A program made the translations under genes and the position numbers. Source: Erysipelotrichaceae bacterium NK3D112 (GTDB lineage Bacteria; Bacillota_I; Bacilli_A; Erysipelotrichales; Erysipelotrichaceae). From it: 64,000 nt of DNA. Shown in pieces: positions 1 through 64,000 of the stretch. A model generated the notes under the pieces. That model was given only the letters and a program-made list of their open reading frames with translations. It was not told where the DNA came from and did no database searches. Each line of letters begins with the position of its first letter. The stretch's first letter is position 1. Location: NCBI GenBank assembly GCA_000701725.1, contig JNJQ01000010.1:1-64000 (forward strand). Reading direction: 5' to 3'.

Positions 1-21
1 ATGTAATTCTTTCCTGCTTAC

Positions 22-65
22 AAGCCTCGCCTATAGTTCGCTAGAACTTAGGCGGGGTGATTGAC
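22..65. repeat. IS200/IS605-type end hairpin, copy 1
   Basis: An imperfect inverted repeat whose arms are CCTCGCCTA and TTAGGCGGGG, around a short loop. A near-identical hairpin occurs at 37357-37401, with the same flanking AAG, arms and TATAG core. Hairpins of this kind are typical of the 3' ends of IS200/IS605 or TnpB elements, so this is probably the end of such an element or a solo remnant. It lies directly downstream of the metallophosphoesterase stop codon and could also act as its terminator. No transposase is visible before the window begins. Confidence 0.5.
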
Positions 66-66
66 A

Positions 67-858
67 TTAATGGTTCTCCTTTGGTTTCAATGTGATGAAT
101 CCGATCTCGGGATTGTTGTATAAGCGCGGAATTCTTCCGTCCGCCGATGCGAGTCCCCTTGATATATACATGAGGTGTCCGTTGAGATTATGGATGCCTT
201 CGGAGTATTTCGGGAATATTCCCTGCTGGGGACCGTAGAGACCTTTATGAGTAAAGGGTATTCTCCATTGGCCGCCATGAACATGACCGCAGATGATCAG
301 CGGATAATCCACTTTCCGATACAGCTCAATGTGATTGGGGCGGTGGGAGATCAGAATCCGGAAACAACCGTATTCAGCCAGCTCGTTGACATCCTCCGCA
401 TACAGCACAGGCTCTCTTCCCGAATCGCTTAAACCGGCGATGACGATATCCTCATTGAAGCGCTCTGATGAATTTTCCAGCACATGCACGCCCATCTGCC
501 GCATGCGCTCTCGGAAGCTTTCCATTTCAGGCACATAGTTGTCATGGTTGCCGGAAGTGAAATAAACCGTTCTGCCTTTGAGGGCTTCCAGCAGTTCAAA
601 GCTGGTCTCATATCTGCGCCCGGTATCAAAAAGATCGCCGGGAATCACAATGAAATCCGGATTTTCCTCATCGATGATTTTTTTGATTCTGCTCTGATTG
701 CGTCCGAAAGGCCGGCAATGAACATCCGAAAGGACACAGATCGTTACCGGTGTATGGATATGTTCCGATTCGATGACATCCCTTCTGCGGTCGATTTTAT
801 AAGGAAGACCCGCCAGGAACACAACCGGAATCGCTGCCAGCACGCATTCAATCAGCAT
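67..858 (-). CDS. membrane-anchored metallophosphoesterase (YkuE/YaeI-like)
   Basis: A calcineurin-like phosphoesterase of about 263 residues. All metal-binding motifs are present in order: LSDVHC (DxH), PGDLFD (GDxxD), SGNHDN (GNHD), a histidine in LISHRP, and CGHVHGG (GHxH). The N-terminus, MLIECVLAAIPVVFLAGL, is one membrane segment or uncleaved signal, which fits the YkuE/YaeI group thought to act on lipid phosphates at the membrane. The open frame runs upstream to 1047, but that extension overlaps the ROK gene and its terminator and has no family similarity, so the ATG at 858 was chosen. No strong ribosome binding site precedes it. A TATGAT box a few bases upstream suggests a very short leader. 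The substrate is unknown. Confidence 0.85.
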   Translation of the reverse strand: MLIECVLAAIPVVFLAGLPYKIDRRRDVIESEHIHTPVTICVLSDVHCRPFGRNQSRIKKIIDEENPDFIVIPGDLFDTGRRYETSFELLEALKGRTVYFTSGNHDNYVPEMESFRERMRQMGVHVLENSSERFNEDIVIAGLSDSGREPVLYAEDVNELAEYGCFRILISHRPNHIELYRKVDYPLIICGHVHGGQWRIPFTHKGLYGPQQGIFPKYSEGIHNLNGHLMYISRGLASADGRIPRLYNNPEIGFITLKPKENH

Positions 859-873
859 GGAATCATCATAGCA

Positions 874-907
874 CAAAAAAAGACCGTGACACGGGGTCAG
901 GTCTTTC
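874..907 (-). terminator. rho-independent terminator of the ROK kinase gene
   Basis: Inverted repeat AAAGACC/GGTCTTT followed on the minus strand by a run of seven T. It lies just after the ROK kinase stop codon and just before the metallophosphoesterase start, so the two genes are probably separate transcripts. Confidence 0.85.
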
Positions 908-928
908 TTAAGATTCAGATGATATTGA

Positions 929-1828
929 TCAGCAGCCATGGCTCTTCGGCAGCATCGCAGCGCCGACGATTCCCGGCTCTTCCAGCGCAGCCAGCACGAA
1001 CGGTGTGTCGTGGACTGCTGTATGGGACATCGCTTTGTACTGCTCAATGACGCCCGGCAGGAACTTGTCAGCGGACTTCATCATACCGCCGCCAAGCACG
1101 AAGATATCCGGATCGCATACGCATGCGATGGTTGCAAAATACTGACCGAGGTCTCTTTCAAACTGCTCGACAGCAGCAATGGCAGCAGGATCGCCCTCTT
1201 CCGCCTTTTCAAACACGACACCGGTATGAGCGATGGTCTGACCGGATTCCTTTTCATACTTTCTCTTGAGGCCTGTGCCGGAAGCTTCGTTTTCGATGGC
1301 GCCGACATTGAGGTAGTTGATCTTCTCACGGTTGCGGTCAATGATGATGTTCGCAACTTCACCGCCGAATCCGTGCTTGCCGGAAACAGTCTTGCCATCC
1401 ACGACGAGGCAGCCGCCGATACCGGTGGAAATGGTTGTATAGAAGACATAGTTGAGACCCTTACCCGCGCCGACCAGCGCTTCCGCAAGAGCTGCCACAT
1501 TTGCGTCATTGTCGAGGAAGCACGGCATGCCGAATTCCTTCTTCATCTCATCCGCAAACGGATAGCCCGCGAAACCGGGGAGGTTTGTGGACAGAACCAT
1601 GGAACCTGCTTTTGTATCAACCGGTCCCGGAACGCCGATGCCGATGCCGGAGCATTCTTTCCAGTCGGGGATTTCACGAACCAGTGATTTGATGTTTGCC
1701 ATGACCTTCGCAGGGCCTTCCTGGCCATAGGACGGTCCCTTCACCTGAGCAAGAATCTGTCCGTCTTCTGTGATTTTTGCGACACGGACATTGGTTCCGC
1801 CAAGGTCGATACCGAGATAACTCTTCAT
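929..1828 (-). CDS. ROK family sugar kinase (glucokinase-like)
   Basis: A 299-residue ROK protein expected to phosphorylate glucose or a related hexose with ATP in the cytoplasm. The N-terminal phosphate loop is GIDLGGTNVR. FLDNDANVAALAE carries the sugar-binding and catalytic Asp, and TISTGIGGCLV is a second glycine-rich ATP motif. The usual ROK zinc site (CxCGxxGCxE) is replaced by YLNVGAIENEASGTG, so the three zinc cysteines are missing although the surrounding SGTGL is kept. A good ribosome binding site (AAGGAGG) lies upstream and a strong terminator lies downstream, making this a one-gene unit divergent from the TetR gene at 1962. Glucokinase, fructokinase and N-acetyl sugar kinase cannot be told apart from sequence alone. 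Confidence 0.85.
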   Translation of the reverse strand: MKSYLGIDLGGTNVRVAKITEDGQILAQVKGPSYGQEGPAKVMANIKSLVREIPDWKECSGIGIGVPGPVDTKAGSMVLSTNLPGFAGYPFADEMKKEFGMPCFLDNDANVAALAEALVGAGKGLNYVFYTTISTGIGGCLVVDGKTVSGKHGFGGEVANIIIDRNREKINYLNVGAIENEASGTGLKRKYEKESGQTIAHTGVVFEKAEEGDPAAIAAVEQFERDLGQYFATIACVCDPDIFVLGGGMMKSADKFLPGVIEQYKAMSHTAVHDTPFVLAALEEPGIVGAAMLPKSHGC

Positions 1829-1924
1829 AAAACAATGATCCTCCTTGAAATGATTATTCTCTCTGAATTCATTTTATATTCAGTGATTTTCAAAAGCAAT
1901 AAATCTGTTCAGGCTTATGAGGGC

Positions 1925-1951
1925 TTGTGATGAGGATGATTCTGCTATAAT
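1925..1951 (+). promoter_or_regulatory. putative promoter of the TetR/DhaS-like gene
   Basis: A perfect TATAAT at 1946-1951 with TTGTGA at 1925-1930. The 15-base spacing is short. Initiation from this site would give an almost leaderless mRNA if translation starts at 1962. Confidence 0.4.
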
Positions 1952-1961
1952 GATTTCAATT

Positions 1962-2531
1962 ATGACAGTGGGCACATCCAGAAGTGAAAAAACCAAATAC
2001 CGCCTGGCGCAGGCGCTCAAGGAATGTCTGAAAACCACGCCTCTTGAGGAGATCACGATCAAGCAGCTTGTCTCCTCATGCGGTCTGACCAGACAGACTT
2101 TTTACCGTAATTTTGCGGATCTCAATGATCTTGTCCAGTGGTATTTCAATATCATTCTGGATGAATCGTTCAGGCAGTTAGGCTCCACGGAAACCGTCTA
2201 TGACGGACTGGTGCGCAAATTCGAATACATCCATGAGGAACATCTGTATTTCTCCGCCGCCTTCCGTTCGGACCGGGAGAACAATCTCAGAGACCATGAC
2301 TTCCGTATGATCCTGGATTTCTACCGCAATCTGATTCGCGAAAAGACGGGAAGCCTGCCTGATGACACAACCGATGCCCTGCTTGAAATGTATTGCCAGG
2401 CATCGGTGTATATGACCGTGAAGTGGGTGCTTTCCGGCATGCGTGAGAGCGAAAAGACGCTTGCCTCGCTGATGATCGAGGCCATGCCCGAAAAACTGCG
2501 CACGCTGTTTGTCAGACTGCAGCTGATCTGA
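1962..2531 (+). CDS. TetR family regulator, DhaS-like
   Basis: About 189 residues. The N-terminal helix-turn-helix reads ITIKQLVSSCGLTRQTFYRNF, followed by a helical C-terminal domain (about residues 60-180) like the DhaS group of TetR proteins that control dihydroxyacetone kinase genes. The frame extends upstream to 1917, but the extra residues overlap the promoter-like TATAAT, so the ATG at 1962 is preferred. The gene lies 95 bases upstream of fucO in the same direction. Two inverted repeats occur in that gap, so control of fucO is a reasonable inference. The ligand is unknown; a small aldehyde or diol metabolite is a guess from the neighbour. Confidence 0.75.
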   Translation: MTVGTSRSEKTKYRLAQALKECLKTTPLEEITIKQLVSSCGLTRQTFYRNFADLNDLVQWYFNIILDESFRQLGSTETVYDGLVRKFEYIHEEHLYFSAAFRSDRENNLRDHDFRMILDFYRNLIREKTGSLPDDTTDALLEMYCQASVYMTVKWVLSGMRESEKTLASLMIEAMPEKLRTLFVRLQLI

Positions 2532-2536
2532 AACTG

Positions 2537-2572
2537 AACGTTACAAATTTGTTTATGTGTAACGTCTTTTTT
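2537..2572 (+). terminator. hairpin after the TetR gene: terminator and possible operator
   Basis: ACGTTAC/GTAACGT arms with a 14-base AT-rich loop and a T-run, so it works as a terminator. The outer GTTAC...GTAAC resembles the repeat at 2585-2612, so it may also be an operator. Confidence 0.6.
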
Positions 2573-2584
2573 GTTTGCGGAAAG

Positions 2585-2612
2585 GTTACAATAAACTTGT
2601 TAAAAAATTAAC
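2585..2612 (+). promoter_or_regulatory. candidate operator upstream of fucO
   Basis: A GTTAC...TTAAC element just upstream of the fucO ribosome binding site (AGGAGG). It shares the TTACAA(A)T and TTGTT blocks with the hairpin at 2537-2572. Binding by the adjacent TetR protein is inferred only from position and symmetry. Confidence 0.35.
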
Positions 2613-2626
2613 AGGAGGTTAAGCAA

Positions 2627-3778
2627 ATGGCTAACAGATTCATCTTAAACGAAACATCCTACCATGGCGCAGGTGCCATCAAAGAGATCGTCACAGAGTT
2701 CAAGGCTCGCGGTTTCAAAAAGGCATTCGTCGCTTCAGACCCGGGTCTGATCCAGTTCGGCGTTACTGCCAAGGTTACAGATCTGCTTGATGAGGCTGGC
2801 ATTGCTTATGAGATTTATTCCAACATTCAGCCCAACCCCACCATCGAAAACGTACAGACCGGTGTCAAGGCTTTCGCTGATGCAGGCGCTGACATGATCA
2901 TCGCCATCGGCGGCGGTTCCTCCATGGACACATCCAAAGCTATCGGCATCATCAACACAAACCCTGAGTTCGCTGATGTCAGATCCCTCGAAGGCGTCGC
3001 TCCGACAAAGAATCCGTGCACTCCGATCTTCGCTGTTCCGACAACAGCCGGCACCGCTGCGGAAGTCACAATCAACTACGTTATCACCGATCCGGAAAAC
3101 AAGAGAAAGTTCGTCTGTGTTGACGCTCATGACATTCCCGTCATCGCTTTCGTTGACCCGGATATGATGAACTCCATGCCCAAGGGCCTCACAGCCGCTA
3201 CCGGTATGGACGCTCTGACACATGCGATCGAAGGCTACATCACAGCCGGCGCATGGGAGCTTTCCGATATGTTCCATATCAAGGCGATCCAGATCATCGC
3301 CAGAAGCCTGAGAGCTGCTGTTGAAAACGATCCGAAGGGCAGAGAAGACATGGCTCTTGCACAGTATGTCGCAGGTATGGGCTTCTCCAACGTCGGTCTT
3401 GGCGTTGACCACTCCATGGCTCACACACTGTCCGCTTACTACGGAATGCCTCACGGAAAGGCATGCGCTACCCTTCTGCCGACCGTTATGGCTTACAACG
3501 CTGAGTGCACAGGCGAGAAGTACAGAGACATCGCTGATGCGTTCGGAGTCGAAGGCGCATACACAATGCCGCTTGAGGAAGCACGCGCAGCCGCAGTCGC
3601 AGCCGTCAAGAAACTCGGTGAGGATGTCGGTATCGAAATGAGCCTCAAGGACGTTGTTCCGATGGAAGACGTCGACGCTCTTTCCGCTGACGCGCTCAAG
3701 GATGCCTGCACACCGGGCAACCCGAAGCCTGTCACAGTTGAGGACATCAAGGCAATGTTCCTCAGCCTGATGAAGTAA
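2627..3778 (+). CDS. fucO: lactaldehyde reductase (iron-containing alcohol dehydrogenase)
   Basis: A 383-residue group III iron alcohol dehydrogenase. It matches the E. coli FucO pattern nearly end to end: MANRFILNET start, IAIGGGSSMDTSKAIGI nucleotide loop, NPEFADVRSLEG, VPTTAGTAAEVTINYVITD, and KFVCVDAHDIP. The iron ligands lie in GMDALTHAIEGY (Asp and His) and in VDHSMAHTLSAYYGMPHG (two His). It interconverts lactaldehyde and 1,2-propanediol with NAD(H), a redox-balancing step in fucose or rhamnose fermentation; no fucose pathway genes are nearby. A strong AGGAGG site and low use of rare codons suggest high expression. It is flanked by a TetR gene upstream and a strong bidirectional terminator downstream. 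Confidence 0.9.
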   Translation: MANRFILNETSYHGAGAIKEIVTEFKARGFKKAFVASDPGLIQFGVTAKVTDLLDEAGIAYEIYSNIQPNPTIENVQTGVKAFADAGADMIIAIGGGSSMDTSKAIGIINTNPEFADVRSLEGVAPTKNPCTPIFAVPTTAGTAAEVTINYVITDPENKRKFVCVDAHDIPVIAFVDPDMMNSMPKGLTAATGMDALTHAIEGYITAGAWELSDMFHIKAIQIIARSLRAAVENDPKGREDMALAQYVAGMGFSNVGLGVDHSMAHTLSAYYGMPHGKACATLLPTVMAYNAECTGEKYRDIADAFGVEGAYTMPLEEARAAAVAAVKKLGEDVGIEMSLKDVVPMEDVDALSADALKDACTPGNPKPVTVEDIKAMFLSLMK

Positions 3779-3799
3779 TTCTTCAAAACAGCCTTATAA

Positions 3800-3828
3800 A
3801 AGGCGGATCATCACGGTCCGCCTTTTTT
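3800..3828. terminator. bidirectional terminator between fucO and mtnN
   Basis: GGCGGA/TCCGCC hairpin with six T on the plus strand and four on the minus strand. It serves the convergent genes on both sides. Confidence 0.9.
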
Positions 3829-3834
3829 CAATCA

Positions 3835-4539
3835 TCAGTTTTCAATCATATGGATGACGGCCGATGCGCTGATCGCGGCCGCTTTTTTTGCGAAGATTTC
3901 AAAGGAGACTTCCTCGGAATCATCCGCTTTGTCAGAGATCGCCCGGATAATCACAAACGGAATGTGATTCAGATGGCACACCTGGGCAATGGCAGCTCCT
4001 TCCATTTCAGCGCAATAGCCATTGAACTGTTCAATGATCCGTTTTTTCTGTTCCTTTGAGGCGATGAACTGATCGCCGGAACAGATTCTTCCTTCAAAGA
4101 TGCCGGTGTCCGGTGAAACAGCCTTCACCGCTTCCGCCGCTTTTGCACGCAGGGTTTTGTCCGCCTCAAATGCGTAAAGACCTGTATAGGGAATCTCCCC
4201 TTTCGCAAAGCCGATCGCCGAGACATCGAAATCATGCTGGACGGCATCGGTGGAAATGACGATGTCGCCGATATTGATGTCATTGTTGAGGGAGCCTGCC
4301 ACACCGGTGTTGACCACTGCGTTCACCCCGAACACACTGATGAGCATTTGTGCGCAGATACCGGCATTGACCTTGCCCATGCCGCACTGCACAACCACGG
4401 CCTCTTTGCCTTTGAGAGTGCCGCAGCAGAACTCCATGGAAGCGATTGTCTGCGTGTCCGTGATGTTCATCTGCTGTCTGATGGCGCTGACTTCATCTTC
4501 CATCGCGCCGATAATTCCGATTCTTGTGATTGTTTCCAT
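3835..4539 (-). CDS. mtnN: 5'-methylthioadenosine/S-adenosylhomocysteine nucleosidase
   Basis: A 234-residue Pfs/MtnN enzyme that removes adenine from S-adenosylhomocysteine and methylthioadenosine, recycling methyl-donor by-products in the cytoplasm. Visible signatures are IGIIGAMEDEV (catalytic Glu), VNTGVAGSL, the substrate-binding AEMEGAAIAQVC, and RAISDKAD with the catalytic Asp. Length is normal. The ATG lies one base after the stop codon of the MATE gene upstream, and the AAAGGGGGAC site lies inside that gene's end, so the two are translationally coupled. Confidence 0.93.
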   Translation of the reverse strand: METITRIGIIGAMEDEVSAIRQQMNITDTQTIASMEFCCGTLKGKEAVVVQCGMGKVNAGICAQMLISVFGVNAVVNTGVAGSLNNDINIGDIVISTDAVQHDFDVSAIGFAKGEIPYTGLYAFEADKTLRAKAAEAVKAVSPDTGIFEGRICSGDQFIASKEQKKRIIEQFNGYCAEMEGAAIAQVCHLNHIPFVIIRAISDKADDSEEVSFEIFAKKAAAISASAVIHMIEN

Positions 4540-4540
4540 A

Positions 4541-5953
4541 TTAAAGTCCCCCTTTGTTCAGCCATTTTTCCCGTTTCAGACGGATCAGGAAGAAGATGCC
4601 GCGGCAGCTGAGCTCAATCGCCATGGCAATCCACACACCGGAAAGTCCGATTCTTTTTGAAAGAAACCAGGCAAGAGTCAGACGGATTCCCCACATGGAA
4701 ATCAGATTGATGATGCCCGGCACAAACGTATCACCTGCACCTCTGAGTGCTCCTGTCACAACGATGCTCGCCGCAAACAGCGGTTCCGCCAGAAGCTCAT
4801 ATCGCAGCACATGCGCGCCAAGTTCCTGCACCTCTTTCACCGGTGTCAGAAACTGAAAGACATACGGACAGAAAACATACATGACGGCTCCGGTCAGCGT
4901 CATGACAGCAATGCCCGCAAACACGGTGATCCACGCGAACGAGCGGGTCAGATCCTTGCGTTTTGCGCCAAGCGACTGGCCGACAAGTGTCGTTGAAGCC
5001 TGCTGGATGCCAAAGCCCGGCATATAGCAGATCGATTCCGCGGTCACCGCAAAGGAATGGGCTGCGATGGCCGTTGTTCCAAGCGGGGCAATGATCATTG
5101 TCGATACGATCTGGGCAAGAGAAAGCGCTGAGCCTTCCAGAGCCATCGGCACACCGATCCGGCACGCCTTTGCCAATACATCCTTCTGCACGATCCAGCT
5201 GCTTTTTGAATTGGCGAAACAGAGAATTTGAGAGCGGAAGGCTGCCGCGTAAAACAGCAGAGCCGCACATACCAGCACCGCCAGCGATGTGCCAAGCTGT
5301 GCCCCAAGCACGCCCAGTCCGGCGCCATATACGGTAAAACTCATTCCCGCAAACGAGATCACGCGGGTGGGAAAGATCAGGAAGAAATTGAACACCACAT
5401 CAAGCAGGCACATCAGTGACAGCATGATCGACGGTGTTTTCATATCGCCGCTGCATTGCAGCATATTCGCGCAAAGCCGGTTGAGCTGCCGCAAGGGCAG
5501 AAACATGCAGAAACATGCAAGATATGCGAAAGCATCTTTCCAGAGACTCTGTTCAGCTCCGAGCCAGCGCGGCAGTGAAGGCGCGATGGAAGCACCGATT
5601 GCCGCGATCAGAGAGGAAAACAGCAGAGTGAAACCGAGCGACTGTCTGAACAGCGAGGACGCCCGTCTGTTGTCGCCTGCTCCGACTGCATGGGCTGCCT
5701 GCACGGAAAAACCGCTAGCTGCGGCGCCGATGATTCCGCCCACCAGCCAGGTTGATGAGGAAACAAGACCGATTGAGGCGCTTGCCGAAGCGCCGAGCAC
5801 CCCGACCATCGCCGCATCGATATACTGCATGATGATATCGGAAACCTGGGCGAGAATTCCCGGTACGGAAAGTCTTGCCACAATGGATATTTTTTCCTGA
5901 AGCGAGAAGGCATCCTGCTTCAGCATTCTTTCAGACAGATTAAACGCGGACAT
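4541..5953 (-). CDS. MATE family multidrug/Na+ antiporter
   Basis: A 470-residue membrane protein with about 12 predicted helices and the internal two-fold repeat of MatE proteins: LSVPGILAQVSDIIMQYIDAAMVG in the first half and GVPMALEGSALSLAQIVSTMII in the second. It should export cationic organic compounds in exchange for Na+ or H+. It is the first gene of a two-gene unit with mtnN. The substrate cannot be read from sequence. Confidence 0.88.
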   Translation of the reverse strand: MSAFNLSERMLKQDAFSLQEKISIVARLSVPGILAQVSDIIMQYIDAAMVGVLGASASASIGLVSSSTWLVGGIIGAAASGFSVQAAHAVGAGDNRRASSLFRQSLGFTLLFSSLIAAIGASIAPSLPRWLGAEQSLWKDAFAYLACFCMFLPLRQLNRLCANMLQCSGDMKTPSIMLSLMCLLDVVFNFFLIFPTRVISFAGMSFTVYGAGLGVLGAQLGTSLAVLVCAALLFYAAAFRSQILCFANSKSSWIVQKDVLAKACRIGVPMALEGSALSLAQIVSTMIIAPLGTTAIAAHSFAVTAESICYMPGFGIQQASTTLVGQSLGAKRKDLTRSFAWITVFAGIAVMTLTGAVMYVFCPYVFQFLTPVKEVQELGAHVLRYELLAEPLFAASIVVTGALRGAGDTFVPGIINLISMWGIRLTLAWFLSKRIGLSGVWIAMAIELSCRGIFFLIRLKREKWLNKGGL

Positions 5954-6002
5954 GGCTCACATTATAACATTCAAACACAGCTCTGATACACGCATACGCA
6001 AC

Positions 6003-6033
6003 AAAAAAAAACGGGCTCCAGAGGAACCCGTGA
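6003..6033 (-). terminator. terminator of the mscS-like gene
   Basis: ACGGG/CCCGT hairpin followed by nine T on the minus strand, just after the MscS stop codon. Confidence 0.85.
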
Positions 6034-6042
6034 TCAGAGATC

Positions 6043-6840
6043 TTATCTGGATGCGATGACCCGCACAGCCGGTGCGGTCATGCCGGCTTTGCCGAAGGCA
6101 AGCACGACTTTCTGGGTAAGAGCTGCCTTTTCGGACAGATAATCCTCTTTGGCCACCCAGACACGCAGGCAAAGATCAACCGCGGTATCGGTGCCGCCGG
6201 CCACAATCGGTGAGGGTGCAGGATCCTTGAGAACCTTTTCATCCGCATCCGCAACGGCAGCCAGAACCTTCAGAGCCGCAGAAATGTCAGTGTCCTTGCC
6301 GACCGAGAAGGTCAGATCAAGACGTCTTGTCGGGTTGGCTGTCTGGTTGACGACATTGGCGCCCATCAGAGTGCCGTTGGGAACGGTGATCTTTGAGTTC
6401 TGGGCGGTTGTGATGACAGTGTAAAAGAGATTGATTGCACTGACAACGCCTTCAACGCCTGCCGCTTCCACATAATCACCGACATTGAACGGTCTCAGAA
6501 TCATCAACATGATACCGCCGGCCACATTGGAAAGAGCTCCCTGAAGGGCCATGCCCACTGCGACGCCCGCAGACGCAAGAACCGCAATCACGGATGCCAT
6601 CGGCACACCGAGAATACTGATGATGGAAATCACCAGGATAACAGTCAGAACAGCCTTGATGATATTGGTCACAAACAGTGCGACGGTCTGTTCAAGCTTC
6701 TTGAAACCCGGTGTCTTTTTGATTGCGCTGATAATGGCCTTGATGATCATTCTGCCGACGAACCATGCGATGATTGCCAATACGATCCGCAGGCCGCTGG
6801 TGGTGCCGAATTCAGTTAAAGTCCTGATAACATTCTCCAT
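6043..6840 (-). CDS. mscS: small-conductance mechanosensitive channel (MscS family)
   Basis: About 265 residues, the size of a minimal MscS. Three membrane segments lie in the first 110 residues. The pore-lining helix is AGVAVGMALQGALSNVAGG, followed by the family signature LMILRPFNVGDYVE, and then the soluble beta domain with ITVPNGTLMGANVVN. It opens under membrane tension to release solutes during hypo-osmotic shock. The frame extends to 6873, but the ATG at 6840 has the AAAGGGGG ribosome binding site and gives the normal MENVIRTL start. Confidence 0.9.
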   Translation of the reverse strand: MENVIRTLTEFGTTSGLRIVLAIIAWFVGRMIIKAIISAIKKTPGFKKLEQTVALFVTNIIKAVLTVILVISIISILGVPMASVIAVLASAGVAVGMALQGALSNVAGGIMLMILRPFNVGDYVEAAGVEGVVSAINLFYTVITTAQNSKITVPNGTLMGANVVNQTANPTRRLDLTFSVGKDTDISAALKVLAAVADADEKVLKDPAPSPIVAGGTDTAVDLCLRVWVAKEDYLSEKAALTQKVVLAFGKAGMTAPAVRVIASR

Positions 6841-6896
6841 AAATAAATCCCCCTTTATCTTTAAAAAAATCATAGCACATGATCATGCAAGCAGAT

Positions 6897-6936
6897 AAAA
6901 ACCTCCGGAATTTTCACAATTCCCGGAGGTCTTTTC
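6897..6936. terminator. terminator between lipoprotein and mscS genes
   Basis: ACCTCCGG/CCGGAGGT hairpin with AT-rich inner stem and T-runs on both strands. It ends the lipoprotein transcript on the minus strand. Confidence 0.85.
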
Positions 6937-6954
6937 AGATGTTGGTTTCAGGGA

Positions 6955-8283
6955 TTACGGACGTCCGAAGCCGCCTCCCATACCTCCGCCGGGACCCATG
7001 CCGCCGCCGGGACCCATGCCGCCCTGCATGCCGCCCATGCCGCCGCCCATCATGGAGTTGGTGATGGAGGTGATCTGCTGGCCGTTGACAGTCACGGTGC
7101 CGCCTGTCATTTCTGCGCCGTAATCATAGTCGAAGGCGAACTGTGCGGAGATGTTCACATTGCCGCCGCTGATATAAATATAGCCGTTGGCGTCAAGGGC
7201 GTCTGTGTCGCCTGCGCCCATGGTGACATCAAGATTGCCGCCGGTGATTTCAAGGGTCGGTGTGTATGTTGTTGTCTTGGCAGCCGCGTTGATGCCGTCA
7301 TCGCTGGCGCTGACATCAATATCGCCGCCGTTGATCTGCACATAGGTGCCTTCAATACCTTCAGCAGCTGTTACGGTAATTGTGCCGCCGTCAATCTGAA
7401 CAGCGAGATTTCCGTAGATGCCGTCATCGGAAGATTCGATATCAAATGTGCCGCCGCAGATGTAGACATAGCCGGTTGTCTGATCTTCATCATTTTCCGC
7501 ATGGATACCGTCGGATGCACTGCTGATTGTGAAGTCACCATCGCTGATCCTGATCGAATCATTGGCCTCAAGAGCGTCGCCGTTTGCGTGAATCACATAT
7601 GTGCCGCCTGTGATCTTCATATCGTCCTTGCATGTGATGCCGTTATCGACGGAGTTGACGTTCAGTGTGCCAAGACCGTTGAGAACCAGATCATCCTTGG
7701 AGAAGATCGCCGCGTCTGTATTGGTGTCGCCGTCGGCTGTGAATGTGCCGTTGACGGTCAGGGTGTTTTCTGTTTCTGTGGTTGTCACAAACACCTTGTC
7801 AGCGGATACGACATAGATTGCGGGCACACCGTCATTGGTGATGGATACACCGTTAAGCACGAGCTGAACCTTGGCGGTATCATCCGCTTCGACACGGATG
7901 GTGACATCTGTGACTGTTCCCGAGAATACATAGACACCTTCCTCAGTGATATTGACATCCTGTCCGCTGGTTAATGTGATGTATTGCGCATTTGTGAGAT
8001 CCGCTGTCTGGGTCAGATCACGTTCGGTGAAGAAATCTGTGGCATCCAGCAGTCCGGATGATGTGACATCAGCGGTTGAGACAACTGTGTTCTGCGAAAT
8101 GGTCTGAACCGCTGTCTCCTCCTTCTGTGTATCTTCTTCTGCTGTTTCGGTCTGCACCTCTGCCGCGGTTTCCTGTGACTGTTCCTGATCCGCCGCTGCT
8201 GTTTTGGCCGAGCATCCGGCTGCGGTTAACATGACAGCTGCCAGGAATGCAGCTGTATTCTTTTTCATCGTGAGAGTATTCAT
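6955..8283 (-). CDS. carbohydrate-binding-domain lipoprotein with beta-helix repeats and Gly/Met-rich tail
   Basis: About 442 residues. The N-terminus is a lipoprotein signal (MNTLTMKKNTAAFLAAVMLTAAGC; Cys 24 acylated). A Glu/Thr-rich spacer follows, then roughly 300 residues of parallel-beta-helix-like repeats, with turns such as ISGGTFDI, IDGGTITV and INGGDIDV, and the recurring SSDDGI/SASDGIHA pattern of the DUF4353 carbohydrate-binding family. The last 35 residues are almost only Gly, Met and Pro. The start at 8283 has a clear AAAGGAG site. It is surface-anchored and probably binds a glycan; no catalytic motif is visible. Single gene with its own terminator. Confidence 0.8.
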   Translation of the reverse strand: MNTLTMKKNTAAFLAAVMLTAAGCSAKTAAADQEQSQETAAEVQTETAEEDTQKEETAVQTISQNTVVSTADVTSSGLLDATDFFTERDLTQTADLTNAQYITLTSGQDVNITEEGVYVFSGTVTDVTIRVEADDTAKVQLVLNGVSITNDGVPAIYVVSADKVFVTTTETENTLTVNGTFTADGDTNTDAAIFSKDDLVLNGLGTLNVNSVDNGITCKDDMKITGGTYVIHANGDALEANDSIRISDGDFTISSASDGIHAENDEDQTTGYVYICGGTFDIESSDDGIYGNLAVQIDGGTITVTAAEGIEGTYVQINGGDIDVSASDDGINAAAKTTTYTPTLEITGGNLDVTMGAGDTDALDANGYIYISGGNVNISAQFAFDYDYGAEMTGGTVTVNGQQITSITNSMMGGGMGGMQGGMGPGGGMGPGGGMGGGFGRP

Positions 8284-8375
8284 ATAAACTCCTTTCTGCC
8301 TGTCTGCACGATTATAGTAATTGCCTTTTCTGAACAAAAGCTGAACACCGTCTGCACAATTGATGAAACCGAAAC

Positions 8376-8402
8376 AAAAAGCGGAGATTTTTTTCTCCGC
8401 CT
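8376..8402 (-). terminator. terminator of feoB
   Basis: GCGGAG/CTCCGC stem with an eight-base loop followed by TTTTTG on the minus strand, a few bases after the feoB stop codon. Confidence 0.85.
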
Positions 8403-8412
8403 GATTGAATGA

Positions 8413-10761
8413 TTAATAACCGAACATCAGCACCAGCAGACGCACACAGAATGCGCACAACCATGCGACCGCGCACTGCAGTACCACCATACCGGCTGCC
8501 CATGCGGAGCCGGATTCCCTTCTGACTGCCGCGATGGCTGCCACACAAGGTGTGTAAAGCAGACAGAAGACAAGCAGCACCACCGCTGTGGACATGCTCA
8601 TGGCCGCCGCAAGACCGGCCGGATCGCCATAGAGAACAGTCAGCGTGGAAACAACGCTCTCCTTGGCAAGGAAACCGGAAATCAATGCGGTTGAAATTCT
8701 CCAGTCGCCCATGCCGAGCGGTTTGAGAATCGGTGCGATCATACCGGCAAGCGCTGCCAGCATGCTTTCTTCGGGATCACCGACCATGTTCAGGCCGAAG
8801 TCAAAGGTTCTTAAGAACCAGATGACAATCGTGCCGATGAAGATGACCGTGAAGGCTCTTTGCAGGAAGTCCTTTGCCTTGTCCCACATCAGACGCAGCA
8901 CATTGCGCATGGCAGGCATGCGGTAATTGGGCAGTTCCATGACAAACGGAACCGGTTCACCCTTGAAGAAGGACTTTGAGATCAATGCCGCAAGAATACC
9001 GACAAGAATTCCCAGGAAATAAAGGGAGACCATGACCAGTCCGCCTTTGCCGGGGAAGAAGGTTGCGATGAAGAAACCGTATATGGGAAGCTTTGCCGAA
9101 CAGCTCATGAACGGCGTCAGCATGATTGTCATTTTGCGGTCGCGCTCACTGGGCAGTGTGCGGGTTGCCATGACGGCGGGAACCGTACAGCCGAATCCCA
9201 TTAACATCGGCACAATACTGCGTCCGGACAGACCGATCTTTCTCAAAAGCTTATCCATGACAAAGGCGATTCTTGCCATATATCCGCTGTCTTCCAGTAG
9301 CGAGAGGAAGAAGAACAGAATGACAATGACCGGCACAAAGCTCAATACGGAACCGACACCTGCGAAAATGCCTTCCACCACAAGCGAATGCACCGCTTCA
9401 GAAACACCGGCAGTGCTGAGCGCCGCGTCGACTTTCGCGGTCAGTGCGTCCACGCCGCTTTCAATCAGTCCCTGCAGCCAGCCGCCCGGGCCGTTGAAGG
9501 TCATCCAGAAGATCAGTGCCATGATCACGATGAACACCGGGATCGCCGTGAATCTTCCGGTCAGGATTTCATCGATTTTGCCGCTGCGCTTATGTTCGCG
9601 GCTTTCACGTGGATGGACAACAGTTTCATTGCACAGACGGCTGATGAAGAGATAGCGCATATCCGCCATCGCCGCGGCCCGGTCAAGGCCTCTTTCCTGT
9701 TCCATCTGGACAATGACTTTTTCAATCGCGTCCTTTTCGTTCTGATCCAGTTTCAGCGCTTCCGTGACAAGCGGATCATTCTCGATCAGTTTATTGGCCG
9801 CAAAACGCAGCGGAATACCTGCCGCTTCGGCATGGTCCTCGATCATGTACATGACGCTGTGAATGCAGCGGTGAACCGCTCCGCCGTGGTCGCTCTTTTC
9901 ACAGAAGTCGTTACGGCCCGGTTTTTCATTGTATTTTGCAACATGGATGGCATGGGAAATCAGTTCATGGACACCCTGATTGCGGATCGCTGAAATCGGC
10001 ACAACCGGCACCTGGAGAATGGCTTCCATCTCATTGATTCTGACATGCCCCCCATTGCCTTCCATCTCATCCATCATATTGAGGGCGACAACCATCGGAA
10101 TGCCGAGCTCCATCAATTGCATGGTCAGATAAAGGTTTCTTTCAATATTGGTCGCATCAACAATGTTGATGATCGCGGTCGGTTTTTCATCCAGGATGAA
10201 CTGTCTGGAAATAATCTCTTCACTGGAATAAGGCGACAGGGAATAAATACCCGGCAGGTCAATCACCTCGGTATCCGGATAGCCCTTGATCACACCGCTT
10301 TTGCGGTCAACCGTCACACCGGGGAAATTGCCGACATGCTGGTTGGAGCCGGTCAGCTGGTTGAACAGGGTTGTCTTGCCGCAGTTCTGATTGCCGGCCA
10401 GCGCAAAGACAAGCTTTCCGCTGTTCACCGCATGGGCATCATCATTCCGGTGTTCGTTGTTTTTCCACTCACCGATACCCGGATGGGTGATCTCCTTTTT
10501 CTTGCGGTCCGCCTCTTCTTTTTCAATCTGCGCTTCCGTGATTTTTGCGATATCGATCTTTTCCGCATCCTCCAGTCTCAGGGTCAGCTCATAATTGTGA
10601 AGTCTGAGTTCCATGGGGTCGCCCATCGGAGCCAGTTTCACACATGTGACATCGGCATCCGGAATCACGCCCATGTCAAGAAAGTGCTGGCGCAGGGCGC
10701 CTTCACCGCCGACTTTTATAATTTTCCCGCTTTCACCGGGTTTCAGATCTTTCAGTGTCAT
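8413..10761 (-). CDS. feoB: FeoA-FeoB fusion ferrous iron transporter
   Basis: A 782-residue fusion. Residues 1-75 are an SH3-like FeoA domain (LKPGESGKIIKVGGEGALRQHFLDMG). A charged linker leads to the G-protein domain, with G1 AGNQNCGKTTLFN, the switch FPGVTVD, G3 DLPGIYS and NMMDE. The membrane part follows with two Gate motifs (FVPVIVILFFFLSLLEDSGYMAR; TPFMSCSAKLPIYG). It imports Fe2+ using GTP hydrolysis and suits an anaerobe. No FeoC or Fur gene is adjacent, and no obvious Fur box was identified. It forms its own unit between two terminators. Confidence 0.95.
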   Translation of the reverse strand: MTLKDLKPGESGKIIKVGGEGALRQHFLDMGVIPDADVTCVKLAPMGDPMELRLHNYELTLRLEDAEKIDIAKITEAQIEKEEADRKKKEITHPGIGEWKNNEHRNDDAHAVNSGKLVFALAGNQNCGKTTLFNQLTGSNQHVGNFPGVTVDRKSGVIKGYPDTEVIDLPGIYSLSPYSSEEIISRQFILDEKPTAIINIVDATNIERNLYLTMQLMELGIPMVVALNMMDEMEGNGGHVRINEMEAILQVPVVPISAIRNQGVHELISHAIHVAKYNEKPGRNDFCEKSDHGGAVHRCIHSVMYMIEDHAEAAGIPLRFAANKLIENDPLVTEALKLDQNEKDAIEKVIVQMEQERGLDRAAAMADMRYLFISRLCNETVVHPRESREHKRSGKIDEILTGRFTAIPVFIVIMALIFWMTFNGPGGWLQGLIESGVDALTAKVDAALSTAGVSEAVHSLVVEGIFAGVGSVLSFVPVIVILFFFLSLLEDSGYMARIAFVMDKLLRKIGLSGRSIVPMLMGFGCTVPAVMATRTLPSERDRKMTIMLTPFMSCSAKLPIYGFFIATFFPGKGGLVMVSLYFLGILVGILAALISKSFFKGEPVPFVMELPNYRMPAMRNVLRLMWDKAKDFLQRAFTVIFIGTIVIWFLRTFDFGLNMVGDPEESMLAALAGMIAPILKPLGMGDWRISTALISGFLAKESVVSTLTVLYGDPAGLAAAMSMSTAVVLLVFCLLYTPCVAAIAAVRRESGSAWAAGMVVLQCAVAWLCAFCVRLLVLMFGY

Positions 10762-10841
10762 AGATTGCCTCTGTTTATATTCCCAATCAAACTCGCAAAC
10801 AGTATTTTACAGGAGTTTGTCTTTTCTGTTAACAGCGTTCA

Positions 10842-10886
10842 CAAAAAAAGAAACCGCGGAATCACGGGAATGAATCCGCAGTTTCA
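10842..10886 (-). terminator. terminator of the flavin reductase gene
   Basis: Long stem pairing GAAACCGCGGA with TCCGCAGTTTC, followed by seven T on the minus strand, directly after the gene at 10900. Confidence 0.85.
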
Positions 10887-10899
10887 GAAAGAGAGTCTG

Positions 10900-12678
10900 T
10901 TATTTTGAAGCGTTTTCGCCGGCAATGCGTCCGAAGACAACGAAGTCAGCTACCGCGTTTCCGCCCAGACGGTTTCCGCCATGGACACCGCCGGTCACTT
11001 CGCCGGCCGCATAGAGGTTCTCAATGACATTGCCTTCTGTGCTGATCACTTCGGCATTGGTGTTGATCTTGACACCGCCCATGCAGTGGTGGATGCCCGG
11101 AGCGATCTGTACTGCATAATAAGGCGCGTGGGAGAGGTCTGTGATAACAGAGGTGATTGCCTCATGTTCAAACTCATCATCCTTCTGGGCAGCGACTGCA
11201 GCCTGCCACTTGGAGAATGTTTCTTCAAGTGTGCTTTCCTCGCAGCCGATCAGCTTGGCCAGATCTGCCAGTGTGTCGCACTGAACCATGTAGCCCTTGC
11301 TGTGATATTTTTCGACAACAGTGGACTCGTCAGCCATCTTCTGGTCAGCGATCAGCCATGCATAGCTGTCATCCTGTTCAGAGATACGTGCGGAGACATA
11401 GTCTCTTGTGTTCATTTCATCAGTGAAACGCTTGCCGTGCTTGTTGAGCAGGATCGCGCCGTCACCGCGCAGGGATTCGGAAATCAGAGCGCCGTCCTTC
11501 TGGACAACGGTCGGATGAACCTGGATCTGTTCCAGATCGACGAAGTCTGCACCGATATCTTCCAGCAGCGGAATCAGGTCGCCGGTGATGGTCGGCGCAT
11601 TGGTGGAAACATAGCCTTCCAGATCCGGTCTGTATTTGACGATCATATCGGGGTTGGATCCGAAACCGCCGGTGGCGATGATGACTTTGTCAGCCAGAAT
11701 CTTGATGGAGTTGCCTTCTGTTCCGGTTGCGTGCAGACCTGCAGCCTTGCCTTCATTGACAAGAACTCTGTCAACCTTGGCGCCATAGATAATCTCGATG
11801 CCAAGCTCTTCACATTTGGAAGTCAGATGTTCAACCAGATATGTGCCGACGGAGAGAATCTTTCCTTCTTCATTGACCGGACGGTGCTGACGCATTGCGG
11901 AAGCGCCGCCTGCCTGACCGACATTGCTTAACGGAGCACCGATGGAATCAAGCCAGTCGATGGCTGCGGAAGAATTGTCCGCCAGTGTTCTGACCAGATC
12001 CGGATTGTTCAGATCATGGCCGCCCTTCATGGTGTCGGCATAGTAGAGATCAGCGGAATCCTCGATTCCCTGTTCCTTCTGATAGTGTGTGTTAGCCGCA
12101 TTCATACCGCCGGTCGCATAGCTGGAGTTGCCGCCGGAAACCGAGCCTTTTTCAAGAATGATGACTTTCTTGCCTGCCTGGGCTGCCGTGATGGCGGCTG
12201 TCATGCCTGCGCCGCCGGCACCGGCAATGACAATGTCAGTGGTCTTTTCAATGTCTTCAGCAGCTGCTTTGCCTGTATCCTGCGGTTCAAGCTTGGAAGG
12301 ATCCGCACCTGCCTGGGTGAGGGCATCGTTGAGAGCGGTGAAGAAACCGCCGGATGTGACAGTCGCACCGGATACACCGTCAATGTTCGGAGACTGTGCC
12401 GCGATCACGTTTTCAACGAGTTTGGGCAGAGCTGCTCCACCGACTGTCGGTGTTTCGCCGTCAGCTGTATATTCGATGGATTCGATTTTGTCTTCAGTCA
12501 ATGTAACGCTCAGATGGATCGGAGATGCGGAGCCGCCGAAGCCTTCCGCTTCCGCCTCGTAGGTGCCTGCCTTGAACAGCGCACCGGATGAAGAGTCCGG
12601 AGATGTTCCGGATGTGCCGCAGGCTGCCATGGACAGTGCCATCATGCCGGCCAGCGCAATTTTTGCAAAATTTTTCAT
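10900..12678 (-). CDS. exported FMN/FAD fumarate-reductase-like lipoprotein
   Basis: 592 residues. A lipoprotein signal ends at Cys 20 (LSMAACG). The FMN-binding domain (about 35-120) holds the ApbE flavinylation motif DGVSGAT with Thr 106. The FAD_binding_2 domain then starts at DIVIAGAGGAGMTAA. Active-site blocks of the fumarate/urocanate reductase family are kept: ISESLRGDGAILLN, IAPGIHHCMGGV and GEVTGGVHGGNRLGGNA, with the catalytic Arg and substrate His. It should reduce a C=C bond of an unsaturated carboxylate outside the membrane, taking electrons from a membrane flavin or quinol chain. The substrate is not fixed by sequence. It is divergent from an RpiR regulator, with a palindrome overlapping its leader. 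No cytochrome motif is present. Confidence 0.88.
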   Translation of the reverse strand: MKNFAKIALAGMMALSMAACGTSGTSPDSSSGALFKAGTYEAEAEGFGGSASPIHLSVTLTEDKIESIEYTADGETPTVGGAALPKLVENVIAAQSPNIDGVSGATVTSGGFFTALNDALTQAGADPSKLEPQDTGKAAAEDIEKTTDIVIAGAGGAGMTAAITAAQAGKKVIILEKGSVSGGNSSYATGGMNAANTHYQKEQGIEDSADLYYADTMKGGHDLNNPDLVRTLADNSSAAIDWLDSIGAPLSNVGQAGGASAMRQHRPVNEEGKILSVGTYLVEHLTSKCEELGIEIIYGAKVDRVLVNEGKAAGLHATGTEGNSIKILADKVIIATGGFGSNPDMIVKYRPDLEGYVSTNAPTITGDLIPLLEDIGADFVDLEQIQVHPTVVQKDGALISESLRGDGAILLNKHGKRFTDEMNTRDYVSARISEQDDSYAWLIADQKMADESTVVEKYHSKGYMVQCDTLADLAKLIGCEESTLEETFSKWQAAVAAQKDDEFEHEAITSVITDLSHAPYYAVQIAPGIHHCMGGVKINTNAEVISTEGNVIENLYAAGEVTGGVHGGNRLGGNAVADFVVFGRIAGENASK

Positions 12679-12687
12679 TTCCCCTCC

Positions 12688-12703
12688 GTGATATTTTTAT
12701 CAC
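12688..12703. promoter_or_regulatory. palindromic operator in the reductase/rpiR intergenic region
   Basis: GTGATA-TTTT-TATCAC, a perfect six-base inverted repeat, located immediately upstream of the GGAGGGG ribosome binding site of the flavin reductase gene. It is a good candidate for binding by the divergent RpiR-type regulator. It is inferred, since RpiR sites vary widely. Confidence 0.5.
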
Positions 12704-12791
12704 CTGTGTGCATTTGCGATGATAATTTTAACATTGCGTTATAGCTGTTTCAATCATCTGCTTGCTTTATAATTGTTTACAGGTGACAAAT

Positions 12792-13547
12792 ATGGACATT
12801 ATTCAGAAAATCATCGGTTATGAGAATGAGCTGACCGATGCGGAAAGGAAAGTATACCGGACTGTGATCGACGATCCGGGCGTGGTGACCCGCTTCACCA
12901 TCTCGCAGATTGCGATGATGGCGGACACCTCTGTCGCAGCTGTATTGCGCTTCTGCAAGCATCTCGGCTTCAGCGGATACAAGGATTTCCGTTCCGAAAT
13001 CATGATCTGGCAGAGGCAGAACAGCGGAAAACGTGTTTCCGAAACGGATACCGTATCCTCCCTGGCGCACCTGTACAGTGAGGCAATCGGAGCCCTGAGC
13101 GCACTGGACCGCCGGGAACTGAATCAATTATGCAAAGACATCACGGAAGCAGATCGGGTGGTGATTCTTGGCCGTTACAGAACTTCAACCGCCGCTGAAA
13201 AGCTGCGCATGAATCTGATTGATCTCGGTCTGTCTGCGCTTTGCGGTACGAGTGTTCTGGATTTCCAGCATCTTCTTTACATCATTGATGAGCATACCGC
13301 CGTCATTATGTTTTCCACCACGGGTGAAATCACAGACCAGAAAGAGTTCCTTTCCCAGCTGGATGATCAGACGGAAAAGATCTGGCTGATCACACCTGCC
13401 GCCCGTGCGAAAATGAGCGACTATGCCACGCATACCATCGAACTGCCCAAAGTCCCTCTCAATCAGGTGTTCGCCGGATCGCAGACGGTGATGATGGCAT
13501 TTGCGGATATACTGACCGCAGTGCTTTCCGAATACATCGGCAGATGA
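12792..13547 (+). CDS. RpiR/MurR family transcriptional regulator
   Basis: About 251 residues. The N-terminal HTH_6 domain has FTISQIAMMADTSVAAVLRFCKHLGFSGYKDFR, the typical RpiR signature. A SIS sugar-phosphate-binding domain follows (about 110-240; VILGRYRTSTAAEKLRMNL, VIMFSTTGEITD). The ATG at 12792 has AGGTGA upstream, and a TATAAT lies at about 12768. RpiR proteins usually sense phosphosugars, so pairing with an exported unsaturated-acid reductase is unexpected. The reductase is still the likeliest target because the two share one short divergent promoter region with a palindrome. Confidence 0.85.
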   Translation: MDIIQKIIGYENELTDAERKVYRTVIDDPGVVTRFTISQIAMMADTSVAAVLRFCKHLGFSGYKDFRSEIMIWQRQNSGKRVSETDTVSSLAHLYSEAIGALSALDRRELNQLCKDITEADRVVILGRYRTSTAAEKLRMNLIDLGLSALCGTSVLDFQHLLYIIDEHTAVIMFSTTGEITDQKEFLSQLDDQTEKIWLITPAARAKMSDYATHTIELPKVPLNQVFAGSQTVMMAFADILTAVLSEYIGR

Positions 13548-13584
13548 ATATGGTGTTATAATTTCAGACAGGAGGAGTTCCATT

Positions 13585-13980
13585 ATGTGCATTTTCTGCG
13601 ATATCATCGATCATAAGATCCCGTCAGCCGTCGTCTATGAGGACGAAAAGGTTCTTGCCATCCTGGACATTTCCCAGGTGACTTACGGCCATACCCTTGT
13701 CATGCCGAAAAAACATGTCAGAAATATCATCGAAGCCGATGAGGAATCCGTACTGGCCTGTGTATCCGTCGCGAAGAAGCTGGCCGCACAGATCGTCAAA
13801 AACACCAAAGCAAACGGTGTCAATGTTCTGACAAACTGCGGTGAGGCAGCCGGACAGTCGGTTGACCATCTGCATTTCCATATCATTCCCCGCTATGATG
13901 AGAATGATGCCATTGAGCTGAAATTCAACGAATCCCCGAAGCAGGATCTCGCTGAAGTTCTCAAAACCGTCAAAGGCTAA
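13585..13980 (+). CDS. HIT family nucleotide hydrolase
   Basis: 131 residues with the histidine-triad motif VDHLHFHIIPR near the C-terminus and the N-terminal CIFCDIIDHKIPS typical of bacterial Hit/HinT proteins. It likely hydrolyses adenosine phosphoramidates or related dinucleotides. A strong ribosome binding site (GGAGGAG) precedes it. Its terminator has been split by an IS element: the hairpin CCTC-AGAC-GAGG is now duplicated on both sides of that insertion. Confidence 0.9.
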   Translation: MCIFCDIIDHKIPSAVVYEDEKVLAILDISQVTYGHTLVMPKKHVRNIIEADEESVLACVSVAKKLAAQIVKNTKANGVNVLTNCGEAAGQSVDHLHFHIIPRYDENDAIELKFNESPKQDLAEVLKTVKG

Positions 13981-13994
13981 GGCAAATGAAAAAT

Positions 13995-14007
13995 CCTCAG
14001 ACGAGGA
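13995..14007. repeat. left copy of 13-bp target site duplication
   Basis: CCTCAGACGAGGA, identical to 15987-15999. It is the stem-loop of the HIT gene's former terminator, duplicated on IS insertion. Confidence 0.85.
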
Positions 14008-14156
14008 CAATGGCGTAAACCCAAAAATATGGGGATACGCCTTTTTTATTGCCAAAACGTCAAGTAAACGGTGAAAGTAGTAAAGGGTAATATTGATTAT
14101 GAATCGTAAATAAACGATTATATAGGTGATAATGTAGTATAGGAAAGGAGGTCTGT

Positions 14157-14354
14157 ATGTTCGTTAAAGTGGTTCCCAACAATAAAGGAAGGAAAAATAC
14201 ATCCTTTATCTATCTGACTGAGGCTTATCGTGAAAATGGAAAGGTTAAGCACCGTACCGTACGTAATCTTGGCTTGTTTGAGAATGACCAGGTTCCTTAT
14301 ATCAAAGCCGCCTTTGAGGATCCTAAACCTCGTCTCGTATACGATCAGAAGTAG
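14157..14354 (+). CDS. 65-residue leader ORF of the IS, likely transposase N-terminus
   Basis: Reads MFVKVVPNNKGRKNTSF and then TEAYRENGKVKHRTVRNLG, which resembles the N-terminal segment of IS1634/IS4-type transposases. It has the only strong ribosome binding site in the element (AGGAAAGGAGG). It ends with TAG at 14352-14354 and is in the same frame as the main transposase ORF, which begins three codons later. It may be the first part of one protein interrupted by a nonsense codon, or a naturally separate leader. Confidence 0.6.
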   Translation: MFVKVVPNNKGRKNTSFIYLTEAYRENGKVKHRTVRNLGLFENDQVPYIKAAFEDPKPRLVYDQK

Positions 14355-14363
14355 TATAGTCTC

Positions 14364-15785
14364 ATGAAGCTCAGACAGCTTCTTAAAACATTTTCTTCCA
14401 TCATTCATTCAGAGGATTTATTTCCTTATGCACGTATCATCCCAACTTCCTTTACCAGAGAAGACGGCAAAATGCCACTTCGTTATCTGCTCACTTATCT
14501 GATATTCAGGCAGGGTCTGACTCTTTCTGAGGACATCTGCAGATTTTATCCGGACCTCAACAGTCTGAACCCCCCCAGTAAACAGGCGGTGTTAAAAAGA
14601 ATGTCGATCCTGAATTATGATGTGTGGCATAAGATACAGCAGATGTTCCTGGAGAAAATCTACCTTCCTATGAAAAAGAAAACGATGCAGGGATATCTCC
14701 TCATCGCTGTTGACGGCACATTCGCAACATTTCCCAATCATCCTGTATTAGGAAACCTTTTCGGCAGAAAAACACATAATAAGGATCCCGAAAAGGATGG
14801 GCACAGTCCACCGCAGGCCAGGATTTCAGTCGCCTATGATGTTTTGAATAAAGTGATTCTTGATTTTCAGGTAGTGCATCAGGATATATCTGAGATCCCG
14901 CTGCTTTTCAAACATCTTGAGGTGCTGGAGGACGTTCTCAAGTGTTATAAGGTGATTATCCTGGCTGACCGGTATTATGGCTCGGCTGAGCTGTTTAAAT
15001 ACTGTGAGATGAAGGGATATAGATATTTAATCCGCGCCAAGAGGAATTTTTTCAAAAAGGAGCGTGCTGCAGTATGTCCGGAATGTAGGGATATAGTTCT
15101 CCGGATCCTGATTCACAAAATGTGGCGGAAACGGATCATCCGTGATTATATCCGCAGATATATTTCAATTTATCCGGTTATGCGTGTGAGACTGGTCAAA
15201 GGTCATTACGAGTATGATGAAGAATACATAACCTTCAGAAAGGAAAGAAAAATCATACATCATTCTCTGGATGCCGAGTACTTTACCAATCTTTCACCTG
15301 ATGAATTTGACACAGAAGACATCATTCATATTTATCATGTGGAAAGATGGGATATTGAGACAGGTTATGGCACATTGAAGAATCTTCTTGATATTGAGCA
15401 ACTGAATACTGCCAATCCAATCGCACTTACCAATGAGATTATGGCGAAAATCATATTCTCAAATATAGAAAATCTGATCCGCAATACTGCAGAAGAGAGG
15501 AATTGCCGGCCAGGTGAGCACTTGGTCAACAATAAGCATGTTATTGAGATGTGCCGTTCCTCATGGTTTGTCAGATCTTTCTTCAATGGAAGACTGAGTG
15601 CTGAGAAACTGAAAGAGCTGGTTCAGGAGTGTGCCCGAGTCAGGGTAATGATACGTGAAGGAAGACATTATAAGCGATGGGATAAATTCAGAATTACGGT
15701 TCACCAACCCCGCTACAGAATTGATGGAAGAAAGAATCCGCCCCTGAGAAAAACAAAGACTGGATTCACGACATCTAATCAGTAA
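14364..15785 (+). CDS. IS4-family DDE transposase
   Basis: 473 residues. The catalytic Asp residues are in LIAVDGTFATF and ILADRYYGSAELF, and the Glu lies in HVERWDIETGYGTLKNLL, matching the YREK-type signature of IS4-like enzymes. It catalyses cut-and-paste movement of the element. No ribosome binding site precedes the ATG at 14364, and the same frame is open upstream apart from the TAG at 14352. Translation therefore needs reinitiation or stop-codon readthrough, or the copy is inactive. The C-terminal tail is basic. Confidence 0.8.
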   Translation: MKLRQLLKTFSSIIHSEDLFPYARIIPTSFTREDGKMPLRYLLTYLIFRQGLTLSEDICRFYPDLNSLNPPSKQAVLKRMSILNYDVWHKIQQMFLEKIYLPMKKKTMQGYLLIAVDGTFATFPNHPVLGNLFGRKTHNKDPEKDGHSPPQARISVAYDVLNKVILDFQVVHQDISEIPLLFKHLEVLEDVLKCYKVIILADRYYGSAELFKYCEMKGYRYLIRAKRNFFKKERAAVCPECRDIVLRILIHKMWRKRIIRDYIRRYISIYPVMRVRLVKGHYEYDEEYITFRKERKIIHHSLDAEYFTNLSPDEFDTEDIIHIYHVERWDIETGYGTLKNLLDIEQLNTANPIALTNEIMAKIIFSNIENLIRNTAEERNCRPGEHLVNNKHVIEMCRSSWFVRSFFNGRLSAEKLKELVQECARVRVMIREGRHYKRWDKFRITVHQPRYRIDGRKNPPLRKTKTGFTTSNQ

Positions 15786-15986
15786 TCCAGTCCGTAGTAT
15801 AGAGACGATGTCTCTCAAGCAAGTTAAGCATAGAACGATAAGCCGATAAGTTCAATCATCAATATCCATAATCAGTTCAGTTACTAACTGCTCAACTTTC
15901 TTTTGCGCTCTTCTGAAACATCTTTTTTTTATTTTCGGCGCTGATTAAAAAATGACGTAAACCGTTTTCCAGGTTTACGCCATTGG

Positions 15987-15999
15987 CCTCAGACGAGGA
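15987..15999. repeat. right copy of 13-bp target site duplication
   Basis: CCTCAGACGAGGA followed by a T-run. This half keeps the U-tail of the original HIT terminator. Confidence 0.85.
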
Positions 16000-16004
16000 T
16001 TTTT

Positions 16005-16907
16005 TTAATGCAATGATTTCAATACTTCTTCAATCTGTTCTGATGTGGCAAGACCTGAATGGAAGGCCGTGGCGCCTCCGCATGCCGTGCCAAGTTTCAG
16101 CGCATATGCATAATCGCCTGTTTTCAGATATCCGCCAAGGAATCCGGCCACCATCGAATCGCCTGCTCCGACCGAATTCACAACCGTTCCCTTCGCAACG
16201 CCGATTGTATGGACCTGATCATTCTCATCCACCAGAAGTGCGCCGTCCTTCGCCCGTGAAACAAGCACATTCACTGCCCCCTGCTGTCTGAGTTTCCGCG
16301 CACAGGCGATGATTTCATCATCTGTTCTCAATACGGTATCGAACATGTCGCCAAGCTCGATATTGTTCGGTTTGATCAGAAACGGATGATATTTCAGAAT
16401 CTTCAGCAGCAGATCTTTTTCCGCATCCGCAACAACGCGCACATCGGGATCAAGGTTCTGAATGATCTGTTCATAAGTATCGGATGGCATGCATGATGGA
16501 ATACTGCCGGAAAGAATCAGGATATCCCCTTTCTGAATGGCTCTGATCTTTTGCAGAAAGGATTCAAAATCAGCCGGTTCAATCAGCGGGCCCCTGCCGT
16601 TGATTTCAGTCTCTTCATCTGATTTCAGTTTGACATTGATTCTGGTAAATCCGTTTTCCACTTCGGTGAAATCCGTATGGATTCCCATGGAATCAAGACC
16701 TTCCTTCAAGGCCTTTCCGGTAAAGCCGGCAATGAAACCGAGGGCGGTGCTTTCAATGCCGAGTTCATTGAGAATGCAGGAGACATTGATGCCCTTGCCT
16801 CCGAAATAAATACTCTCGGTTTTGTTCCGGTTGATCTGTCCGGGTCTGAAATGATCCGTCTGGATCACATAATCCAATGCTGGATTCAATGTAACTGTAT
16901 AAATCAT
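16005..16907 (-). CDS. fruK: 1-phosphofructokinase-type PfkB kinase
   Basis: About 300 residues. It starts MIYTVTLNPALDYVI, the typical FruK/LacC opening. GGKGINVS, KPNNIELGDMF and the C-terminal GAGDSMVAGFLGGYL with the catalytic Asp are all present. It should phosphorylate fructose-1-phosphate, or tagatose-6-phosphate, with ATP. Two tandem ATG codons follow GGAGGC; the second (16907) has better spacing and is chosen. It lies 14 bases after the phosphopantetheinyl transferase gene, as one operon. No fructose PTS gene is next to it, so the 1-phosphofructokinase name rests on family alone. Confidence 0.8.
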   Translation of the reverse strand: MIYTVTLNPALDYVIQTDHFRPGQINRNKTESIYFGGKGINVSCILNELGIESTALGFIAGFTGKALKEGLDSMGIHTDFTEVENGFTRINVKLKSDEETEINGRGPLIEPADFESFLQKIRAIQKGDILILSGSIPSCMPSDTYEQIIQNLDPDVRVVADAEKDLLLKILKYHPFLIKPNNIELGDMFDTVLRTDDEIIACARKLRQQGAVNVLVSRAKDGALLVDENDQVHTIGVAKGTVVNSVGAGDSMVAGFLGGYLKTGDYAYALKLGTACGGATAFHSGLATSEQIEEVLKSLH

Positions 16908-16921
16908 CATGCCTCCATATA

Positions 16922-17590
16922 TCAGATCCCTTTTGGATCATGTTCTTCCGCAATGCAGTATGATGCGCTGTATCCGGGAATATCCCGGATTTCTTCAAAT
17001 GTGAAGGGCATCCGCTGATCCCCCTTCCATACCGAAGGATTCGCATCCGCATTCAATTGAATCCGGAAATCCTTCATTGACAGCAAAGTCCCTGTACCGG
17101 CTGCTTTGAGACAGCTTTCCTTAAGTGTCCATAAGCGGTAAAACAGGTCAGTTCTCTTTTCGTGATCCGCTTCTTTCATGATCAGCTCATATTCCGAAGG
17201 ATGGAAAAAACGTTCTGCGATCTTCAGATCTGTTTTCCGTTTCTCCTGGATATCGCATCCGGTGCTTAACGCTCTGTTTTCCCCGTCTGATGAGAAAACA
17301 CACATGGCCATTGTTCCGGAATGGGAAAGGCTGAAACGGAACTGATCCTTGATTTGCGGAAAATAAGGCTTTCCGTATTTCCCGTATGCGATTGTGTATT
17401 CCCCGCTGAGACCGCACGAATCGAGTGCCTTATTCAGAAGAATTCCCGCTCCCAGTGAAAGCATCCGGTCCTTCTGCAGTTTCATATTGTCGGGCGCTGC
17501 TCTGCGGTATGCGCTCATGCGTTCATAGTTTTCCGAAAAGCATTGCGGATCATTCAGATATGAGATGTTTTCGATGAGAACCTTTGCCAT
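16922..17590 (-). CDS. Sfp-type 4'-phosphopantetheinyl transferase
   Basis: 222 residues. It transfers phosphopantetheine from CoA to acyl- or peptidyl-carrier proteins. The magnesium and CoA motifs are present: TGCDIQEKRK (Asp), FFHPSEYELI and FYRLWTLKESCLKAAGTG (WTxKES-like Glu and Lys). FRFSLSHSGTMAMCVFS is the SHS block. No carrier protein, NRPS or PKS gene is in the window, so its partner is probably the fatty acid carrier protein or a cluster elsewhere. First gene of a two-gene unit with the PfkB kinase. Confidence 0.85.
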   Translation of the reverse strand: MAKVLIENISYLNDPQCFSENYERMSAYRRAAPDNMKLQKDRMLSLGAGILLNKALDSCGLSGEYTIAYGKYGKPYFPQIKDQFRFSLSHSGTMAMCVFSSDGENRALSTGCDIQEKRKTDLKIAERFFHPSEYELIMKEADHEKRTDLFYRLWTLKESCLKAAGTGTLLSMKDFRIQLNADANPSVWKGDQRMPFTFEEIRDIPGYSASYCIAEEHDPKGI

Positions 17591-17683
17591 GTTCTCATTA
17601 TAGTATTAATCCCGCTGATCTGTTTCGCGGCTCTTGAAAAATGAGGGGAAGCGCGTCAATAATGGAAAAAAGGAGCAGTTTTT

Positions 17684-17941
17684 ATGAAGACCGGCACAAA
17701 GAGTATTTTCGATATCTTCCGTTCAAAATTCAAAGACGAACAGGTCAGAACCATCCCCGGCTATGATCCGGAAAAACATCAGCCGGTCATTCGTTCCTCA
17801 ATCTGCACCGGCGAAAAAACCGCAGGCTACCGCGACCGCAAAGGCGGCGAATTCCATGAGGTTATGTTAATCATGGATGAGAATGATCTTGATGAATTCC
17901 GGAAGATGGTCGACACGGATGATATTCCTACAATTTATTGA
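17684..17941 (+). CDS. small acidic protein of unknown function
   Basis: 85 residues, soluble, with no signal or membrane segment and no motif I recognise. The N-terminal third is basic (KTGTKSIFDIFRSKFKDEQ) and the C-terminus is acidic (MDENDLDEFRKMVDTDD). A clear AAAAGGAG ribosome binding site and its own terminator support expression. It is flanked by genes on the other strand, so it stands alone. Confidence 0.65.
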   Translation: MKTGTKSIFDIFRSKFKDEQVRTIPGYDPEKHQPVIRSSICTGEKTAGYRDRKGGEFHEVMLIMDENDLDEFRKMVDTDDIPTIY

Positions 17942-17945
17942 AATG

Positions 17946-18002
17946 AAAAAATACCTGTCACAGGATCAGGACTGATCATCCGCTGCGGCAGGTATTCTTT
18001 TT
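17946..18002. terminator. bidirectional terminator
   Basis: AATACCTG/CAGGTATT outer stem with T-rich tails on both strands, between the convergent genes at 17941 and 18016. Confidence 0.75.
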
Positions 18003-18015
18003 TCATTGTGTTTTC

Positions 18016-19758
18016 TCAGAACGGAAGACTGTCATCATCGTCCATCCAGTCAGTGGACTGCTCGTCATCTTCATCATATGAGTCATGCAGACGATGCGCC
18101 AGCTCAAGCAAATGAATGATCAGAGGTTTTTCAATCATAATAATCCCATCATCATCCGGGTATGCATCCAAAATAACACCGCCGATTTCTTCCTCTTCCG
18201 CTGCCATTTTCAAAAGCTTCTTCGCCGATCCTTTATAAAGCGTGACACCATCCTGAAGTCTGCGGTCATTTGTTGAAAACAGTCCCAGGTAGTTTTTCTG
18301 TGTGTCCTGATCTTTTACCATCCGCATCTGCACTCTGCCGTTGTGTGAACCGCCGGAATCGCCTGCGAACCAGATCATTTCATCCCAGGCCGCAAGCAGT
18401 CCGAGTGCCGTGACAACATCAGTAAAATGATCATCTGTCGGATCAAGTTTGTATTTTGTCACCGTCATATGCAGATGGCGGATCAAAAAATCAAAGTCCT
18501 CATCCTCCTCGCCGAACAGACTGAGCTCCTCTTCCAGTTCCTGTTCATCCTTCTCATTTTCCGCATCAATCGTTTTTCTCAGTTTTTTTGCAAGAGCTTT
18601 CATTCCGGCATATTCAGCGAATTCCATTGCAGCGTAATAGAAAGGATAGTTATCATCATTGATTTCAGGCTCCTTTTTAAGGACTGCCTCCATAAACTGC
18701 TTTCCGTCTTTCTTTTTACGGTTGTAACGGTACGCATCGAGAAGCAGTCTTGCGGCTTCGTAGTTTGCAGGATTCTCTTCATAGACCTGTTTTGTATATG
18801 CAAGCATTTCATCGCTGCGGCCAAGTCCGTACAGCGCTTCGGCTTTGCCGCGGATAAGTTCATTCATCGTTTCCGGATCATTGTCAAACAGCTGTGCAAA
18901 TTCATCCGTGATTCTCAGAAGTTCTTCGTATCGATTTTCATCAAGCAGCGCATCAACCAGATCTTCAGCGAAACCGTATCCGTCAAAAGCGGGATCCTGA
19001 TCTTCCAGTTCTTCAAGTGTATCAGGAAGTCTGTTTTCCGCTTTCAGATTTTCACATATTCTTTTGAATTCCTCAAAAGCGCGGATCCACAGGGAAGAGC
19101 TTTCTCCTTCCGAGAGCCATGAAATGTCATCAGCTCTGTCATAAAGGCTGTTGAATTCCTTCCAGATACTGCCGGAATCATCATCTGTTTCATCCCGGGA
19201 AACAACCGCGGACAGATAATCGGTCTCCTCTTCCGGATCAATTGTATCGAATGTATTGCCGGCCTTTTCCAGTTCAAGATTCCAGGGCATATAAAAATCT
19301 CTTTCCTCATCATCTTCAGAAAGATCCATGGGCATTTCACCGTTTAACAATGCCCAATATCCGCCATGGTTATCTTCCCAGATGCCGCGTCCCTTGCCAT
19401 CCAGAACGATGGCAGGCAGATCAGAATCAAATTCTTTTTCCGCTTTATAAATGCGGATTTCAAATTCCCAGTCATCACCATAATCGTATATAAAACGATA
19501 TGTGTCACCGGGTTCCAGAATATTGTACTCACGCATCGGCAAGCCGGGACTGTCATCCCATTCCTCAAATTCTTCTCTGCTTTCAGTCCAGCATATCTGA
19601 CCCTTGCGGAATTCATAGAGATGTCCTTCATTCATACGGAAGGTTTCACGGATGATCTGAGCAAACTCAGAAAGATTGAGATTGTGCGGAACATAAAGGA
19701 CACGGTAAAGACGCTTTTTATCGTCCAGTCCGCTGATTCTGACTTTTCTGTATAGCAT
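18016..19758 (-). CDS. PRiA4_ORF3 domain / TPR-like / SseB-like multidomain protein
   Basis: 580 residues, very acidic. Residues 1-190 resemble the plasmid pRiA4b ORF-3 (IS1096 TnpR-like) domain: KVRISGLDDKKRLYRVL, YDYGDDWEFEIRI, LDGKGRGIWEDNHGGYW. The middle (about 210-410) is helical with TPR-like pairs (ALYGLGRSDEMLAYTKQVYEENPANYEAARLLLDAYR). The C-terminal 140 residues resemble an SseB N-terminal domain (LFSTNDRRLQDG, GGVILDAYPDDDGIIM). No catalytic motif or export signal is visible. It is a single gene facing away from its neighbours. The domain assignments are by eye; the combination is unusual. Confidence 0.65.
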   Translation of the reverse strand: MLYRKVRISGLDDKKRLYRVLYVPHNLNLSEFAQIIRETFRMNEGHLYEFRKGQICWTESREEFEEWDDSPGLPMREYNILEPGDTYRFIYDYGDDWEFEIRIYKAEKEFDSDLPAIVLDGKGRGIWEDNHGGYWALLNGEMPMDLSEDDEERDFYMPWNLELEKAGNTFDTIDPEEETDYLSAVVSRDETDDDSGSIWKEFNSLYDRADDISWLSEGESSSLWIRAFEEFKRICENLKAENRLPDTLEELEDQDPAFDGYGFAEDLVDALLDENRYEELLRITDEFAQLFDNDPETMNELIRGKAEALYGLGRSDEMLAYTKQVYEENPANYEAARLLLDAYRYNRKKKDGKQFMEAVLKKEPEINDDNYPFYYAAMEFAEYAGMKALAKKLRKTIDAENEKDEQELEEELSLFGEEDEDFDFLIRHLHMTVTKYKLDPTDDHFTDVVTALGLLAAWDEMIWFAGDSGGSHNGRVQMRMVKDQDTQKNYLGLFSTNDRRLQDGVTLYKGSAKKLLKMAAEEEEIGGVILDAYPDDDGIIMIEKPLIIHLLELAHRLHDSYDEDDEQSTDWMDDDDSLPF

Positions 19759-19839
19759 TGCGGTTCCTCCTGCTCTGTTGATTTCATTGTACAGAAAACT
19801 TACGAAAAGCAGTATGACGATTGACGGAAATGAAGACTG

Positions 19840-21030
19840 TTATGCTTTGTTTCCGCGGAACATGAATGCTCTGACCAGATTGATTCCGATCTTGTAAGGA
19901 AGCGGTCTGAGTGCTTTGTCCGCCTCTTTGAGTTTTGCGCGGATCGGAATGTTCTGTGGACAGTGCTGTTCACACTTTCCGCATTCAATGCATTGCGAAG
20001 CGAAGGCCGGTTCCTTTGTCAGGCCCACGGTCTGGGCAAACTGGAATCTGCCCTGATGTTTTGATTCGATGAACATCGTATTGTAGCTGCGGAAGATGCC
20101 GGGAATATCCACATTCTTCGGGCATGGCATGCAGTAGCGGCAGCCGGTGCAGCCGACCTTTTCATTTTCGTTGATCGCCTTTTTGACAGCTTCAAACACT
20201 TTGAAGTCTTCCTCTTTCAGACTGTGGGCGAAGGTTTCAGAAGCGACTCTGCAGTTCTCGTTTACCATCTCCATCGTGTTCATGCCGGAAAGAACCACGG
20301 TGACTTCGGGCTGATCATAAAGCCATCTCAATCCCCATTCCGCCGGACTCCATGCATGGGAACTCTCTGCCATAGCCTTTCTGGCGCCTTCCGGTAACAT
20401 ATTCACAAGCTTGCCGCCTCTGAGAGGCTCCATGATAATGACCGGTATACCCTTTTCATATGCGGCTTTCAGTCCGGCCCGGCCGGCCTGGCTGACTTCA
20501 TCGAGATAGTTGTACTGGATCTGGCATACATCCCAGTCATAGTCATTGAGGATTTTCAGGAAATTATCGGTATTGCCGTGATATGAAAAGCCGATATTGC
20601 GGATGGCGCCGGATGCCTTCTTTTCTTCAATCCATTCCAGGATACCGACCGCTTTGAGTTTCTCCCACATGGCAACGTCGGTCATATGGTGCATGAGATA
20701 GTAATCCACATAATCCGTGCGCAGACGCTTGAGCTCCTCATTGAAATAACGGTCGAGGGCTTCTTTGTTTGAGATCAGATACTGGGGAAGTTTGGTGGCA
20801 ATATGGATCTTTTCACGGATGCCGTTTTTTTCAAAGATCTCGCCGATGGCAGCCTCGCTGCCCGGATAAATATAAGCGGAATCAAAATAATTCACTCCCG
20901 CCTCATATGCGGCCATGATCTGTTTTTCGGCCTGTTCCATGTCAATCGCGTTTCCCTTTTTCGCAAAGCGCATGCAGCCAAAGCCGAGCACGGAAAGCGG
21001 ATTGCTGCATTTATCATTTCTGTAGTGCAT
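19840..21030 (-). CDS. aldo/keto reductase with C-terminal 2[4Fe-4S] ferredoxin domain
   Basis: 396 residues. The aldo/keto reductase barrel (1-280) has the catalytic residues in YFDSAYIYPGSE (Asp, Tyr), ATKLP (Lys) and YLMHHM (His). The C-terminal domain has two cysteine clusters, CTGCRYCMPCPKNVDIP and CIECGKCEQHCPQNIPI, which should bind two 4Fe-4S centres. Such proteins are common in anaerobes and probably couple ferredoxin electrons to carbonyl reduction; the substrate is unknown. Single gene divergent from the NifX-SlyD fusion. Confidence 0.9.
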   Translation of the reverse strand: MHYRNDKCSNPLSVLGFGCMRFAKKGNAIDMEQAEKQIMAAYEAGVNYFDSAYIYPGSEAAIGEIFEKNGIREKIHIATKLPQYLISNKEALDRYFNEELKRLRTDYVDYYLMHHMTDVAMWEKLKAVGILEWIEEKKASGAIRNIGFSYHGNTDNFLKILNDYDWDVCQIQYNYLDEVSQAGRAGLKAAYEKGIPVIIMEPLRGGKLVNMLPEGARKAMAESSHAWSPAEWGLRWLYDQPEVTVVLSGMNTMEMVNENCRVASETFAHSLKEEDFKVFEAVKKAINENEKVGCTGCRYCMPCPKNVDIPGIFRSYNTMFIESKHQGRFQFAQTVGLTKEPAFASQCIECGKCEQHCPQNIPIRAKLKEADKALRPLPYKIGINLVRAFMFRGNKA

Positions 21031-21151
21031 TGTCCATTATTCTCCTTTTCATAGAATACCATGCATGCACACTGTTCCGGCTGCTGATGATTGTGCTTTG
21101 TGAATTGTACGAAATTGTGTATCATAGTCATTGCGGAAATGAGGTATAAGC

Positions 21152-22003
21152 ATGAAAATTGCAGTTACTTATGATAACGGAAATGTGTTCCAGCATTTCG
21201 GAAGAACTGAAAGTTTTAAATTATTCAATATTGAAAACAACGAAATCATCTCCTCTGAGATCATTTCAAACGGCGGTGTCGGCCATGAAGCCCTGGCAGG
21301 ACTTCTCGCAGAGCATGACATTGACGTGCTGATCTGCGGCGGTCTTGGCGCCGGTGCCCAGGCTGCTCTTGCACAGGCAGACATTGAAGTATGCGCAGGT
21401 GCAGAGGGCGATGTCGATGAGGCAGTCATTTCCTGGCTCAAAGGCGAGCTCAAGGGATCCGATGCGCTCTGTGATCATCATGATCATGAACATGAGGAAG
21501 GTCATGAATGCGGCGGATGCCATGATGAGGAAGGATGCGGCGGATGCAGCGGATGTCATTCCGCTCCTCAGATTGACGGAAAGAATGTCGGCCGCAAGTG
21601 CACCGTTCATTACAGAGGTACCCTCAATGACGGAAGCCAGTTTGATTCCTCCTATGACCGTGGACAGCCGCTGGAATTCGTATGCGGTGCGGGCATGATG
21701 ATCTTCGGCTTCGATAAAGCAGTCGCAGACATGGAACCCGGTGAAATCAAAGATGTTCATCTGATGCCGGAAGAAGCTTACGGATATGTCAATCCGGCAG
21801 CTGTCATGGAGATTGAAATCGCCGCCCTGCCCGGCTCCGAAAACCTGGAAGTCGGCCAGAGAGTAATGGTTTCCGACCAGATGGGCAGACGTTTCCCGGT
21901 CAAGGTCACAGCCAAGGATGACAAAAACATCACTCTTGATGCCAACCACGAAATGGCCGGCAAGGAACTCAACTTCACCATTGAACTGGTCAGCGTTGAA
22001 TAA
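21152..22003 (+). CDS. NifX/NifB-like domain fused to SlyD-type peptidyl-prolyl isomerase
   Basis: 283 residues. Residues 1-100 match the dinitrogenase FeMo-cofactor biosynthesis (NifX/NifB C-terminal) fold: MKIAVTYDNGNVFQHFGRTE, LICGGLGAGAQAAL. Residues 107-136 are a His/Cys-rich metal-binding linker. Residues 140-283 are an FKBP isomerase of the SlyD type, with VHYRGTLNDGSQFDSS, GFDKAVADMEPGE and the inserted chaperone flap. In E. coli SlyD a His/Cys tail delivers nickel to hydrogenase; here the metal-rich part sits between the two domains. A role in metal-cluster or metallochaperone work is an inference. The start ATG at 21152 follows a GAGGTATAAGC leader with a modest ribosome binding site. 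Confidence 0.85.
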   Translation: MKIAVTYDNGNVFQHFGRTESFKLFNIENNEIISSEIISNGGVGHEALAGLLAEHDIDVLICGGLGAGAQAALAQADIEVCAGAEGDVDEAVISWLKGELKGSDALCDHHDHEHEEGHECGGCHDEEGCGGCSGCHSAPQIDGKNVGRKCTVHYRGTLNDGSQFDSSYDRGQPLEFVCGAGMMIFGFDKAVADMEPGEIKDVHLMPEEAYGYVNPAAVMEIEIAALPGSENLEVGQRVMVSDQMGRRFPVKVTAKDDKNITLDANHEMAGKELNFTIELVSVE

Positions 22004-22013
22004 TCCGTTTCAT

Positions 22014-22042
22014 TAAAGTCCCGCAGAAGAAGCGGGACTTTT
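22014..22042 (+). terminator. terminator of the NifX-SlyD gene
   Basis: AAGTCCCGC/GCGGGACTT hairpin followed by TTTCATTTT, 11 bases after the stop codon. Confidence 0.9.
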
Positions 22043-22099
22043 CATTTTACCGGCAGCCGCAATTGAGTCTCAGAACTCCCCGGAAGAAAAATTCCGCTA

Positions 22100-22133
22100 A
22101 AATTAGAACATGCTCTAGTATACGTTCTAATTT
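22100..22133. promoter_or_regulatory. operator upstream of the Old Yellow Enzyme gene
   Basis: AAATTAGAAC and its exact inverse GTTCTAATTT separated by 14 bases, just upstream of TATATT and the gene at 22167. A long symmetric site like this suits a dimer-of-dimers TetR protein such as the one at 24194. Confidence 0.6.
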
Positions 22134-22166
22134 CGTGTTATATTGGTTCCGTAAAGGAGTGTGGAT

Positions 22167-24110
22167 ATGGACACCAACATCAGAAACAACGCAGCTTTCA
22201 CCCCCGGCAGAATTGGAAACATGGAATTGAAGAACCGTCTGATTGTGCCGGCAATGGTCACAAACACATGCACACCGGATGGCATGCCGACAGAACGTTT
22301 CATTCAGTATCATGAGGAAAAAGCCAAAGGCGGATGGGGCCTGATCATCACCGAGGATTATGCCGTCACCCCTTACGCGGGCGGCTTCCGTGATCTTCCG
22401 GGTTTATGGAGCGATGAGCAGATTGCGGCGCATACCGCTTTTGTCGAAAGAATTCATCAGCTCGGCGCAAAGATTTGCTGCCAGATTTATCATGCGGGCA
22501 GACAGACCAACAGTAAAATCAACGGCGTGCAGTGCATGGCGCCTTCCCCTTACAAAGATCCCCCTTCATTTGAAAATCCGAAGGAAATGACGGAAGAGGA
22601 CATTCACGATGTCATCCGTGCATATGCCGATGCGGCACTCAGAGCGAAAAAGTGCGGCTTTGACGCAGTTGAGGTTCATGGCGCCCATGGCTATCTGATC
22701 AACCAGTTCAACTCACCCTATTCCAACAAGAGATGCGATGAGTACGGCGGAACCACCTGGAACAGAACCAGATTCGGAAGAGAGGTCATCGAGGCTGTCC
22801 GTGAGGCGGTCGGCGAGGATTATCCCGTTCTCTTCAAACTGACTGTCAATGAATATGTGGCCGGCGGTCTTTCCATCAATGAAGGACGTGAAGTGGCAAG
22901 AATTTATGCAAAGGAGCCGATTGATGCGATCACCATCTCCCAGGGTGTCAACGCAACCGAATGGGCAGTTATTCCCCCTGCACATATTTCCGTGATCGGT
23001 TTCATCCAGAATGTGAAGGCATGCCGCGATGTCATTAAGGATATCCCGGTCATCGCCATCGGCAGAATCGTGAACTTCGATGTCGCCAACAATATCATCG
23101 AAGACGGCACCTGCGACTTTGTGGCTATGGGAAGAGCCTCCCTGGCTGATCCGCTGGCACCGAAGAAATACCTCGAAGGAAACAGAGACGATATTCAGCT
23201 TTGCATCGGCTGTGTACAGGGATGCCTCGGCAATCTGCGCAAGAACATTCCGATCCAGTGTCTGGTCAATCCGAGAACCGTCAAAGAATACTGCACCGAC
23301 CTCACTCCTGCGCAGACACCGAAGAAAGTCACTGTTATCGGCGGCGGTATTGCCGGATGCGAAGCTGCCATGACAGCAGCGATGAAGGGCCATCATGTCA
23401 CCCTTTACGAAGCTTCGGATCATCTGGGCGGCCAGTGGAAACTTGCGGCGGTGCCCACTGCCAAGCAGGATTTCACAACCCTGCTCATCTGGCTGAAGCG
23501 CCAGCTTGCAAAATACAATGTCACCATTCATCTGAATACTCCTTATTCTGCCGAAAAAGCGGAAGAGGAAAAACCGGATGTGATCGTCTATGCGTGCGGC
23601 AGCACTGAGCGTATGCTCAAGGGCAAAGGCCTTGAAGGTGAGAATATCTTCAAAGCACAGGAGATTCTCAGCGGCAGAAAGAATCTTACCGGCAATAAGG
23701 CTGTCGTCATCGGCGGCGGTTCCGTCGGTGTTGAAACAGCTGTTCATATGGCCCAGGACTTCAAGGATGTGACCATTCTGGAAGTCAGGGACAGAATTTC
23801 CGCGGACGGTGAATTCTCCAACAACCACTTCCTGTTCAAAGCCATGGATGAATATAAGGTTGATTCCTATGCAAAAGCTTTCTTTGAAAGCTATGAGAAC
23901 GGAGTTGTGACATTCAGACAGAATGATGAAATCAAAAAGATTTACGATGTGACAGATATCGTCATCAGCATCGGTTCCGTTCCCAACACCGCGCTTGCGG
24001 ACGAACTGAAAGCCAAAGGTTTCGATGTCAGGATTACCGGTGATTCCGAAAAGGTGAAACCCGGACTGAAGAATATCGAAGAAGCATATTTCCTCGGACT
24101 TTCCCTCTGA
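22167..24110 (+). CDS. Old Yellow Enzyme family 4Fe-4S/FMN/FAD enoate reductase-like oxidoreductase
   Basis: About 647 residues, with the three-part layout of 2,4-dienoyl-CoA reductase, enoate reductase and BaiCD-type enzymes. The FMN barrel (1-340) has HGAHGYLINQFNSPYSNKR. The cluster CIGCVQGCLGNLRKNIPIQC binds 4Fe-4S. FAD and NAD(P) Rossmann domains follow (VIGGGIAGCEAA, VIGGGSVGVETAV). It should reduce an activated C=C bond; fatty acid, bile acid or aromatic substrates are all possible. The frame extends to a GTG at 22161, but that is one base from the AAAGGAG site, so the ATG at 22167 is used. Controlled by a palindromic operator and probably by the downstream TetR. Confidence 0.87.
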   Translation: MDTNIRNNAAFTPGRIGNMELKNRLIVPAMVTNTCTPDGMPTERFIQYHEEKAKGGWGLIITEDYAVTPYAGGFRDLPGLWSDEQIAAHTAFVERIHQLGAKICCQIYHAGRQTNSKINGVQCMAPSPYKDPPSFENPKEMTEEDIHDVIRAYADAALRAKKCGFDAVEVHGAHGYLINQFNSPYSNKRCDEYGGTTWNRTRFGREVIEAVREAVGEDYPVLFKLTVNEYVAGGLSINEGREVARIYAKEPIDAITISQGVNATEWAVIPPAHISVIGFIQNVKACRDVIKDIPVIAIGRIVNFDVANNIIEDGTCDFVAMGRASLADPLAPKKYLEGNRDDIQLCIGCVQGCLGNLRKNIPIQCLVNPRTVKEYCTDLTPAQTPKKVTVIGGGIAGCEAAMTAAMKGHHVTLYEASDHLGGQWKLAAVPTAKQDFTTLLIWLKRQLAKYNVTIHLNTPYSAEKAEEEKPDVIVYACGSTERMLKGKGLEGENIFKAQEILSGRKNLTGNKAVVIGGGSVGVETAVHMAQDFKDVTILEVRDRISADGEFSNNHFLFKAMDEYKVDSYAKAFFESYENGVVTFRQNDEIKKIYDVTDIVISIGSVPNTALADELKAKGFDVRITGDSEKVKPGLKNIEEAYFLGLSL

Positions 24111-24115
24111 GAAAC

Positions 24116-24146
24116 AGGCCGGCCTGAAAAATGGCCGGCTTTGCTT
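24116..24146 (+). terminator. terminator of the Old Yellow Enzyme gene
   Basis: GCCGGCC/GGCCGGC hairpin followed by TTTGCTTT, separating the gene from the TetR gene. Confidence 0.75.
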
Positions 24147-24193
24147 TATGCGCGGCTAAATGATAATATCAACAATACAGGAGGATCTGATGC

Positions 24194-24784
24194 ATGTACG
24201 AAGATGAGCGACTGACTGAAAGCGGAAAGAAAACGCGTGAACTGATCTTCAGAACAGCGGTTGAAGTTCTGAAGAAAGAAGGCTATGACAAGCTGACCAT
24301 CCGGAAAATCTGCGCTGCCTCCGGTACCAGCAACGGCAGTTTCTATCATTTTTTCAAAAACAAGGATGAGCTTCTCGCCTATTATTACAACATTTCCGCC
24401 GACCGGTTCATCGAGGAGCACATTGATGAAATGAACAATGCGAATCTGGCTGAGCAGATGATGATCACATACAGATACTACATCCGCTATTCAGCTGATT
24501 ACGGTGTTGATTTCTGCATGAACTTCTTCAACGCGAAAAACCGCGCCATCGATCCGGCTTATATGTACAACGCTTTCTACGAGATTTCCCGGAAATATCT
24601 TCACCAGAAAGAAAGCGAACTCAAAGAAGGAAACGATGCGGACACCGTCGCCAAGGAGCTTTGCATTCTGGCCAAGGGCATCATCTTTGACTGGGCAACC
24701 GAGCGGGGATCCTACGATATCACCGTGACGGCTGACCGGATGTTCGCGGCTTATCTTGCCGGTGTCGTCAAACAGACTGACTGA
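24194..24784 (+). CDS. TetR family regulator
   Basis: 196 residues. The N-terminal helix-turn-helix reads LTIRKICAASGTSNGSFYHFFKNKDELL, and a helical ligand domain follows. The ATG at 24194 follows CAGGAGGATCTGATGC, a good ribosome binding site. It sits directly downstream of the Old Yellow Enzyme gene, whose promoter carries a long inverted repeat, so it is the likely repressor of that gene. The effector is unknown. Confidence 0.8.
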   Translation: MYEDERLTESGKKTRELIFRTAVEVLKKEGYDKLTIRKICAASGTSNGSFYHFFKNKDELLAYYYNISADRFIEEHIDEMNNANLAEQMMITYRYYIRYSADYGVDFCMNFFNAKNRAIDPAYMYNAFYEISRKYLHQKESELKEGNDADTVAKELCILAKGIIFDWATERGSYDITVTADRMFAAYLAGVVKQTD

Positions 24785-24787
24785 TCA

Positions 24788-24818
24788 GGAATGTGTATTC
24801 ATCGCACATTCCTTTTTT
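24788..24818 (+). terminator. terminator of the TetR gene
   Basis: GGAATGTG/CACATTCC hairpin followed by TTTTTT. Confidence 0.88.
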
Positions 24819-24827
24819 ATGCAGCTG

Positions 24828-24857
24828 AAAAAAAGCCCTGCCATTGAGCAGAGCTTC
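24828..24857 (-). terminator. terminator of the aminotransferase lipoprotein gene
   Basis: AGCTCTGC/GCAGGGCT hairpin on the minus strand followed by seven T. Confidence 0.8.
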
Positions 24858-24879
24858 CGATGATTATTTATTTTGGATA

Positions 24880-26361
24880 TCAATATCCCGGCACCGCATC
24901 CGACGTCAGATTCGTCTGTTCCCTGGACTCATCAATGAGCTGTCCGAGAATGTCGAGGAACTTGTCGACTTCCTCTTCGGTGTTGTAAATACCGAAGCTG
25001 ACACGGATCATACCCGGTGTCTTCATGTCGATGCAGTTTTCAAATGTCTTTGCCTCCTCTTCGGAGATACCCATCAGACGCCATACATAAGGATGTGCGC
25101 AGAAGGCGCCGCGTCTTGTGGCAACACCCTTATCAGCCAGGTTGAGGGCAATGATATAGGAGTTGATATCAGTGAAGTTGAAGGAGACAACACCCACTCT
25201 GTCATCGAGGTTTTCATAATCGCCGTAAATAATGACATTGTCGAATTTCTTCAGGCCTTCGATCAATTTGGTATTGAGCTTCTTTTCATGTTCGGCAATC
25301 GCATCAAAGCCGATCTGTTCCAGCACATCCATGGCCTTTGACATACCGACCACACCCGCGTAGTTGGGAGAGCCCGCCTCATAGGACTCAGGTGAGAATT
25401 TATAGGAAACAGAACTGTCGGTAACGATTCTGACAATACCGCCGCCATAGAATTCCGGCATATGCTTGTCAAGAATATCCCACGGTCCGATCACGGCGCC
25501 GCCGCCGTACGGAGAATACATCTTATGCGCGGAGAAGACGAAGAAGTCAATGTCCTCCTCCGGTGTTTCACCCTTCATGGAGAACTGTCTGTGTGCGACA
25601 ATCTGCGCACCGTCGACAATGATCATCGCGCCATGCGCATGAGCCATCTTTGCGACTCTGTGCACATCGGTGATATGGCCGGTGACGTTGGATGCAGCTG
25701 TCACACAGACATATTTGACCTTGCCTTCATTTTCTGTCAGAAGTCTTTCGATATCATCATAGATGACACGTCCCTGTTCATCGACCTCGGCATAGATCAC
25801 ATTGCAGCGCTCACGCCAGGGCAGATCGTTGGCATGGTGTTCCATGCGGGTTGCCAGAACCAGATCGTCCTCGCTCTCAACCAGCGCGCTTGCCAGTTTG
25901 TTGAGACCGTCGGTTGTGGAGTTGACATAGAAACATGTGTTGATATCCGGATCCGCATTGACAAACTTCATGACCCGCTGACGTGTTTCCATATAAATAT
26001 CGGTGGAATGATTGGATTTGGCGGAAAAGCCGCGTCCGATCGATCCGTACATTTTCATCTCCTGCTCAACCGCATCCGCAACCGGCTGCATCGGCGGTGT
26101 TGTGGCCGCATTGTCAAAGTTGATTAACGGCGCGCTTGTGCCGTCAGCCAGTTCCACCGGCTCATTGACGCCGACCACATAATCGCGGATATTGTCAATT
26201 GTATAAACGGTTTCCTCTTCCGGCGTTTCCGGTGTTTCGCTTGATTCCGGTTCGGGTGTCGGCTCTGTGCCGCCTGAAGGCTGTGAACAGCCGATGCTCA
26301 TGGTGCAGCAAAGAGCCAGAACGGGCAATGCACGCAGAAATTTTATTGATGCTTTGTTCAT
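24880..26361 (-). CDS. lipoprotein-anchored class V aminotransferase / cysteine desulfurase homologue
   Basis: 493 residues. The N-terminus is a lipoprotein signal with lipobox SIGC (Cys 25), then a Pro/Glu/Thr-rich spacer to about residue 50, then a complete fold-type I PLP enzyme. Visible catalytic parts are NFDNAATTPP, MEHHANDLPW (His stacking on PLP), IVDGAQIVAH (Asp and Gln), and FSAHKMYSPYGGG with Lys 280 as the PLP lysine. RRGAFCAHPYV has a Cys where SufS/CsdA desulfurases have theirs. The family is normally cytoplasmic, so export of the whole enzyme is odd. It may release sulfide or act on selenocysteine or cysteine-like compounds at the cell surface. The sequence shows the anchor and a complete active site; the substrate is unknown. 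Confidence 0.85.
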   Translation of the reverse strand: MNKASIKFLRALPVLALCCTMSIGCSQPSGGTEPTPEPESSETPETPEEETVYTIDNIRDYVVGVNEPVELADGTSAPLINFDNAATTPPMQPVADAVEQEMKMYGSIGRGFSAKSNHSTDIYMETRQRVMKFVNADPDINTCFYVNSTTDGLNKLASALVESEDDLVLATRMEHHANDLPWRERCNVIYAEVDEQGRVIYDDIERLLTENEGKVKYVCVTAASNVTGHITDVHRVAKMAHAHGAMIIVDGAQIVAHRQFSMKGETPEEDIDFFVFSAHKMYSPYGGGAVIGPWDILDKHMPEFYGGGIVRIVTDSSVSYKFSPESYEAGSPNYAGVVGMSKAMDVLEQIGFDAIAEHEKKLNTKLIEGLKKFDNVIIYGDYENLDDRVGVVSFNFTDINSYIIALNLADKGVATRRGAFCAHPYVWRLMGISEEEAKTFENCIDMKTPGMIRVSFGIYNTEEEVDKFLDILGQLIDESREQTNLTSDAVPGY

Positions 26362-26388
26362 TAAAAATCCCTCCTTTTCGTTTTATGA

Positions 26389-26418
26389 CAGCGGCGCACG
26401 GAAAAACATCCGCCGCTG
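26389..26418. promoter_or_regulatory. GC-rich hairpin in the leader of the aminotransferase gene
   Basis: CAGCGGCG/CGCCGCTG, a perfect eight-base stem with a 14-base loop, about 30 bases upstream of the start codon. It has no T-run, so it is not a standard terminator. It may be an RNA regulatory stem or an operator. Confidence 0.4.
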
Positions 26419-26537
26419 ATTTCCTTATGGTGATACGTTCTTCCGCTTTTTACGCGTCGTTTTCTCCTGAACTCATTGTATCTTAGTTCAGTTAAGAATA
26501 TCCATCGTTGAGATATTAATTTATCTTGTTGTCTCAC

Positions 26538-26573
26538 GAAAAAAGCATATCCGCTTCTGACAGATATGCTTAA
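26538..26573 (-). terminator. terminator of the hydrogenase gene
   Basis: AAGCATAT/ATATGCTT hairpin followed by six T on the minus strand. Confidence 0.85.
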
Positions 26574-26580
26574 TGAGAGC

Positions 26581-28065
26581 CTACTTTCCCTTCGGATGCA
26601 TTTCTCCTCTGACCATGGAGAAGGCGTCCATCGGATAGTTTTCAAGGTTTTCAAGAATACCGCGCTTGTCCGCATTGCCGAGGAGCTTGACTCTTGCACG
26701 CTTGACTTCCGCTTCCGCCGCATGCTTGGACGGTCCGCCGACACATCCGCCTTCGCAGATCATCGCTTCGATGAAGTCCTCAGGCAGTCTGCCCATGGAC
26801 AGCAGCTTGACGCCGACCACACAGTCTTTTCCGCCGGTACACTTGCGCAGCTTGACATTGGCTGTATCCTGACCGCGTTCCTTCATGCATTCAAGAACCG
26901 CCGCTGCAACACCGCCGCTGCTGGAGAAGCCCTTTCCGTATACGGAGGCTTCTTGATAATTCTCTTCAACCGGTTCAAGTTCGATATCCTTCGACTTGAG
27001 CAGGGATGTCATCTCACCGAATGTCAGAACATAGTCCGCATTGCCTTCAATGCCCATTTCCTGGGATTCGCTCTTTTTCGCGATGCACGGGCCGATGAAT
27101 ACGGTCACGCAGTCCGGATGCTGGGACTTGAGGAATCTTGAGATGGCGCACATCGGGGAAACGATGGAGGACATATTCTTTTCGAAGACATCGGGATAAT
27201 GTTTCATGAGAAGGTTGATAAATGCCGGGCAGCATGATGTTGTCATCTTGCGGCCTTCCTCAAGCGCTTCCGCCCATTCAGCCGATTCATAAGCTGCAGT
27301 CATATCGCCGCCAAGACCGACTTCAACCATGTCCTTGAATCCGACCTTTTTCAGTGCGGCGCGGATGGAAGCCATGGAGATGTTTTCGCCATACTGGCCT
27401 TCAATGGCCGGTGCGCACATCGCATAGACTTCTTTTCCGGCTTTGATCGCGCGGATGACATCCAGAACATGAACCTTGGAACCGATCGCTCCGAACGGAC
27501 AGGAGTGAATGCACTGTCCGCAGCGGATGCACTTTTCCTCATCGATGACACAGATGCCGTATTCATCATAGGAAATCGCATCAACCGGGCACGGTCTCTT
27601 GCACGGACGGATCAGGTGGGCAATGGCGCCATACGGGCAGGCGTTGGCACACATGCCGCATTCCTTACATTTGTTCGGATCAATCTTTGCTCTGTTGTCG
27701 CCCATCGTAATCGCCCCGAAACGGCATGAATTCATACATGCCTTGCCAAGGCACAGACGGCAGTTGTCAGTGACGGTGTAAGAGGAAAGAGGGCATTCCT
27801 CACAGGCCGGCTCAATGACCTGGATGATATTGTTCGGGTGTTTGACAGGAGATGCATCCATATTGGAACCAAGACGCATTCTCCATCTGAGAATCTCCCT
27901 TTCCTTATAGACGCAGCATCTCCACGTCGCATGAGGACCGGGTGAAATTTCGTAAGCCAGCGCTTCCTTGTTTTCGTCGGTCAGCTCGTCCTTCCATTCC
28001 AGACGGGCCAGACCTTCCACAACGCGGTGTTTCAGCGCAACAGCGCCTTCATCATTTCTGATCAT
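26581..28065 (-). CDS. group B-like monomeric [FeFe] hydrogenase
   Basis: 494 residues. The N-terminal half has several cysteine clusters for 4Fe-4S centres, including CKECGMCANACPYGAI (about 133-147) and CIRCGQCIHSCPFGAI (about 179-194). The C-terminal half carries the H-cluster motifs in the form typical of group B enzymes: TTSCCPAF (275-282), IGPCIAKKSE (about 324-333) and AMICEGGCVGGP (434-445). All four H-cluster cysteines are present. It should make or oxidise H2 with ferredoxin as partner. The maturases HydE, HydF and HydG are not in the window. Single gene with its own terminator. Sensory versus fermentative roles cannot be told apart here. Confidence 0.85.
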   Translation of the reverse strand: MIRNDEGAVALKHRVVEGLARLEWKDELTDENKEALAYEISPGPHATWRCCVYKEREILRWRMRLGSNMDASPVKHPNNIIQVIEPACEECPLSSYTVTDNCRLCLGKACMNSCRFGAITMGDNRAKIDPNKCKECGMCANACPYGAIAHLIRPCKRPCPVDAISYDEYGICVIDEEKCIRCGQCIHSCPFGAIGSKVHVLDVIRAIKAGKEVYAMCAPAIEGQYGENISMASIRAALKKVGFKDMVEVGLGGDMTAAYESAEWAEALEEGRKMTTSCCPAFINLLMKHYPDVFEKNMSSIVSPMCAISRFLKSQHPDCVTVFIGPCIAKKSESQEMGIEGNADYVLTFGEMTSLLKSKDIELEPVEENYQEASVYGKGFSSSGGVAAAVLECMKERGQDTANVKLRKCTGGKDCVVGVKLLSMGRLPEDFIEAMICEGGCVGGPSKHAAEAEVKRARVKLLGNADKRGILENLENYPMDAFSMVRGEMHPKGK

Positions 28066-28222
28066 ATTATCTCCTTCGTTTATTTTTTACATACTTCATG
28101 GATATTATACTGTTTCAAGTATTCCGATGGTATGGATATTTTCAACTTGGGCATATACATAATCCATTCTGGTCTCCTTATAAATGAACCGTTTTCTCAA
28201 TCAGTCCGGGTTTTCTCAGAAC

Positions 28223-28250
28223 TAAAAAAGGGAAGCGTTCAGCCTCCCTG
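28223..28250 (-). terminator. terminator of the sulfatase/PTS operon
   Basis: AGGGAGG/CTTCCCT stem on the minus strand followed by TTTTTTAG. Confidence 0.8.
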
Positions 28251-28258
28251 ATTCTATA

Positions 28259-29722
28259 TTATGAAAGTTTCAGACGTTCAAATTCTTCTTCTGGCGCACC
28301 CACCTGCTGAAGAGCCGCCTTCATTTTTTCGTCAAACGGTGTGCAGTCGGTTTCTTTGATAAGATTGTTTTCCTGATTTGGATCATTATTCAGATCAAAC
28401 AGCTGATTGCCCATTTTGTCAGCGAGCATATAGATCATCGCCGGCATCTTCATGACCGGCAGGCCGTTTGAGAAACGTCCCGGATTGGCAATCTCAACAC
28501 TGCGCATCTGGACTTCGGAGAAATAGCCGCGGATGTTGGTGGGCATCATTGTGTATTCATAGACCTTCTGATCCTCATCACCCGTTTTCATATACACATA
28601 CCGGCCGTCTGTCCAGCAGGTGAAACTGCCGTGAATACCGAACAGGACATGATCTTTGGGCTGCTCTCTGCCTTCGAGAACCGCCTTGATTGATCTGCCG
28701 TCTGTTTCACCTAGCGCCGAAGGATCAAATCCATAAAGTTCCATCAGCGTCGGGGCAAGATCGACGGTTGAGCACAGATGATCGCACTCTCCTCCTTCTG
28801 CCAGTCCCGGCACATGGAGGAAGAACGGCAGATGAACCAGTTCATCATAGCAGGGCGGGAAATTCTTGCCGAGGTATTCATGTTCGCCAAGCAGGAAGCC
28901 ATGGTCTGTGTTGACAATCAGAGCGGTATCCTTCCACATGTCATTCTCATCCATGAAATCAAGAATCTTGCCCAGGCTTTCGTCGCACATGCTGATCAGA
29001 GCGGCGTATTCCTTATGGCAGTATTCCATGTCATCCTTGTATTCCTGCGGCAATGAGCCGTAGCGCGGCCAGAAGAGTGTCTCATCTTCCGGAAGGCCGT
29101 ACATCTTTCTGAATTTTTCCGGCACATAGAACGGCTCATGCGGATCAAACGCCTCAATCTGCACAAACCAGTTATCCAGATCCCGGTGCTCACCCAGGAA
29201 GTTCAGTCCTGCCTCAAAAGTTCTGACACTGGACATTTCCGCCTGTGTCTGCTGTCTGGTCCGGTTGCGGTAATGCTGAACAACCGAAATGCCCTGCTTG
29301 TTGAGCGGATGGGTATGCTCAGGCATGTCAGCGGGCACATCCCTTGCCACATAACGGTCGCCTTCCTGTCCGCGGAAACCTTCCCATGAGGAGTAGCGGT
29401 TATGATATGTCGCGCCGCCATCCTCCCAATAGTGGGAGTGGTCCGTGATCAGATGGGTATAGATTCCGTTTTTGGCAAGGATCTCATACACGGATCTGTC
29501 AAACGGTTCCAGCGGTCCCCAGCCGCGGTGAAGGAAGTTATACTTTCCGGTATGAAGTTCTCTTCTTGCCGGCATGCAGGGAAGCGAGCCCGAGTAGAAC
29601 TGATTAAACGTTGTGCAGTGTTCTCTCAGACGGTCGAAATTCGGTGTGCTGACCCAGTCATTTCCATAGTTTGAAAGATATTTGCGAGTCAGTGTATCAA
29701 ACATAACCATGATTGTTCTCAT
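28259..29722 (-). CDS. cytoplasmic Cys-type sulfatase
   Basis: 487 residues of the alkaline-phosphatase/sulfatase superfamily. The modified residue lies in SLPCMPARRELHTGK, with CMPAR at 49-53. It is the Cys form of CxPxR and needs oxidation to formylglycine by an anaerobic maturase, which is not in the window. Metal ligands are seen in MVMFDT and in NTDHGFLLGEHEYLGK. There is no signal peptide, so it acts on an imported substrate. It follows a PTS permease and a small membrane protein in one operon, overlapping the latter by four bases. The simplest reading is desulfation of a sulfated sugar brought in by the PTS. Confidence 0.87.
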   Translation of the reverse strand: MRTIMVMFDTLTRKYLSNYGNDWVSTPNFDRLREHCTTFNQFYSGSLPCMPARRELHTGKYNFLHRGWGPLEPFDRSVYEILAKNGIYTHLITDHSHYWEDGGATYHNRYSSWEGFRGQEGDRYVARDVPADMPEHTHPLNKQGISVVQHYRNRTRQQTQAEMSSVRTFEAGLNFLGEHRDLDNWFVQIEAFDPHEPFYVPEKFRKMYGLPEDETLFWPRYGSLPQEYKDDMEYCHKEYAALISMCDESLGKILDFMDENDMWKDTALIVNTDHGFLLGEHEYLGKNFPPCYDELVHLPFFLHVPGLAEGGECDHLCSTVDLAPTLMELYGFDPSALGETDGRSIKAVLEGREQPKDHVLFGIHGSFTCWTDGRYVYMKTGDEDQKVYEYTMMPTNIRGYFSEVQMRSVEIANPGRFSNGLPVMKMPAMIYMLADKMGNQLFDLNNDPNQENNLIKETDCTPFDEKMKAALQQVGAPEEEFERLKLS

Positions 29723-30174
29723 GCTTTTTTTCTCCTTCCCTTGGAAGCGTCGTACAGCTGCATGGTGACAGATCTTTCCGTCACAGGCGCATACAGTCTG
29801 ATTGTTTCAGTTTTTGTTTCAACGTACAATGTCATGATTTTTGCGGAAACGCTGCGGATGTCTTTGAGCTCGATCAGTTTCAGACCGAGCAGTGCTTTAT
29901 GATCGCCTGCGATCATCAGTCTCACATTCAGGAACCATACCATTGCGATGGTGATGGCAACCAGGCATGCGGTGAACACATAGACCGAGCTGTCAATCGC
30001 CGCAAACAGCGACACCAGCGTCAGTCCGACTGTTCCGGAGATATTCAGCATGGAAAGCCAGTCGAATCTCAGCTTCACGCCTGTATCCTCATGATACAGT
30101 CTGAGAACGTTTTTCACCATAAGCACCCAGCTCACAACCAATAAGATTTTAAGACCGATGATCAGCAGGTTCAT
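29719..30174 (-). CDS. small membrane protein of unknown function in the sulfatase operon
   Basis: 151 residues. Hydrophobic segments are at about 4-22, 44-62 and 65-85. A C-terminal soluble part of about 65 residues resembles a small beta-rich (PH-like) domain (LKDIRSVSAKIMTLYVETKTETIRLY) and ends with a basic tail. No family is recognised with confidence. The stop overlaps the sulfatase start (ATGA), so translation is coupled. It lies 20 bases after the PTS permease gene. Confidence 0.65.
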   Translation of the reverse strand: MNLLIIGLKILLVVSWVLMVKNVLRLYHEDTGVKLRFDWLSMLNISGTVGLTLVSLFAAIDSSVYVFTACLVAITIAMVWFLNVRLMIAGDHKALLGLKLIELKDIRSVSAKIMTLYVETKTETIRLYAPVTERSVTMQLYDASKGRRKKA

Positions 30175-30194
30175 AGTTTTCTTCCTTTATTCTA

Positions 30195-31472
30195 TCAGTT
30201 TGCGGAAGCGTCTGCCTGTTCCTGGGCAAGAAGCTTTCTGTCGTACTTTCTGATTGCCGGAATCATGATCAGCACACACAATACCGCGTTGACAAGGTAA
30301 ACGAGGATTGCGCGGAAGTCCATTGTCTGTAAGAAGACCTTGATGATTGCCGGAACGGTGAACGGTACATCAACATACGGAATGTTCATGAGTCCCCACT
30401 TGCAGGCAAGGAACGGAATCGCACCGTTGAGTGCGAAGACGATCAGGTAAGGAACGAAGATGTCGAAGTTCAGGATCAGCGGCAGACCGAATGTGGTCGG
30501 CTCACCGATATTGAACAGCGCCGGTGCCAGGGAAACCTTGGAAACCGCCTTGAGCTGCTCGGACTTGGCGACAAGAATGACCGCGATGACAATGAAGAGA
30601 ATACCCTGTGTTGTCCAGTTCTGGAATGCGGTGTTGAAGATGAAGGTCGGCTTGCCGCCGGCTGCGACTGCTTCAGCGTTGGCAACGAAGTTCTGAGCCA
30701 GAACAACATTGACGACCGCACCGGCGATGTTGTTGCCGTGCAGACCGAAGAACCAGAGAATACGGACGAGAATGCAGTAGATCAGAACAGCGGTCAGGGA
30801 ATCGGTTGCGCTGAACAGCGGAGCAAACAGACTGTTGACGAATGCGCCGAGAGTTGTATTGAAATGAGCGAAAATCAGCTTGACTGCGAAGACAACTGCG
30901 ACAGTGCCGACGGAGGAGAACATTTCTTCCAGCTGATTGGAGATGAACGGAGGAACGGAATCAGGCATCCTGATTTTGATACCGTGCTTCTTGAACCAGA
31001 TATTCAGCTCAGGTACGCAATAGCCGATGATCAGAGCAGCCATCATACCCTTGGCTCCCCAGAAACCGATGTCAAGGCCACCGCCTTCGAGGAATGCGCA
31101 CTGCATGCAGATATAAGAGAATACTGCGAGGACCATGTTGTTGACGATCGGTGCATTATCATGTTTGCACACAGCGTGAACCATACCGATTACGATATAG
31201 AAACCTGCTGCGTTGAGACCGATCTGATAGCCCATGTTGAGCCATGCCTGGTTGGCAGCTGCGAAAGCTCTCCAGGCGTCAACGATACCGCCGGAAGCGG
31301 TTGCGGGGAACGGAGGGATCATCAGCAGCATGAAGATGGAACCGATCATGGTTGCGTTCATACATGCGACGACACCTTCCTGCATGCACTTGACAAATTT
31401 GAAGTTGGTAAATGCGGAGATGGCCGGCATCAGTTTTTCCTGTACCCAGTTGTTTATGGATTCGCTTTTCAT
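30195..31472 (-). CDS. PTS EIIC permease, lactose/cellobiose family
   Basis: About 425 residues with ten or so hydrophobic segments. The EIIC signature NIGEPTTFGLPLILN lies near residue 330, and WFFGLHGNN is also typical of the family. It forms the membrane channel of a sugar phosphotransferase; EIIA and EIIB partners are not in this operon and must be supplied from elsewhere. The frame reaches 31571, but the ATG at 31472 has GGAAAGGGG upstream and gives the usual MKSESINNWVQEKLMP start. Operon order is EIIC, small membrane protein, sulfatase, divergent from an RpiR gene. Confidence 0.85.
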   Translation of the reverse strand: MKSESINNWVQEKLMPAISAFTNFKFVKCMQEGVVACMNATMIGSIFMLLMIPPFPATASGGIVDAWRAFAAANQAWLNMGYQIGLNAAGFYIVIGMVHAVCKHDNAPIVNNMVLAVFSYICMQCAFLEGGGLDIGFWGAKGMMAALIIGYCVPELNIWFKKHGIKIRMPDSVPPFISNQLEEMFSSVGTVAVVFAVKLIFAHFNTTLGAFVNSLFAPLFSATDSLTAVLIYCILVRILWFFGLHGNNIAGAVVNVVLAQNFVANAEAVAAGGKPTFIFNTAFQNWTTQGILFIVIAVILVAKSEQLKAVSKVSLAPALFNIGEPTTFGLPLILNFDIFVPYLIVFALNGAIPFLACKWGLMNIPYVDVPFTVPAIIKVFLQTMDFRAILVYLVNAVLCVLIMIPAIRKYDRKLLAQEQADASAN

Positions 31473-31594
31473 TGAATACCCCTTTCCTATCTTTCGTGAG
31501 AATTCATCCACAACTGCAGTATAATACACCGTGTTCGGTTTTGCAACACTAAAGCAGAAGAAAGTGATCATTTTTGAACAATTTAGCGAATTCA

Positions 31595-31629
31595 GAACAT
31601 TTTATGTGTTCAATTTTGAACATTTGTTC
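31595..31629. promoter_or_regulatory. GAACA/TGTTC operator cluster between PTS operon and rpiR
   Basis: GAACATTTTATGTGTTC at 31595-31611 and GAACATTTGTTC at 31618-31629 are two symmetric sites sharing GAACA/TGTTC half-sites. A further half-site GAACA lies at about 31576. Their position between divergent genes makes them the probable binding sites of the RpiR regulator. Confidence 0.65.
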
Positions 31630-31689
31630 TGTTTTTGATCTTTTTTTACAGATTTGATTTATGATTAATACATCAAACAGGTGAATCAT

Positions 31690-32445
31690 ATGTCAATTCT
31701 TGAAAACATCCGGGCATTGCTGCCTGACTTTTCCAAAAATGAGCGCAGACTCGCAGACCATGTTCTGAACTACCCTCTTGATCTGCAGAGATACAATGCA
31801 ATGAACATCGCCGAAACATGCAATGTGTCGCGCAGCGCGGTGATCCGCTTCTGCCAGAAACTCGGTTTTACCGGATACGCAGATTTTCAAAGGGCAGTCC
31901 TGAGCGAACTGGAAAATGCGCCGCCTCAGACCATATCAGGCGGCAGCTGCGCGCTGGATATTTACAGATCATGTCTGATGGAGCTGCAGGAGAAAGCGGA
32001 CATGAACACAATCGCCGCAGTCAGCGATCTCATCGTTCATTCAAAGCGCGTTCTCTGTTATGGCATTGACCATTCCGGCTACTCTGCCCGGCAGATGGCT
32101 TTCCGGCTCTTACGCAGCCGGATTGATGCGAGCTTTGTCGGTATATCAAGCGAATTCACTCCCTTTTCCAATGTCTTCGGTCCCGGCGACACGGTCATCG
32201 TCTTCTCCATTTCAGGACAGAAAACACTGGCGGAAGATCTGGAGCGCTTCCGTTCGCGGCGAGTCGGTGTGATCCTGTTCACAATGAACACCAACGCTTC
32301 CATCAAATCACTGGCTGATCATGTGATTCTATTGCCCAGCGCCGCCCATTCCAACAGCCCGCACCTGCTTGATGATATGATCTGTTTCCTGTATGGCATT
32401 GAGCTTGTTATTGAAGGCATTCACAAAAAACTGAAATCCGACTGA
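31690..32445 (+). CDS. RpiR family regulator of the sulfatase/PTS operon
   Basis: About 251 residues. The HTH_6 domain has NIAETCNVSRSAVIRFCQKLGFTGYADFQ, and a SIS domain (about 110-240) has SKRVLCYGIDHSGYSARQ and VIVFSISGQKTLAEDL. The frame opens with GTG at 31681, but the ATG at 31690 is correctly spaced from AGGTGA. It probably senses the phosphosugar produced by the divergent PTS and controls it through the GAACA/TGTTC sites. Confidence 0.85.
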   Translation: MSILENIRALLPDFSKNERRLADHVLNYPLDLQRYNAMNIAETCNVSRSAVIRFCQKLGFTGYADFQRAVLSELENAPPQTISGGSCALDIYRSCLMELQEKADMNTIAAVSDLIVHSKRVLCYGIDHSGYSARQMAFRLLRSRIDASFVGISSEFTPFSNVFGPGDTVIVFSISGQKTLAEDLERFRSRRVGVILFTMNTNASIKSLADHVILLPSAAHSNSPHLLDDMICFLYGIELVIEGIHKKLKSD

Positions 32446-32468
32446 ATCTGACTGAACATATCGAACGA

Positions 32469-32516
32469 AAAAAGATGGCATGTCCGTTTAGTTATTGCGG
32501 GCTGTGCCATCTTTTC
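32469..32516. terminator. bidirectional terminator
   Basis: AAAAGATGGCA/TGCCATCTTTT stem with a 24-base loop, between the convergent rpiR and Fe-S oxidoreductase genes. Confidence 0.8.
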
Positions 32517-32549
32517 ATGTTCTTTGAGAATCAGATGATTCTTACGGTC

Positions 32550-35360
32550 TTATTTCTTTTTGCGGATGATATTGATGCCGTCTTTGAGCGCATTGGCCGC
32601 AATCTTTGCGCCGCGCACTGCCGCATAGGCACCGACATAGCCGAACTTGTCCTCGCATCTGACCATCTTCGATGCGCCGGGCAGATCTCTTTCCAGATGG
32701 ATCGCATCAAATTCGCATCTCGTTGTGCAAAGACCGCAGCCGATACAGCGGTTCAGATCAACGACAGAACGTCCGCAGGAGAGGCATCTGGAAGCCTCTG
32801 TCTTCACCTGCTGTTCGGTGAACGGCAGTCTGTTGTCGGAGAAGGAAGTTCTCGGATTCACTTTGACATGGCCCGGAACCTGTCTGCCGGCATTGTCATA
32901 ACCGTGGATGACAACCTCATCCTTGTTGAGTTCAATGAACTGTCTGAGATCTCTTGCGATGGTCAGGGTATGTCCCTTATGCACGGATCTGTGCATGGAC
33001 TCGCAGCCCTGTCTGCCATCGGCAATCGCGTCGATCGCAAACTTCGCGCCATGGGCGATATCGCCGCCGGTGAAGATATCCTTTTCGCCGGTCGCGAATG
33101 TGATGGGATCATGACGGACGGTTCCGTTGGGATTGAGTTCAACGGCTGTGCCCTTGAGCAGATCTCCCCATACTGCGGACTGTCCGATTGCCATCAGGAC
33201 ATTTTCCGCATCAACGGTGATTGTCTCATTCTCATCATATTCCGGAGCAAATCTGTGGTTTTCATCATAGACGCGGGTGCACTTCTTGAAGACAACCGCT
33301 TTTGCCTTGCCGTTTTCGGTGAGGATTTCCTTCGGTCCCCAGCCATTGAGGATTTCAATGCCTTCCGCCTTTGCCTCATCGACTTCATCGCGGGCAGCGG
33401 GCATCTCATCAGCGCCTTCCAGACACAGCATTGTGACTTTGCCGTCTGTTGTGCGGATTGCCGTACGGGCAACGTCAACCGCGACATTGCCTCCGCCGAC
33501 CACAACCACATCGCCATTCAGGCGCAGCTCATGGTTGAGGGAAACCTTCTTGAGGAAGGAGACACCGGATTCAACGCCTTCGGCATCTTCACCGGGAACA
33601 TTTGCCTTGCGGCCGCCCTGAAGACCGATGGCCAGATAGAATGCCTTGTAGCCCTGCTCGCGCAGTTCGGGGATGGTGACATCCTTACCGATTTCAACAC
33701 CGCATCTGAATTCGACGCCCATTTCTCTGAGCACTTCGATTTCCGCTTCCAGAACATCCTTTTCCAGACGGAAGGAAGGAATACCGAGGGTTAACATTCC
33801 GCCGGGTTTTTCCTCTTTTTCAAAAACAGTGACATCATAGCCTTTGGAACGCAGATAATAAGCGGCGCTCATGCCGGCAGGACCGGCACCGATGACTGCC
33901 ATCTTATAGTCAGCGCCCCACATCTTGCCCTCATCATTTTCACAGACGGGGATATAGCGGTTTTCAGCCTTGAGTTCCTGGGCAGCGATGAACTTCTTGA
34001 TTTCATCAATGGCGATCGGATCATCGATCATGCCGCGTGTGCAGGCGTCTTCACATCTGCGGTTGCAGATGGCGCCGCATACTGCCGGGAACGGGTTGTC
34101 CTGTTTGATCAGCTTCAGGGCATCCATGTAACGGCCTTCTTTTGCCATCTTCACATAGCCCTGTACAGCCAGGTGAGCCGGACATGCGGTCTTGCATGGC
34201 GCGGTACCTGTGTCATAGCAGTTGATCTTCGCATCTTCGCGGTAGTTGACATTCCACTTGTGCGGTCCCCATGCCTTTCCGTCAGGCAGTTCGCTCAGCG
34301 GATATTCCACTTCGCCATGAACTGTGCAGAGCTTCTGGCCGAGTTTTGCAGCACCGACCGGGCAGACTTCCACGCACTTGCCGCAGGCAACGCACTTTTC
34401 CGCATCCACATGGGCACGGTATGCGCTTCTGGACATGTTGGGTGTGTTGTAAAGCTGGGAAGTACGGATGGCATTGCACACGCCGGGTGCGCAGTTGCAG
34501 ATACCGACGATCTTGTTTTCACCGTCAATGTTTGTAATCTGATGAACAAAGCCGTGACGTTCCGCGCGCTCAAAGATTTCAAGAGCTTCCTCATAGGAGA
34601 TATAGCGTCCCATGCCGCGGTCGACGCAGTATTCAGCCATGTCGCCGACACCGACGCAGAATTCGCCGTTGACTTCGCCGCTTCCCTCGCCGCGCATTTC
34701 CTGCTGTTTGCGGCAGGTGCACTGGCCGACGGAATACTTGTCATACTTGCTTAACCAGTGGGAGATGTGTTCCACCGGAACGGATGTGTTCTCATGTTCA
34801 ATCGCCTTTTCAACCGGGATGACATGCATGCCGACGCCATCGCCGCCGAGCGGAATCATCGGGGTGACGCCTTCCAGAGGCATCTGTGTCATCAGGTTGA
34901 AGAATGTGGCAATCTCGGGATGCTCATCGGTGAGCTTGTCATTCATCATCATGAACTCGGCAGAGCCGGGCACGAAGATCGGCACATTGTACTGCTTGTG
35001 ATGATCCTCATTCTCACGGTTCATTTCGAGCACACCGACCCATAACAGATGATCAACCATCTTCTTGGTCTCTTCGACACTCATCTGGTTCATCTCCGCG
35101 AGCTTTTCAAGGTCATAGCTCACACGGGTCTTCTTGAAGTTGAGAAGGAACTTTGCCTCCTCCTTGGTCAGAACCGCATCCAGAGCCCAATACTCCGGAT
35201 CATCGGTTTTCATGGTATTTGTGTATTTCACAAGATACCGGTCGGTGATCATTGTACCGAGCTTCAGAATCAGTTTTTCCTTTTCAGGATCGGCTGCCTT
35301 GTAGTCAGCAGCCTGTCTGAAATCACGGTCGTTGACCATCCGGTTCAGCTGGTCTTTCAT
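32550..35360 (-). CDS. 936-residue Fe-S/FAD oxidoreductase, GltD-like
   Basis: Several modules in order. Residues 1-310 form a soluble N-terminal region with a winged-helix-like start and cysteine pairs (GQCTCRKQQ, ICNCAPGVCN). A 4Fe-4S ferredoxin follows at about 323-334 (CVACGKCVEVCP). The GltD/NfnB-type domain starts with cysteines at about 389-440 (CKTACPAHLAVQGY, CGAICNRRCEDAC). The FAD loop is VIGAGPAGMSAAYYLRSKG and the NAD(P) loop is VVVVGGGNVAVDVAR. A final ferredoxin lies near 865-895 (CIGCGLCTTRCEFDAI). It should move electrons between NAD(P)H and ferredoxin or a partner flavoenzyme. It is 23 bases downstream of the fatty-acid-isomerase-like gene, which suggests a shared task. Confidence 0.8.
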   Translation of the reverse strand: MKDQLNRMVNDRDFRQAADYKAADPEKEKLILKLGTMITDRYLVKYTNTMKTDDPEYWALDAVLTKEEAKFLLNFKKTRVSYDLEKLAEMNQMSVEETKKMVDHLLWVGVLEMNRENEDHHKQYNVPIFVPGSAEFMMMNDKLTDEHPEIATFFNLMTQMPLEGVTPMIPLGGDGVGMHVIPVEKAIEHENTSVPVEHISHWLSKYDKYSVGQCTCRKQQEMRGEGSGEVNGEFCVGVGDMAEYCVDRGMGRYISYEEALEIFERAERHGFVHQITNIDGENKIVGICNCAPGVCNAIRTSQLYNTPNMSRSAYRAHVDAEKCVACGKCVEVCPVGAAKLGQKLCTVHGEVEYPLSELPDGKAWGPHKWNVNYREDAKINCYDTGTAPCKTACPAHLAVQGYVKMAKEGRYMDALKLIKQDNPFPAVCGAICNRRCEDACTRGMIDDPIAIDEIKKFIAAQELKAENRYIPVCENDEGKMWGADYKMAVIGAGPAGMSAAYYLRSKGYDVTVFEKEEKPGGMLTLGIPSFRLEKDVLEAEIEVLREMGVEFRCGVEIGKDVTIPELREQGYKAFYLAIGLQGGRKANVPGEDAEGVESGVSFLKKVSLNHELRLNGDVVVVGGGNVAVDVARTAIRTTDGKVTMLCLEGADEMPAARDEVDEAKAEGIEILNGWGPKEILTENGKAKAVVFKKCTRVYDENHRFAPEYDENETITVDAENVLMAIGQSAVWGDLLKGTAVELNPNGTVRHDPITFATGEKDIFTGGDIAHGAKFAIDAIADGRQGCESMHRSVHKGHTLTIARDLRQFIELNKDEVVIHGYDNAGRQVPGHVKVNPRTSFSDNRLPFTEQQVKTEASRCLSCGRSVVDLNRCIGCGLCTTRCEFDAIHLERDLPGASKMVRCEDKFGYVGAYAAVRGAKIAANALKDGINIIRKKK

Positions 35361-35383
35361 TTATGTGTCCTCCATTCAAATGA

Positions 35384-36796
35384 TCAGAAGAATCTTCCGA
35401 TCAGGTCTCTCGAAGCGGCGCAGGTGTCTTCCATATCACCGAAGCTGATGATTTCACCGGCATAGTAGGTGTTCTGCTTTCCCTGCATCTCTTCCAGTCT
35501 GTCATACCATCCGGCTGCGTAGTCTTCCGGGGAAACATGCGGGCAATAATATGTTTCCTGCTCATACAGACGCTCCTTCACTTTGAAGCCGCATAAGCGC
35601 ATGTCATCGAGCATGGCATTGATGGTATAGTCATAATCCGCATCCTTGGATCCCATATGGTTTCTCAGCGCATAGACAACGCACGGGCAGTCGCCGCCGA
35701 GATCTTCCCAGCGGTGGTAGTAAACCATTGCATGGCCGAGTCTTTCCGGAACCATATTGTCAAAGATGTATCCGCTGATGGTCGGTCCTTCATTCTTTTC
35801 AAATGTTGCGATGAAGTCGACATACTTCTCATGGATGATCTTCGAGAACAGTTCCTTTTCCTCTTCACGGGCATCCGCATAGTTTGCGAACCAGTCAAGC
35901 GGTGTTGTGACAATCAGCTTGTCGAATTCCTCGACTCTTACGCCGTCCTTATCTTTCAGTGTAACCTTGATGGTTCCTTCTTCGCCTTCCGCCGGTCTTT
36001 CAACCTTGACAACCTCTGTGTTCAGGATTGCCGGGTTGAGGAGCTTTTTGTTGGCAGCCTCATAGATGGACTGGGTTCCGTCCTTCCATGTCCAGAGGCG
36101 CATATTCACGAATTCAATCGCTGTGGTTGTATCCAGATACTTCATGACATAGGCAGCCGGAATCTCATCAAAGAAACCATAGCCGAAGGAAGTGTACGGG
36201 CCGATCCAGATCTTCATGACTTCCTCAACTCCGTTGAGTTTGCAGAACTCGCTGAACGGAAGCGCAAGATCTTTCAGATTCGGGTTGACGCCTTCAATCT
36301 GCAGCAGCGCATCATCGAGTCCCTTGGAAAGTCCCTGGTATTTTCCCTGGGCAATTCCGCGGTGTCCGTAGCAGTCATATCCCTTATATTTGGTATTCAT
36401 GATCTCAACCAGCTTCTTCATCTGCTGCTTGAGCTTGATCAGATCCTTTGTCTTCTTCAAAGACGGATTCTTCTTGATGTCAAAAGGATAAATCTCCTGG
36501 CCGCTGGAATCGCGGTACATACGCCTCATGTTCGGTCCGTCATAGTGTCCGACGCCGCCGAATTTTTCAACCTCATGGACAGCGTGATAAGTGATCGCGC
36601 CCATGATCGCTCCGGTTTCAAAACTGCGCTCTTCGCCGTTGACCATGATCTTCGGGGAATAACTCTTTCCGCCGACCTTGTTCAGCTTTTCATAGATACG
36701 ATAGTTCCTGTATCCCTTGAACTGCAGATACATGGCCGCAGAAATGCCCGCGGGTCCGCCGCCGATAATGCAGATCCGCTCATCAATATTTGTCAT
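35384..36796 (-). CDS. polyunsaturated fatty acid isomerase-like FAD enzyme
   Basis: 470 residues of the flavin amine-oxidase fold. The FAD loop is CIIGGGPAGISAAMYL. From memory of the family, the closest match is the Propionibacterium acnes linoleate isomerase PAI. Shared blocks in the same order are ETGAIMGAITY, TKYKGYDCYGH, PFSEFCKLNG, FGYGFFDEIPAAYVMKYLD, LWTWKDGTQS, PTISGYIFDNMVPERLGH, VYYHRW and the C-terminal YAGEIISFGD...DLIGRFF. PAI makes 10,12-conjugated linoleic acid by hydride shuttling through FAD. This protein is longer, mainly near residues 90-190. First gene of an operon with the 936-residue Fe-S oxidoreductase. Isomerase activity is inferred; a reductase role is possible. Confidence 0.8.
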   Translation of the reverse strand: MTNIDERICIIGGGPAGISAAMYLQFKGYRNYRIYEKLNKVGGKSYSPKIMVNGEERSFETGAIMGAITYHAVHEVEKFGGVGHYDGPNMRRMYRDSSGQEIYPFDIKKNPSLKKTKDLIKLKQQMKKLVEIMNTKYKGYDCYGHRGIAQGKYQGLSKGLDDALLQIEGVNPNLKDLALPFSEFCKLNGVEEVMKIWIGPYTSFGYGFFDEIPAAYVMKYLDTTTAIEFVNMRLWTWKDGTQSIYEAANKKLLNPAILNTEVVKVERPAEGEEGTIKVTLKDKDGVRVEEFDKLIVTTPLDWFANYADAREEEKELFSKIIHEKYVDFIATFEKNEGPTISGYIFDNMVPERLGHAMVYYHRWEDLGGDCPCVVYALRNHMGSKDADYDYTINAMLDDMRLCGFKVKERLYEQETYYCPHVSPEDYAAGWYDRLEEMQGKQNTYYAGEIISFGDMEDTCAASRDLIGRFF

Positions 36797-37050
36797 TATA
36801 TTTCAGTCTCCTTCCTAAACTGTGGGCATAAACCATAATACATTTTACTACTTGATAATCATCTGTGACCACTGATTATTAATAATTTCACAAAGAAACA
36901 TGCGTGCCCGCAATCCCCGGTGAAGAAGAAATCATACACACTTAACGAGCGGCTGAAATCTTTCCTGTAATCAGAATAAGAAGGACTTGAAAATGTCAGA
37001 CACCAAACATGATCAGGAAGCGCTATTTTTCCGACATTCACTGAAGCTTA

Positions 37051-37084
37051 AGAAAACACAGACCGGAATCTGCGTTTTCTGTTT
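37051..37084 (-). terminator. terminator downstream of the MATE fragment
   Basis: AGAAAACGCAGA/TCTGTGTTTTCT stem on the minus strand, a perfect relic of the former transporter gene's end. Confidence 0.65.
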
Positions 37085-37345
37085 TCATGCAATGATATAT
37101 GTTTTTCTGAAATTGCGGATCACGATACAGGCGATGAATGAGGACAATACCGCAGCCGAAACATTGGAAACCATCATGACAATGCCGACGCTGGCCTGTC
37201 CGAAATCCGTACAGTTCTGCAGAAACCAGAAGACCGGAATACGGAAGACAAACATTCTGGCTAGATTGATGATCAGGGTCAGCCTTGTTTCACCAAGACC
37301 ATACAGCAATGCCATGACTGACGCATTGATGCCAAGGGGCACCGC
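37085..37345 (-). pseudogene. C-terminal fragment of a MATE transporter
   Basis: About 87 residues with only the last part of a MatE protein: VMALLYGLGETRLTLIINLARMFVFRIPVFW, then GIVMMVSNVSAAVL. The rest of the gene is missing. Its broken edge meets the IS200/IS605-type hairpin at 37357. Together with the ABC and TetR genes at 39589-40693 on the same strand, it looks like one end of a former efflux operon split by a deletion or insertion. Confidence 0.8.
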
Positions 37346-37356
37346 AGGTGCCTTAG

Positions 37357-37401
37357 AAGCCTCGTCTATAGTGCAACGCACTTAGGCGAGGAGGTTCACT
37401 G
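37357..37401. repeat. IS200/IS605-type end hairpin, copy 2
   Basis: CCTCGTCTA...TTAGGCGAGG hairpin followed by AGGTTCACTG. It shares arms, TATAG core and flank with copy 1 at 22-65. It marks the truncation point of the MATE fragment, as expected for a transposon end or scar. Confidence 0.5.
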
Positions 37402-37564
37402 CTGATTTTAAGCATAATCTGCAGCTTTTGAATGAATTGGTTTTTCTTAATCCATATTTCAGCAGCTCTGCATCGTTGTAAATATTTTCATTCATGTAAA
37501 TACCAATTATATATTTTCTGTAAGCGCTTATCATTTTGGTTGACGTCACAATTCACTTATGCAA

Positions 37565-37840
37565 AAATGAATTCAATCAAACCGATGACGAAGAGTAAGT
37601 AAGTCTGAAACCGATCATGAGAGAGAGCTGCTGAGGGTGGAATAGCAGCATGAAACGGCAGACCGAATGGACTTCCGAGGGCGACCTGAACATGAACAGT
37701 AGGGAAGCCGGAGCCGGCCGCTCCGTAATCAAAAAGCCTGCATATGAATGTATGCAAGAGAGGACGTTTTGACGTCAAGCCGGGTGGCACCGCAGGATTC
37801 AGTCCTGTCCCAGCATTTGCGGGGATGGGACTTTTTCATT
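37565..37840 (+). promoter_or_regulatory. tryptophan T-box riboswitch
   Basis: A T-box leader in front of the trpB-like gene. The order is GATGACGAAGAGTAAGTA at the stem I base, the AGAGAGCTGCTGAGGGTGG-type loop, a specifier loop with GAATGGAC (TGG at 37668-37670, the Trp codon), stems II/III with AGTAGGGAAGCCGG, the T-box motif GGGTGGCACCGC (37782-37793), and the terminator pairing AGTCC..TCCC with GGGA..GGACT plus a T-run (37801-37836). Uncharged tRNA-Trp should stabilise the antiterminator and allow expression of the gene downstream. A possible cre-like sequence (TGTAAGCGCTTATCA) lies further upstream near 37523; that is weak. Confidence 0.92.
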
Positions 37841-37865
37841 CCCGGGGAATAAGGAGGAAACAGAC

Positions 37866-39236
37866 ATGACAGACATTCCGTACAAAATCTACCTCGAAGA
37901 AACAGAACTTCCGAAAGCCTGGTACAACCTCAGAGCAGACATGATCAACAAGCCTGCTCCCCTTCTGAATCCGGGAACCGGCAAACCGATGACTGCCGAA
38001 GAACTCAGTGCCGTATTCTGCAGCGATCTTGTCGCCCAGGAACTTGATGAAACAACCGCATATATTGAAATCCCTCAGGAAATCCGTGATTTCTATAAAA
38101 TGTACAGACCTGCACCGTTGGTTCGTGCATACTGCCTGGAAGAAAAGCTGAAGACACCTGCTAAGATTTATTACAAATTTGAAGGAAACAACACTTCCGG
38201 CAGCCATAAGCTCAACTCCGCAATTGCCCAGGCATATTATGCAAAAAAGCAGGGGCTCAAAGGCGTTACAACCGAAACCGGTGCCGGACAATGGGGAACA
38301 GCCCTCTCCATGGCATGCGCATACCTCGGTCTTGACTGCCGCGTATACATGGTCAAGGTTTCCTATGAACAGAAGCCGTTCCGCCGTGAAGTCATGCGCA
38401 CATACGGTGCATCGGTGACCCCTTCCCCTTCGATGAATACGGAGGTCGGCAGAAAGATTCTTGCCGAGCATCCCGGCACGACGGGAAGTCTTGGCTGTGC
38501 GATTTCGGAAGCTGTTGAAGATGCCGTAACACATGAAGGATACAGATATGTTCTCGGCAGCGTTTTGAACCAGGTGCTTCTGCATCAGTCCGTCATCGGT
38601 CTTGAAACTAAAGCAGCTATGGAAAAATACGGAATCAAGCCGGATATCATCATCGGCTGTGCCGGCGGCGGCTCCAACCTCGGCGGACTGATCGCTCCGT
38701 TTATGGGAGAAAAACTCAGAGGCGAAGCAGATTACCATTTCATTGCGGTCGAGCCTGCATCCTGTCCAAGCTTCACCCGCGGAACATTCGCATATGATTT
38801 CTGCGATACAGGAATGATCTGCCCCCTGGCCAAGATGTATACCATTGGCTCCAGTTACATCCCCGCGCCAAACCATGCCGGCGGACTGCGCTTCCACGGT
38901 ATGAGTCCTGTTCTTTCCCAGCTGTATCATGACGGTTACATGGAAGCACGTTCGGTTAAGCAGACAGATGTCTTTGAAGCTGCCGAATACTTTGCACGCT
39001 GTGAGGGCATTCTGCCGGCACCGGAAAGCTCCCATGCAATCAGAGCTGCGATTGATGAAGCGATTGCCTGCCGTGAAAGCGGTGAAGAAAAAACAATCCT
39101 CTTCGGTCTGACCGGAACCGGCTACTTCGACATGGTTGCATACGAAAAATTCCACAGCGGCGAAATGACAAACTACATTCCGAGTGATGAAGAACTCGCC
39201 GAATCCATCGCAAAGCTGCCGAAGGTCCCCGAGTGA
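37866..39236 (+). CDS. trpB2: TrpB2-type tryptophan synthase beta subunit
   Basis: 456 residues, the length of the TrpB2 family (TrpB1 is about 400). The PLP lysine is in GSHKLNSAIAQAYYAK. KFEGNNTSGSHK, TETGAGQWGTALSMACA and the phosphate loop GCAGGGSNLGG are all present, and the end has FGLTGTGYFDM. It joins indole to serine to make tryptophan. No trpA or other trp gene is nearby, so free indole is the likely substrate rather than channelled indole. Ribosome binding site AAGGAGG. Expression is under a Trp T-box. The gene sits between mobile-element scars, which suggests it was acquired as a cassette. Confidence 0.92.
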   Translation: MTDIPYKIYLEETELPKAWYNLRADMINKPAPLLNPGTGKPMTAEELSAVFCSDLVAQELDETTAYIEIPQEIRDFYKMYRPAPLVRAYCLEEKLKTPAKIYYKFEGNNTSGSHKLNSAIAQAYYAKKQGLKGVTTETGAGQWGTALSMACAYLGLDCRVYMVKVSYEQKPFRREVMRTYGASVTPSPSMNTEVGRKILAEHPGTTGSLGCAISEAVEDAVTHEGYRYVLGSVLNQVLLHQSVIGLETKAAMEKYGIKPDIIIGCAGGGSNLGGLIAPFMGEKLRGEADYHFIAVEPASCPSFTRGTFAYDFCDTGMICPLAKMYTIGSSYIPAPNHAGGLRFHGMSPVLSQLYHDGYMEARSVKQTDVFEAAEYFARCEGILPAPESSHAIRAAIDEAIACRESGEEKTILFGLTGTGYFDMVAYEKFHSGEMTNYIPSDEELAESIAKLPKVPE

Positions 39237-39307
39237 ACCCGGAATTCAGCTTCGGGATGAAAGTATTTGAAGTACCCGCAGCGCAAACTGCTGCACCTGA
39301 GATTTAA

Positions 39308-39588
39308 ATCGAGTAGGAGGAACTAAGTAAAGGTTCCTCCTTTACTTAGCCCCGACCTCTCACACCACCGTACGTACCGTTCGGTATACGGCGGTTCAAA
39401 ATTCAATAACAATGCACTAGCTGATAGTGGTCTGCTAATGAAAGCAGACCTTTTAAGTCAAGGATTCTCTTTGGAACCGCTCTGGTCATTATTCTGCTTT
39501 TGGCTATCGCCATACATCCTAGACGAGTATTGGCGTATCTATGCGCTCCCCATCTTGGAAACCCGAGTTTGACCAATGCATTTTCCCT
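39308..39588 (-). mobile_element. 3' remnant of a group II intron
   Basis: On the minus strand this starts with the tail of an intron-encoded protein: ENALVKLGFPRWGAHRYANTR and GCMAIAKSRIM, ending at 39403. A domain V-like stem follows (AACCGCCGTATACC...GGTACGTACGGTGGT, about 39345-39395), then GTGTGAGAGG. Domain VI comes next, with a TAAGTAAAGGAGG stem, and the 3' end is CTCCTACTCGAT at 39308. The catalytic RNA 5' part and the reverse transcriptase domain are gone. The element is therefore dead, and its left edge is joined to an ABC transporter fragment. Confidence 0.8.
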
Positions 39589-39963
39589 GTTTTTCAGCGC
39601 TCCCGAACTCTGTTCCAGAACCGTTCCCAGCGGCATCCGGGTCAGCTTTTCCATACAGCGTTTGCGGATCTCGCCCAGCACCGCAAAAGTGGCTTTATGA
39701 CTCGTGGCTGTGGATAAAGCATGGCAGACAACCCGGCCCAGCCAGAGAACCGCCATCACAAAGCATCTGACCAGATAGAATGAAACATTTTTCTGTCCGT
39801 TCATCAGTCCCTGAACGATACCGATGGCAACGAAATAAGGCGCCGCTGAAAATGCGACACCGATAATGGCCAGGATCACACTGAGAACATACTGTCCGCC
39901 ATGATCTCATGTCTGTCCCAGCACCCATGCCATGGGTGAGGGGGCTTTCTGTTTTTCCTGCAT
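39589..39963 (-). pseudogene. ABC transporter N-terminal fragment
   Basis: Starts MQEKQKAPSPMAWVLGQT with a good ribosome binding site (AAGGAAGG). It is stopped by an in-frame TGA at 39907-39909 (codon 19), and then continues in frame with VILAIIGVAFSAAPYFVAIG and HKATFAVLGEIRKRCMEKL. These are the first two membrane helices and coupling region of an exporter-type ABC protein. After SGALKN the frame runs into group II intron sequence. Permease end and ATPase domain are absent. It is doubly broken, by a nonsense codon and a deletion. Confidence 0.82.
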
Positions 39964-39985
39964 AAGCAAACCTTCCTTTTACACA

Positions 39986-40019
39986 GTCAGTTAACAGGAT
40001 GGCCTTTATGTTAACTGAC
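39986..40019. promoter_or_regulatory. inverted repeat between tetR and the ABC fragment
   Basis: GTCAGTTAAC and its exact inverse GTTAACTGAC separated by 14 bases. It shares the GTTA/TAAC theme with the palindrome at 40714-40729, so it may be a second TetR operator or an intergenic stem. Confidence 0.45.
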
Positions 40020-40087
40020 CCAAAAATGAATACATCGCCTGTCCTTGCGCAAGAACAGACGGTGTGTAAAAGTTATCATTCGTTTTT

Positions 40088-40693
40088 TTAAAGCCCGGTC
40101 AGTTTCTTAAAGCCGGGAAGGAAGAACGCTTCAACTGTTTCCAGACATGCGAGCGCATCCTCCCGGGAGTAACAATGTGCAACCGGATCAAACAATGCCT
40201 TGATATAGGCATTCACCAGCATCTGCAGTTCCCTGCGGCTGATTTCCGGTACAGATTCATGACCGTTTCGGATACGCGGAAGATATGACCAGAATTCTTC
40301 CAGGCTCCTTTCCGCCATGGTATCGAGATAATTGCTGTATTTCGATCCCCGTGATTTTGCGATCAGCAGATAATATTCATCCATATGCGGATATACTGCC
40401 TCACGCATCATATCCACCCATGAATCCTGCCAGACAGCTTTTCCCTGTGAAAGGATGCTTTTATATCTGCTGACATGATCTTCCTGCCATTTTTCAATCC
40501 GCTGCACGGCAGGAGCGACCAGCTGATCAAACAGATCCTCTTTATCCGTGCAATGCCTGTATAATCCTGCGGCAGTCATGCCGCAGCGCTTTGCAATGGA
40601 ACGCATGGAGGCTTTTTCAAAGCCGTATTTCATGAATTCATCCCGTGCCGCATCCATAACCTTGATATGCGTTAATGTTTTATCTCTTGGCAT
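40088..40693 (-). CDS. TetR/AcrR family regulator of the broken efflux operon
   Basis: About 201 residues. The helix-turn-helix reads ASMRSIAKRCGMTAAGLYRHCTDKEDLF, followed by a helical ligand domain. A GTG at 40702 lies inside the ribosome binding region, so the ATG at 40693 with AAGGAG upstream is preferred. Its operator-like palindrome GTTAGT-TAAT-ACTAAC lies just upstream. The genes it controlled (ABC and MATE transporters) are now fragments, so the regulator may be an orphan. Confidence 0.8.
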   Translation of the reverse strand: MPRDKTLTHIKVMDAARDEFMKYGFEKASMRSIAKRCGMTAAGLYRHCTDKEDLFDQLVAPAVQRIEKWQEDHVSRYKSILSQGKAVWQDSWVDMMREAVYPHMDEYYLLIAKSRGSKYSNYLDTMAERSLEEFWSYLPRIRNGHESVPEISRRELQMLVNAYIKALFDPVAHCYSREDALACLETVEAFFLPGFKKLTGL

Positions 40694-40713
40694 CGGGAGC
40701 ACTCCTTCCTGAA

Positions 40714-40729
40714 GTTAGTTAATACTAAC
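40714..40729. promoter_or_regulatory. TetR operator palindrome
   Basis: GTTAGT-TAAT-ACTAAC, perfect symmetry, 20 bases upstream of the TetR start; another GTTAG half-site follows at about 40731. Probably an autoregulatory site. Confidence 0.6.
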
Positions 40730-40820
40730 AAGCTAACATGATTGCGATTTGCCGTCAAGCCCAAAAGCGGAATGAACACATGTCTCATGAAACAGCAAAC
40801 AGAAATTACAACAAAAACAA

Positions 40821-40868
40821 AAAGCACGGTTAACGACCCTGACGGGAAGATTAATTAACCGTACTTTC
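40821..40868 (-). terminator. terminator of the RND operon
   Basis: AAAGTACGGTTAA/TTAACCGTGCTTT stem followed by TTTG on the minus strand, after the heptad-repeat gene. Confidence 0.75.
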
Positions 40869-40939
40869 ATTCACATCTTTCATATCAGCATCCGTACATG
40901 CGTACAGATCTGTTTCAAAGATGCTTAAGATTCCTTTTT

Positions 40940-43594
40940 TCAGAATTCCATCTTGAAGATGAATTTTGTGGATGTCTTTGCATCATCATCCGCACCGGCG
41001 AAGTTTGTATAAGTGTTTTCACCGTCTGCGATCAGATGCAGTCTTTCAATCACATCATCCATTTCGTCACCGAATATTTCAGTGAGTCTGTCGATGCCTT
41101 CCGCCTTGAACTGTTCCATACCGCTCAACAACGTGCTCACACCTTCATCGAGTGTGCCGATGCCCTGATCCAGTCTGTCCGCGCCGTCATAGAGTGTTTC
41201 AGCGCCTGTGTTCAGTGCGTCCGCGCCGTTATAAGCCTGAGTGATTCCATCGGAAAGGCTCTTTGCGCCTGCAGCCACTGCATCCGCGCCATCCGCAAGC
41301 TGTACAGCTCCGGTAGAAAGGGATTGCGCACCGGTTTTCAGTCTGCCTGTGTTGGCATCGAGTTCACCGATGCCGCTGTTCAGTGCACCGGCGCCTTCAT
41401 CCAGTGCCTTCGCACCTGCGGAAAGACTCTTTGCGCCTTCATTCAATGTACCGGTACCGGCTGCCAGCTGTTTCGCACCTGCATCCAGTGTGCCTGCACC
41501 TGCGGAAAGCTGTTCCGTTCCGGCCGCCATCTCTTTTGTGCCGGCCTGCAGCTGTGACGCGCCGCTCTTTAATAAGCCGACTCCGCTTTTCTCATCATTG
41601 AGTGAGGCGGTTCCCTGCTTCAGCTGATCAAGACCGCTTGTCAGCTGTGTCAGGCCTTCACCGGCGGAAGTCTTCATTGACTCAGCGCCTTTTGACAGCG
41701 CCTCAATGCCTGCGCTCAGTGAATCCATGCCTGTGCTCAGCGTTGAAATACCGGTCTTGAGATCACCGGCACCGGTGCTCAGCTGTGAAGCACCGCCGTT
41801 GATTGTAGATGCCGCGGTAACAAAGCCGCTCATCGCGTCTGCGATACTCTTGGATGAAGCGGAATTCACTGCTGATGCGTGATCAAGGCTTCCGTCCGCA
41901 CCATTCAGTGATGCCAGGATTGTATCAGCCTGTTCCTGTGTCAGTGTGCCTGCTGTGACAAGCGCCTCAATGCTTTCTCTGGCAGCCGCGATCTGTGTTT
42001 TCGCATCGCCCAGATCTGCTGTATCTGCCATAGCCGCACCGCTGAGCGCAGCTGAATTGTCACTCATTGACTGACTCAGAGCCTGAGCTCCGGCAGAAAG
42101 TTCCGTGAGATTTGTTTCAAGACTTTCCGCGCCTGTATATGCATTCTCAAGACCTGTCTTGATCTGTGAAGCGCCGGTGCCCGCATCAGAGATGCCTGCA
42201 CTCAGCTGATCAATGCCGCCGCTCAGTTTTTCACTGAATTCACCGGCACCGCTCTGCACCTGGGCAAGGCCGTTATCCACTTGGGAAATACCGCCTGAAA
42301 GCTTTTCGATTCCCGCCGCCATGGAATCCGCGCCGGCGGAAAGACTTTCAGCACCCTCATGGAGTTTTGCGCTGTTTTCGCTGAGTGCGCCGGTTCCTTC
42401 GGAAAGCTGTTTCGCTCCGGTATTAACGGACTCTGAACCTGCGGACAGTTCTTCGGCGCCTGCCTTGAGGGAGGAGGTTCCGTCTTTCAGAGAATCACTG
42501 CCTGTCTTCAGACGGGCAATTCCGTCAACCGCACCGTTGATACCTGTTTCAAACTGTGCCGTGCCATCTTTCAGTGTGCCTGCGCCGGCGGAAAGAGAAG
42601 CAGTGCCGTCTTTGAGAGTCAGAGAACCGTTATTGATGGTAAACAGACCGTCTTTGAGTGAAAGTGTTCCCGCTTTCAGTGTGCCGGTGCCTTCGAGAAG
42701 CGCGCCGGAACCGTCTTTGAGGGCTGTGCTGCCATCCTTGAGCTGCTTTGTGCCGCTGACAAGCTGATCAGTGGCATCGGAAAGCTTTCTGATATCCTGT
42801 GTAAAGGATGTATCCAGCTGATTTCCTTCATAAAGGGAACTGATATCGCTGGTGGCCAGGCTCATGATCAGTGAGAGATCAAAGTCCTTTGCGTCCGCCT
42901 CCACTTCAATGGATTCGGGGATATCGATGTCTTCGAGCTTTTTATAAAGCTCATCATTTTCAGAAAGCGCCAGTGCGTCAATCAGACCGGGGAATGCCAT
43001 GCCGATGACATATGAATTCTTTCCGTCATTGATCACTTTGCCGTTTGTGACAGTGATCTCTGAGAAATGTTCCGCCGGCAGCTGCATGCCGCTGATGACT
43101 GCGAAAGGCATCTTTGTCTGAATCTGTTTTCCGTTCAGACTGACTGTTGTCTCTGTTCTGTTTTCATAATCAAAGCGGATTTTCACATGACCGCTCTGTC
43201 CTTTGATTTCTTCGGGAGTGACTATCTTTCCGTCCAGTTCATAGGTGACATTGACAGCAACCGGAAGCTCTTCATCGGTTGTGCCCTGATAATAGATATC
43301 ATTGCCATTGCTCTGCCATGTCAGTTCTTCACCATTCTGACTGAAGGTTTCCTCACCGCTCACATTTTCAATATTCTCAAGCGATGTGACATCTTTGAGC
43401 ACATCCGCTTTCTTCACATTTTTCAGCCATTCGCTGACAACCACGTCATCCGGTTTTCCGGATGCATCGGTGACGATATATACTGTTTCATTCTTTTCTG
43501 TTTCGCCTGTTGTTTCTTCCGCATGTACCGCTGTCACATCAGGGACTGCAGCGATCATACAGCACGCAAGCAAAGATCCGATATATTTTTTCAT
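40940..43594 (-). CDS. secreted heptad-repeat protein (YhgE/Pip-like coiled coil)
   Basis: 884 residues. A signal peptide (MKKYIGSLLACCMIAAVPDVTAVHA) precedes a beta-rich N-terminal domain to about residue 265. Some 550 residues of heptads then follow the pattern LxxGxxxLxxG, e.g. LKDGSTALKDGSGALLEGTG and LSAGAGTLDAGAKQLAAG, as in YhgE/Pip proteins and phage-infection-protein exporters. A short acidic C-terminus follows with no membrane segment, unlike typical YhgE. It lies 15 bases downstream of an MMPL/RND transporter gene in one operon. It probably forms a long extracellular coiled coil that works with that transporter. Confidence 0.85.
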   Translation of the reverse strand: MKKYIGSLLACCMIAAVPDVTAVHAEETTGETEKNETVYIVTDASGKPDDVVVSEWLKNVKKADVLKDVTSLENIENVSGEETFSQNGEELTWQSNGNDIYYQGTTDEELPVAVNVTYELDGKIVTPEEIKGQSGHVKIRFDYENRTETTVSLNGKQIQTKMPFAVISGMQLPAEHFSEITVTNGKVINDGKNSYVIGMAFPGLIDALALSENDELYKKLEDIDIPESIEVEADAKDFDLSLIMSLATSDISSLYEGNQLDTSFTQDIRKLSDATDQLVSGTKQLKDGSTALKDGSGALLEGTGTLKAGTLSLKDGLFTINNGSLTLKDGTASLSAGAGTLKDGTAQFETGINGAVDGIARLKTGSDSLKDGTSSLKAGAEELSAGSESVNTGAKQLSEGTGALSENSAKLHEGAESLSAGADSMAAGIEKLSGGISQVDNGLAQVQSGAGEFSEKLSGGIDQLSAGISDAGTGASQIKTGLENAYTGAESLETNLTELSAGAQALSQSMSDNSAALSGAAMADTADLGDAKTQIAAARESIEALVTAGTLTQEQADTILASLNGADGSLDHASAVNSASSKSIADAMSGFVTAASTINGGASQLSTGAGDLKTGISTLSTGMDSLSAGIEALSKGAESMKTSAGEGLTQLTSGLDQLKQGTASLNDEKSGVGLLKSGASQLQAGTKEMAAGTEQLSAGAGTLDAGAKQLAAGTGTLNEGAKSLSAGAKALDEGAGALNSGIGELDANTGRLKTGAQSLSTGAVQLADGADAVAAGAKSLSDGITQAYNGADALNTGAETLYDGADRLDQGIGTLDEGVSTLLSGMEQFKAEGIDRLTEIFGDEMDDVIERLHLIADGENTYTNFAGADDDAKTSTKFIFKMEF

Positions 43595-43609
43595 GATCTG
43601 TTTCCTCCC

Positions 43610-45667
43610 TTAAACTTTTTGCGCAAGCGTAGTTTTCGTAATGATTCCGTCAAAAGCCACCAACACTGAGGGCAGCACCAGCAATACGCACAGCATTGAG
43701 ATCAGAGCACCTCTGGACATCAATGTGCATAATGAGCTGATCATATCGATGTTGGAGTACATGCCGACACCGAATGTCGAAGCGAAGAATGCCAGTGCGC
43801 TGACCATGACGGATTTCGCACTTTCATTGACCGCATCCGTGACAGCTTTTCTGACCGGAACACCGGCTGTGCGGCTGCGTCTGTATTTTGTTGTGATCAG
43901 GATCGCATAGTCAACGGTTGAACCAAGCTGGATGGTGCCGATGACGATGGAAGCGATAAACGGAATCTTCGATCCCGTATATGCGGGAATGCCCATATTG
44001 ATCATGATTCCGAACTCGATGACTGCCACCAGAAGCGCAGGCAGGGAAATGGAGCGGAACACGATCGCAATGATCAGGAAGATCACGCCGATGGATACGG
44101 TACTGACGGTATTGAAGTCATGGTCGGTGATTTCAATCAGGTCTTTTGTGCATGGCGCCTCACCGATCAGCATCGATTCCGGATCATAGGCTTTGGCGAT
44201 TTCAGTCAGCTTTGCGACCTGATTGTTCACTGCTTCGGAAGCCACCTCATATTCCGATCCGATCAGCAGCAGCTGATAATTGTCACTGATCAGTGCGTCT
44301 TCCAGTTTTTCCGGTACGAATTCTTCGGGAATCAGCGGTCCTTTGACCGTGTTGAGTCCGAGCACGAATTTCACACCGTCTTCCTTTTTCATTTCATCCG
44401 CCATTTCCATGACCTTCTTTTCTTCAACACCTGCATCCATCAGAAGCATATGCGTGGAGTTCATGTTGAATTCTTCCTTCAGCTTTTCATTTGCCTGAAT
44501 GGAAGCAAGGTCTCTTGGAAGTGAACTGTCCAGGTTGTAATAAACCGGTGTGTTGCGGTATCCGTGGACAACCGGGATCAATAACAATGCGCAGAGTATC
44601 AATACAATCTTTTCATGACCGATACTGAATGTTGCGATGCCTTTGAGGTCAGGCAATAAGGCTTTGTGTTTTGTTTTTCTCAAAGGTTTGTCAAACACAA
44701 GGATCATTGCCGGCAGGACTGTCAGACAGCAGATCACACCGAGCAGTACGCCCTTGGCCATGACAATGCCAAGATCAAGACCGAGTGTGAAGCTCATGAA
44801 GCATAAGGCGATAAAACCTGCGATTGTCGTGACGGAAGAGCCGATCACGCTTGACATCGTGTCTTCGATCGCATGCGCCATCGCTTTTTCCTTGTCTTCG
44901 GTTTCCGCATATTTTTCATAGCTGTGCCATAGGAAGATCGAATAATCCATCGTCACGCCCAGCTGCAATACCGCAGCCAGTGCCTTTGTGACATAGGAGA
45001 TCTGGCCCAGGAACAGATTGGAGCCGAGGTTGTAGACAATCGCGATTCCGATACTTGCCAGAAAGACAAACGGAATCAGCCAGCTGTCCATGGCAAGCAT
45101 CAGGGTGATTGCGCATAGCACAACCGCCAGCAGCACATACAGCGGCGCCTCTGCTTCGGAAAGCGCCTGGGTATCAACGAGCACTGCCGTCATACCGCTT
45201 AAGAACACTCTTTCATCCGCAATCTTACGGATTTCTCTCACCGCATCCATGGTGCCTTCGGCGGAGGATGTGTCATCATACAGGATCATCAATAACGTCG
45301 CATCCCCGTGATTGAATGCCTCGTATAAATCCTTCGGCAGCATCTCCATCGGAACGGACGTGTCAAGCAGACTGTCATACCAGATGACATCCTTGACATG
45401 AGGAACATCCTGTATTTTTTCCTTCAGGGCACTTACCTCTTTCGGCTTCATATTCTCGCTGACAAGCATCGAGAATGCGCCGGTGCCGAAATCCTCCTTG
45501 AGGATATCCTGCCCTTTCATCGTGTCGATCTCTTTCGGAAGGTATGTCAGAAGATCGTAATTGATCTTTGTACTGATATAGCCAAGCACGGAAGGAATCA
45601 GCAATACCAGAGAGATGATCAGGATCATCATTCTCTTTTTTACAATCAATGAACTGATCTTTTTCAT
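43610..45667 (-). CDS. MMPL/RND family transporter
   Basis: 685 residues with the duplicated RND layout: two sets of one plus five membrane helices, each with an extracellular loop. Motifs include ALAAVLQLGVTMDYSIFLWHSY in the first half and IGTIQLGSTVDYAILITTKYR in the second, the GxxxDY proton-relay pattern. It exports lipids or hydrophobic compounds using the proton gradient. The start has AAGGAAGTGC upstream. The operon with the secreted heptad-repeat protein is divergent from a TetR gene through two operators. Confidence 0.88.
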   Translation of the reverse strand: MKKISSLIVKKRMMILIISLVLLIPSVLGYISTKINYDLLTYLPKEIDTMKGQDILKEDFGTGAFSMLVSENMKPKEVSALKEKIQDVPHVKDVIWYDSLLDTSVPMEMLPKDLYEAFNHGDATLLMILYDDTSSAEGTMDAVREIRKIADERVFLSGMTAVLVDTQALSEAEAPLYVLLAVVLCAITLMLAMDSWLIPFVFLASIGIAIVYNLGSNLFLGQISYVTKALAAVLQLGVTMDYSIFLWHSYEKYAETEDKEKAMAHAIEDTMSSVIGSSVTTIAGFIALCFMSFTLGLDLGIVMAKGVLLGVICCLTVLPAMILVFDKPLRKTKHKALLPDLKGIATFSIGHEKIVLILCALLLIPVVHGYRNTPVYYNLDSSLPRDLASIQANEKLKEEFNMNSTHMLLMDAGVEEKKVMEMADEMKKEDGVKFVLGLNTVKGPLIPEEFVPEKLEDALISDNYQLLLIGSEYEVASEAVNNQVAKLTEIAKAYDPESMLIGEAPCTKDLIEITDHDFNTVSTVSIGVIFLIIAIVFRSISLPALLVAVIEFGIMINMGIPAYTGSKIPFIASIVIGTIQLGSTVDYAILITTKYRRSRTAGVPVRKAVTDAVNESAKSVMVSALAFFASTFGVGMYSNIDMISSLCTLMSRGALISMLCVLLVLPSVLVAFDGIITKTTLAQKV

Positions 45668-45682
45668 ATTGCACTTCCTTTT

Positions 45683-45730
45683 TCGACCATTGGTCGATTT
45701 TTATTTTAATCTTTTTCGACCATTGGTCAA
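45683..45730. promoter_or_regulatory. two TetR operators in the RND/tetR divergent region
   Basis: TCGACCATTGGTCGA at 45683-45697 (perfect palindrome) and TCGACCATTGGTCAA at 45716-45730, spaced 33 bases centre to centre, about three DNA turns. They lie between the divergent genes, as expected for joint repression of the RND operon and the regulator. Confidence 0.85.
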
Positions 45731-45770
45731 GTTTTTTGTGATATTATTTGTACAGAAAAAAAGAGGACTT

Positions 45771-46376
45771 ATGAAAACGGACGGAAAAGCAGCTCTGAAC
45801 AAACTGAGAAAAAGAACCTCCCTGATGGAAGCGGCTTTTGCGCTGTTTACCGAGGAAGGTTTTCAGAATACAACGATCGCCGATATCGCAAAAAGAGCCG
45901 GGATCGGAAAAGGCACATTCTATTTTTACTTCGAGGACAAATATGACATCCGCAACCGCATCATCATCGCCAAATCATATGAAATCCTCCACGAAGCTCT
46001 GAACAGTCTACCGGATCAGAATGACACTTTTGAAAACAAAGTGATCTATGTGGCAGACAGAATCATTGAAAAACTTGCGGCGGACAGGATTCTTCTGCGC
46101 TTCATCCATAAAAACCTGAGCTGGGCGATTCTTGAAAACAGTGCGGAGATGTCGGAAACATTCAATGATATTCTGAAGCAGGCGCAGCAGACAGCCTCCT
46201 ATCGTGATGTTCATACCATGATGTATCTGATCATTGAGCTGATCAACGGAGCCTGTTATTCGGCAATCATCTATGACTCCCCTGAACCGATTGAGCAGCT
46301 GAAGCCGAAACTCTTTGACTCCGTACGCGCGGTGATGAAAGCTTTTGAAATCCCCGCAGAGCAGGCAGCTGTTTAA
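45771..46376 (+). CDS. TetR family repressor of the RND operon
   Basis: 201 residues. The helix-turn-helix is TTIADIAKRAGIGKGTFYFYFEDKYDI. The frame extends to 45615, but that part covers the operators and encodes random hydrophobic residues; the ATG at 45771 follows AAGAGGAC. Its likely target is the pair of GACCATTGGTC palindromes immediately upstream. Confidence 0.85.
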   Translation: MKTDGKAALNKLRKRTSLMEAAFALFTEEGFQNTTIADIAKRAGIGKGTFYFYFEDKYDIRNRIIIAKSYEILHEALNSLPDQNDTFENKVIYVADRIIEKLAADRILLRFIHKNLSWAILENSAEMSETFNDILKQAQQTASYRDVHTMMYLIIELINGACYSAIIYDSPEPIEQLKPKLFDSVRAVMKAFEIPAEQAAV

Positions 46377-46383
46377 CAATACT

Positions 46384-46410
46384 AAAAGCCGCATACAGAT
46401 GTACGCGGCG
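46384..46410 (-). terminator. terminator of the GH43 gene
   Basis: GCCGCGTAC/GTATGCGGC stem on the minus strand followed by TTTT, 20 bases past the stop codon. Confidence 0.6.
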
Positions 46411-46432
46411 ATGAAAACCGTTTGTTCCGGTA

Positions 46433-47977
46433 TCAGACAGGATATTCCCGCTGTGCCTCGGCACGGTTTTTTTCTTTCTGTTCAGCTGATTCACTGACCG
46501 TGAAATACGGGAAACGGGCTTTGACATTTCCTTCGGCAAACAATCCGAAGAAACATCCCGTGAATGTGCCTTTCATGACTTCCGTGGAAAGCAGCTGTGT
46601 GCTGCCGGTTCCGATCACTTCCGGATGTTCTTCATTGATTCCGGCACAGAATGTGTATTGATTTCTTTCGGCATGGATCTTCAGGATCACATGATCCGTA
46701 TCAGGGAAGAAATGTTCTTCACTGACCATGCGCATGTCGGCTGCCCTGCGTCTGAGATAAACGTTCAGTCCGCCGTTCTGTGCAGAAACACATAAATCAT
46801 AATGATGTTCATTGGTATGGAAGACACTCATTCCCGCAATTCCATCCGAAGTGAGTGTGACTTCTGTCTGACAATCAAGTTCCATCTGCGTCTGCCGCAC
46901 ACCGATGAACACCGGTGAAGCAGTATCATCCAGACTGACTGCGCTCCCTTCCAGAACAAGTCCATTTCCGAAATGATAATGTGACATGTCCGGATTTCTG
47001 AGCCATGACCAGCGCAGACTGACTGTTTCAAACGGATCGGTAAAGGCATTTTCAAATACGGTATATGATTCAGAACCTTCCTGTTCCATCAGGGCATGAA
47101 TCTGTTCTTTGTTATTGATCAAAGGCCAACCGTCTTTCCAGGTCACTTCCGCCAGCATGGTCTCTCTTCCGATATGATGCAGCTGGGCTGCGGACGGTCT
47201 GACCGCATGGAAAACGGCATACCACTTTCCGTCATGTGTTTCCACAAGATCGGCGTGACCCGCGCACTGGAAAATACTCTTGTCATAATCACGGTGGGAG
47301 AGGATGGGATTGTACGGACAGCTTTCATAAGGGCCCCATATGGAAGTGCTTCTGGCAGCTGTCACCATATGGCCGTATTCCGTTCCCCCTTCGGAAATGA
47401 TCAGATAATACATGCCGTCTTTTTTGTAAAAATGCGGGCCTTCCGGATTGCGGCCGCCTGTGCCGTACCAGATATATTTCTTCTCACTGAGAATCTTTCC
47501 GGTTTGCGGATTGATTTCAAACAGAACGATTCCCTGCTTTCCGGTTTCATCAAAACCGGTTCCGGCATACCAGACTTTTCCGTCATCATCGAAGAACAGG
47601 GTCGGATCAATTCCCATATGTTCAATGGGAACCGGTTCACTCCATTCCCCATGTATATCATCCGTCCACACGAAGAAATTGGGCGTGCCTTTGGGGAACC
47701 AGCAGACATTGGTGGTGATCATATAGAATCTGCCGTCATGTTCACGGATCGTCGGAGCAAAGACACCCGCGGAAGCCGGACAGTTCCCCAATTCCAGCTG
47801 GGATGCCCTGGTCAGCACATGGCCGGTCTGTTCCCATGAACAGAGATCTTTGCTGTGCCACAGGGGAACACCCGGGAAATATTCAAAGGAACTGTTGACA
47901 AGATAATAATCATCATTGACCCGGCATACGCTCGGATCCGGATAAAAACCGGGAATTACGGGATTCTGATATGACAT
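46433..47977 (-). CDS. GH43 family beta-xylosidase / alpha-L-arabinofuranosidase
   Basis: 514 residues without a signal peptide, so intracellular. The five-blade propeller starts NPVIPGFYPDPSVCRVNDDYYL, with the catalytic base Asp. IDPTLFFDDDG carries the second Asp, and RNPEGPHFYKKDGMYYL the general acid Glu. The C-terminal 190 residues form the beta-sandwich typical of the GH43 xylosidase subgroup (FTDPFETVSLRWSWLRNP). It trims xylose or arabinose from imported oligosaccharides. Single gene; no sugar transporter is adjacent. Confidence 0.9.
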   Translation of the reverse strand: MSYQNPVIPGFYPDPSVCRVNDDYYLVNSSFEYFPGVPLWHSKDLCSWEQTGHVLTRASQLELGNCPASAGVFAPTIREHDGRFYMITTNVCWFPKGTPNFFVWTDDIHGEWSEPVPIEHMGIDPTLFFDDDGKVWYAGTGFDETGKQGIVLFEINPQTGKILSEKKYIWYGTGGRNPEGPHFYKKDGMYYLIISEGGTEYGHMVTAARSTSIWGPYESCPYNPILSHRDYDKSIFQCAGHADLVETHDGKWYAVFHAVRPSAAQLHHIGRETMLAEVTWKDGWPLINNKEQIHALMEQEGSESYTVFENAFTDPFETVSLRWSWLRNPDMSHYHFGNGLVLEGSAVSLDDTASPVFIGVRQTQMELDCQTEVTLTSDGIAGMSVFHTNEHHYDLCVSAQNGGLNVYLRRRAADMRMVSEEHFFPDTDHVILKIHAERNQYTFCAGINEEHPEVIGTGSTQLLSTEVMKGTFTGCFFGLFAEGNVKARFPYFTVSESAEQKEKNRAEAQREYPV

Positions 47978-48202
47978 GAGTATCCTCTTTTCTGTTTAAA
48001 TGTCGAATTCTTTGATAAACGGATTTTTTTTTGAGCAGGGCTGCCATGCGGGCAGATCATCCCCGTTCCTGGTCTTCCTTGCCATAGATACCGAAGATCC
48101 ATCTTCTGAATGTCAAAGGGAATCTGTTTGAGAATGTAGTGAAAAATAGATGAGAACCCCCGGATCAGATCCGGCCTGCGGATCTTCTGTCTGCATCTGT
48201 CT

Positions 48203-48535
48203 TTAAGCCAGCTGATTCTGAAGAATATAAAGTCTCTTGTTCATTTCCTCGATAGACCTGTACTGAAAAAGAATCCGGTGGATCTGAACAGACTCCTCAA
48301 AAGCCGCGAACTGTTGCGGATCGAACGGGATCAGACGATAGCCCTGGGAACGCTTTGACTCAATGACAGCGATGTTCTCATCTCTGAGGGCTCCGGCAAG
48401 CATGGCAATATCGCTCTTGATCGTGCGTACGGATGACATGGTCTTTTCTGCCAGCTGTTCAGACGAAACGAAAGTTTCCTGTGAATTCATCAGGGTATAA
48501 AGAATTGTAAGATGTCTGTTTTTCCCGATCCTCAT
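48203..48535 (-). pseudogene. truncated HTH regulator (BglG/Mga-like N-terminus)
   Basis: 110 residues. They contain only a helix-turn-helix start (MNSQETFVSSEQLAEKTMSSVRTIKSDIAML) and a short linker with RSQGYRLIPFD, as in BglG/LicR/Mga-type regulators, which are normally 500 residues or more. The PRD and PTS domains are missing. The 205 bases after its stop codon contain a hairpin (GCCGGATC/GATCCGGG) but no recognisable remainder. Either a decayed gene or a stand-alone DNA-binding stub. Confidence 0.6.
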
Positions 48536-48599
48536 ATGCAGAATTATATAATGTCACTTCCCTGAAAATGAAATAATTATTCCATCAACGGAGGGAAAC

Positions 48600-49170
48600 A
48601 TGTCTGATAAAAAACCGATAAACGGATTCTGCATTCAAAAAAAATTCATCAAGGACGCTCTGATTGAACTGATGCGCACAAAAACAATCGACAGAATATC
48701 CATGTCTGGAGCTGTGCAAAACGGCCGATGTCAACCGAAATACCTTCTATGCGCATTATTCAACCCCGGAGGATGTCCTCAATGAGATTGAAAATGAACT
48801 CGTGGAAGAATTCCGGAAATTCATGAATATCTCTGAAGACAGTAGGTCCGCGGATGAATGCACAGATCCGATCTACTTTCTCAAAAAGAATAAAGATGTT
48901 CATGGCGTTCTGATCCGCAGCCGCAGCTCAAAGCTCAAGGATCTTCTCTACCGGATACGCCTGGATTATTACAAAGAGTATTATCAGAATCTGAATTTCA
49001 GATCCCCCTTCCTGGAAGAACAGGTTCTCCTTTACACATCTTCAGGCGCCACACAGATCTGTGAGGAGTGGGTCAACACCGGCTGTCAGGAACCGATCTC
49101 TGAAATTGAAGATATTCTGAACCAGCTGCGCCAGGCGTGTGTGGACGCTTTCAAGGACAGAGAGTATTAA
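48600..49170 (+). pseudogene. TetR family regulator with a frameshift in the DNA-binding domain
   Basis: The first frame reads MSDKKPINGFCIQKKFIKDALIELMRTKTIDRISMS, and the next frame continues ELCKTADVNRNTFYAHYSTPEDV, which is the rest of the helix-turn-helix. One extra G at 48708-48709 (TCTGGAGCTG instead of TCTGAGCTG) breaks the frame. The downstream C-terminal domain is intact to 49170. Reading across the shift gives a normal regulator of about 190 residues. It is recent decay or a sequencing error. Confidence 0.8.
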
Positions 49171-49228
49171 AAGAAACCGGATGGCAGAGAATCAATCATC
49201 GATTTTCCCGTCATCCGGTTCCTGTATT

Positions 49229-49852
49229 TCACATTTTCATCCGGTAGGTTCCCCTGCCGGTTTTTTCAATGATTCCTTCATCCTGAAGGCTTTTCAGGAT
49301 TCTGAGAAGCTGTCTTTTCGAACATTGAAGATACATTGACGCGGCATTGACGCCTTTCAGCGTTCTCTGATCCGTATGTTCCATGTAATAGATGGTTCTT
49401 TCCCGCAGATCATCCGGCTCAAGCAGCCAGGCAGTTACCAGTCTCAGCTTTTCTGTCACAGAACCAAGCAGGAAGTTCAGGAAAACAGGGTCCTTCTCCA
49501 ATACATGCCGGTACTTTTTCAGATCAATGCCCAGACAGGTAACCTTCGAAGCCGCTTCAACGATATAAGCGGAAATCTCGTGGCTGGCAAATTCCACATC
49601 GCCGAGGACTGTGAATTCCTCCCCCTCAGCCAGCAATGCCAGGGATCCGCTGTCGCGGACATTATAAATCCGGATTATGCCGCTGACAGTAAAAAGAAGC
49701 CAGTCAATGGGATCCATTATATTATTGATGATCTCCCCTTTTGAAAACTCATACATTTCAAATTCAATCCGGTCCGGATCACTGAAAAGAGTCAGGATTT
49801 TCTGCTGTTTCAGATATTGATCTTTTCTTTTTCTGTTTTCAGTCTTTTTCAT
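49229..49852 (-). CDS. Crp/Fnr family regulator
   Basis: About 207 residues. An N-terminal cyclic-nucleotide-binding fold (about 30-130) has GEEFTVLGDVEFASHEISAYIVEAAS. The C-terminal part is a winged helix (GVNAASMYLQCSKRQLLRILKSLQDEGII). No cysteine cluster for an Fe-S centre is seen, so it is more like YeiL or CprK than Fnr. The start at 49852 avoids overlap with a palindrome. It is divergent from a MATE gene, with GTGACATATGTCAC between them, so it probably controls that pump and itself. Ligand unknown. Confidence 0.8.
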   Translation of the reverse strand: MKKTENRKRKDQYLKQQKILTLFSDPDRIEFEMYEFSKGEIINNIMDPIDWLLFTVSGIIRIYNVRDSGSLALLAEGEEFTVLGDVEFASHEISAYIVEAASKVTCLGIDLKKYRHVLEKDPVFLNFLLGSVTEKLRLVTAWLLEPDDLRERTIYYMEHTDQRTLKGVNAASMYLQCSKRQLLRILKSLQDEGIIEKTGRGTYRMKM

Positions 49853-49859
49853 ATCTATA

Positions 49860-49873
49860 GTGACATATGTCAC
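49860..49873. promoter_or_regulatory. Crp/Fnr-type operator
   Basis: GTGACATATGTCAC, a perfect 14-base palindrome resembling the TGTGA-N6-TCACA class, located between the divergent Crp-type regulator and MATE genes. Confidence 0.7.
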
Positions 49874-49922
49874 CAATTATTATAGATGAAAATTGTAAAA
49901 TTTACCCCGTGAGGTGGTTTTC

Positions 49923-51251
49923 ATGAACAACGAAATTTTCGAAACAATGCCTGTACCCAAGGCATATATCAAACTGGCTCTGCCGGTCATGCTGAGCAGT
50001 GTGCTCATGCTTGTATACAATATGGCGGATACATATTTCATCGCAGCCACAGGCAATACCGATATCGTTGCGGCTGTTTCCTTATGTGCTCCTGTCTTCA
50101 CATTCCTGATTGCCATCGGCGATATTCTGGGTCTTGGAGGAAGTTCCTTTATTTCCCGTCTGCTTGGTTCTAAAAAGAATGACGATGCCAGAAGGATTTC
50201 CGTCTTCTGTCTGTGCGGTTCCATCGTTCTCGGCCTGATCATCACACTGATTCTAATGATTGCGAAGAATCCCATCCTGAAACTGCTTGGCGCAGATCCG
50301 CATACAATCGGCTTCGCGTCTGACTATTACACATGGATCGCTCTTGGCGCATCCGTGATTATCTTCTCCCTTGTGCCGACAAATCTTCTGAGAACAGAAG
50401 GCCTGGCATCACTGGCAATGGTCGGTTCCATGATCGGATCCATCGTCAATATCATCCTTGATCCCATCTTTATCAGCGCTCTCGGAATGGGTGCGGCCGG
50501 TGCAGCCATTGCCACGGTCATCGGCAACATCTGTGCAGACATCTATTACATCTATGTGATTGTCTGCCGTTCAAAGTGCCTTTCCATTGACCCCAGAGGA
50601 TTTACAATCAGCTCCGCTGAGACAAGAGAGGTTTTAAGAATCGGCCTTCCCTCCTCCATCACCAACATCATGCAGAGCCTCGGCGTCATCCTGCTGAACA
50701 ACTTCTTACTGCCCTATGGCAATGACAAGATCGCGGCATTCGGGATTGTCTCCAAGATCACAATGATTGTCGTCATGATCATGGTGGCCTTCTCCTTCGG
50801 CGGCCAGCCTCTGTATGGTTATCTCTATGGTGCTGACAACAAGGACAGATTCCGCAAAGTCATGAAGTTTGCCTATATGCTGGTATGCGGGCTCGGTCTG
50901 GTTCTTTCCTGTTTGCTGTTCCTGCTGGCACCCGTGTTTGTAAGATTCTTCATTCAGGATGCATCCTTTGTGGAACTGGCTTCATCCATGTTAAGAACGA
51001 TTCTCTGCGGTATGCCGTTTATCGGTTTCACCATGGTGACAACCTGTATCTTCCAGTCCACTGGCAAGGCTTCCGGCGCTCTGGCATTGAGCGCGGGCAG
51101 ACAGGGATATATTTACGCATGTGCACTGTTTGTCTTATCCGCTTTATTTAAATATCCCGGTGTGATCGCAGCCCAGCCCGCGGCGGATGTACTTTGTTCC
51201 ATTCTGGCATTTGTATTGCTGAAGGTCATGCTGAAGGATTTCATTCAGTAA
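49923..51251 (+). CDS. MATE family efflux transporter
   Basis: 443 residues with twelve predicted helices and both MatE repeats: ALPVMLSSVLMLVYNMADTYFIA in the first half and GLPSSITNIMQSLGVILLNNFLL in the second. It resembles the MepA group of drug/Na+ antiporters. The frame starts at a GTG at 49914, but the ATG at 49923 is correctly spaced from GAGGTGG. Divergent from the Crp/Fnr-like regulator. Confidence 0.88.
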   Translation: MNNEIFETMPVPKAYIKLALPVMLSSVLMLVYNMADTYFIAATGNTDIVAAVSLCAPVFTFLIAIGDILGLGGSSFISRLLGSKKNDDARRISVFCLCGSIVLGLIITLILMIAKNPILKLLGADPHTIGFASDYYTWIALGASVIIFSLVPTNLLRTEGLASLAMVGSMIGSIVNIILDPIFISALGMGAAGAAIATVIGNICADIYYIYVIVCRSKCLSIDPRGFTISSAETREVLRIGLPSSITNIMQSLGVILLNNFLLPYGNDKIAAFGIVSKITMIVVMIMVAFSFGGQPLYGYLYGADNKDRFRKVMKFAYMLVCGLGLVLSCLLFLLAPVFVRFFIQDASFVELASSMLRTILCGMPFIGFTMVTTCIFQSTGKASGALALSAGRQGYIYACALFVLSALFKYPGVIAAQPAADVLCSILAFVLLKVMLKDFIQ

Positions 51252-51263
51252 ATATCTGAAAAA

Positions 51264-51283
51264 GAGACCGCAGCGGAGGTCTC
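51264..51283 (-). terminator. terminator of the hicB-like gene
   Basis: GAGACC/GGTCTC hairpin followed by TTTTT on the minus strand. Confidence 0.6.
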
Positions 51284-51297
51284 CAATTCATTCCATT

Positions 51298-51327
51298 CAG
51301 ATTCCTGCCGAAGGAATCTGTTTTTTA
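51298..51327 (+). terminator. terminator of the MATE gene
   Basis: CAGATTCC/GGAATCTG hairpin followed by TTTTTT. It slightly overlaps the end of the convergent hicB-like gene. Confidence 0.85.
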
Positions 51328-51558
51328 TTCTGACGAAAGCTTTTCCTGAACCAGGCTGTTCAGACTCATGTTTCTGGATACAGCTTCAATGAACAGACGT
51401 TTGTGGAGCTCCGGGGAGATCCGGATGTTAAAGCTTCCCTTGAAAGACTTCTCCGGTTCTTCACCCTTTTCTTCACATAATGCAAGGTATTCATCCACGG
51501 CCCGATGGAATTCTTTCCCTATGAAATAAATATAGTCATCACGATTCACAAAAACCAT
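51325..51558 (-). CDS. orphan HicB-family antitoxin-like protein, short form
   Basis: 77 residues. The C-terminal 35 are the ribbon-helix-helix of HicB: FKGSFNIRISPELHKRLFIEAVSRNMSLNSLVQEKL. The preceding part keeps AVDEYLALCEEKGEEPEKS, but the usual RNase-H-like half is shortened to about 20 residues. No HicA toxin is adjacent on either side. It is likely a domesticated DNA-binding protein or a decaying antitoxin. Confidence 0.75.
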   Translation of the reverse strand: MVFVNRDDYIYFIGKEFHRAVDEYLALCEEKGEEPEKSFKGSFNIRISPELHKRLFIEAVSRNMSLNSLVQEKLSSE

Positions 51559-51625
51559 CTTTCAACAACATACCGCCGGATGTCTGCCGTGTTACTATTG
51601 AAACAGAACAAGAAGGAAACAGATT

Positions 51626-52906
51626 ATGAGATACGCAATCATTAACGGATACATTCTCGACGGTACGGAAAATATGGAGCCGCTCCAAGGCAAAGTCATC
51701 CTGATCGACGGAAAAAAGATCATGGACATTGTTGATGAGGGAATTTCTCTCAACGGCTATGATGTGATCGACTTAAACGGTCAGTACGTCATGCCGGGCC
51801 TCATTAACATGCATGTACATCTGGCAGGCAATGGCAAACCGCAGAAGAAGCAGAGAGACAACACAAAGCTGGTGAATCTTCTTTTCTCCAATCCTGTCAC
51901 CGCAGCCGTCGCATACAGAATGGTACGCAATTATGCACAAATCGCATTGATGAGCGGCCAGACAACCATCCGCACGGTCGGCGGTCTGAAAGATCTCGAC
52001 ACACGGGTGAGAGATGAAATCAATGCGGGCAAATACGCGGGTCCGAGAATCATCGCCTCCAATGAAGGCATTTCTGTTCCCCATGGCCATATGGCGGGAT
52101 CGGTTGCCATCACAGCCGAAACCATTGAACAGGCAAAGGAACATATCGATTATCTGAAAGAGAAAAAGGCAGACTTTGTCAAACTGATGATCACCGGCGG
52201 TGTTCTTGACGCAAAGGCAAAAGGCGTTCCCGGAGAAATGAAGATGAAACCGGAAATGATCAAGGCAGCCTGTGACTATGCCCATGAAAAAGGCTTTATT
52301 GTGGCAGCTCATGTGGAAAGCAGCGAAGGTGTCAGAATTGCCCTTGAAAACGGTGTGGATTCGATTGAACACGGTGCCATGCCCGATGAGGAAATCATCC
52401 GTCTGTTCAAAGAAAGAAATGCATTTGTAACCACAACACTTTCACCTGCTCTACCATATGCACTGTTTGACCGCAGTGTTTCCAATGCTTCGGAAGTGGA
52501 ACAGTACAACGGCAATATGGTTTTCGAAGGCATTATCGAATGCTCCAAAGCCGCACTGGCAAACGGAATTCCGGTTGCGCTTGGCAATGATGTCGGCTGT
52601 CCATGGGTGACACAGTATGACTTCTGGCGTGAATTATGCTATTTCCATAAATACACAGGTGTCTCAAACCGTTTCGCCCTGCATACAGCGACACAGATCA
52701 ACGCAAGGCTTGCCGGCATCGGCGATATCACCGGCACGGTTGAAAAGGGAAAATGCGCAGATCTGATTGTCACGGAAAGCAATCCTCTGGATGATCTGAA
52801 AACTCTAAGGAATGTAAAGATGGTCATGGCAAAAGGAAAACTGATCGCAAATCCGAAAGTCAGACGCAATCAGACAGTCGACAGAGAACTGGATCAATAC
52901 CTTTAA
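51626..52906 (+). CDS. amidohydrolase family metal-dependent hydrolase
   Basis: 426 residues of the imidazolonepropionase/Xaa-Pro dipeptidase type. The metal site has NMHVHLAG (HxH), KLMITGG with the bridging Lys, AAHVES and SIEHGA (two His), and LGNDVG (Asp). It cleaves a C-N bond in a cyclic amide or dipeptide; the substrate is open. It has no signal peptide and its own terminator. Nothing nearby points to histidine degradation. Confidence 0.85.
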   Translation: MRYAIINGYILDGTENMEPLQGKVILIDGKKIMDIVDEGISLNGYDVIDLNGQYVMPGLINMHVHLAGNGKPQKKQRDNTKLVNLLFSNPVTAAVAYRMVRNYAQIALMSGQTTIRTVGGLKDLDTRVRDEINAGKYAGPRIIASNEGISVPHGHMAGSVAITAETIEQAKEHIDYLKEKKADFVKLMITGGVLDAKAKGVPGEMKMKPEMIKAACDYAHEKGFIVAAHVESSEGVRIALENGVDSIEHGAMPDEEIIRLFKERNAFVTTTLSPALPYALFDRSVSNASEVEQYNGNMVFEGIIECSKAALANGIPVALGNDVGCPWVTQYDFWRELCYFHKYTGVSNRFALHTATQINARLAGIGDITGTVEKGKCADLIVTESNPLDDLKTLRNVKMVMAKGKLIANPKVRRNQTVDRELDQYL

Positions 52907-52948
52907 CCGGTATTGTATAAGGTTCTGAACAATTGCATACCGAATTGA

Positions 52949-52988
52949 AAAGAAGCACTTCAAGGTTTCATCTGAAGTGCTTCTTTCA
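52949..52988. terminator. bidirectional terminator
   Basis: AGAAGCACTTCA/TGAAGTGCTTCT stem, 12 bases, with T-runs on both strands, between the convergent amidohydrolase and EFR1 genes. Confidence 0.9.
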
Positions 52989-52991
52989 TAT

Positions 52992-53765
52992 TCAGTTCTG
53001 GTGATTTGCCAGGATGATTTCCGACAATTGAATGTTTGGATTGCGATAGCGGGCATCGGGATTCTTTTCCTGAAGAGCCGCATAGCCAATCGCCTTCTGC
53101 GGGCAGGCATGGATACAAGACATACAGCCAAAACAATTGCTGTAATCATATGCAGGTCTGCCGTCTTTGATGCGGATGCACCCTTTCGGGCATACACGTG
53201 TGCAGATTCCGCAGCCGATGCACTTATCCGAGACTTTGTATCTGGGCTTGTTGATGGAAGCACTGTAGTCAATCGCATGTGCCATATAGCCTTCATAGAA
53301 GTCAACTTCCTCTTTCGAGGCCGGCTGGATATATCGCTTTCTTTCATCCAGATCAGCCCTGATCATCGCAAGATGTTCATCAACCTTTTTCTCCGGATCC
53401 AGTTTTCTCTGTTCCTCAATATCGAAGACAGGCAGCGCATTATCCAGCATTTTGACAGTATTGAAGTAATCGATATGCAAGCCTGCTTTTTCAAAGAATT
53501 CCGCATTGCGTGCAGCGCATCCGCCATGATGCATGCCGTATGTCATGACAATATAGAAGTATTCTGTTTCAAATTCCGAATTCAGAATGAAGTCTTTGAC
53601 CAGTACAGGCAGATCAAATTCAAACAGAGGACAGACAATCCCGATCCGGTCTACTTTGTAGTGTCTGTTTTCCTTCTTCATTTCCTGGGGAATGCTGTAA
53701 AGCTCATTGTCGAAATGTTTCGCGGCATAGAGACTGTTGCCGGTAGACGTAAAATAGAAGATCAT
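52992..53765 (-). CDS. EFR1-type flavodoxin-ferredoxin protein
   Basis: 257 residues. An N-terminal flavodoxin-like domain (MIFYFTSTGNSLYAAKHF binds FMN phosphate) is followed by two 4Fe-4S clusters: CIGCGICTRVCPKGCI and CFGCMSCIHACPQKAIG. EFR1 proteins carry low-potential electrons in anaerobes. It is ten bases downstream of the iron alcohol dehydrogenase gene, so the two probably form an operon linking alcohol/aldehyde redox to ferredoxin-level carriers. Confidence 0.87.
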   Translation of the reverse strand: MIFYFTSTGNSLYAAKHFDNELYSIPQEMKKENRHYKVDRIGIVCPLFEFDLPVLVKDFILNSEFETEYFYIVMTYGMHHGGCAARNAEFFEKAGLHIDYFNTVKMLDNALPVFDIEEQRKLDPEKKVDEHLAMIRADLDERKRYIQPASKEEVDFYEGYMAHAIDYSASINKPRYKVSDKCIGCGICTRVCPKGCIRIKDGRPAYDYSNCFGCMSCIHACPQKAIGYAALQEKNPDARYRNPNIQLSEIILANHQN

Positions 53766-53775
53766 TTTGCCCTCC

Positions 53776-54933
53776 TCATCTGCATTCCAGGATCAGCTCT
53801 TTGATTTCCTGACGGCTGAGCTCACGCACATTGGTCGTTGATACATTGCAGGTATCCGCGACTGCGGCTGCTGTCTCTTCACTGACTTCGATTCCCGCCT
53901 CGCCAAATGTTTCAGGCAGATTCAGACAGCGGATGAACTCACGCAGTTTTGCGATGCCCTCCTTCGCTGTTTCAAGCTCTGTTTTACCGGATGGATCCAC
54001 GTCCATGACATTGACTGCAAAACGTGCAAAGACATCCGCGCCGTCTTCGACGATATGGTCATAGTAAACCGGCTGCAGGATTGCCAGCTGCACACCGTGG
54101 GTCGCATGTGTATATGCCGCCAGCATGTTTTCAATTCCGTGCGCCTGGAAGTCACCGGGTTTTCCTGTATAGAAACTGAAAGACTGGATCAGAGAGGAAT
54201 CCCACATCAGATTGGAACGGATTTCCATGCTGTCGGGATCTTTCATCAGCGCTTTTCCGTTGCGGATGATATTCTTCATCAGGCTTTCGTTGATTTCATC
54301 CCAGACATTGGTTCCCCTGCCGAAATATGTTTCCATGCAATGACTCAGAGAATCATAGACACCCGGTGTGAAGACGCGCAGAGGCACAGACATCAGATAG
54401 GACGGATCCTCGATGACAAAATCAGCGTAGGGACCCACAAGTGTTTTCTTCTCATGTGTCTCTTCATTTGTGCACGCTCCGAGATGGTCCATCTCCGCAC
54501 CGGCGCCGGAAATTGTCAGCACCACCGCGTATCTGCCCATTTTCTGCGGGAAGCGATGATGAATCACTTCCTCTTCCCATATATCCTCATCGATTTCAGC
54601 ACCTGCCGCGATAATCTTTGTGCTGTCGACAACCGATCCGCCGCCAAGGGCAATGATCAGATCGATATTCTCTTTTTTATAAAGTGCGATCCCTTCCCTG
54701 ATTTTCGCATATGACGGACTTGAGGCAACTCCGCCCAGTTCAAAAACCGTTTTGCCGCATTTCTCAAGCGTATTCTTCACTTCATCCAGAACACCGTTGC
54801 GTCTGACCGATCCGCCGCCATACACAATCATGATGTTCTTTCCGTACTTTTCCATTTCCTTCGGGAAATACTTCTTAACGCCGCCTTTTTCGAAATAGAC
54901 TTTTACAGGCATGTGATAAATAAAGTTCTGCAT
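53776..54933 (-). CDS. iron-containing alcohol dehydrogenase (YqhD/BdhA-like)
   Basis: 385 residues. The NAD(P) loop is ALGGGSVVDSTKII. Metal ligands are in GVYDSLSHCMETYFG (Asp, His), QAHGIENML (His) and YTHATHGVQLAILQP (His). It matches the butanol dehydrogenase/YqhD group, which prefers NADPH and reduces aldehydes. First gene of an operon with the EFR1 protein. The LysR gene lies 67 bases upstream in the same direction and is a likely regulator. Confidence 0.87.
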   Translation of the reverse strand: MQNFIYHMPVKVYFEKGGVKKYFPKEMEKYGKNIMIVYGGGSVRRNGVLDEVKNTLEKCGKTVFELGGVASSPSYAKIREGIALYKKENIDLIIALGGGSVVDSTKIIAAGAEIDEDIWEEEVIHHRFPQKMGRYAVVLTISGAGAEMDHLGACTNEETHEKKTLVGPYADFVIEDPSYLMSVPLRVFTPGVYDSLSHCMETYFGRGTNVWDEINESLMKNIIRNGKALMKDPDSMEIRSNLMWDSSLIQSFSFYTGKPGDFQAHGIENMLAAYTHATHGVQLAILQPVYYDHIVEDGADVFARFAVNVMDVDPSGKTELETAKEGIAKLREFIRCLNLPETFGEAGIEVSEETAAAVADTCNVSTTNVRELSRQEIKELILECR

Positions 54934-55000
54934 CGCTGTTCACCTCTTTACAGTTACAGTATGCAGAACTTTTAATGAAATGTGAAATGCCTATATCAAA

Positions 55001-55870
55001 TTATTTGCTATTCATATTTTGTATCTCAAGAAATGAAAGAAACTCACGCATAACCGGTCTGTAAACAGCAGCCTGTCTCCAGATCAAAGAGGCGCTCGAC
55101 GTTCTTTTCGGACTGAACGGTATGAACACAAGACGGTCCGTGACATATTTTTCCGTTTCCAGACAGATTGTCACCCAGTCACTGATGACGGTCAGAATCA
55201 TCACATTTCTTAACAATGTATATGCCGCTCCGATATGCCCTTTCGAGCCGGTCCATTCGCGGATGTCATTGCGCAGCCTCGCATTCTCAGGAACAATCAG
55301 TGTTTCCCCTCTCAGGTCTTCAACCGTGATGAATTCTTTTGAGGCAAGCCGGTGGCTGTTTCTGACAAGAACGCCCCATGATTCAGCCACTCCCGGATTA
55401 AACACCTCATATTTCATGGTGTCGACCGACTGGACTATATAACCGATGTCAACTGTTCCTTTATCAATGGCAGCGCAGATTTCCTCCGCGTTGCCTGAGT
55501 GGATATGAAACAGGACTTTCGGATGCAGTTCATGGAATTCTCTGATTCTTTCAGCAACCAGTTCAAACGATTCAATCTCTCCGGTCATTATGTACAGATC
55601 TCCCGCCAGTTCCCCCTGTTCAGTGCGGTCCGTTCTGGCTTTCGCATAAAGACTCATGATATCTTTCGCACTCTGCCTGAAGAGAATCCCGTCCTGCGTC
55701 AGGATGACTTTCTTGTTTGTCCGTACGAAAAGCTTTTTGCCGATTTCTTCTTCCAGATCGATCAGCTGTCTTGAGATTGTCGGCTGCGATACATGCAGAA
55801 GCTGTGCCGCATGGGAAATGTTTCCCTCATCTGCGACTGTAAGAAAATATTCCAGTACTCTCAGATCCAT
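55001..55870 (-). CDS. LysR family transcriptional regulator
   Basis: 289 residues. The winged helix-turn-helix is GNISHAAQLLHVSQPTISRQLIDLEEEIGKKLFVR. The periplasmic-binding-like effector domain (about 90-285) includes GTVDIGYIVQ. It sits upstream of the alcohol dehydrogenase/EFR1 operon on the same strand. The effector is unknown. Confidence 0.87.
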   Translation of the reverse strand: MDLRVLEYFLTVADEGNISHAAQLLHVSQPTISRQLIDLEEEIGKKLFVRTNKKVILTQDGILFRQSAKDIMSLYAKARTDRTEQGELAGDLYIMTGEIESFELVAERIREFHELHPKVLFHIHSGNAEEICAAIDKGTVDIGYIVQSVDTMKYEVFNPGVAESWGVLVRNSHRLASKEFITVEDLRGETLIVPENARLRNDIREWTGSKGHIGAAYTLLRNVMILTVISDWVTICLETEKYVTDRLVFIPFSPKRTSSASLIWRQAAVYRPVMREFLSFLEIQNMNSK

Positions 55871-56043
55871 AGCTTTTTTCCTTCATCCGTTGCGGATCAG
55901 TTTCAATCAGAATTATTATAGCGGAATGTCCGGTGCTTCACGATAACTTCAATGCGACCAGACCGCAATCTGTCTTCACCCGGAAAAAGGCACAATCCTT
56001 CCGGGCTCTTTCCAGATTGGCTCAAAACCTTTTCCATCGAAAG

Positions 56044-56080
56044 AAAGGCATGGGAACATACGTCTCATGCCTTTTTGTTT
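56044..56080. terminator. terminator near the flavodoxin gene end
   Basis: AAAGGCATG/CATGCCTTT hairpin with TTTTTGTTT on the plus strand and TTTCTTTC on the minus strand. On the minus strand it follows the FMN reductase gene. Confidence 0.75.
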
Positions 56081-56100
56081 GATTCCGGAACTGTCAGTTT

Positions 56101-56613
56101 TTAAATCGTTTCCGCCATCTGTCTGATCTTTTCCATGAAGTTCTCATCATGGTTGGTAACGAAACCGCCGTCTTCAAGTCCGAGATATCCCAGGAAATCC
56201 CCATCGAAAGAGAATCTCGCTCCGGTATACATATCCGGATCACCGGAGGCTAACAGCATAGCCGCTTTTTTCAGACTTTCCGGCGCTTTCGGATAGAGCG
56301 ATGCGTAAAAACGGTCAATCACACATTTCAGCTGTCCGCTGATACCGTGATAGTAAATGGGTGAAGCCAGCACCAGCATTCCGGTGTCTTTCAGATGCGC
56401 ATGGATTTCTTCCATGTCATCCTTCTGCACGCACCGCCCTTCGCCTTTGTTATGGCAGAATTCGCAGGCCAGACAGCCTTTGATGTTCTTTCTGCATACA
56501 TCGATCACGGCAACTTCATGTCCCTTATTCTCTGCGGCTTCTTTGAATACGGAGATCATTGACGCGGTGATGCCGTTTGGTCGCGGACTTCCGTTTAATA
56601 CCAGTACTTTCAT
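56101..56613 (-). CDS. NADPH-dependent FMN reductase / flavodoxin-fold protein
   Basis: About 170 residues. It opens MKVLVLNGSPRPNGITASMI, the FMN-phosphate loop of the NAD(P)H reductase family, and has ASPIYYHGISGQLKCVIDRF. KGCLACEFCHNKGEGRC is the Cys-rich motif of iron-sulfur flavoprotein (Isf)-like members, so a cluster is possible. Start at the ATG after GAGGTG. Last gene of a three-gene operon with an alpha/beta hydrolase and a small helical protein, divergent from a LysR gene. Confidence 0.85.
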   Translation of the reverse strand: MKVLVLNGSPRPNGITASMISVFKEAAENKGHEVAVIDVCRKNIKGCLACEFCHNKGEGRCVQKDDMEEIHAHLKDTGMLVLASPIYYHGISGQLKCVIDRFYASLYPKAPESLKKAAMLLASGDPDMYTGARFSFDGDFLGYLGLEDGGFVTNHDENFMEKIRQMAETI

Positions 56614-56658
56614 TGTGTTCACCTCACCTGCTTCATACCGTTTTGCGGTATGGGTTCA

Positions 56659-57660
56659 TTATTTCAGATATTCATTGAAGAAATCTGCGAGCTTATCAAA
56701 AGGAATCGCATTTTTGTTTCCGCCGTCATACAGATCTGTATGAGAAGCGCCTTCGATGACAAGCAGTTGCTTGTTATCTGTATACTTGCTGTCTTTGATC
56801 ATGTTCTCATAGGCGTCTTTGCCGAAGTAGAAGGAATGCGCCTTGTCGCCATGCATGACCATGACCGCATTGCGGATTTCATTGGTGTACTGCAGAATCG
56901 GCTGATTCATGAAGCTTTCACATCCGGTCACATTCCAGCCGCCGTTTGAATTCAGCGATCTTGCATGATAGCCGCGCTTTGTTTTGTAATAGTCATAATA
57001 ATCTTTTACAAAATAAGGAGCGTCTTCAGGCAGCGGATCGACAACACCGCCTCCCAGCTTGTATTCACCGTTTTTCAGATCTTCCAGACGCTGCGCGCAC
57101 ATTGCGGCACGCTTCTGATAACGTGCTTCCTCACTGTCTTCCGCATCGAAATAGCCTTTGGCATTGACACAGGTCATGTCATACATGGTGGAAGCGACTG
57201 TCGCCTTGATTCTTGTGTCAAGAGCTGCCGTATTCAGCGCCATTCCGCCCCATCCGCAGATGCCGATGATGCCGATGCGCTCAGGATCAACCAGTTCATT
57301 GAGCGAGAGAAAATCAACCGCCGCCATGAAATCTTCCGTATTGATATCAGGAGAAGCCATATAGCGCACATTGCCTCCGCTTTCTCCGGTAAAGGAAGCA
57401 TCAAAGGCGATTGTCACAAAACCGCGCTCCGCCATGGTCTGCGCATAAAGACCTGAGCACTGTTCCTTCACAGCGCCGAAAGGGCCGCATACCGCGATCG
57501 CGGGGAGTTTGCCTTCTGCATTCACCGGCACATACATATCAGCTGCCAGGGTAATCCCGTAACGGTTGACGAATGTCACTTTGCAATGATTCACTTTGTC
57601 GCTCTTTTCAAATGTCTTGTCCCATTCCTGTGTCAGTTTCAGTTCTTCTTTCGCAATCAT
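56659..57660 (-). CDS. alpha/beta hydrolase with a cysteine nucleophile
   Basis: 333 residues. The core has AVCGPFGAVKEQ (oxyanion region) and a nucleophile elbow GICGWGGMAL, where Cys replaces the usual Ser, as in dienelactone hydrolases. The acid and histidine are in VMVMHGDKAHSFYF and IEGASHTDLY. The family includes YcjY-like and dienelactone hydrolase-like enzymes. The substrate is probably a small ester or lactone. Operon with the FMN reductase downstream and a small protein upstream. Confidence 0.82.
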   Translation of the reverse strand: MIAKEELKLTQEWDKTFEKSDKVNHCKVTFVNRYGITLAADMYVPVNAEGKLPAIAVCGPFGAVKEQCSGLYAQTMAERGFVTIAFDASFTGESGGNVRYMASPDINTEDFMAAVDFLSLNELVDPERIGIIGICGWGGMALNTAALDTRIKATVASTMYDMTCVNAKGYFDAEDSEEARYQKRAAMCAQRLEDLKNGEYKLGGGVVDPLPEDAPYFVKDYYDYYKTKRGYHARSLNSNGGWNVTGCESFMNQPILQYTNEIRNAVMVMHGDKAHSFYFGKDAYENMIKDSKYTDNKQLLVIEGASHTDLYDGGNKNAIPFDKLADFFNEYLK

Positions 57661-57673
57661 GATTTTCTTCCTT

Positions 57674-57898
57674 TCATCTGTCTTTCTTTTTCATCTGCCG
57701 GATCAGTCCGTCCAGGCAGTCTATCTGTTTCTGCACTCTGTGCAGATCATCCATCTTCTCACATCTGCATAAACGCAGATGATGGATCAGATCTTCTTCC
57801 ATTCCCGCTTCCAGAAGGATGAAAGCCTTTTGCGCAGCCTGTCTTCCGCATCCCGCATGTTCCAGGGCGGCTGTTATGTTTTCAAGCTGATTTTCCAT
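57674..57898 (-). CDS. small helical cysteine-containing protein of unknown function
   Basis: 74 residues, all predicted helix, with HHLRLCRCEKMDDLHRVQKQIDCLDGLIRQMKKK. Three to four cysteines and a heptad-like C-terminus suggest a coiled coil or metal binding. No known family is recognised. It is first in the operon with the hydrolase (13 bases apart) and sits next to the LysR-divergent promoter, which supports a real gene. Confidence 0.6.
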   Translation of the reverse strand: MENQLENITAALEHAGCGRQAAQKAFILLEAGMEEDLIHHLRLCRCEKMDDLHRVQKQIDCLDGLIRQMKKKDR

Positions 57899-57968
57899 CC
57901 GCCATACTCTCTTTCTGTCCGCACTTCTGTTATAACGTGCGGAATATACATTTACGAATGGTAATAAT

Positions 57969-57984
57969 GAATATCATGTTATTC
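57969..57984. promoter_or_regulatory. LysR-type box
   Basis: GAATA-TCATGT-TATTC, an inverted repeat of the ATA-N-TAT LysR-box kind, between the divergent LysR gene and the hydrolase operon. Confidence 0.55.
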
Positions 57985-58019
57985 TTATTGTGCATATCAA
58001 CAAAAGAAGAGGAAAAACC

Positions 58020-58907
58020 ATGGAAATCCGTAATTTACGCTATTTCCTCGCCGTTGCGCGTGAGGAAAACATGACCAGGGCAGCAGAACTGCTTCATGTC
58101 AGCCAGCCCACCCTCTCCAAAGCACTGAAGGCGCTGGAGGAAGAACTGGGCAAAAAACTCTTTGTCCGCCACAGTTTCAGCATAGCCCTGACAGAAGAAG
58201 GCGCTTTGTTAAGAGACCGGGCGGAAGATCTTGTTTCAATGGCAGACAAGATCGAAAAAGAGTTTCTGTCACTGGATGATATCACCGGCGGAGATCTGTA
58301 TCTCGGACTTGCGGAATCCTATCAGATCAGACTTCTTGCAAGAGAACTGCGCATTCTCAAAGAACAATATCCCGGACTGAGCTATCACATCAGCAGCGGC
58401 GATACGGAACAGGTGACGGAAAAGCTGGACAAAGGATTGCTTGATTTCGCGGTCATCTGTGAAACACCCGATCCGAAGAAATATGAATCCTTTGAATTTC
58501 CCGAAAGAGATGTATGGGGACTGATCATGCCGGCGGATTCTCCGCTTGCAAAGAAAAAGAGCATCCGCCCGGAAGATCTGACCGGACTGCCTGTTTTCGG
58601 CTCCGAACAGGGCTGGAACAATGACATTAAAAAATGGGCGGGCGAATTCCATGATCAGTTTCATCTGGAAGGCTCATTCCGTCTTTCCTATAACGGCTCC
58701 ATGTTTGTTAAGGAAGGTCTCGGATATCTTCTGACATTCGATCACATCGTCGATGTTTCAGAAGGAAACGGACTGGTGTTCAGACCGCTGTCTCCGAAAC
58801 AGGAAGTAAAGCTGTATCTGATCCGCAACAGATTTCAGGCGCTGACTCCAATCGGCGAACGCTTCCGCAGACAGATCATGCATCATTTTCAGGTAAAGGA
58901 ATCCTGA
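58020..58907 (+). CDS. LysR family regulator of the hydrolase/FMN reductase operon
   Basis: 295 residues. The HTH is NMTRAAELLHVSQPTLSKALKALEEELGKKLFVR, and the effector-binding domain spans about 90-290. The frame reaches 57990, but the ATG at 58020 has the AAGAGG site and gives the canonical MEIRNLRYFLAV start. It is closely related in layout to the LysR gene at 55001. Divergent gene order and the box at 57969 point to the hydrolase operon as target. Confidence 0.88.
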   Translation: MEIRNLRYFLAVAREENMTRAAELLHVSQPTLSKALKALEEELGKKLFVRHSFSIALTEEGALLRDRAEDLVSMADKIEKEFLSLDDITGGDLYLGLAESYQIRLLARELRILKEQYPGLSYHISSGDTEQVTEKLDKGLLDFAVICETPDPKKYESFEFPERDVWGLIMPADSPLAKKKSIRPEDLTGLPVFGSEQGWNNDIKKWAGEFHDQFHLEGSFRLSYNGSMFVKEGLGYLLTFDHIVDVSEGNGLVFRPLSPKQEVKLYLIRNRFQALTPIGERFRRQIMHHFQVKES

Positions 58908-58961
58908 TTCAGCTGAGCAAATCAGTGATTGTTCATTTCATCAGCTGTTCACCCTCAGACA

Positions 58962-58995
58962 GAAAAAGAGCCCTGCAGATTCTGCAAGGCTCTTG
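58962..58995. terminator. terminator between lysR and the ArsB/SLC13 carrier
   Basis: AAGAGCC/GGCTCTT with an inner GCAGA/TCTGC stem and a T-run on the minus strand, ending the carrier transcript. Confidence 0.8.
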
Positions 58996-59052
58996 TTCTG
59001 TCTGATCACTTTCACAGGATGGAAAAGGATATTTCAAAGCACGGTCAGATGG

Positions 59053-60321
59053 TCATGCCCAGATAAACCAGAAATATAAATATCCGGTCATTACTGCAAC
59101 CAGAGTGTATGGAACACCGATTCTCATAAACTCTGCGAATGACACCTGGTATCCTTCTTTTCTGAGCATTCCGACAGCTGCGATATTGGCAGATGCGCCG
59201 ATCGGAGTAATGTTGCCGCCCAGGGTTGCACCAGACAGCAGACCGAAATACAGAAGATACGGTTCAATTCCAAGCGTGGCTGTTACAGCTGTCAGAACAG
59301 GCAGCATCGTTGCCACATAAGGAATATTGTCAACAAAGGCGGAGATTAACACGGAGCCCCAGACAACGATTGTGTATAACAGGAAGATATTGTTTCCGCC
59401 GAATTTAACGATCAGACCTGCAAAGTCATCAATGATGCCGACGTTTGTCAGTCCGCCGATGACGACAAACAGACCGGTCAGAAGTCCCAGTGTTTCAAAG
59501 TCCAGATTCTTCAAGGCTTCGGCGGTATTGTCCGCTTTTTTCACACGCATGAAATCAATCACGATCGTGGCAGCTGCCAGTACACAGCAGATAATGCCGT
59601 TGATCATGTCCGGAGTATCCGGGATGAATGAAGCCGTGATCAGAGCAGCCACCATGAGCAGCAGCATAACTGTCGGAAGATAGTCGGTGACTGGAGTTCT
59701 GCCTGTTGATGAAACCGGCGCAGTATCTTTGCGGAACAGATACATCATGACAGGAACAGTGGCAAGCGCGCCAAGCTCGACCGCGAAAAAGATTCCGGGT
59801 TTTCCGTTCATCCAGAAAAAATCCATGAAATTCATGTTCGCATAGTCGCCCAGCATGATGGATGTGGTATCTCCGACAAGCGTCGCGGCACCCTGAAGAT
59901 TGGAAGATACCGCAATCGAAAGAATCATGCCAACAGGACTCATATTCAGCTTTTTGCAGATAGCCATACCCACCGGCGCAACCATGAGCACCGTGGCGAC
60001 ATTGTCGATGAATGCCGAGATGACACCGGCAAACAGAGACATCAGAATGGTAACCCACATGACGTTTTTGGCCTTTTCCAGAAGGATATCGGCCAGAAGA
60101 TTCGGCATATGAGACTCAATGAAATAATAGACAATAATCATTGTTCCGGAGATCATCAGCAGAACATTCCAGTTGATTGTTGACATCAGATCTTTCCAGG
60201 GCAGAATGCCGGAAATCAGGAAGATCGCTGCCACACTCAGGGCATATAACGGCCTGTATTTGGGTTTTGCGATCATCAGAACATACATTAAAGCAAACAG
60301 AACCAAAGCGAAAATTTTCAT
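59053..60321 (-). CDS. ArsB/NhaD/SLC13-superfamily ion transporter under a Mn2+ riboswitch
   Basis: About 422 residues with 11-12 predicted helices and the inverted-repeat layout of the ion transporter superfamily. The two matching re-entrant motifs are FAGVISAFIDNVATVLMVAPV and VLISAFVDNIPYVATMLPVL, each with Asp-Asn as the ion site, as in ArsB and NhaD. GDTTSIMLGDYANMNF and GGNITPIGASANIAAV are also typical. The ATG at 60321 with GGAGG upstream is preferred over the extension to 60438, which runs into the leader RNA. The leader is a yybP-ykoY riboswitch, whose other client genes are manganese exporters, so Mn2+ efflux is inferred; the family itself carries arsenite, Na+ or dicarboxylates. 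Confidence 0.85.
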   Translation of the reverse strand: MKIFALVLFALMYVLMIAKPKYRPLYALSVAAIFLISGILPWKDLMSTINWNVLLMISGTMIIVYYFIESHMPNLLADILLEKAKNVMWVTILMSLFAGVISAFIDNVATVLMVAPVGMAICKKLNMSPVGMILSIAVSSNLQGAATLVGDTTSIMLGDYANMNFMDFFWMNGKPGIFFAVELGALATVPVMMYLFRKDTAPVSSTGRTPVTDYLPTVMLLLMVAALITASFIPDTPDMINGIICCVLAAATIVIDFMRVKKADNTAEALKNLDFETLGLLTGLFVVIGGLTNVGIIDDFAGLIVKFGGNNIFLLYTIVVWGSVLISAFVDNIPYVATMLPVLTAVTATLGIEPYLLYFGLLSGATLGGNITPIGASANIAAVGMLRKEGYQVSFAEFMRIGVPYTLVAVMTGYLYFWFIWA

Positions 60322-60419
60322 TTTATTCCTCCAGTATGATGATTGAGATATCAGAACAGCAGGATATTCTTTCATGGCTGCTGCGTGCATCCGCTTAGAC
60401 AATCCATTCCCAAAAGGGC

Positions 60420-60536
60420 AAAAAAAGACTTTCACCACAACCGCAGCCGTGGTAAAAGTCTTGCTGCTTCGAACAAATTCCGGGGATGAATCCCGTACTG
60501 ACGAAATATGTTGCGCTTTCGCGTCAGCTACTCCCT
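60420..60536 (-). promoter_or_regulatory. yybP-ykoY manganese riboswitch
   Basis: On the minus strand the leader reads AGGGAGTAGCTGACGCG, CGTCAGTACGGG and CCCCGGAATTTG. It then has AGCAAGACTTTTACCA paired with TGGTGAAAGTCTTTTTTT as terminator. This follows the consensus seen in the B. subtilis yybP leader (GGGGAGUAGC, GUCA, CACCGGCUUUG, GCAAGACCUUUGCC), including the terminator directly overlapping the aptamer's last arm. Mn2+ binding should favour the antiterminated state and switch on the carrier. Confidence 0.85.
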
Positions 60537-60548
60537 GATACCATAAAT

Positions 60549-60578
60549 TTTATATCGCCGAATCGCCATTTTTGTCAA
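60549..60578 (-). promoter_or_regulatory. promoter of the riboswitch-carrier transcript
   Basis: TTGACA (minus strand, 60573-60578) and TATAAA (60549-60554) with an 18-base spacer, placing the transcription start just before the riboswitch. Confidence 0.75.
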
Positions 60579-60659
60579 GGATTACCGTCAGGCACAGTGA
60601 TTTCAGCAGCTCATTGGCCGGTATCGGGATACTCATGTCTGATATCTCAAAACAGCTGA

Positions 60660-60884
60660 TTACTGCCGGGTTTCGTCATCCCATTTGGCAAACAGTGAAC
60701 ACACACCTGTGCGATGATAGTATTCAATCAGCTTTTCCAAATCTTCTCTCGAAACATTCAGATACTCTGCCTGACAGTTCAGACATGAATACTTCCGTGC
60801 GCCGCGGTTGATTAATTTGCGGTAGAGCGCAATTTCATCCGTATGCAGACGGACGCCGCATTTCATGCAAAAGAAGTCAAGCAT
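60660..60884 (-). CDS. small zinc-ribbon protein
   Basis: 74 residues with two CxxC pairs (FFCMKCGVRL and YSCLNCQAEYL) about 25 residues apart, a zinc ribbon that may bind nucleic acid or protein. A helical C-terminus follows. Its ATG overlaps the end of the alpha-galactosidase gene by eight bases, so translation is coupled. Function unknown; it could regulate or assist the sugar gene. Confidence 0.65.
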   Translation of the reverse strand: MLDFFCMKCGVRLHTDEIALYRKLINRGARKYSCLNCQAEYLNVSREDLEKLIEYYHRTGVCSLFAKWDDETRQ

Positions 60885-62034
60885 TGACCGGTTTCAATTT
60901 GCATCTGTAGATCCGGCAGGCATGGGCTTTGACGGATTCAATCATCATTTCCCTTCTTGTGCCGCATGCCTGTTCATTGATGCAGTCAAAGAGTTCCAGT
61001 TCAAATCCTGAACGGTAAGGCAGGCCGAGATCGAAGAAGTCGACTGCGATCGGCGCCAGTGCATCCCCCATATTGAAAAGGCACAATGCGATGTCACCGT
61101 TTGTCAGGAAGCGGGCAATCACGATGGATTCAGGAGCGTTGGAGGTGCAGTTCACAGTAAACGGCGCATTGCAGTCAGGATCCTGATTGATCGCGATCAA
61201 TGATCTGTTCGTCAGAATTTTCTTTGCGGCTTCACTCATATTGCGCACATCGCATCCGATCATGAGCGGTGAGCGCATGAGTGCCCATAATGCGAAATGT
61301 GTCATATATTCATCATCACTGCATCCGCCGGCGCTGATATACTCGTTTCCGCCGTGTCCGTACATTCCGACCACCAGCATGTCCATGTCATTATGGCATC
61401 CCGGTCCGGAAAAGACCTGCTTATCCAGCTGTGACAGCGCAATTTCCTTAATTGAATTCCAGGAATCATTGATATCGCCGGTGGAGCGGAACAGATGTGC
61501 ACCGGTTGTATGGATCCAGTTATGCACATTTTCAGTTCCCCACTGACAGGCGGAAAAGACAATATCCCTTCCGGAAGCGCATAATGCCAGATGCATTCTG
61601 CGATAGAGTGTTTCATCCTGCATATGCTGAGGCTTGAAACAATTGTCATATTTCAGATAATCCACACCCCACTCCGCAAATTGCTTCGCGTCTTCAAATT
61701 CATGTTCAAATGAGCCGGGATAATCCGCGCATGTGCGTGTTCCGCAGCAGCTGTACATTCCGAATTTAAAGCCTTTTTCATGCAGCGCATCAGACAGGGC
61801 TTTGATCCCGTGCGGAAATTTTTCGGGATCAGCGACCAGTCTTCCGTCTGCGTCTCTTTGTTTCAGACTCCAGCAGTCATCGATTACGATGTATTTATAT
61901 CCTGCATCCAGAAGACCTTCTTTTTTCATTGCCTCCGCTGTTTCAAAAATCAGTTTCTCATCAATTTTGTCAGTAAATGTATTCCATGAGTTCCATCCCA
62001 TGGGCGGCAGCATACATAATGATTTTTCGGACAT
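60877..62034 (-). CDS. GH27 alpha-galactosidase
   Basis: About 385 residues, cytoplasmic. MGWNSWNTFTDKIDE and YIVIDDCWS open the barrel, the nucleophile is in DYLKYDNC, and the acid/base Asp is in RSTGDINDSW. The C-terminal beta domain is short. It removes terminal alpha-galactose from melibiose/raffinose-type sugars or glycans. A GTG at 62040 lies inside the ribosome binding site; the ATG at 62034 with AAAGGAG is preferred. No transporter is adjacent. Confidence 0.92.
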   Translation of the reverse strand: MSEKSLCMLPPMGWNSWNTFTDKIDEKLIFETAEAMKKEGLLDAGYKYIVIDDCWSLKQRDADGRLVADPEKFPHGIKALSDALHEKGFKFGMYSCCGTRTCADYPGSFEHEFEDAKQFAEWGVDYLKYDNCFKPQHMQDETLYRRMHLALCASGRDIVFSACQWGTENVHNWIHTTGAHLFRSTGDINDSWNSIKEIALSQLDKQVFSGPGCHNDMDMLVVGMYGHGGNEYISAGGCSDDEYMTHFALWALMRSPLMIGCDVRNMSEAAKKILTNRSLIAINQDPDCNAPFTVNCTSNAPESIVIARFLTNGDIALCLFNMGDALAPIAVDFFDLGLPYRSGFELELFDCINEQACGTRREMMIESVKAHACRIYRCKLKPVNA

Positions 62035-62231
62035 AAGCACTCCTTTGCCAAGCTATTTTTGCTTCTGAAACTTTCTACTATTAATATAGCTTTCTGACAA
62101 ATCTTATGCATAAAGAAAAGGAGATTTCTCTCCTGATGATTGACTTTCTGTCCTCCTGCGGCGGTTCAGCAGAAACTATGCGCCTTCCGCAGACAGCTGT
62201 ACAGATTCAGGGTTTTCCTCATGACAGCCGG

Positions 62232-63065
62232 TCATTGTCTCTTCTTTTTCCGTGTGCGGACGAATAAAGTGATAAGCAGAATGACGATGATTATGCCGGC
62301 AATCGCAGCAGCGGCATAGTACCGGTTCACAAGAACTGCATCCGCTGATACATGAATCACCTCTTCGGTCTCAATTCTGTGTCCTCTGATCAGCAGACGA
62401 TGTGTATTGATGCCATACGGTGTACAGGTCACCAATGTACAGTAGTCTTTTCCTTCTTCGATCTGAATCTCATCCAGTTCGGCAGGCAGTACTTTGCGGA
62501 TCTGATCCACTTCATAAGTCAGTGTTTCATCCAGCACCTGCATCATAAAAGTATCTCCTTCACGGAGCTTATCAAGATCTGTAAACAGTCTTGCACTGGG
62601 AAGTCCTCTGTGTCCGGATAAAACACAATGCGTGCTTTCTCCCCCGACAGGCAGAGAGGTGCCCGGAATATGCCCGATCGCGATCTGGAGAACCGCTTCG
62701 TCGGTTGTATGATAAATCGGCAGTGTTATGCGGATCGATGGAATGTCGATATATCCCATGATTCCAGTCCCGGTCAAATCCAGAAGACTGTTGTATTCTT
62801 TCAATTCTTCTTCACTGAGATGATAGCGGTCATTGTCATAAAGCAGACGTTCATTATAGGCTGCCGCTTCGGCACGCATCTGATCAAAATCATCATGATC
62901 CATATTCTCAATCTGTTTGGCATAGCTTGCTATGGCTCTGGTGGCATGGAAAGAGTTCCACCAGTCCGCAACTGTCGGATATGTCAGCAGGATAATTCCT
63001 GCCGCAAGCATGACAATCAGAATGATATTGGTTATATTTCCGTTTTTCTTTTTCAATTCACTCAT
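62232..63065 (-). CDS. srtC: class C (pilus-type) sortase
   Basis: 277 residues. An N-terminal membrane segment (ITNIILIVMLAAGIILLTY) precedes the sortase barrel with His 152 in LSGHRGLP, Cys 214 in TLVTCTPYG, and Arg in HRLLIRGHR. A second membrane helix lies at the C-terminus (YYAAAAIAGIIIVILLITLF). That layout is typical of class C enzymes that polymerise pilin subunits. It lies four bases after a sortase-fold protein and downstream of a pilin-like gene, in one cluster. Confidence 0.92.
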   Translation of the reverse strand: MSELKKKNGNITNIILIVMLAAGIILLTYPTVADWWNSFHATRAIASYAKQIENMDHDDFDQMRAEAAAYNERLLYDNDRYHLSEEELKEYNSLLDLTGTGIMGYIDIPSIRITLPIYHTTDEAVLQIAIGHIPGTSLPVGGESTHCVLSGHRGLPSARLFTDLDKLREGDTFMMQVLDETLTYEVDQIRKVLPAELDEIQIEEGKDYCTLVTCTPYGINTHRLLIRGHRIETEEVIHVSADAVLVNRYYAAAAIAGIIIVILLITLFVRTRKKKRQ

Positions 63066-63068
63066 GGC

Positions 63069-63608
63069 TCATTTCTCAATACATGCAATCTGAATCACTT
63101 TCGACATACCTTCATCAAAGAGAATCAGTTTTGCATTCTGTACAATATCATCTTCATTGCCGATATAATCCACAATAAAGTCATAAACTTTTCCATTGAC
63201 GTCGATGAAAGAAAGGTTCATTCCTTCGCGAATGGAATCAAACGGAATCCGGTCCGTTTCAATCACACCGTTTCCGGCTGTCACATTGCCTTCTTTCATT
63301 CTGGAAACAATGTCATTTCCCCATTGGTTCTGAACCGCAAATGCTATATCCGGTTCAGGAATCTCGATATATCCGACCAGGGAAAGTCCGTTTACTTCCA
63401 GCACAGGCATCTGTGTATCCAGATCCTGCTCAGAAAGAATGCCTCTGGATTTCGGCGGAATCATTTCTTTCAGACGATCCAGAGATACTTCCGCAGTCTC
63501 TTCCATTTCCTTCTCATTTTCGTAAGCATTGTAAAAAAGCCAGCTTCCTCTCCCCAGAGCAAACAGACCGGTCATAATCAGAATCACCGCAAAAAACTTC
63601 TTTTTCAT
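63069..63608 (-). CDS. sortase-fold protein lacking the catalytic histidine
   Basis: 179 residues with an N-terminal membrane anchor (FFAVILIMTGLFALGRG). The middle has GYIEIPEPDIAFAV, a sortase beta-strand motif, and the end reads KVIQIACIEK, in the position of the catalytic TLxTC strand. No GHR/GHN histidine and no trailing Arg are visible, so it is probably inactive as a transpeptidase or a divergent accessory factor. It may help the class C sortase that follows. Confidence 0.65.
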   Translation of the reverse strand: MKKKFFAVILIMTGLFALGRGSWLFYNAYENEKEMEETAEVSLDRLKEMIPPKSRGILSEQDLDTQMPVLEVNGLSLVGYIEIPEPDIAFAVQNQWGNDIVSRMKEGNVTAGNGVIETDRIPFDSIREGMNLSFIDVNGKVYDFIVDYIGNEDDIVQNAKLILFDEGMSKVIQIACIEK

Positions 63609-63661
63609 TCAGCCCCTTTTTTACCGTAAATGGCCGTGATCATCACCACAGCCATTTTCTC

Positions 63662-64000
63662 TTATTTACTTTCTTTTCTTCCGGTTAACAGAAGATATCC
63701 CGCCAGCAATGCGCCGGCTCCTCCCAGACAGAGTCCGATCATCGGTGCCTTTGAAGTTCCCGGATCCGATGTATTCGGCGCATCTGTATAATTGCAAAGG
63801 ATAAAGGTTGTCGCATTGTGGGAAATCCTTACTTTATAACCCAAAGGAATACTCACTTCCTGAACATACCATTCAGAACCATCATCCATTGCTTTCCATG
63901 TATAACACCAGTCATTGTCTTTATTCAAGACTACCGTTTCGTACACTACGCCATTTTTGATGATGTTCACCTTGATGCTCGGAGGCCTCTTTGTGCCATT
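63662..64000 (-). CDS. C-terminal part of a Cna_B-type pilin / surface protein (cut by the window end)
   Basis: The frame is open through 64000, so the start is outside. The visible residues form the last Cna B-type domain (KRPPSIKVNIIKNG, WCYTWKAMDDGSEWYVQEVSIPLGYKV), then a linker TSDPGTSKAPM, a membrane helix (IGLCLGGAGALLAGYLLL) and a basic tail (TGRKESK). The sorting signal is not a clear LPxTG; SDPGTS is the nearest match. It is probably the substrate of the sortase downstream. Confidence 0.8.
   Translation of the reverse strand, partial: NGTKRPPSIKVNIIKNGVVYETVVLNKDNDWCYTWKAMDDGSEWYVQEVSIPLGYKVRISHNATTFILCNYTDAPNTSDPGTSKAPMIGLCLGGAGALLAGYLLLTGRKESK

Follow-up and report, generated by a model that had tools for sequence, protein, structure and literature searches.

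A SufS-like pyridoxal phosphate enzyme with a predicted export signal and interchangeable surface anchors in gut Bacillota

The window that we analyzed is a stretch of 64,000 nucleotides from Erysipelotrichaceae bacterium NK3D112 (contig JNJQ01000010.1). Positions 24880..26361 of its minus strand hold a gene for a 493-amino-acid, predicted exported SufS-like (type II cysteine-desulfurase-like) PLP enzyme, with an ATG start and a strong Shine-Dalgarno site, AAGGAGGG, ahead of it at 26369..26376 (minus strand). Its upstream neighbor encodes a monomeric [FeFe] hydrogenase (26581-28065, minus strand; TIGR04105, 556 bits), and a terminator-like hairpin 3' of the hydrogenase gene separates the two (26543..26571, minus strand). 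The downstream neighbor is a TetR regulator gene on the opposite strand (24194-24784). Because of this upstream hairpin and the opposite-strand TetR gene, the SufS-like gene is probably transcribed alone, and it is probably a monocistronic orphan. No neighbor or partner gene was conserved across 80 homologous loci, no sulfur-acceptor partner gene was found near the SufS-like gene, and no suf or isc genes occur among the adjacent window genes that were scanned. A reading based on an operon or partner gene was therefore rejected, as none is conserved. The TetR gene adjoins a plus-strand gene (22161-24110) for a BaiCD/bilirubin-reductase-like FMN/FAD flavoenzyme that scores under all equivalog cutoffs. 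Also in this part of the window are an unusual fusion protein in which a His/Cys-rich linker joins a dinitrogenase FeMo-co-type domain (PF02579) to an FKBP-type isomerase domain (21152-22003, plus strand) and a protein whose N-terminal domain is PRiA4_ORF3-like and which matches TPR weakly (18016-19758, minus strand).

The initial annotation had drawn attention to a GC hairpin in the leader of the gene. We examined this hairpin (26389..26418, minus strand) by folding, by comparison with the leaders of homologues, and with Rfam. It exists, with an 8-bp GC stem, and the region's fold has a z score of -2.1, with 6 of 200 shuffles folding equally well, but it adds nothing to the interpretation of the gene. 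Apart from the near-identical (97%-identical) locus L007, the leaders of other homologues lack it, and there was no Rfam match anywhere in the window. Since it is neither conserved nor matched in Rfam, the hairpin is probably incidental, and a regulatory RNA was rejected on the same grounds.

The N terminus of the protein, MNKASIKFLRALPVLALCCTMSIGC, has the features of a lipoprotein. Hydropathy and pattern searches place a signal peptide at residues 1 to 24 (26290..26361, minus strand), with Lys/Arg in the n-region, a hydrophobic core, and no twin arginine. The lipobox SIGC (residues 22 to 25; 26287..26298, minus strand), within the sequence MSIGC, fits a PROSITE-type pattern and has Cys25 as the acceptor. 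It is followed by an acidic spacer rich in Pro, Glu, and Thr (residues 26 to 52; 26206..26286, minus strand) and by the conserved junction YTIDNIRDYVVG (residues 53 to 64; 26170..26205, minus strand), which is where relatives swap one anchor module for another. A lipoprotein signal and spacer of this kind ahead of a PLP domain had been proposed from the initial reading of the DNA, and both are seen. SIGC is a weak variant, having Ser at -3; the lipobox is canonical in clade mates, and relatives have TAGC, AAGC, IAGC, LTAC, or LSAC at this position. As background, the lipobox pattern occurred within the first 45 amino acids in 21 of 319 neighboring long open reading frames; it occurred in nearly all of the homologues classed as lipoproteins and in 0 of 25 unextended homologues. 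The spacer varies freely in length and sequence among relatives. The genome encodes signal peptidase II (LspA) and has no TatC, which is also missing from 23 of 28 related genomes; in a genome lacking TatC, export of the protein would be by Sec. Going by its export signal, the protein appears to be displayed on the outer surface.

The catalytic domain (residues 80 to 468; 24958..26124, minus strand) matches aminotransferase class V (PF00266) with 281 bits against a curated cutoff of 21.5, placing it within the class V superfamily. The initial annotation had described a complete PLP enzyme with an active-site Lys, a stacking His, and a desulfurase-like Cys. Alignment with Bacillus subtilis SufS bears this out: Lys280, the PLP Schiff-base lysine (25522..25524), corresponds to SufS K224; His175, which stacks on PLP (25837..25839), to H121; and Cys421 (25099..25101), invariant in exported and cytosolic relatives, to the persulfide Cys C361 (all on the minus strand). 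In the same alignment, Arg453 (25003..25005, minus strand) corresponds to the substrate carboxylate Arg R376, Arg416 to R356, and Asp250 to the Asp at PLP N1, so that the SufS-type residue set of PLP Lys, stacking His, Asp, persulfide Cys, and carboxylate Arg is complete. His175, Lys280, Cys421, Arg416, and Arg453 are invariant over the relatives, as are about 90 residues in all, including the PLP pocket, in exported and cytosolic forms alike. Because the exported clade shows no decay of the active site, its members have probably retained catalysis. Built from 54 sequences of the family, an AlphaFold2 model (mean pLDDT, 92.8; pTM, 0.92) found SufS-type desulfurases as its best matches (Foldseek E value, about 1e-35). 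It superimposes on B. subtilis SufS (5xt5) with a Z score of 45.2 over 393 aligned residues at 1.9 Å, and every one of the closest experimental structures is a SufS-type desulfurase.

The protein thus shares its fold, PLP Lys, stacking His, persulfide-type Cys, and carboxylate Arg with the SufS/CsdB type II cysteine desulfurases and selenocysteine lyases (TIGR01979; B. subtilis 5xt5, Escherichia coli 1jf9). However, it is only about 30 to 34% identical to them, has an export signal, and has no suf neighbors. Its score against the NCBIfam SufS model (TIGR01979) is 299 bits, under the cutoff of 475, and it also lies under the NCBIfam cutoffs for CsdA, NifS, and IscS. Between the Cys and the carboxylate Arg, it has about 17 residues more than SufS does, and His55, which in E. 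coli numbering takes part in persulfide handling, is replaced by Gly. The His55 replacement and the longer loop after the Cys mean that the reaction may differ from that of SufS. By alignment and profile score, the protein is a relative of SufS and not SufS itself. Two further cysteines mark the exported forms: Cys186 (25804..25806, minus strand) is fixed in the exported clade and present in 12% of cytosolic relatives, and Cys443 (25033..25035, minus strand), which lies in the extended loop, is present in 96% of the clade and at the same column in 12% of cytosolic relatives, some of which have a Cys elsewhere in the loop. These two residues could form a disulfide or provide a second sulfur-carrying Cys. 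The exported catalytic cores are also more acidic than the others (-5.8 versus -1.3 net charge per 100 residues, in a plain comparison that ignores kinship), a difference absent from the neighboring genes of exported versus other loci. The genome also carries a SufS-like (L002) and a NifS-like (L004) class V desulfurase gene, so the exported enzyme is not encoded by its sole gene of this type.

We collected the 80 homologous loci from species genomes, read their N termini from the DNA, and built a tree on the catalytic cores only. The window protein and 52 loci form one clade; support is 100% for the window and 51 loci and 94% when the basal L054 is included. An export signal is present in all members but two: L039 is ambiguous, and for L021 the contig breaks off before the 5' end. 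The anchors are of several types: a lipobox, a signal-peptidase-I peptide, a type I dockerin, or a Big_2 domain. The lipobox, whose conservation the initial annotation had put forward as a check by phylogeny, is kept in all Erysipelotrichaceae relatives and in many Clostridia. Dockerin-like modules are found in L027, L033, L040, L050, and L051; Dockerin_1 is above the Pfam cutoff in L027, L033, and L051 and just below it in L040, in a scan of these four. Big_2 is above the Pfam cutoff in L049 and L053, and L034 has a long N-terminal region with no Pfam match. Sequences upstream of the conserved junction are unrelated among relatives, and the downstream part is conserved. Surface anchoring, claimed earlier from the window alone, is strongly supported by a lipobox kept in relatives and by its exchange for dockerin or Big_2 modules. 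Relatives outside the clade, from Peptostreptococcaceae and termite-gut Clostridia (a habitat taken from isolate names), begin right at the domain, with no extension. On the tree, exported versus nonexported requires 2 changes and anchor type about 9. L066 is a lipoprotein, and the termite-gut L073 is of the signal-peptidase-I type, which suggests further export events in other lineages, although 2 changes are enough for the tree by itself.

The clade is mostly one of ruminant-gut Bacillota, and for 38 of its 52 loci the record title mentions a ruminant source or rumen project. The gene is patchily distributed: of 35 other genomes in the window's genus, 2 carry it, and across the phylum it occurs in 1 genome out of 392, the window's own. 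E. coli genomes gave no match to the protein. This patchiness, together with the lack of shared neighbors, suggests horizontal spread of the exported enzyme gene. A plasmid or phage origin was considered and rejected, as there were only distant matches, the best at about 37% identity. A 37%-identical homologue on a Methylobacterium aquaticum plasmid (L091, 9055-10383) sits in a copper/heavy-metal efflux cluster beside a P-type ATPase; a link to sulfide and metals is possible at this one locus.

Among known systems, the periplasmic PLP enzymes PvdN and PtaA of Pseudomonas likewise work outside the cytoplasm, as proposed for the window protein, and they depend on Tat, since they bind PLP ahead of transport (PMC6206403). 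The PvdN profile model matches the window protein weakly (28 bits). In contrast to these Tat substrates, which are exported folded with PLP, the window protein has neither a twin-arginine signal nor a Tat translocase in its genome, would use Sec and lipidation, and has no siderophore cluster. The cargo cysteine desulfurase of Family 2A encapsulins (NF041166, 8kg1) also has a long, unrelated N-terminal region for targeting ahead of a SufS-like catalytic domain, but that cargo resides inside a cytosolic protein shell, whereas the N terminus here is an export signal and anchor. The dockerin-bearing relatives resemble cellulosomal proteins of ruminal clostridia, and cohesin domains were above cutoff in 5 of 5 dockerin-bearing genomes versus 1 of 14 control genomes; the window copy differs in being a lipoprotein. 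In the open-access literature, we found no paper combining a dockerin with "aminotransferase class V," no Sec-exported desulfurase with the SufS fold, and no published description of an exported SufS-like family.

What can be read from sequence is an export signal, its clade-wide conservation, anchor swapping, an intact active site, a SufS fold, and the lack of TatC. Could the N terminus nevertheless have been mis-called, with an internal start giving a cytosolic protein? The weak SIGC lipobox would allow this, but it is very improbable and largely refuted by the strong Shine-Dalgarno site at the ATG and by clade mates with signal peptides, several of which are replaced by full extracellular modules. 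Homologues starting near residue 50 with a conserved internal start, which the initial annotation had named as evidence against export, were looked for, and none was found in the exported clade. It is also improbable that the protein is a nonenzymatic, moonlighting surface protein that binds or adheres with a retained fold. The dockerin, Big_2, and lipoprotein anchors are those typically seen on surface binding proteins, and the gene is an orphan; nevertheless, the roughly 90 invariant residues that both forms retain, PLP pocket included, should have been lost from a pure adhesin.

A weightier alternative, though still an unlikely one, is an exported PLP enzyme with other chemistry (compare PvdN, PtaA, and UstD). 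It would carry out beta-elimination, decarboxylation, or transamination on an extracellular substrate, either an amino acid or a metabolite that bears one, and the conserved Cys would serve otherwise. Scores under the cutoff for every desulfurase equivalog and the long loop after the Cys are consistent with it, and the same superfamily includes UstD, FGM3, and the exported PvdN (PMC6206403). Against it, Cys421 and both carboxylate-binding Arg residues are kept throughout the family, and the closest folds all belong to SufS-type desulfurases. The invariant Cys, Lys, His, and carboxylate Arg favor desulfuration of cysteine, cystine, or selenocysteine. We consider it slightly better than an even bet that the protein is a Sec-exported, lipidated SufS-like enzyme that is loaded with PLP outside the cell and desulfurates these substrates. 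In this mechanism, Sec would export an enzyme derived from a cytosolic family, Cys25 would be lipidated, a disordered spacer would tether the catalytic domain outside the cell, and folding and, presumably, PLP binding would take place there. The enzyme would then act on a free amino acid bearing an alpha-carboxylate, for which cysteine, cystine, or selenocysteine is the likeliest candidate. The sulfur of this substrate would pass to Cys421 as a persulfide and then be released as sulfide, leaving alanine, and this sulfide may act as an external sulfur supply. Our best guess for the product in the reducing rumen is sulfide.

Cysteine desulfurases are cytosolic enzymes, and the exported PLP enzymes for which we found documentation leave via Tat with PLP already loaded. 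The case for export is stronger than the initial annotation had stated; the function that we propose is a hypothesis. Somewhat short of an even chance is the broader reading of a gut-Bacillota, mostly ruminant, family of Sec-exported desulfurase-like PLP enzymes that fold and acquire PLP outside the cell, use interchangeable anchors including cellulosomal dockerins, and supply sulfide or persulfide to the gut lumen. If true, a Sec-exported relative would open to testing the question of whether PLP enzymes with the SufS fold can assemble outside the cell, the dockerin forms would point to a noncarbohydrate enzyme on cellulosomes, and the family would hint at an unrecognized extracellular step of sulfur (or selenium) turnover in the rumen.
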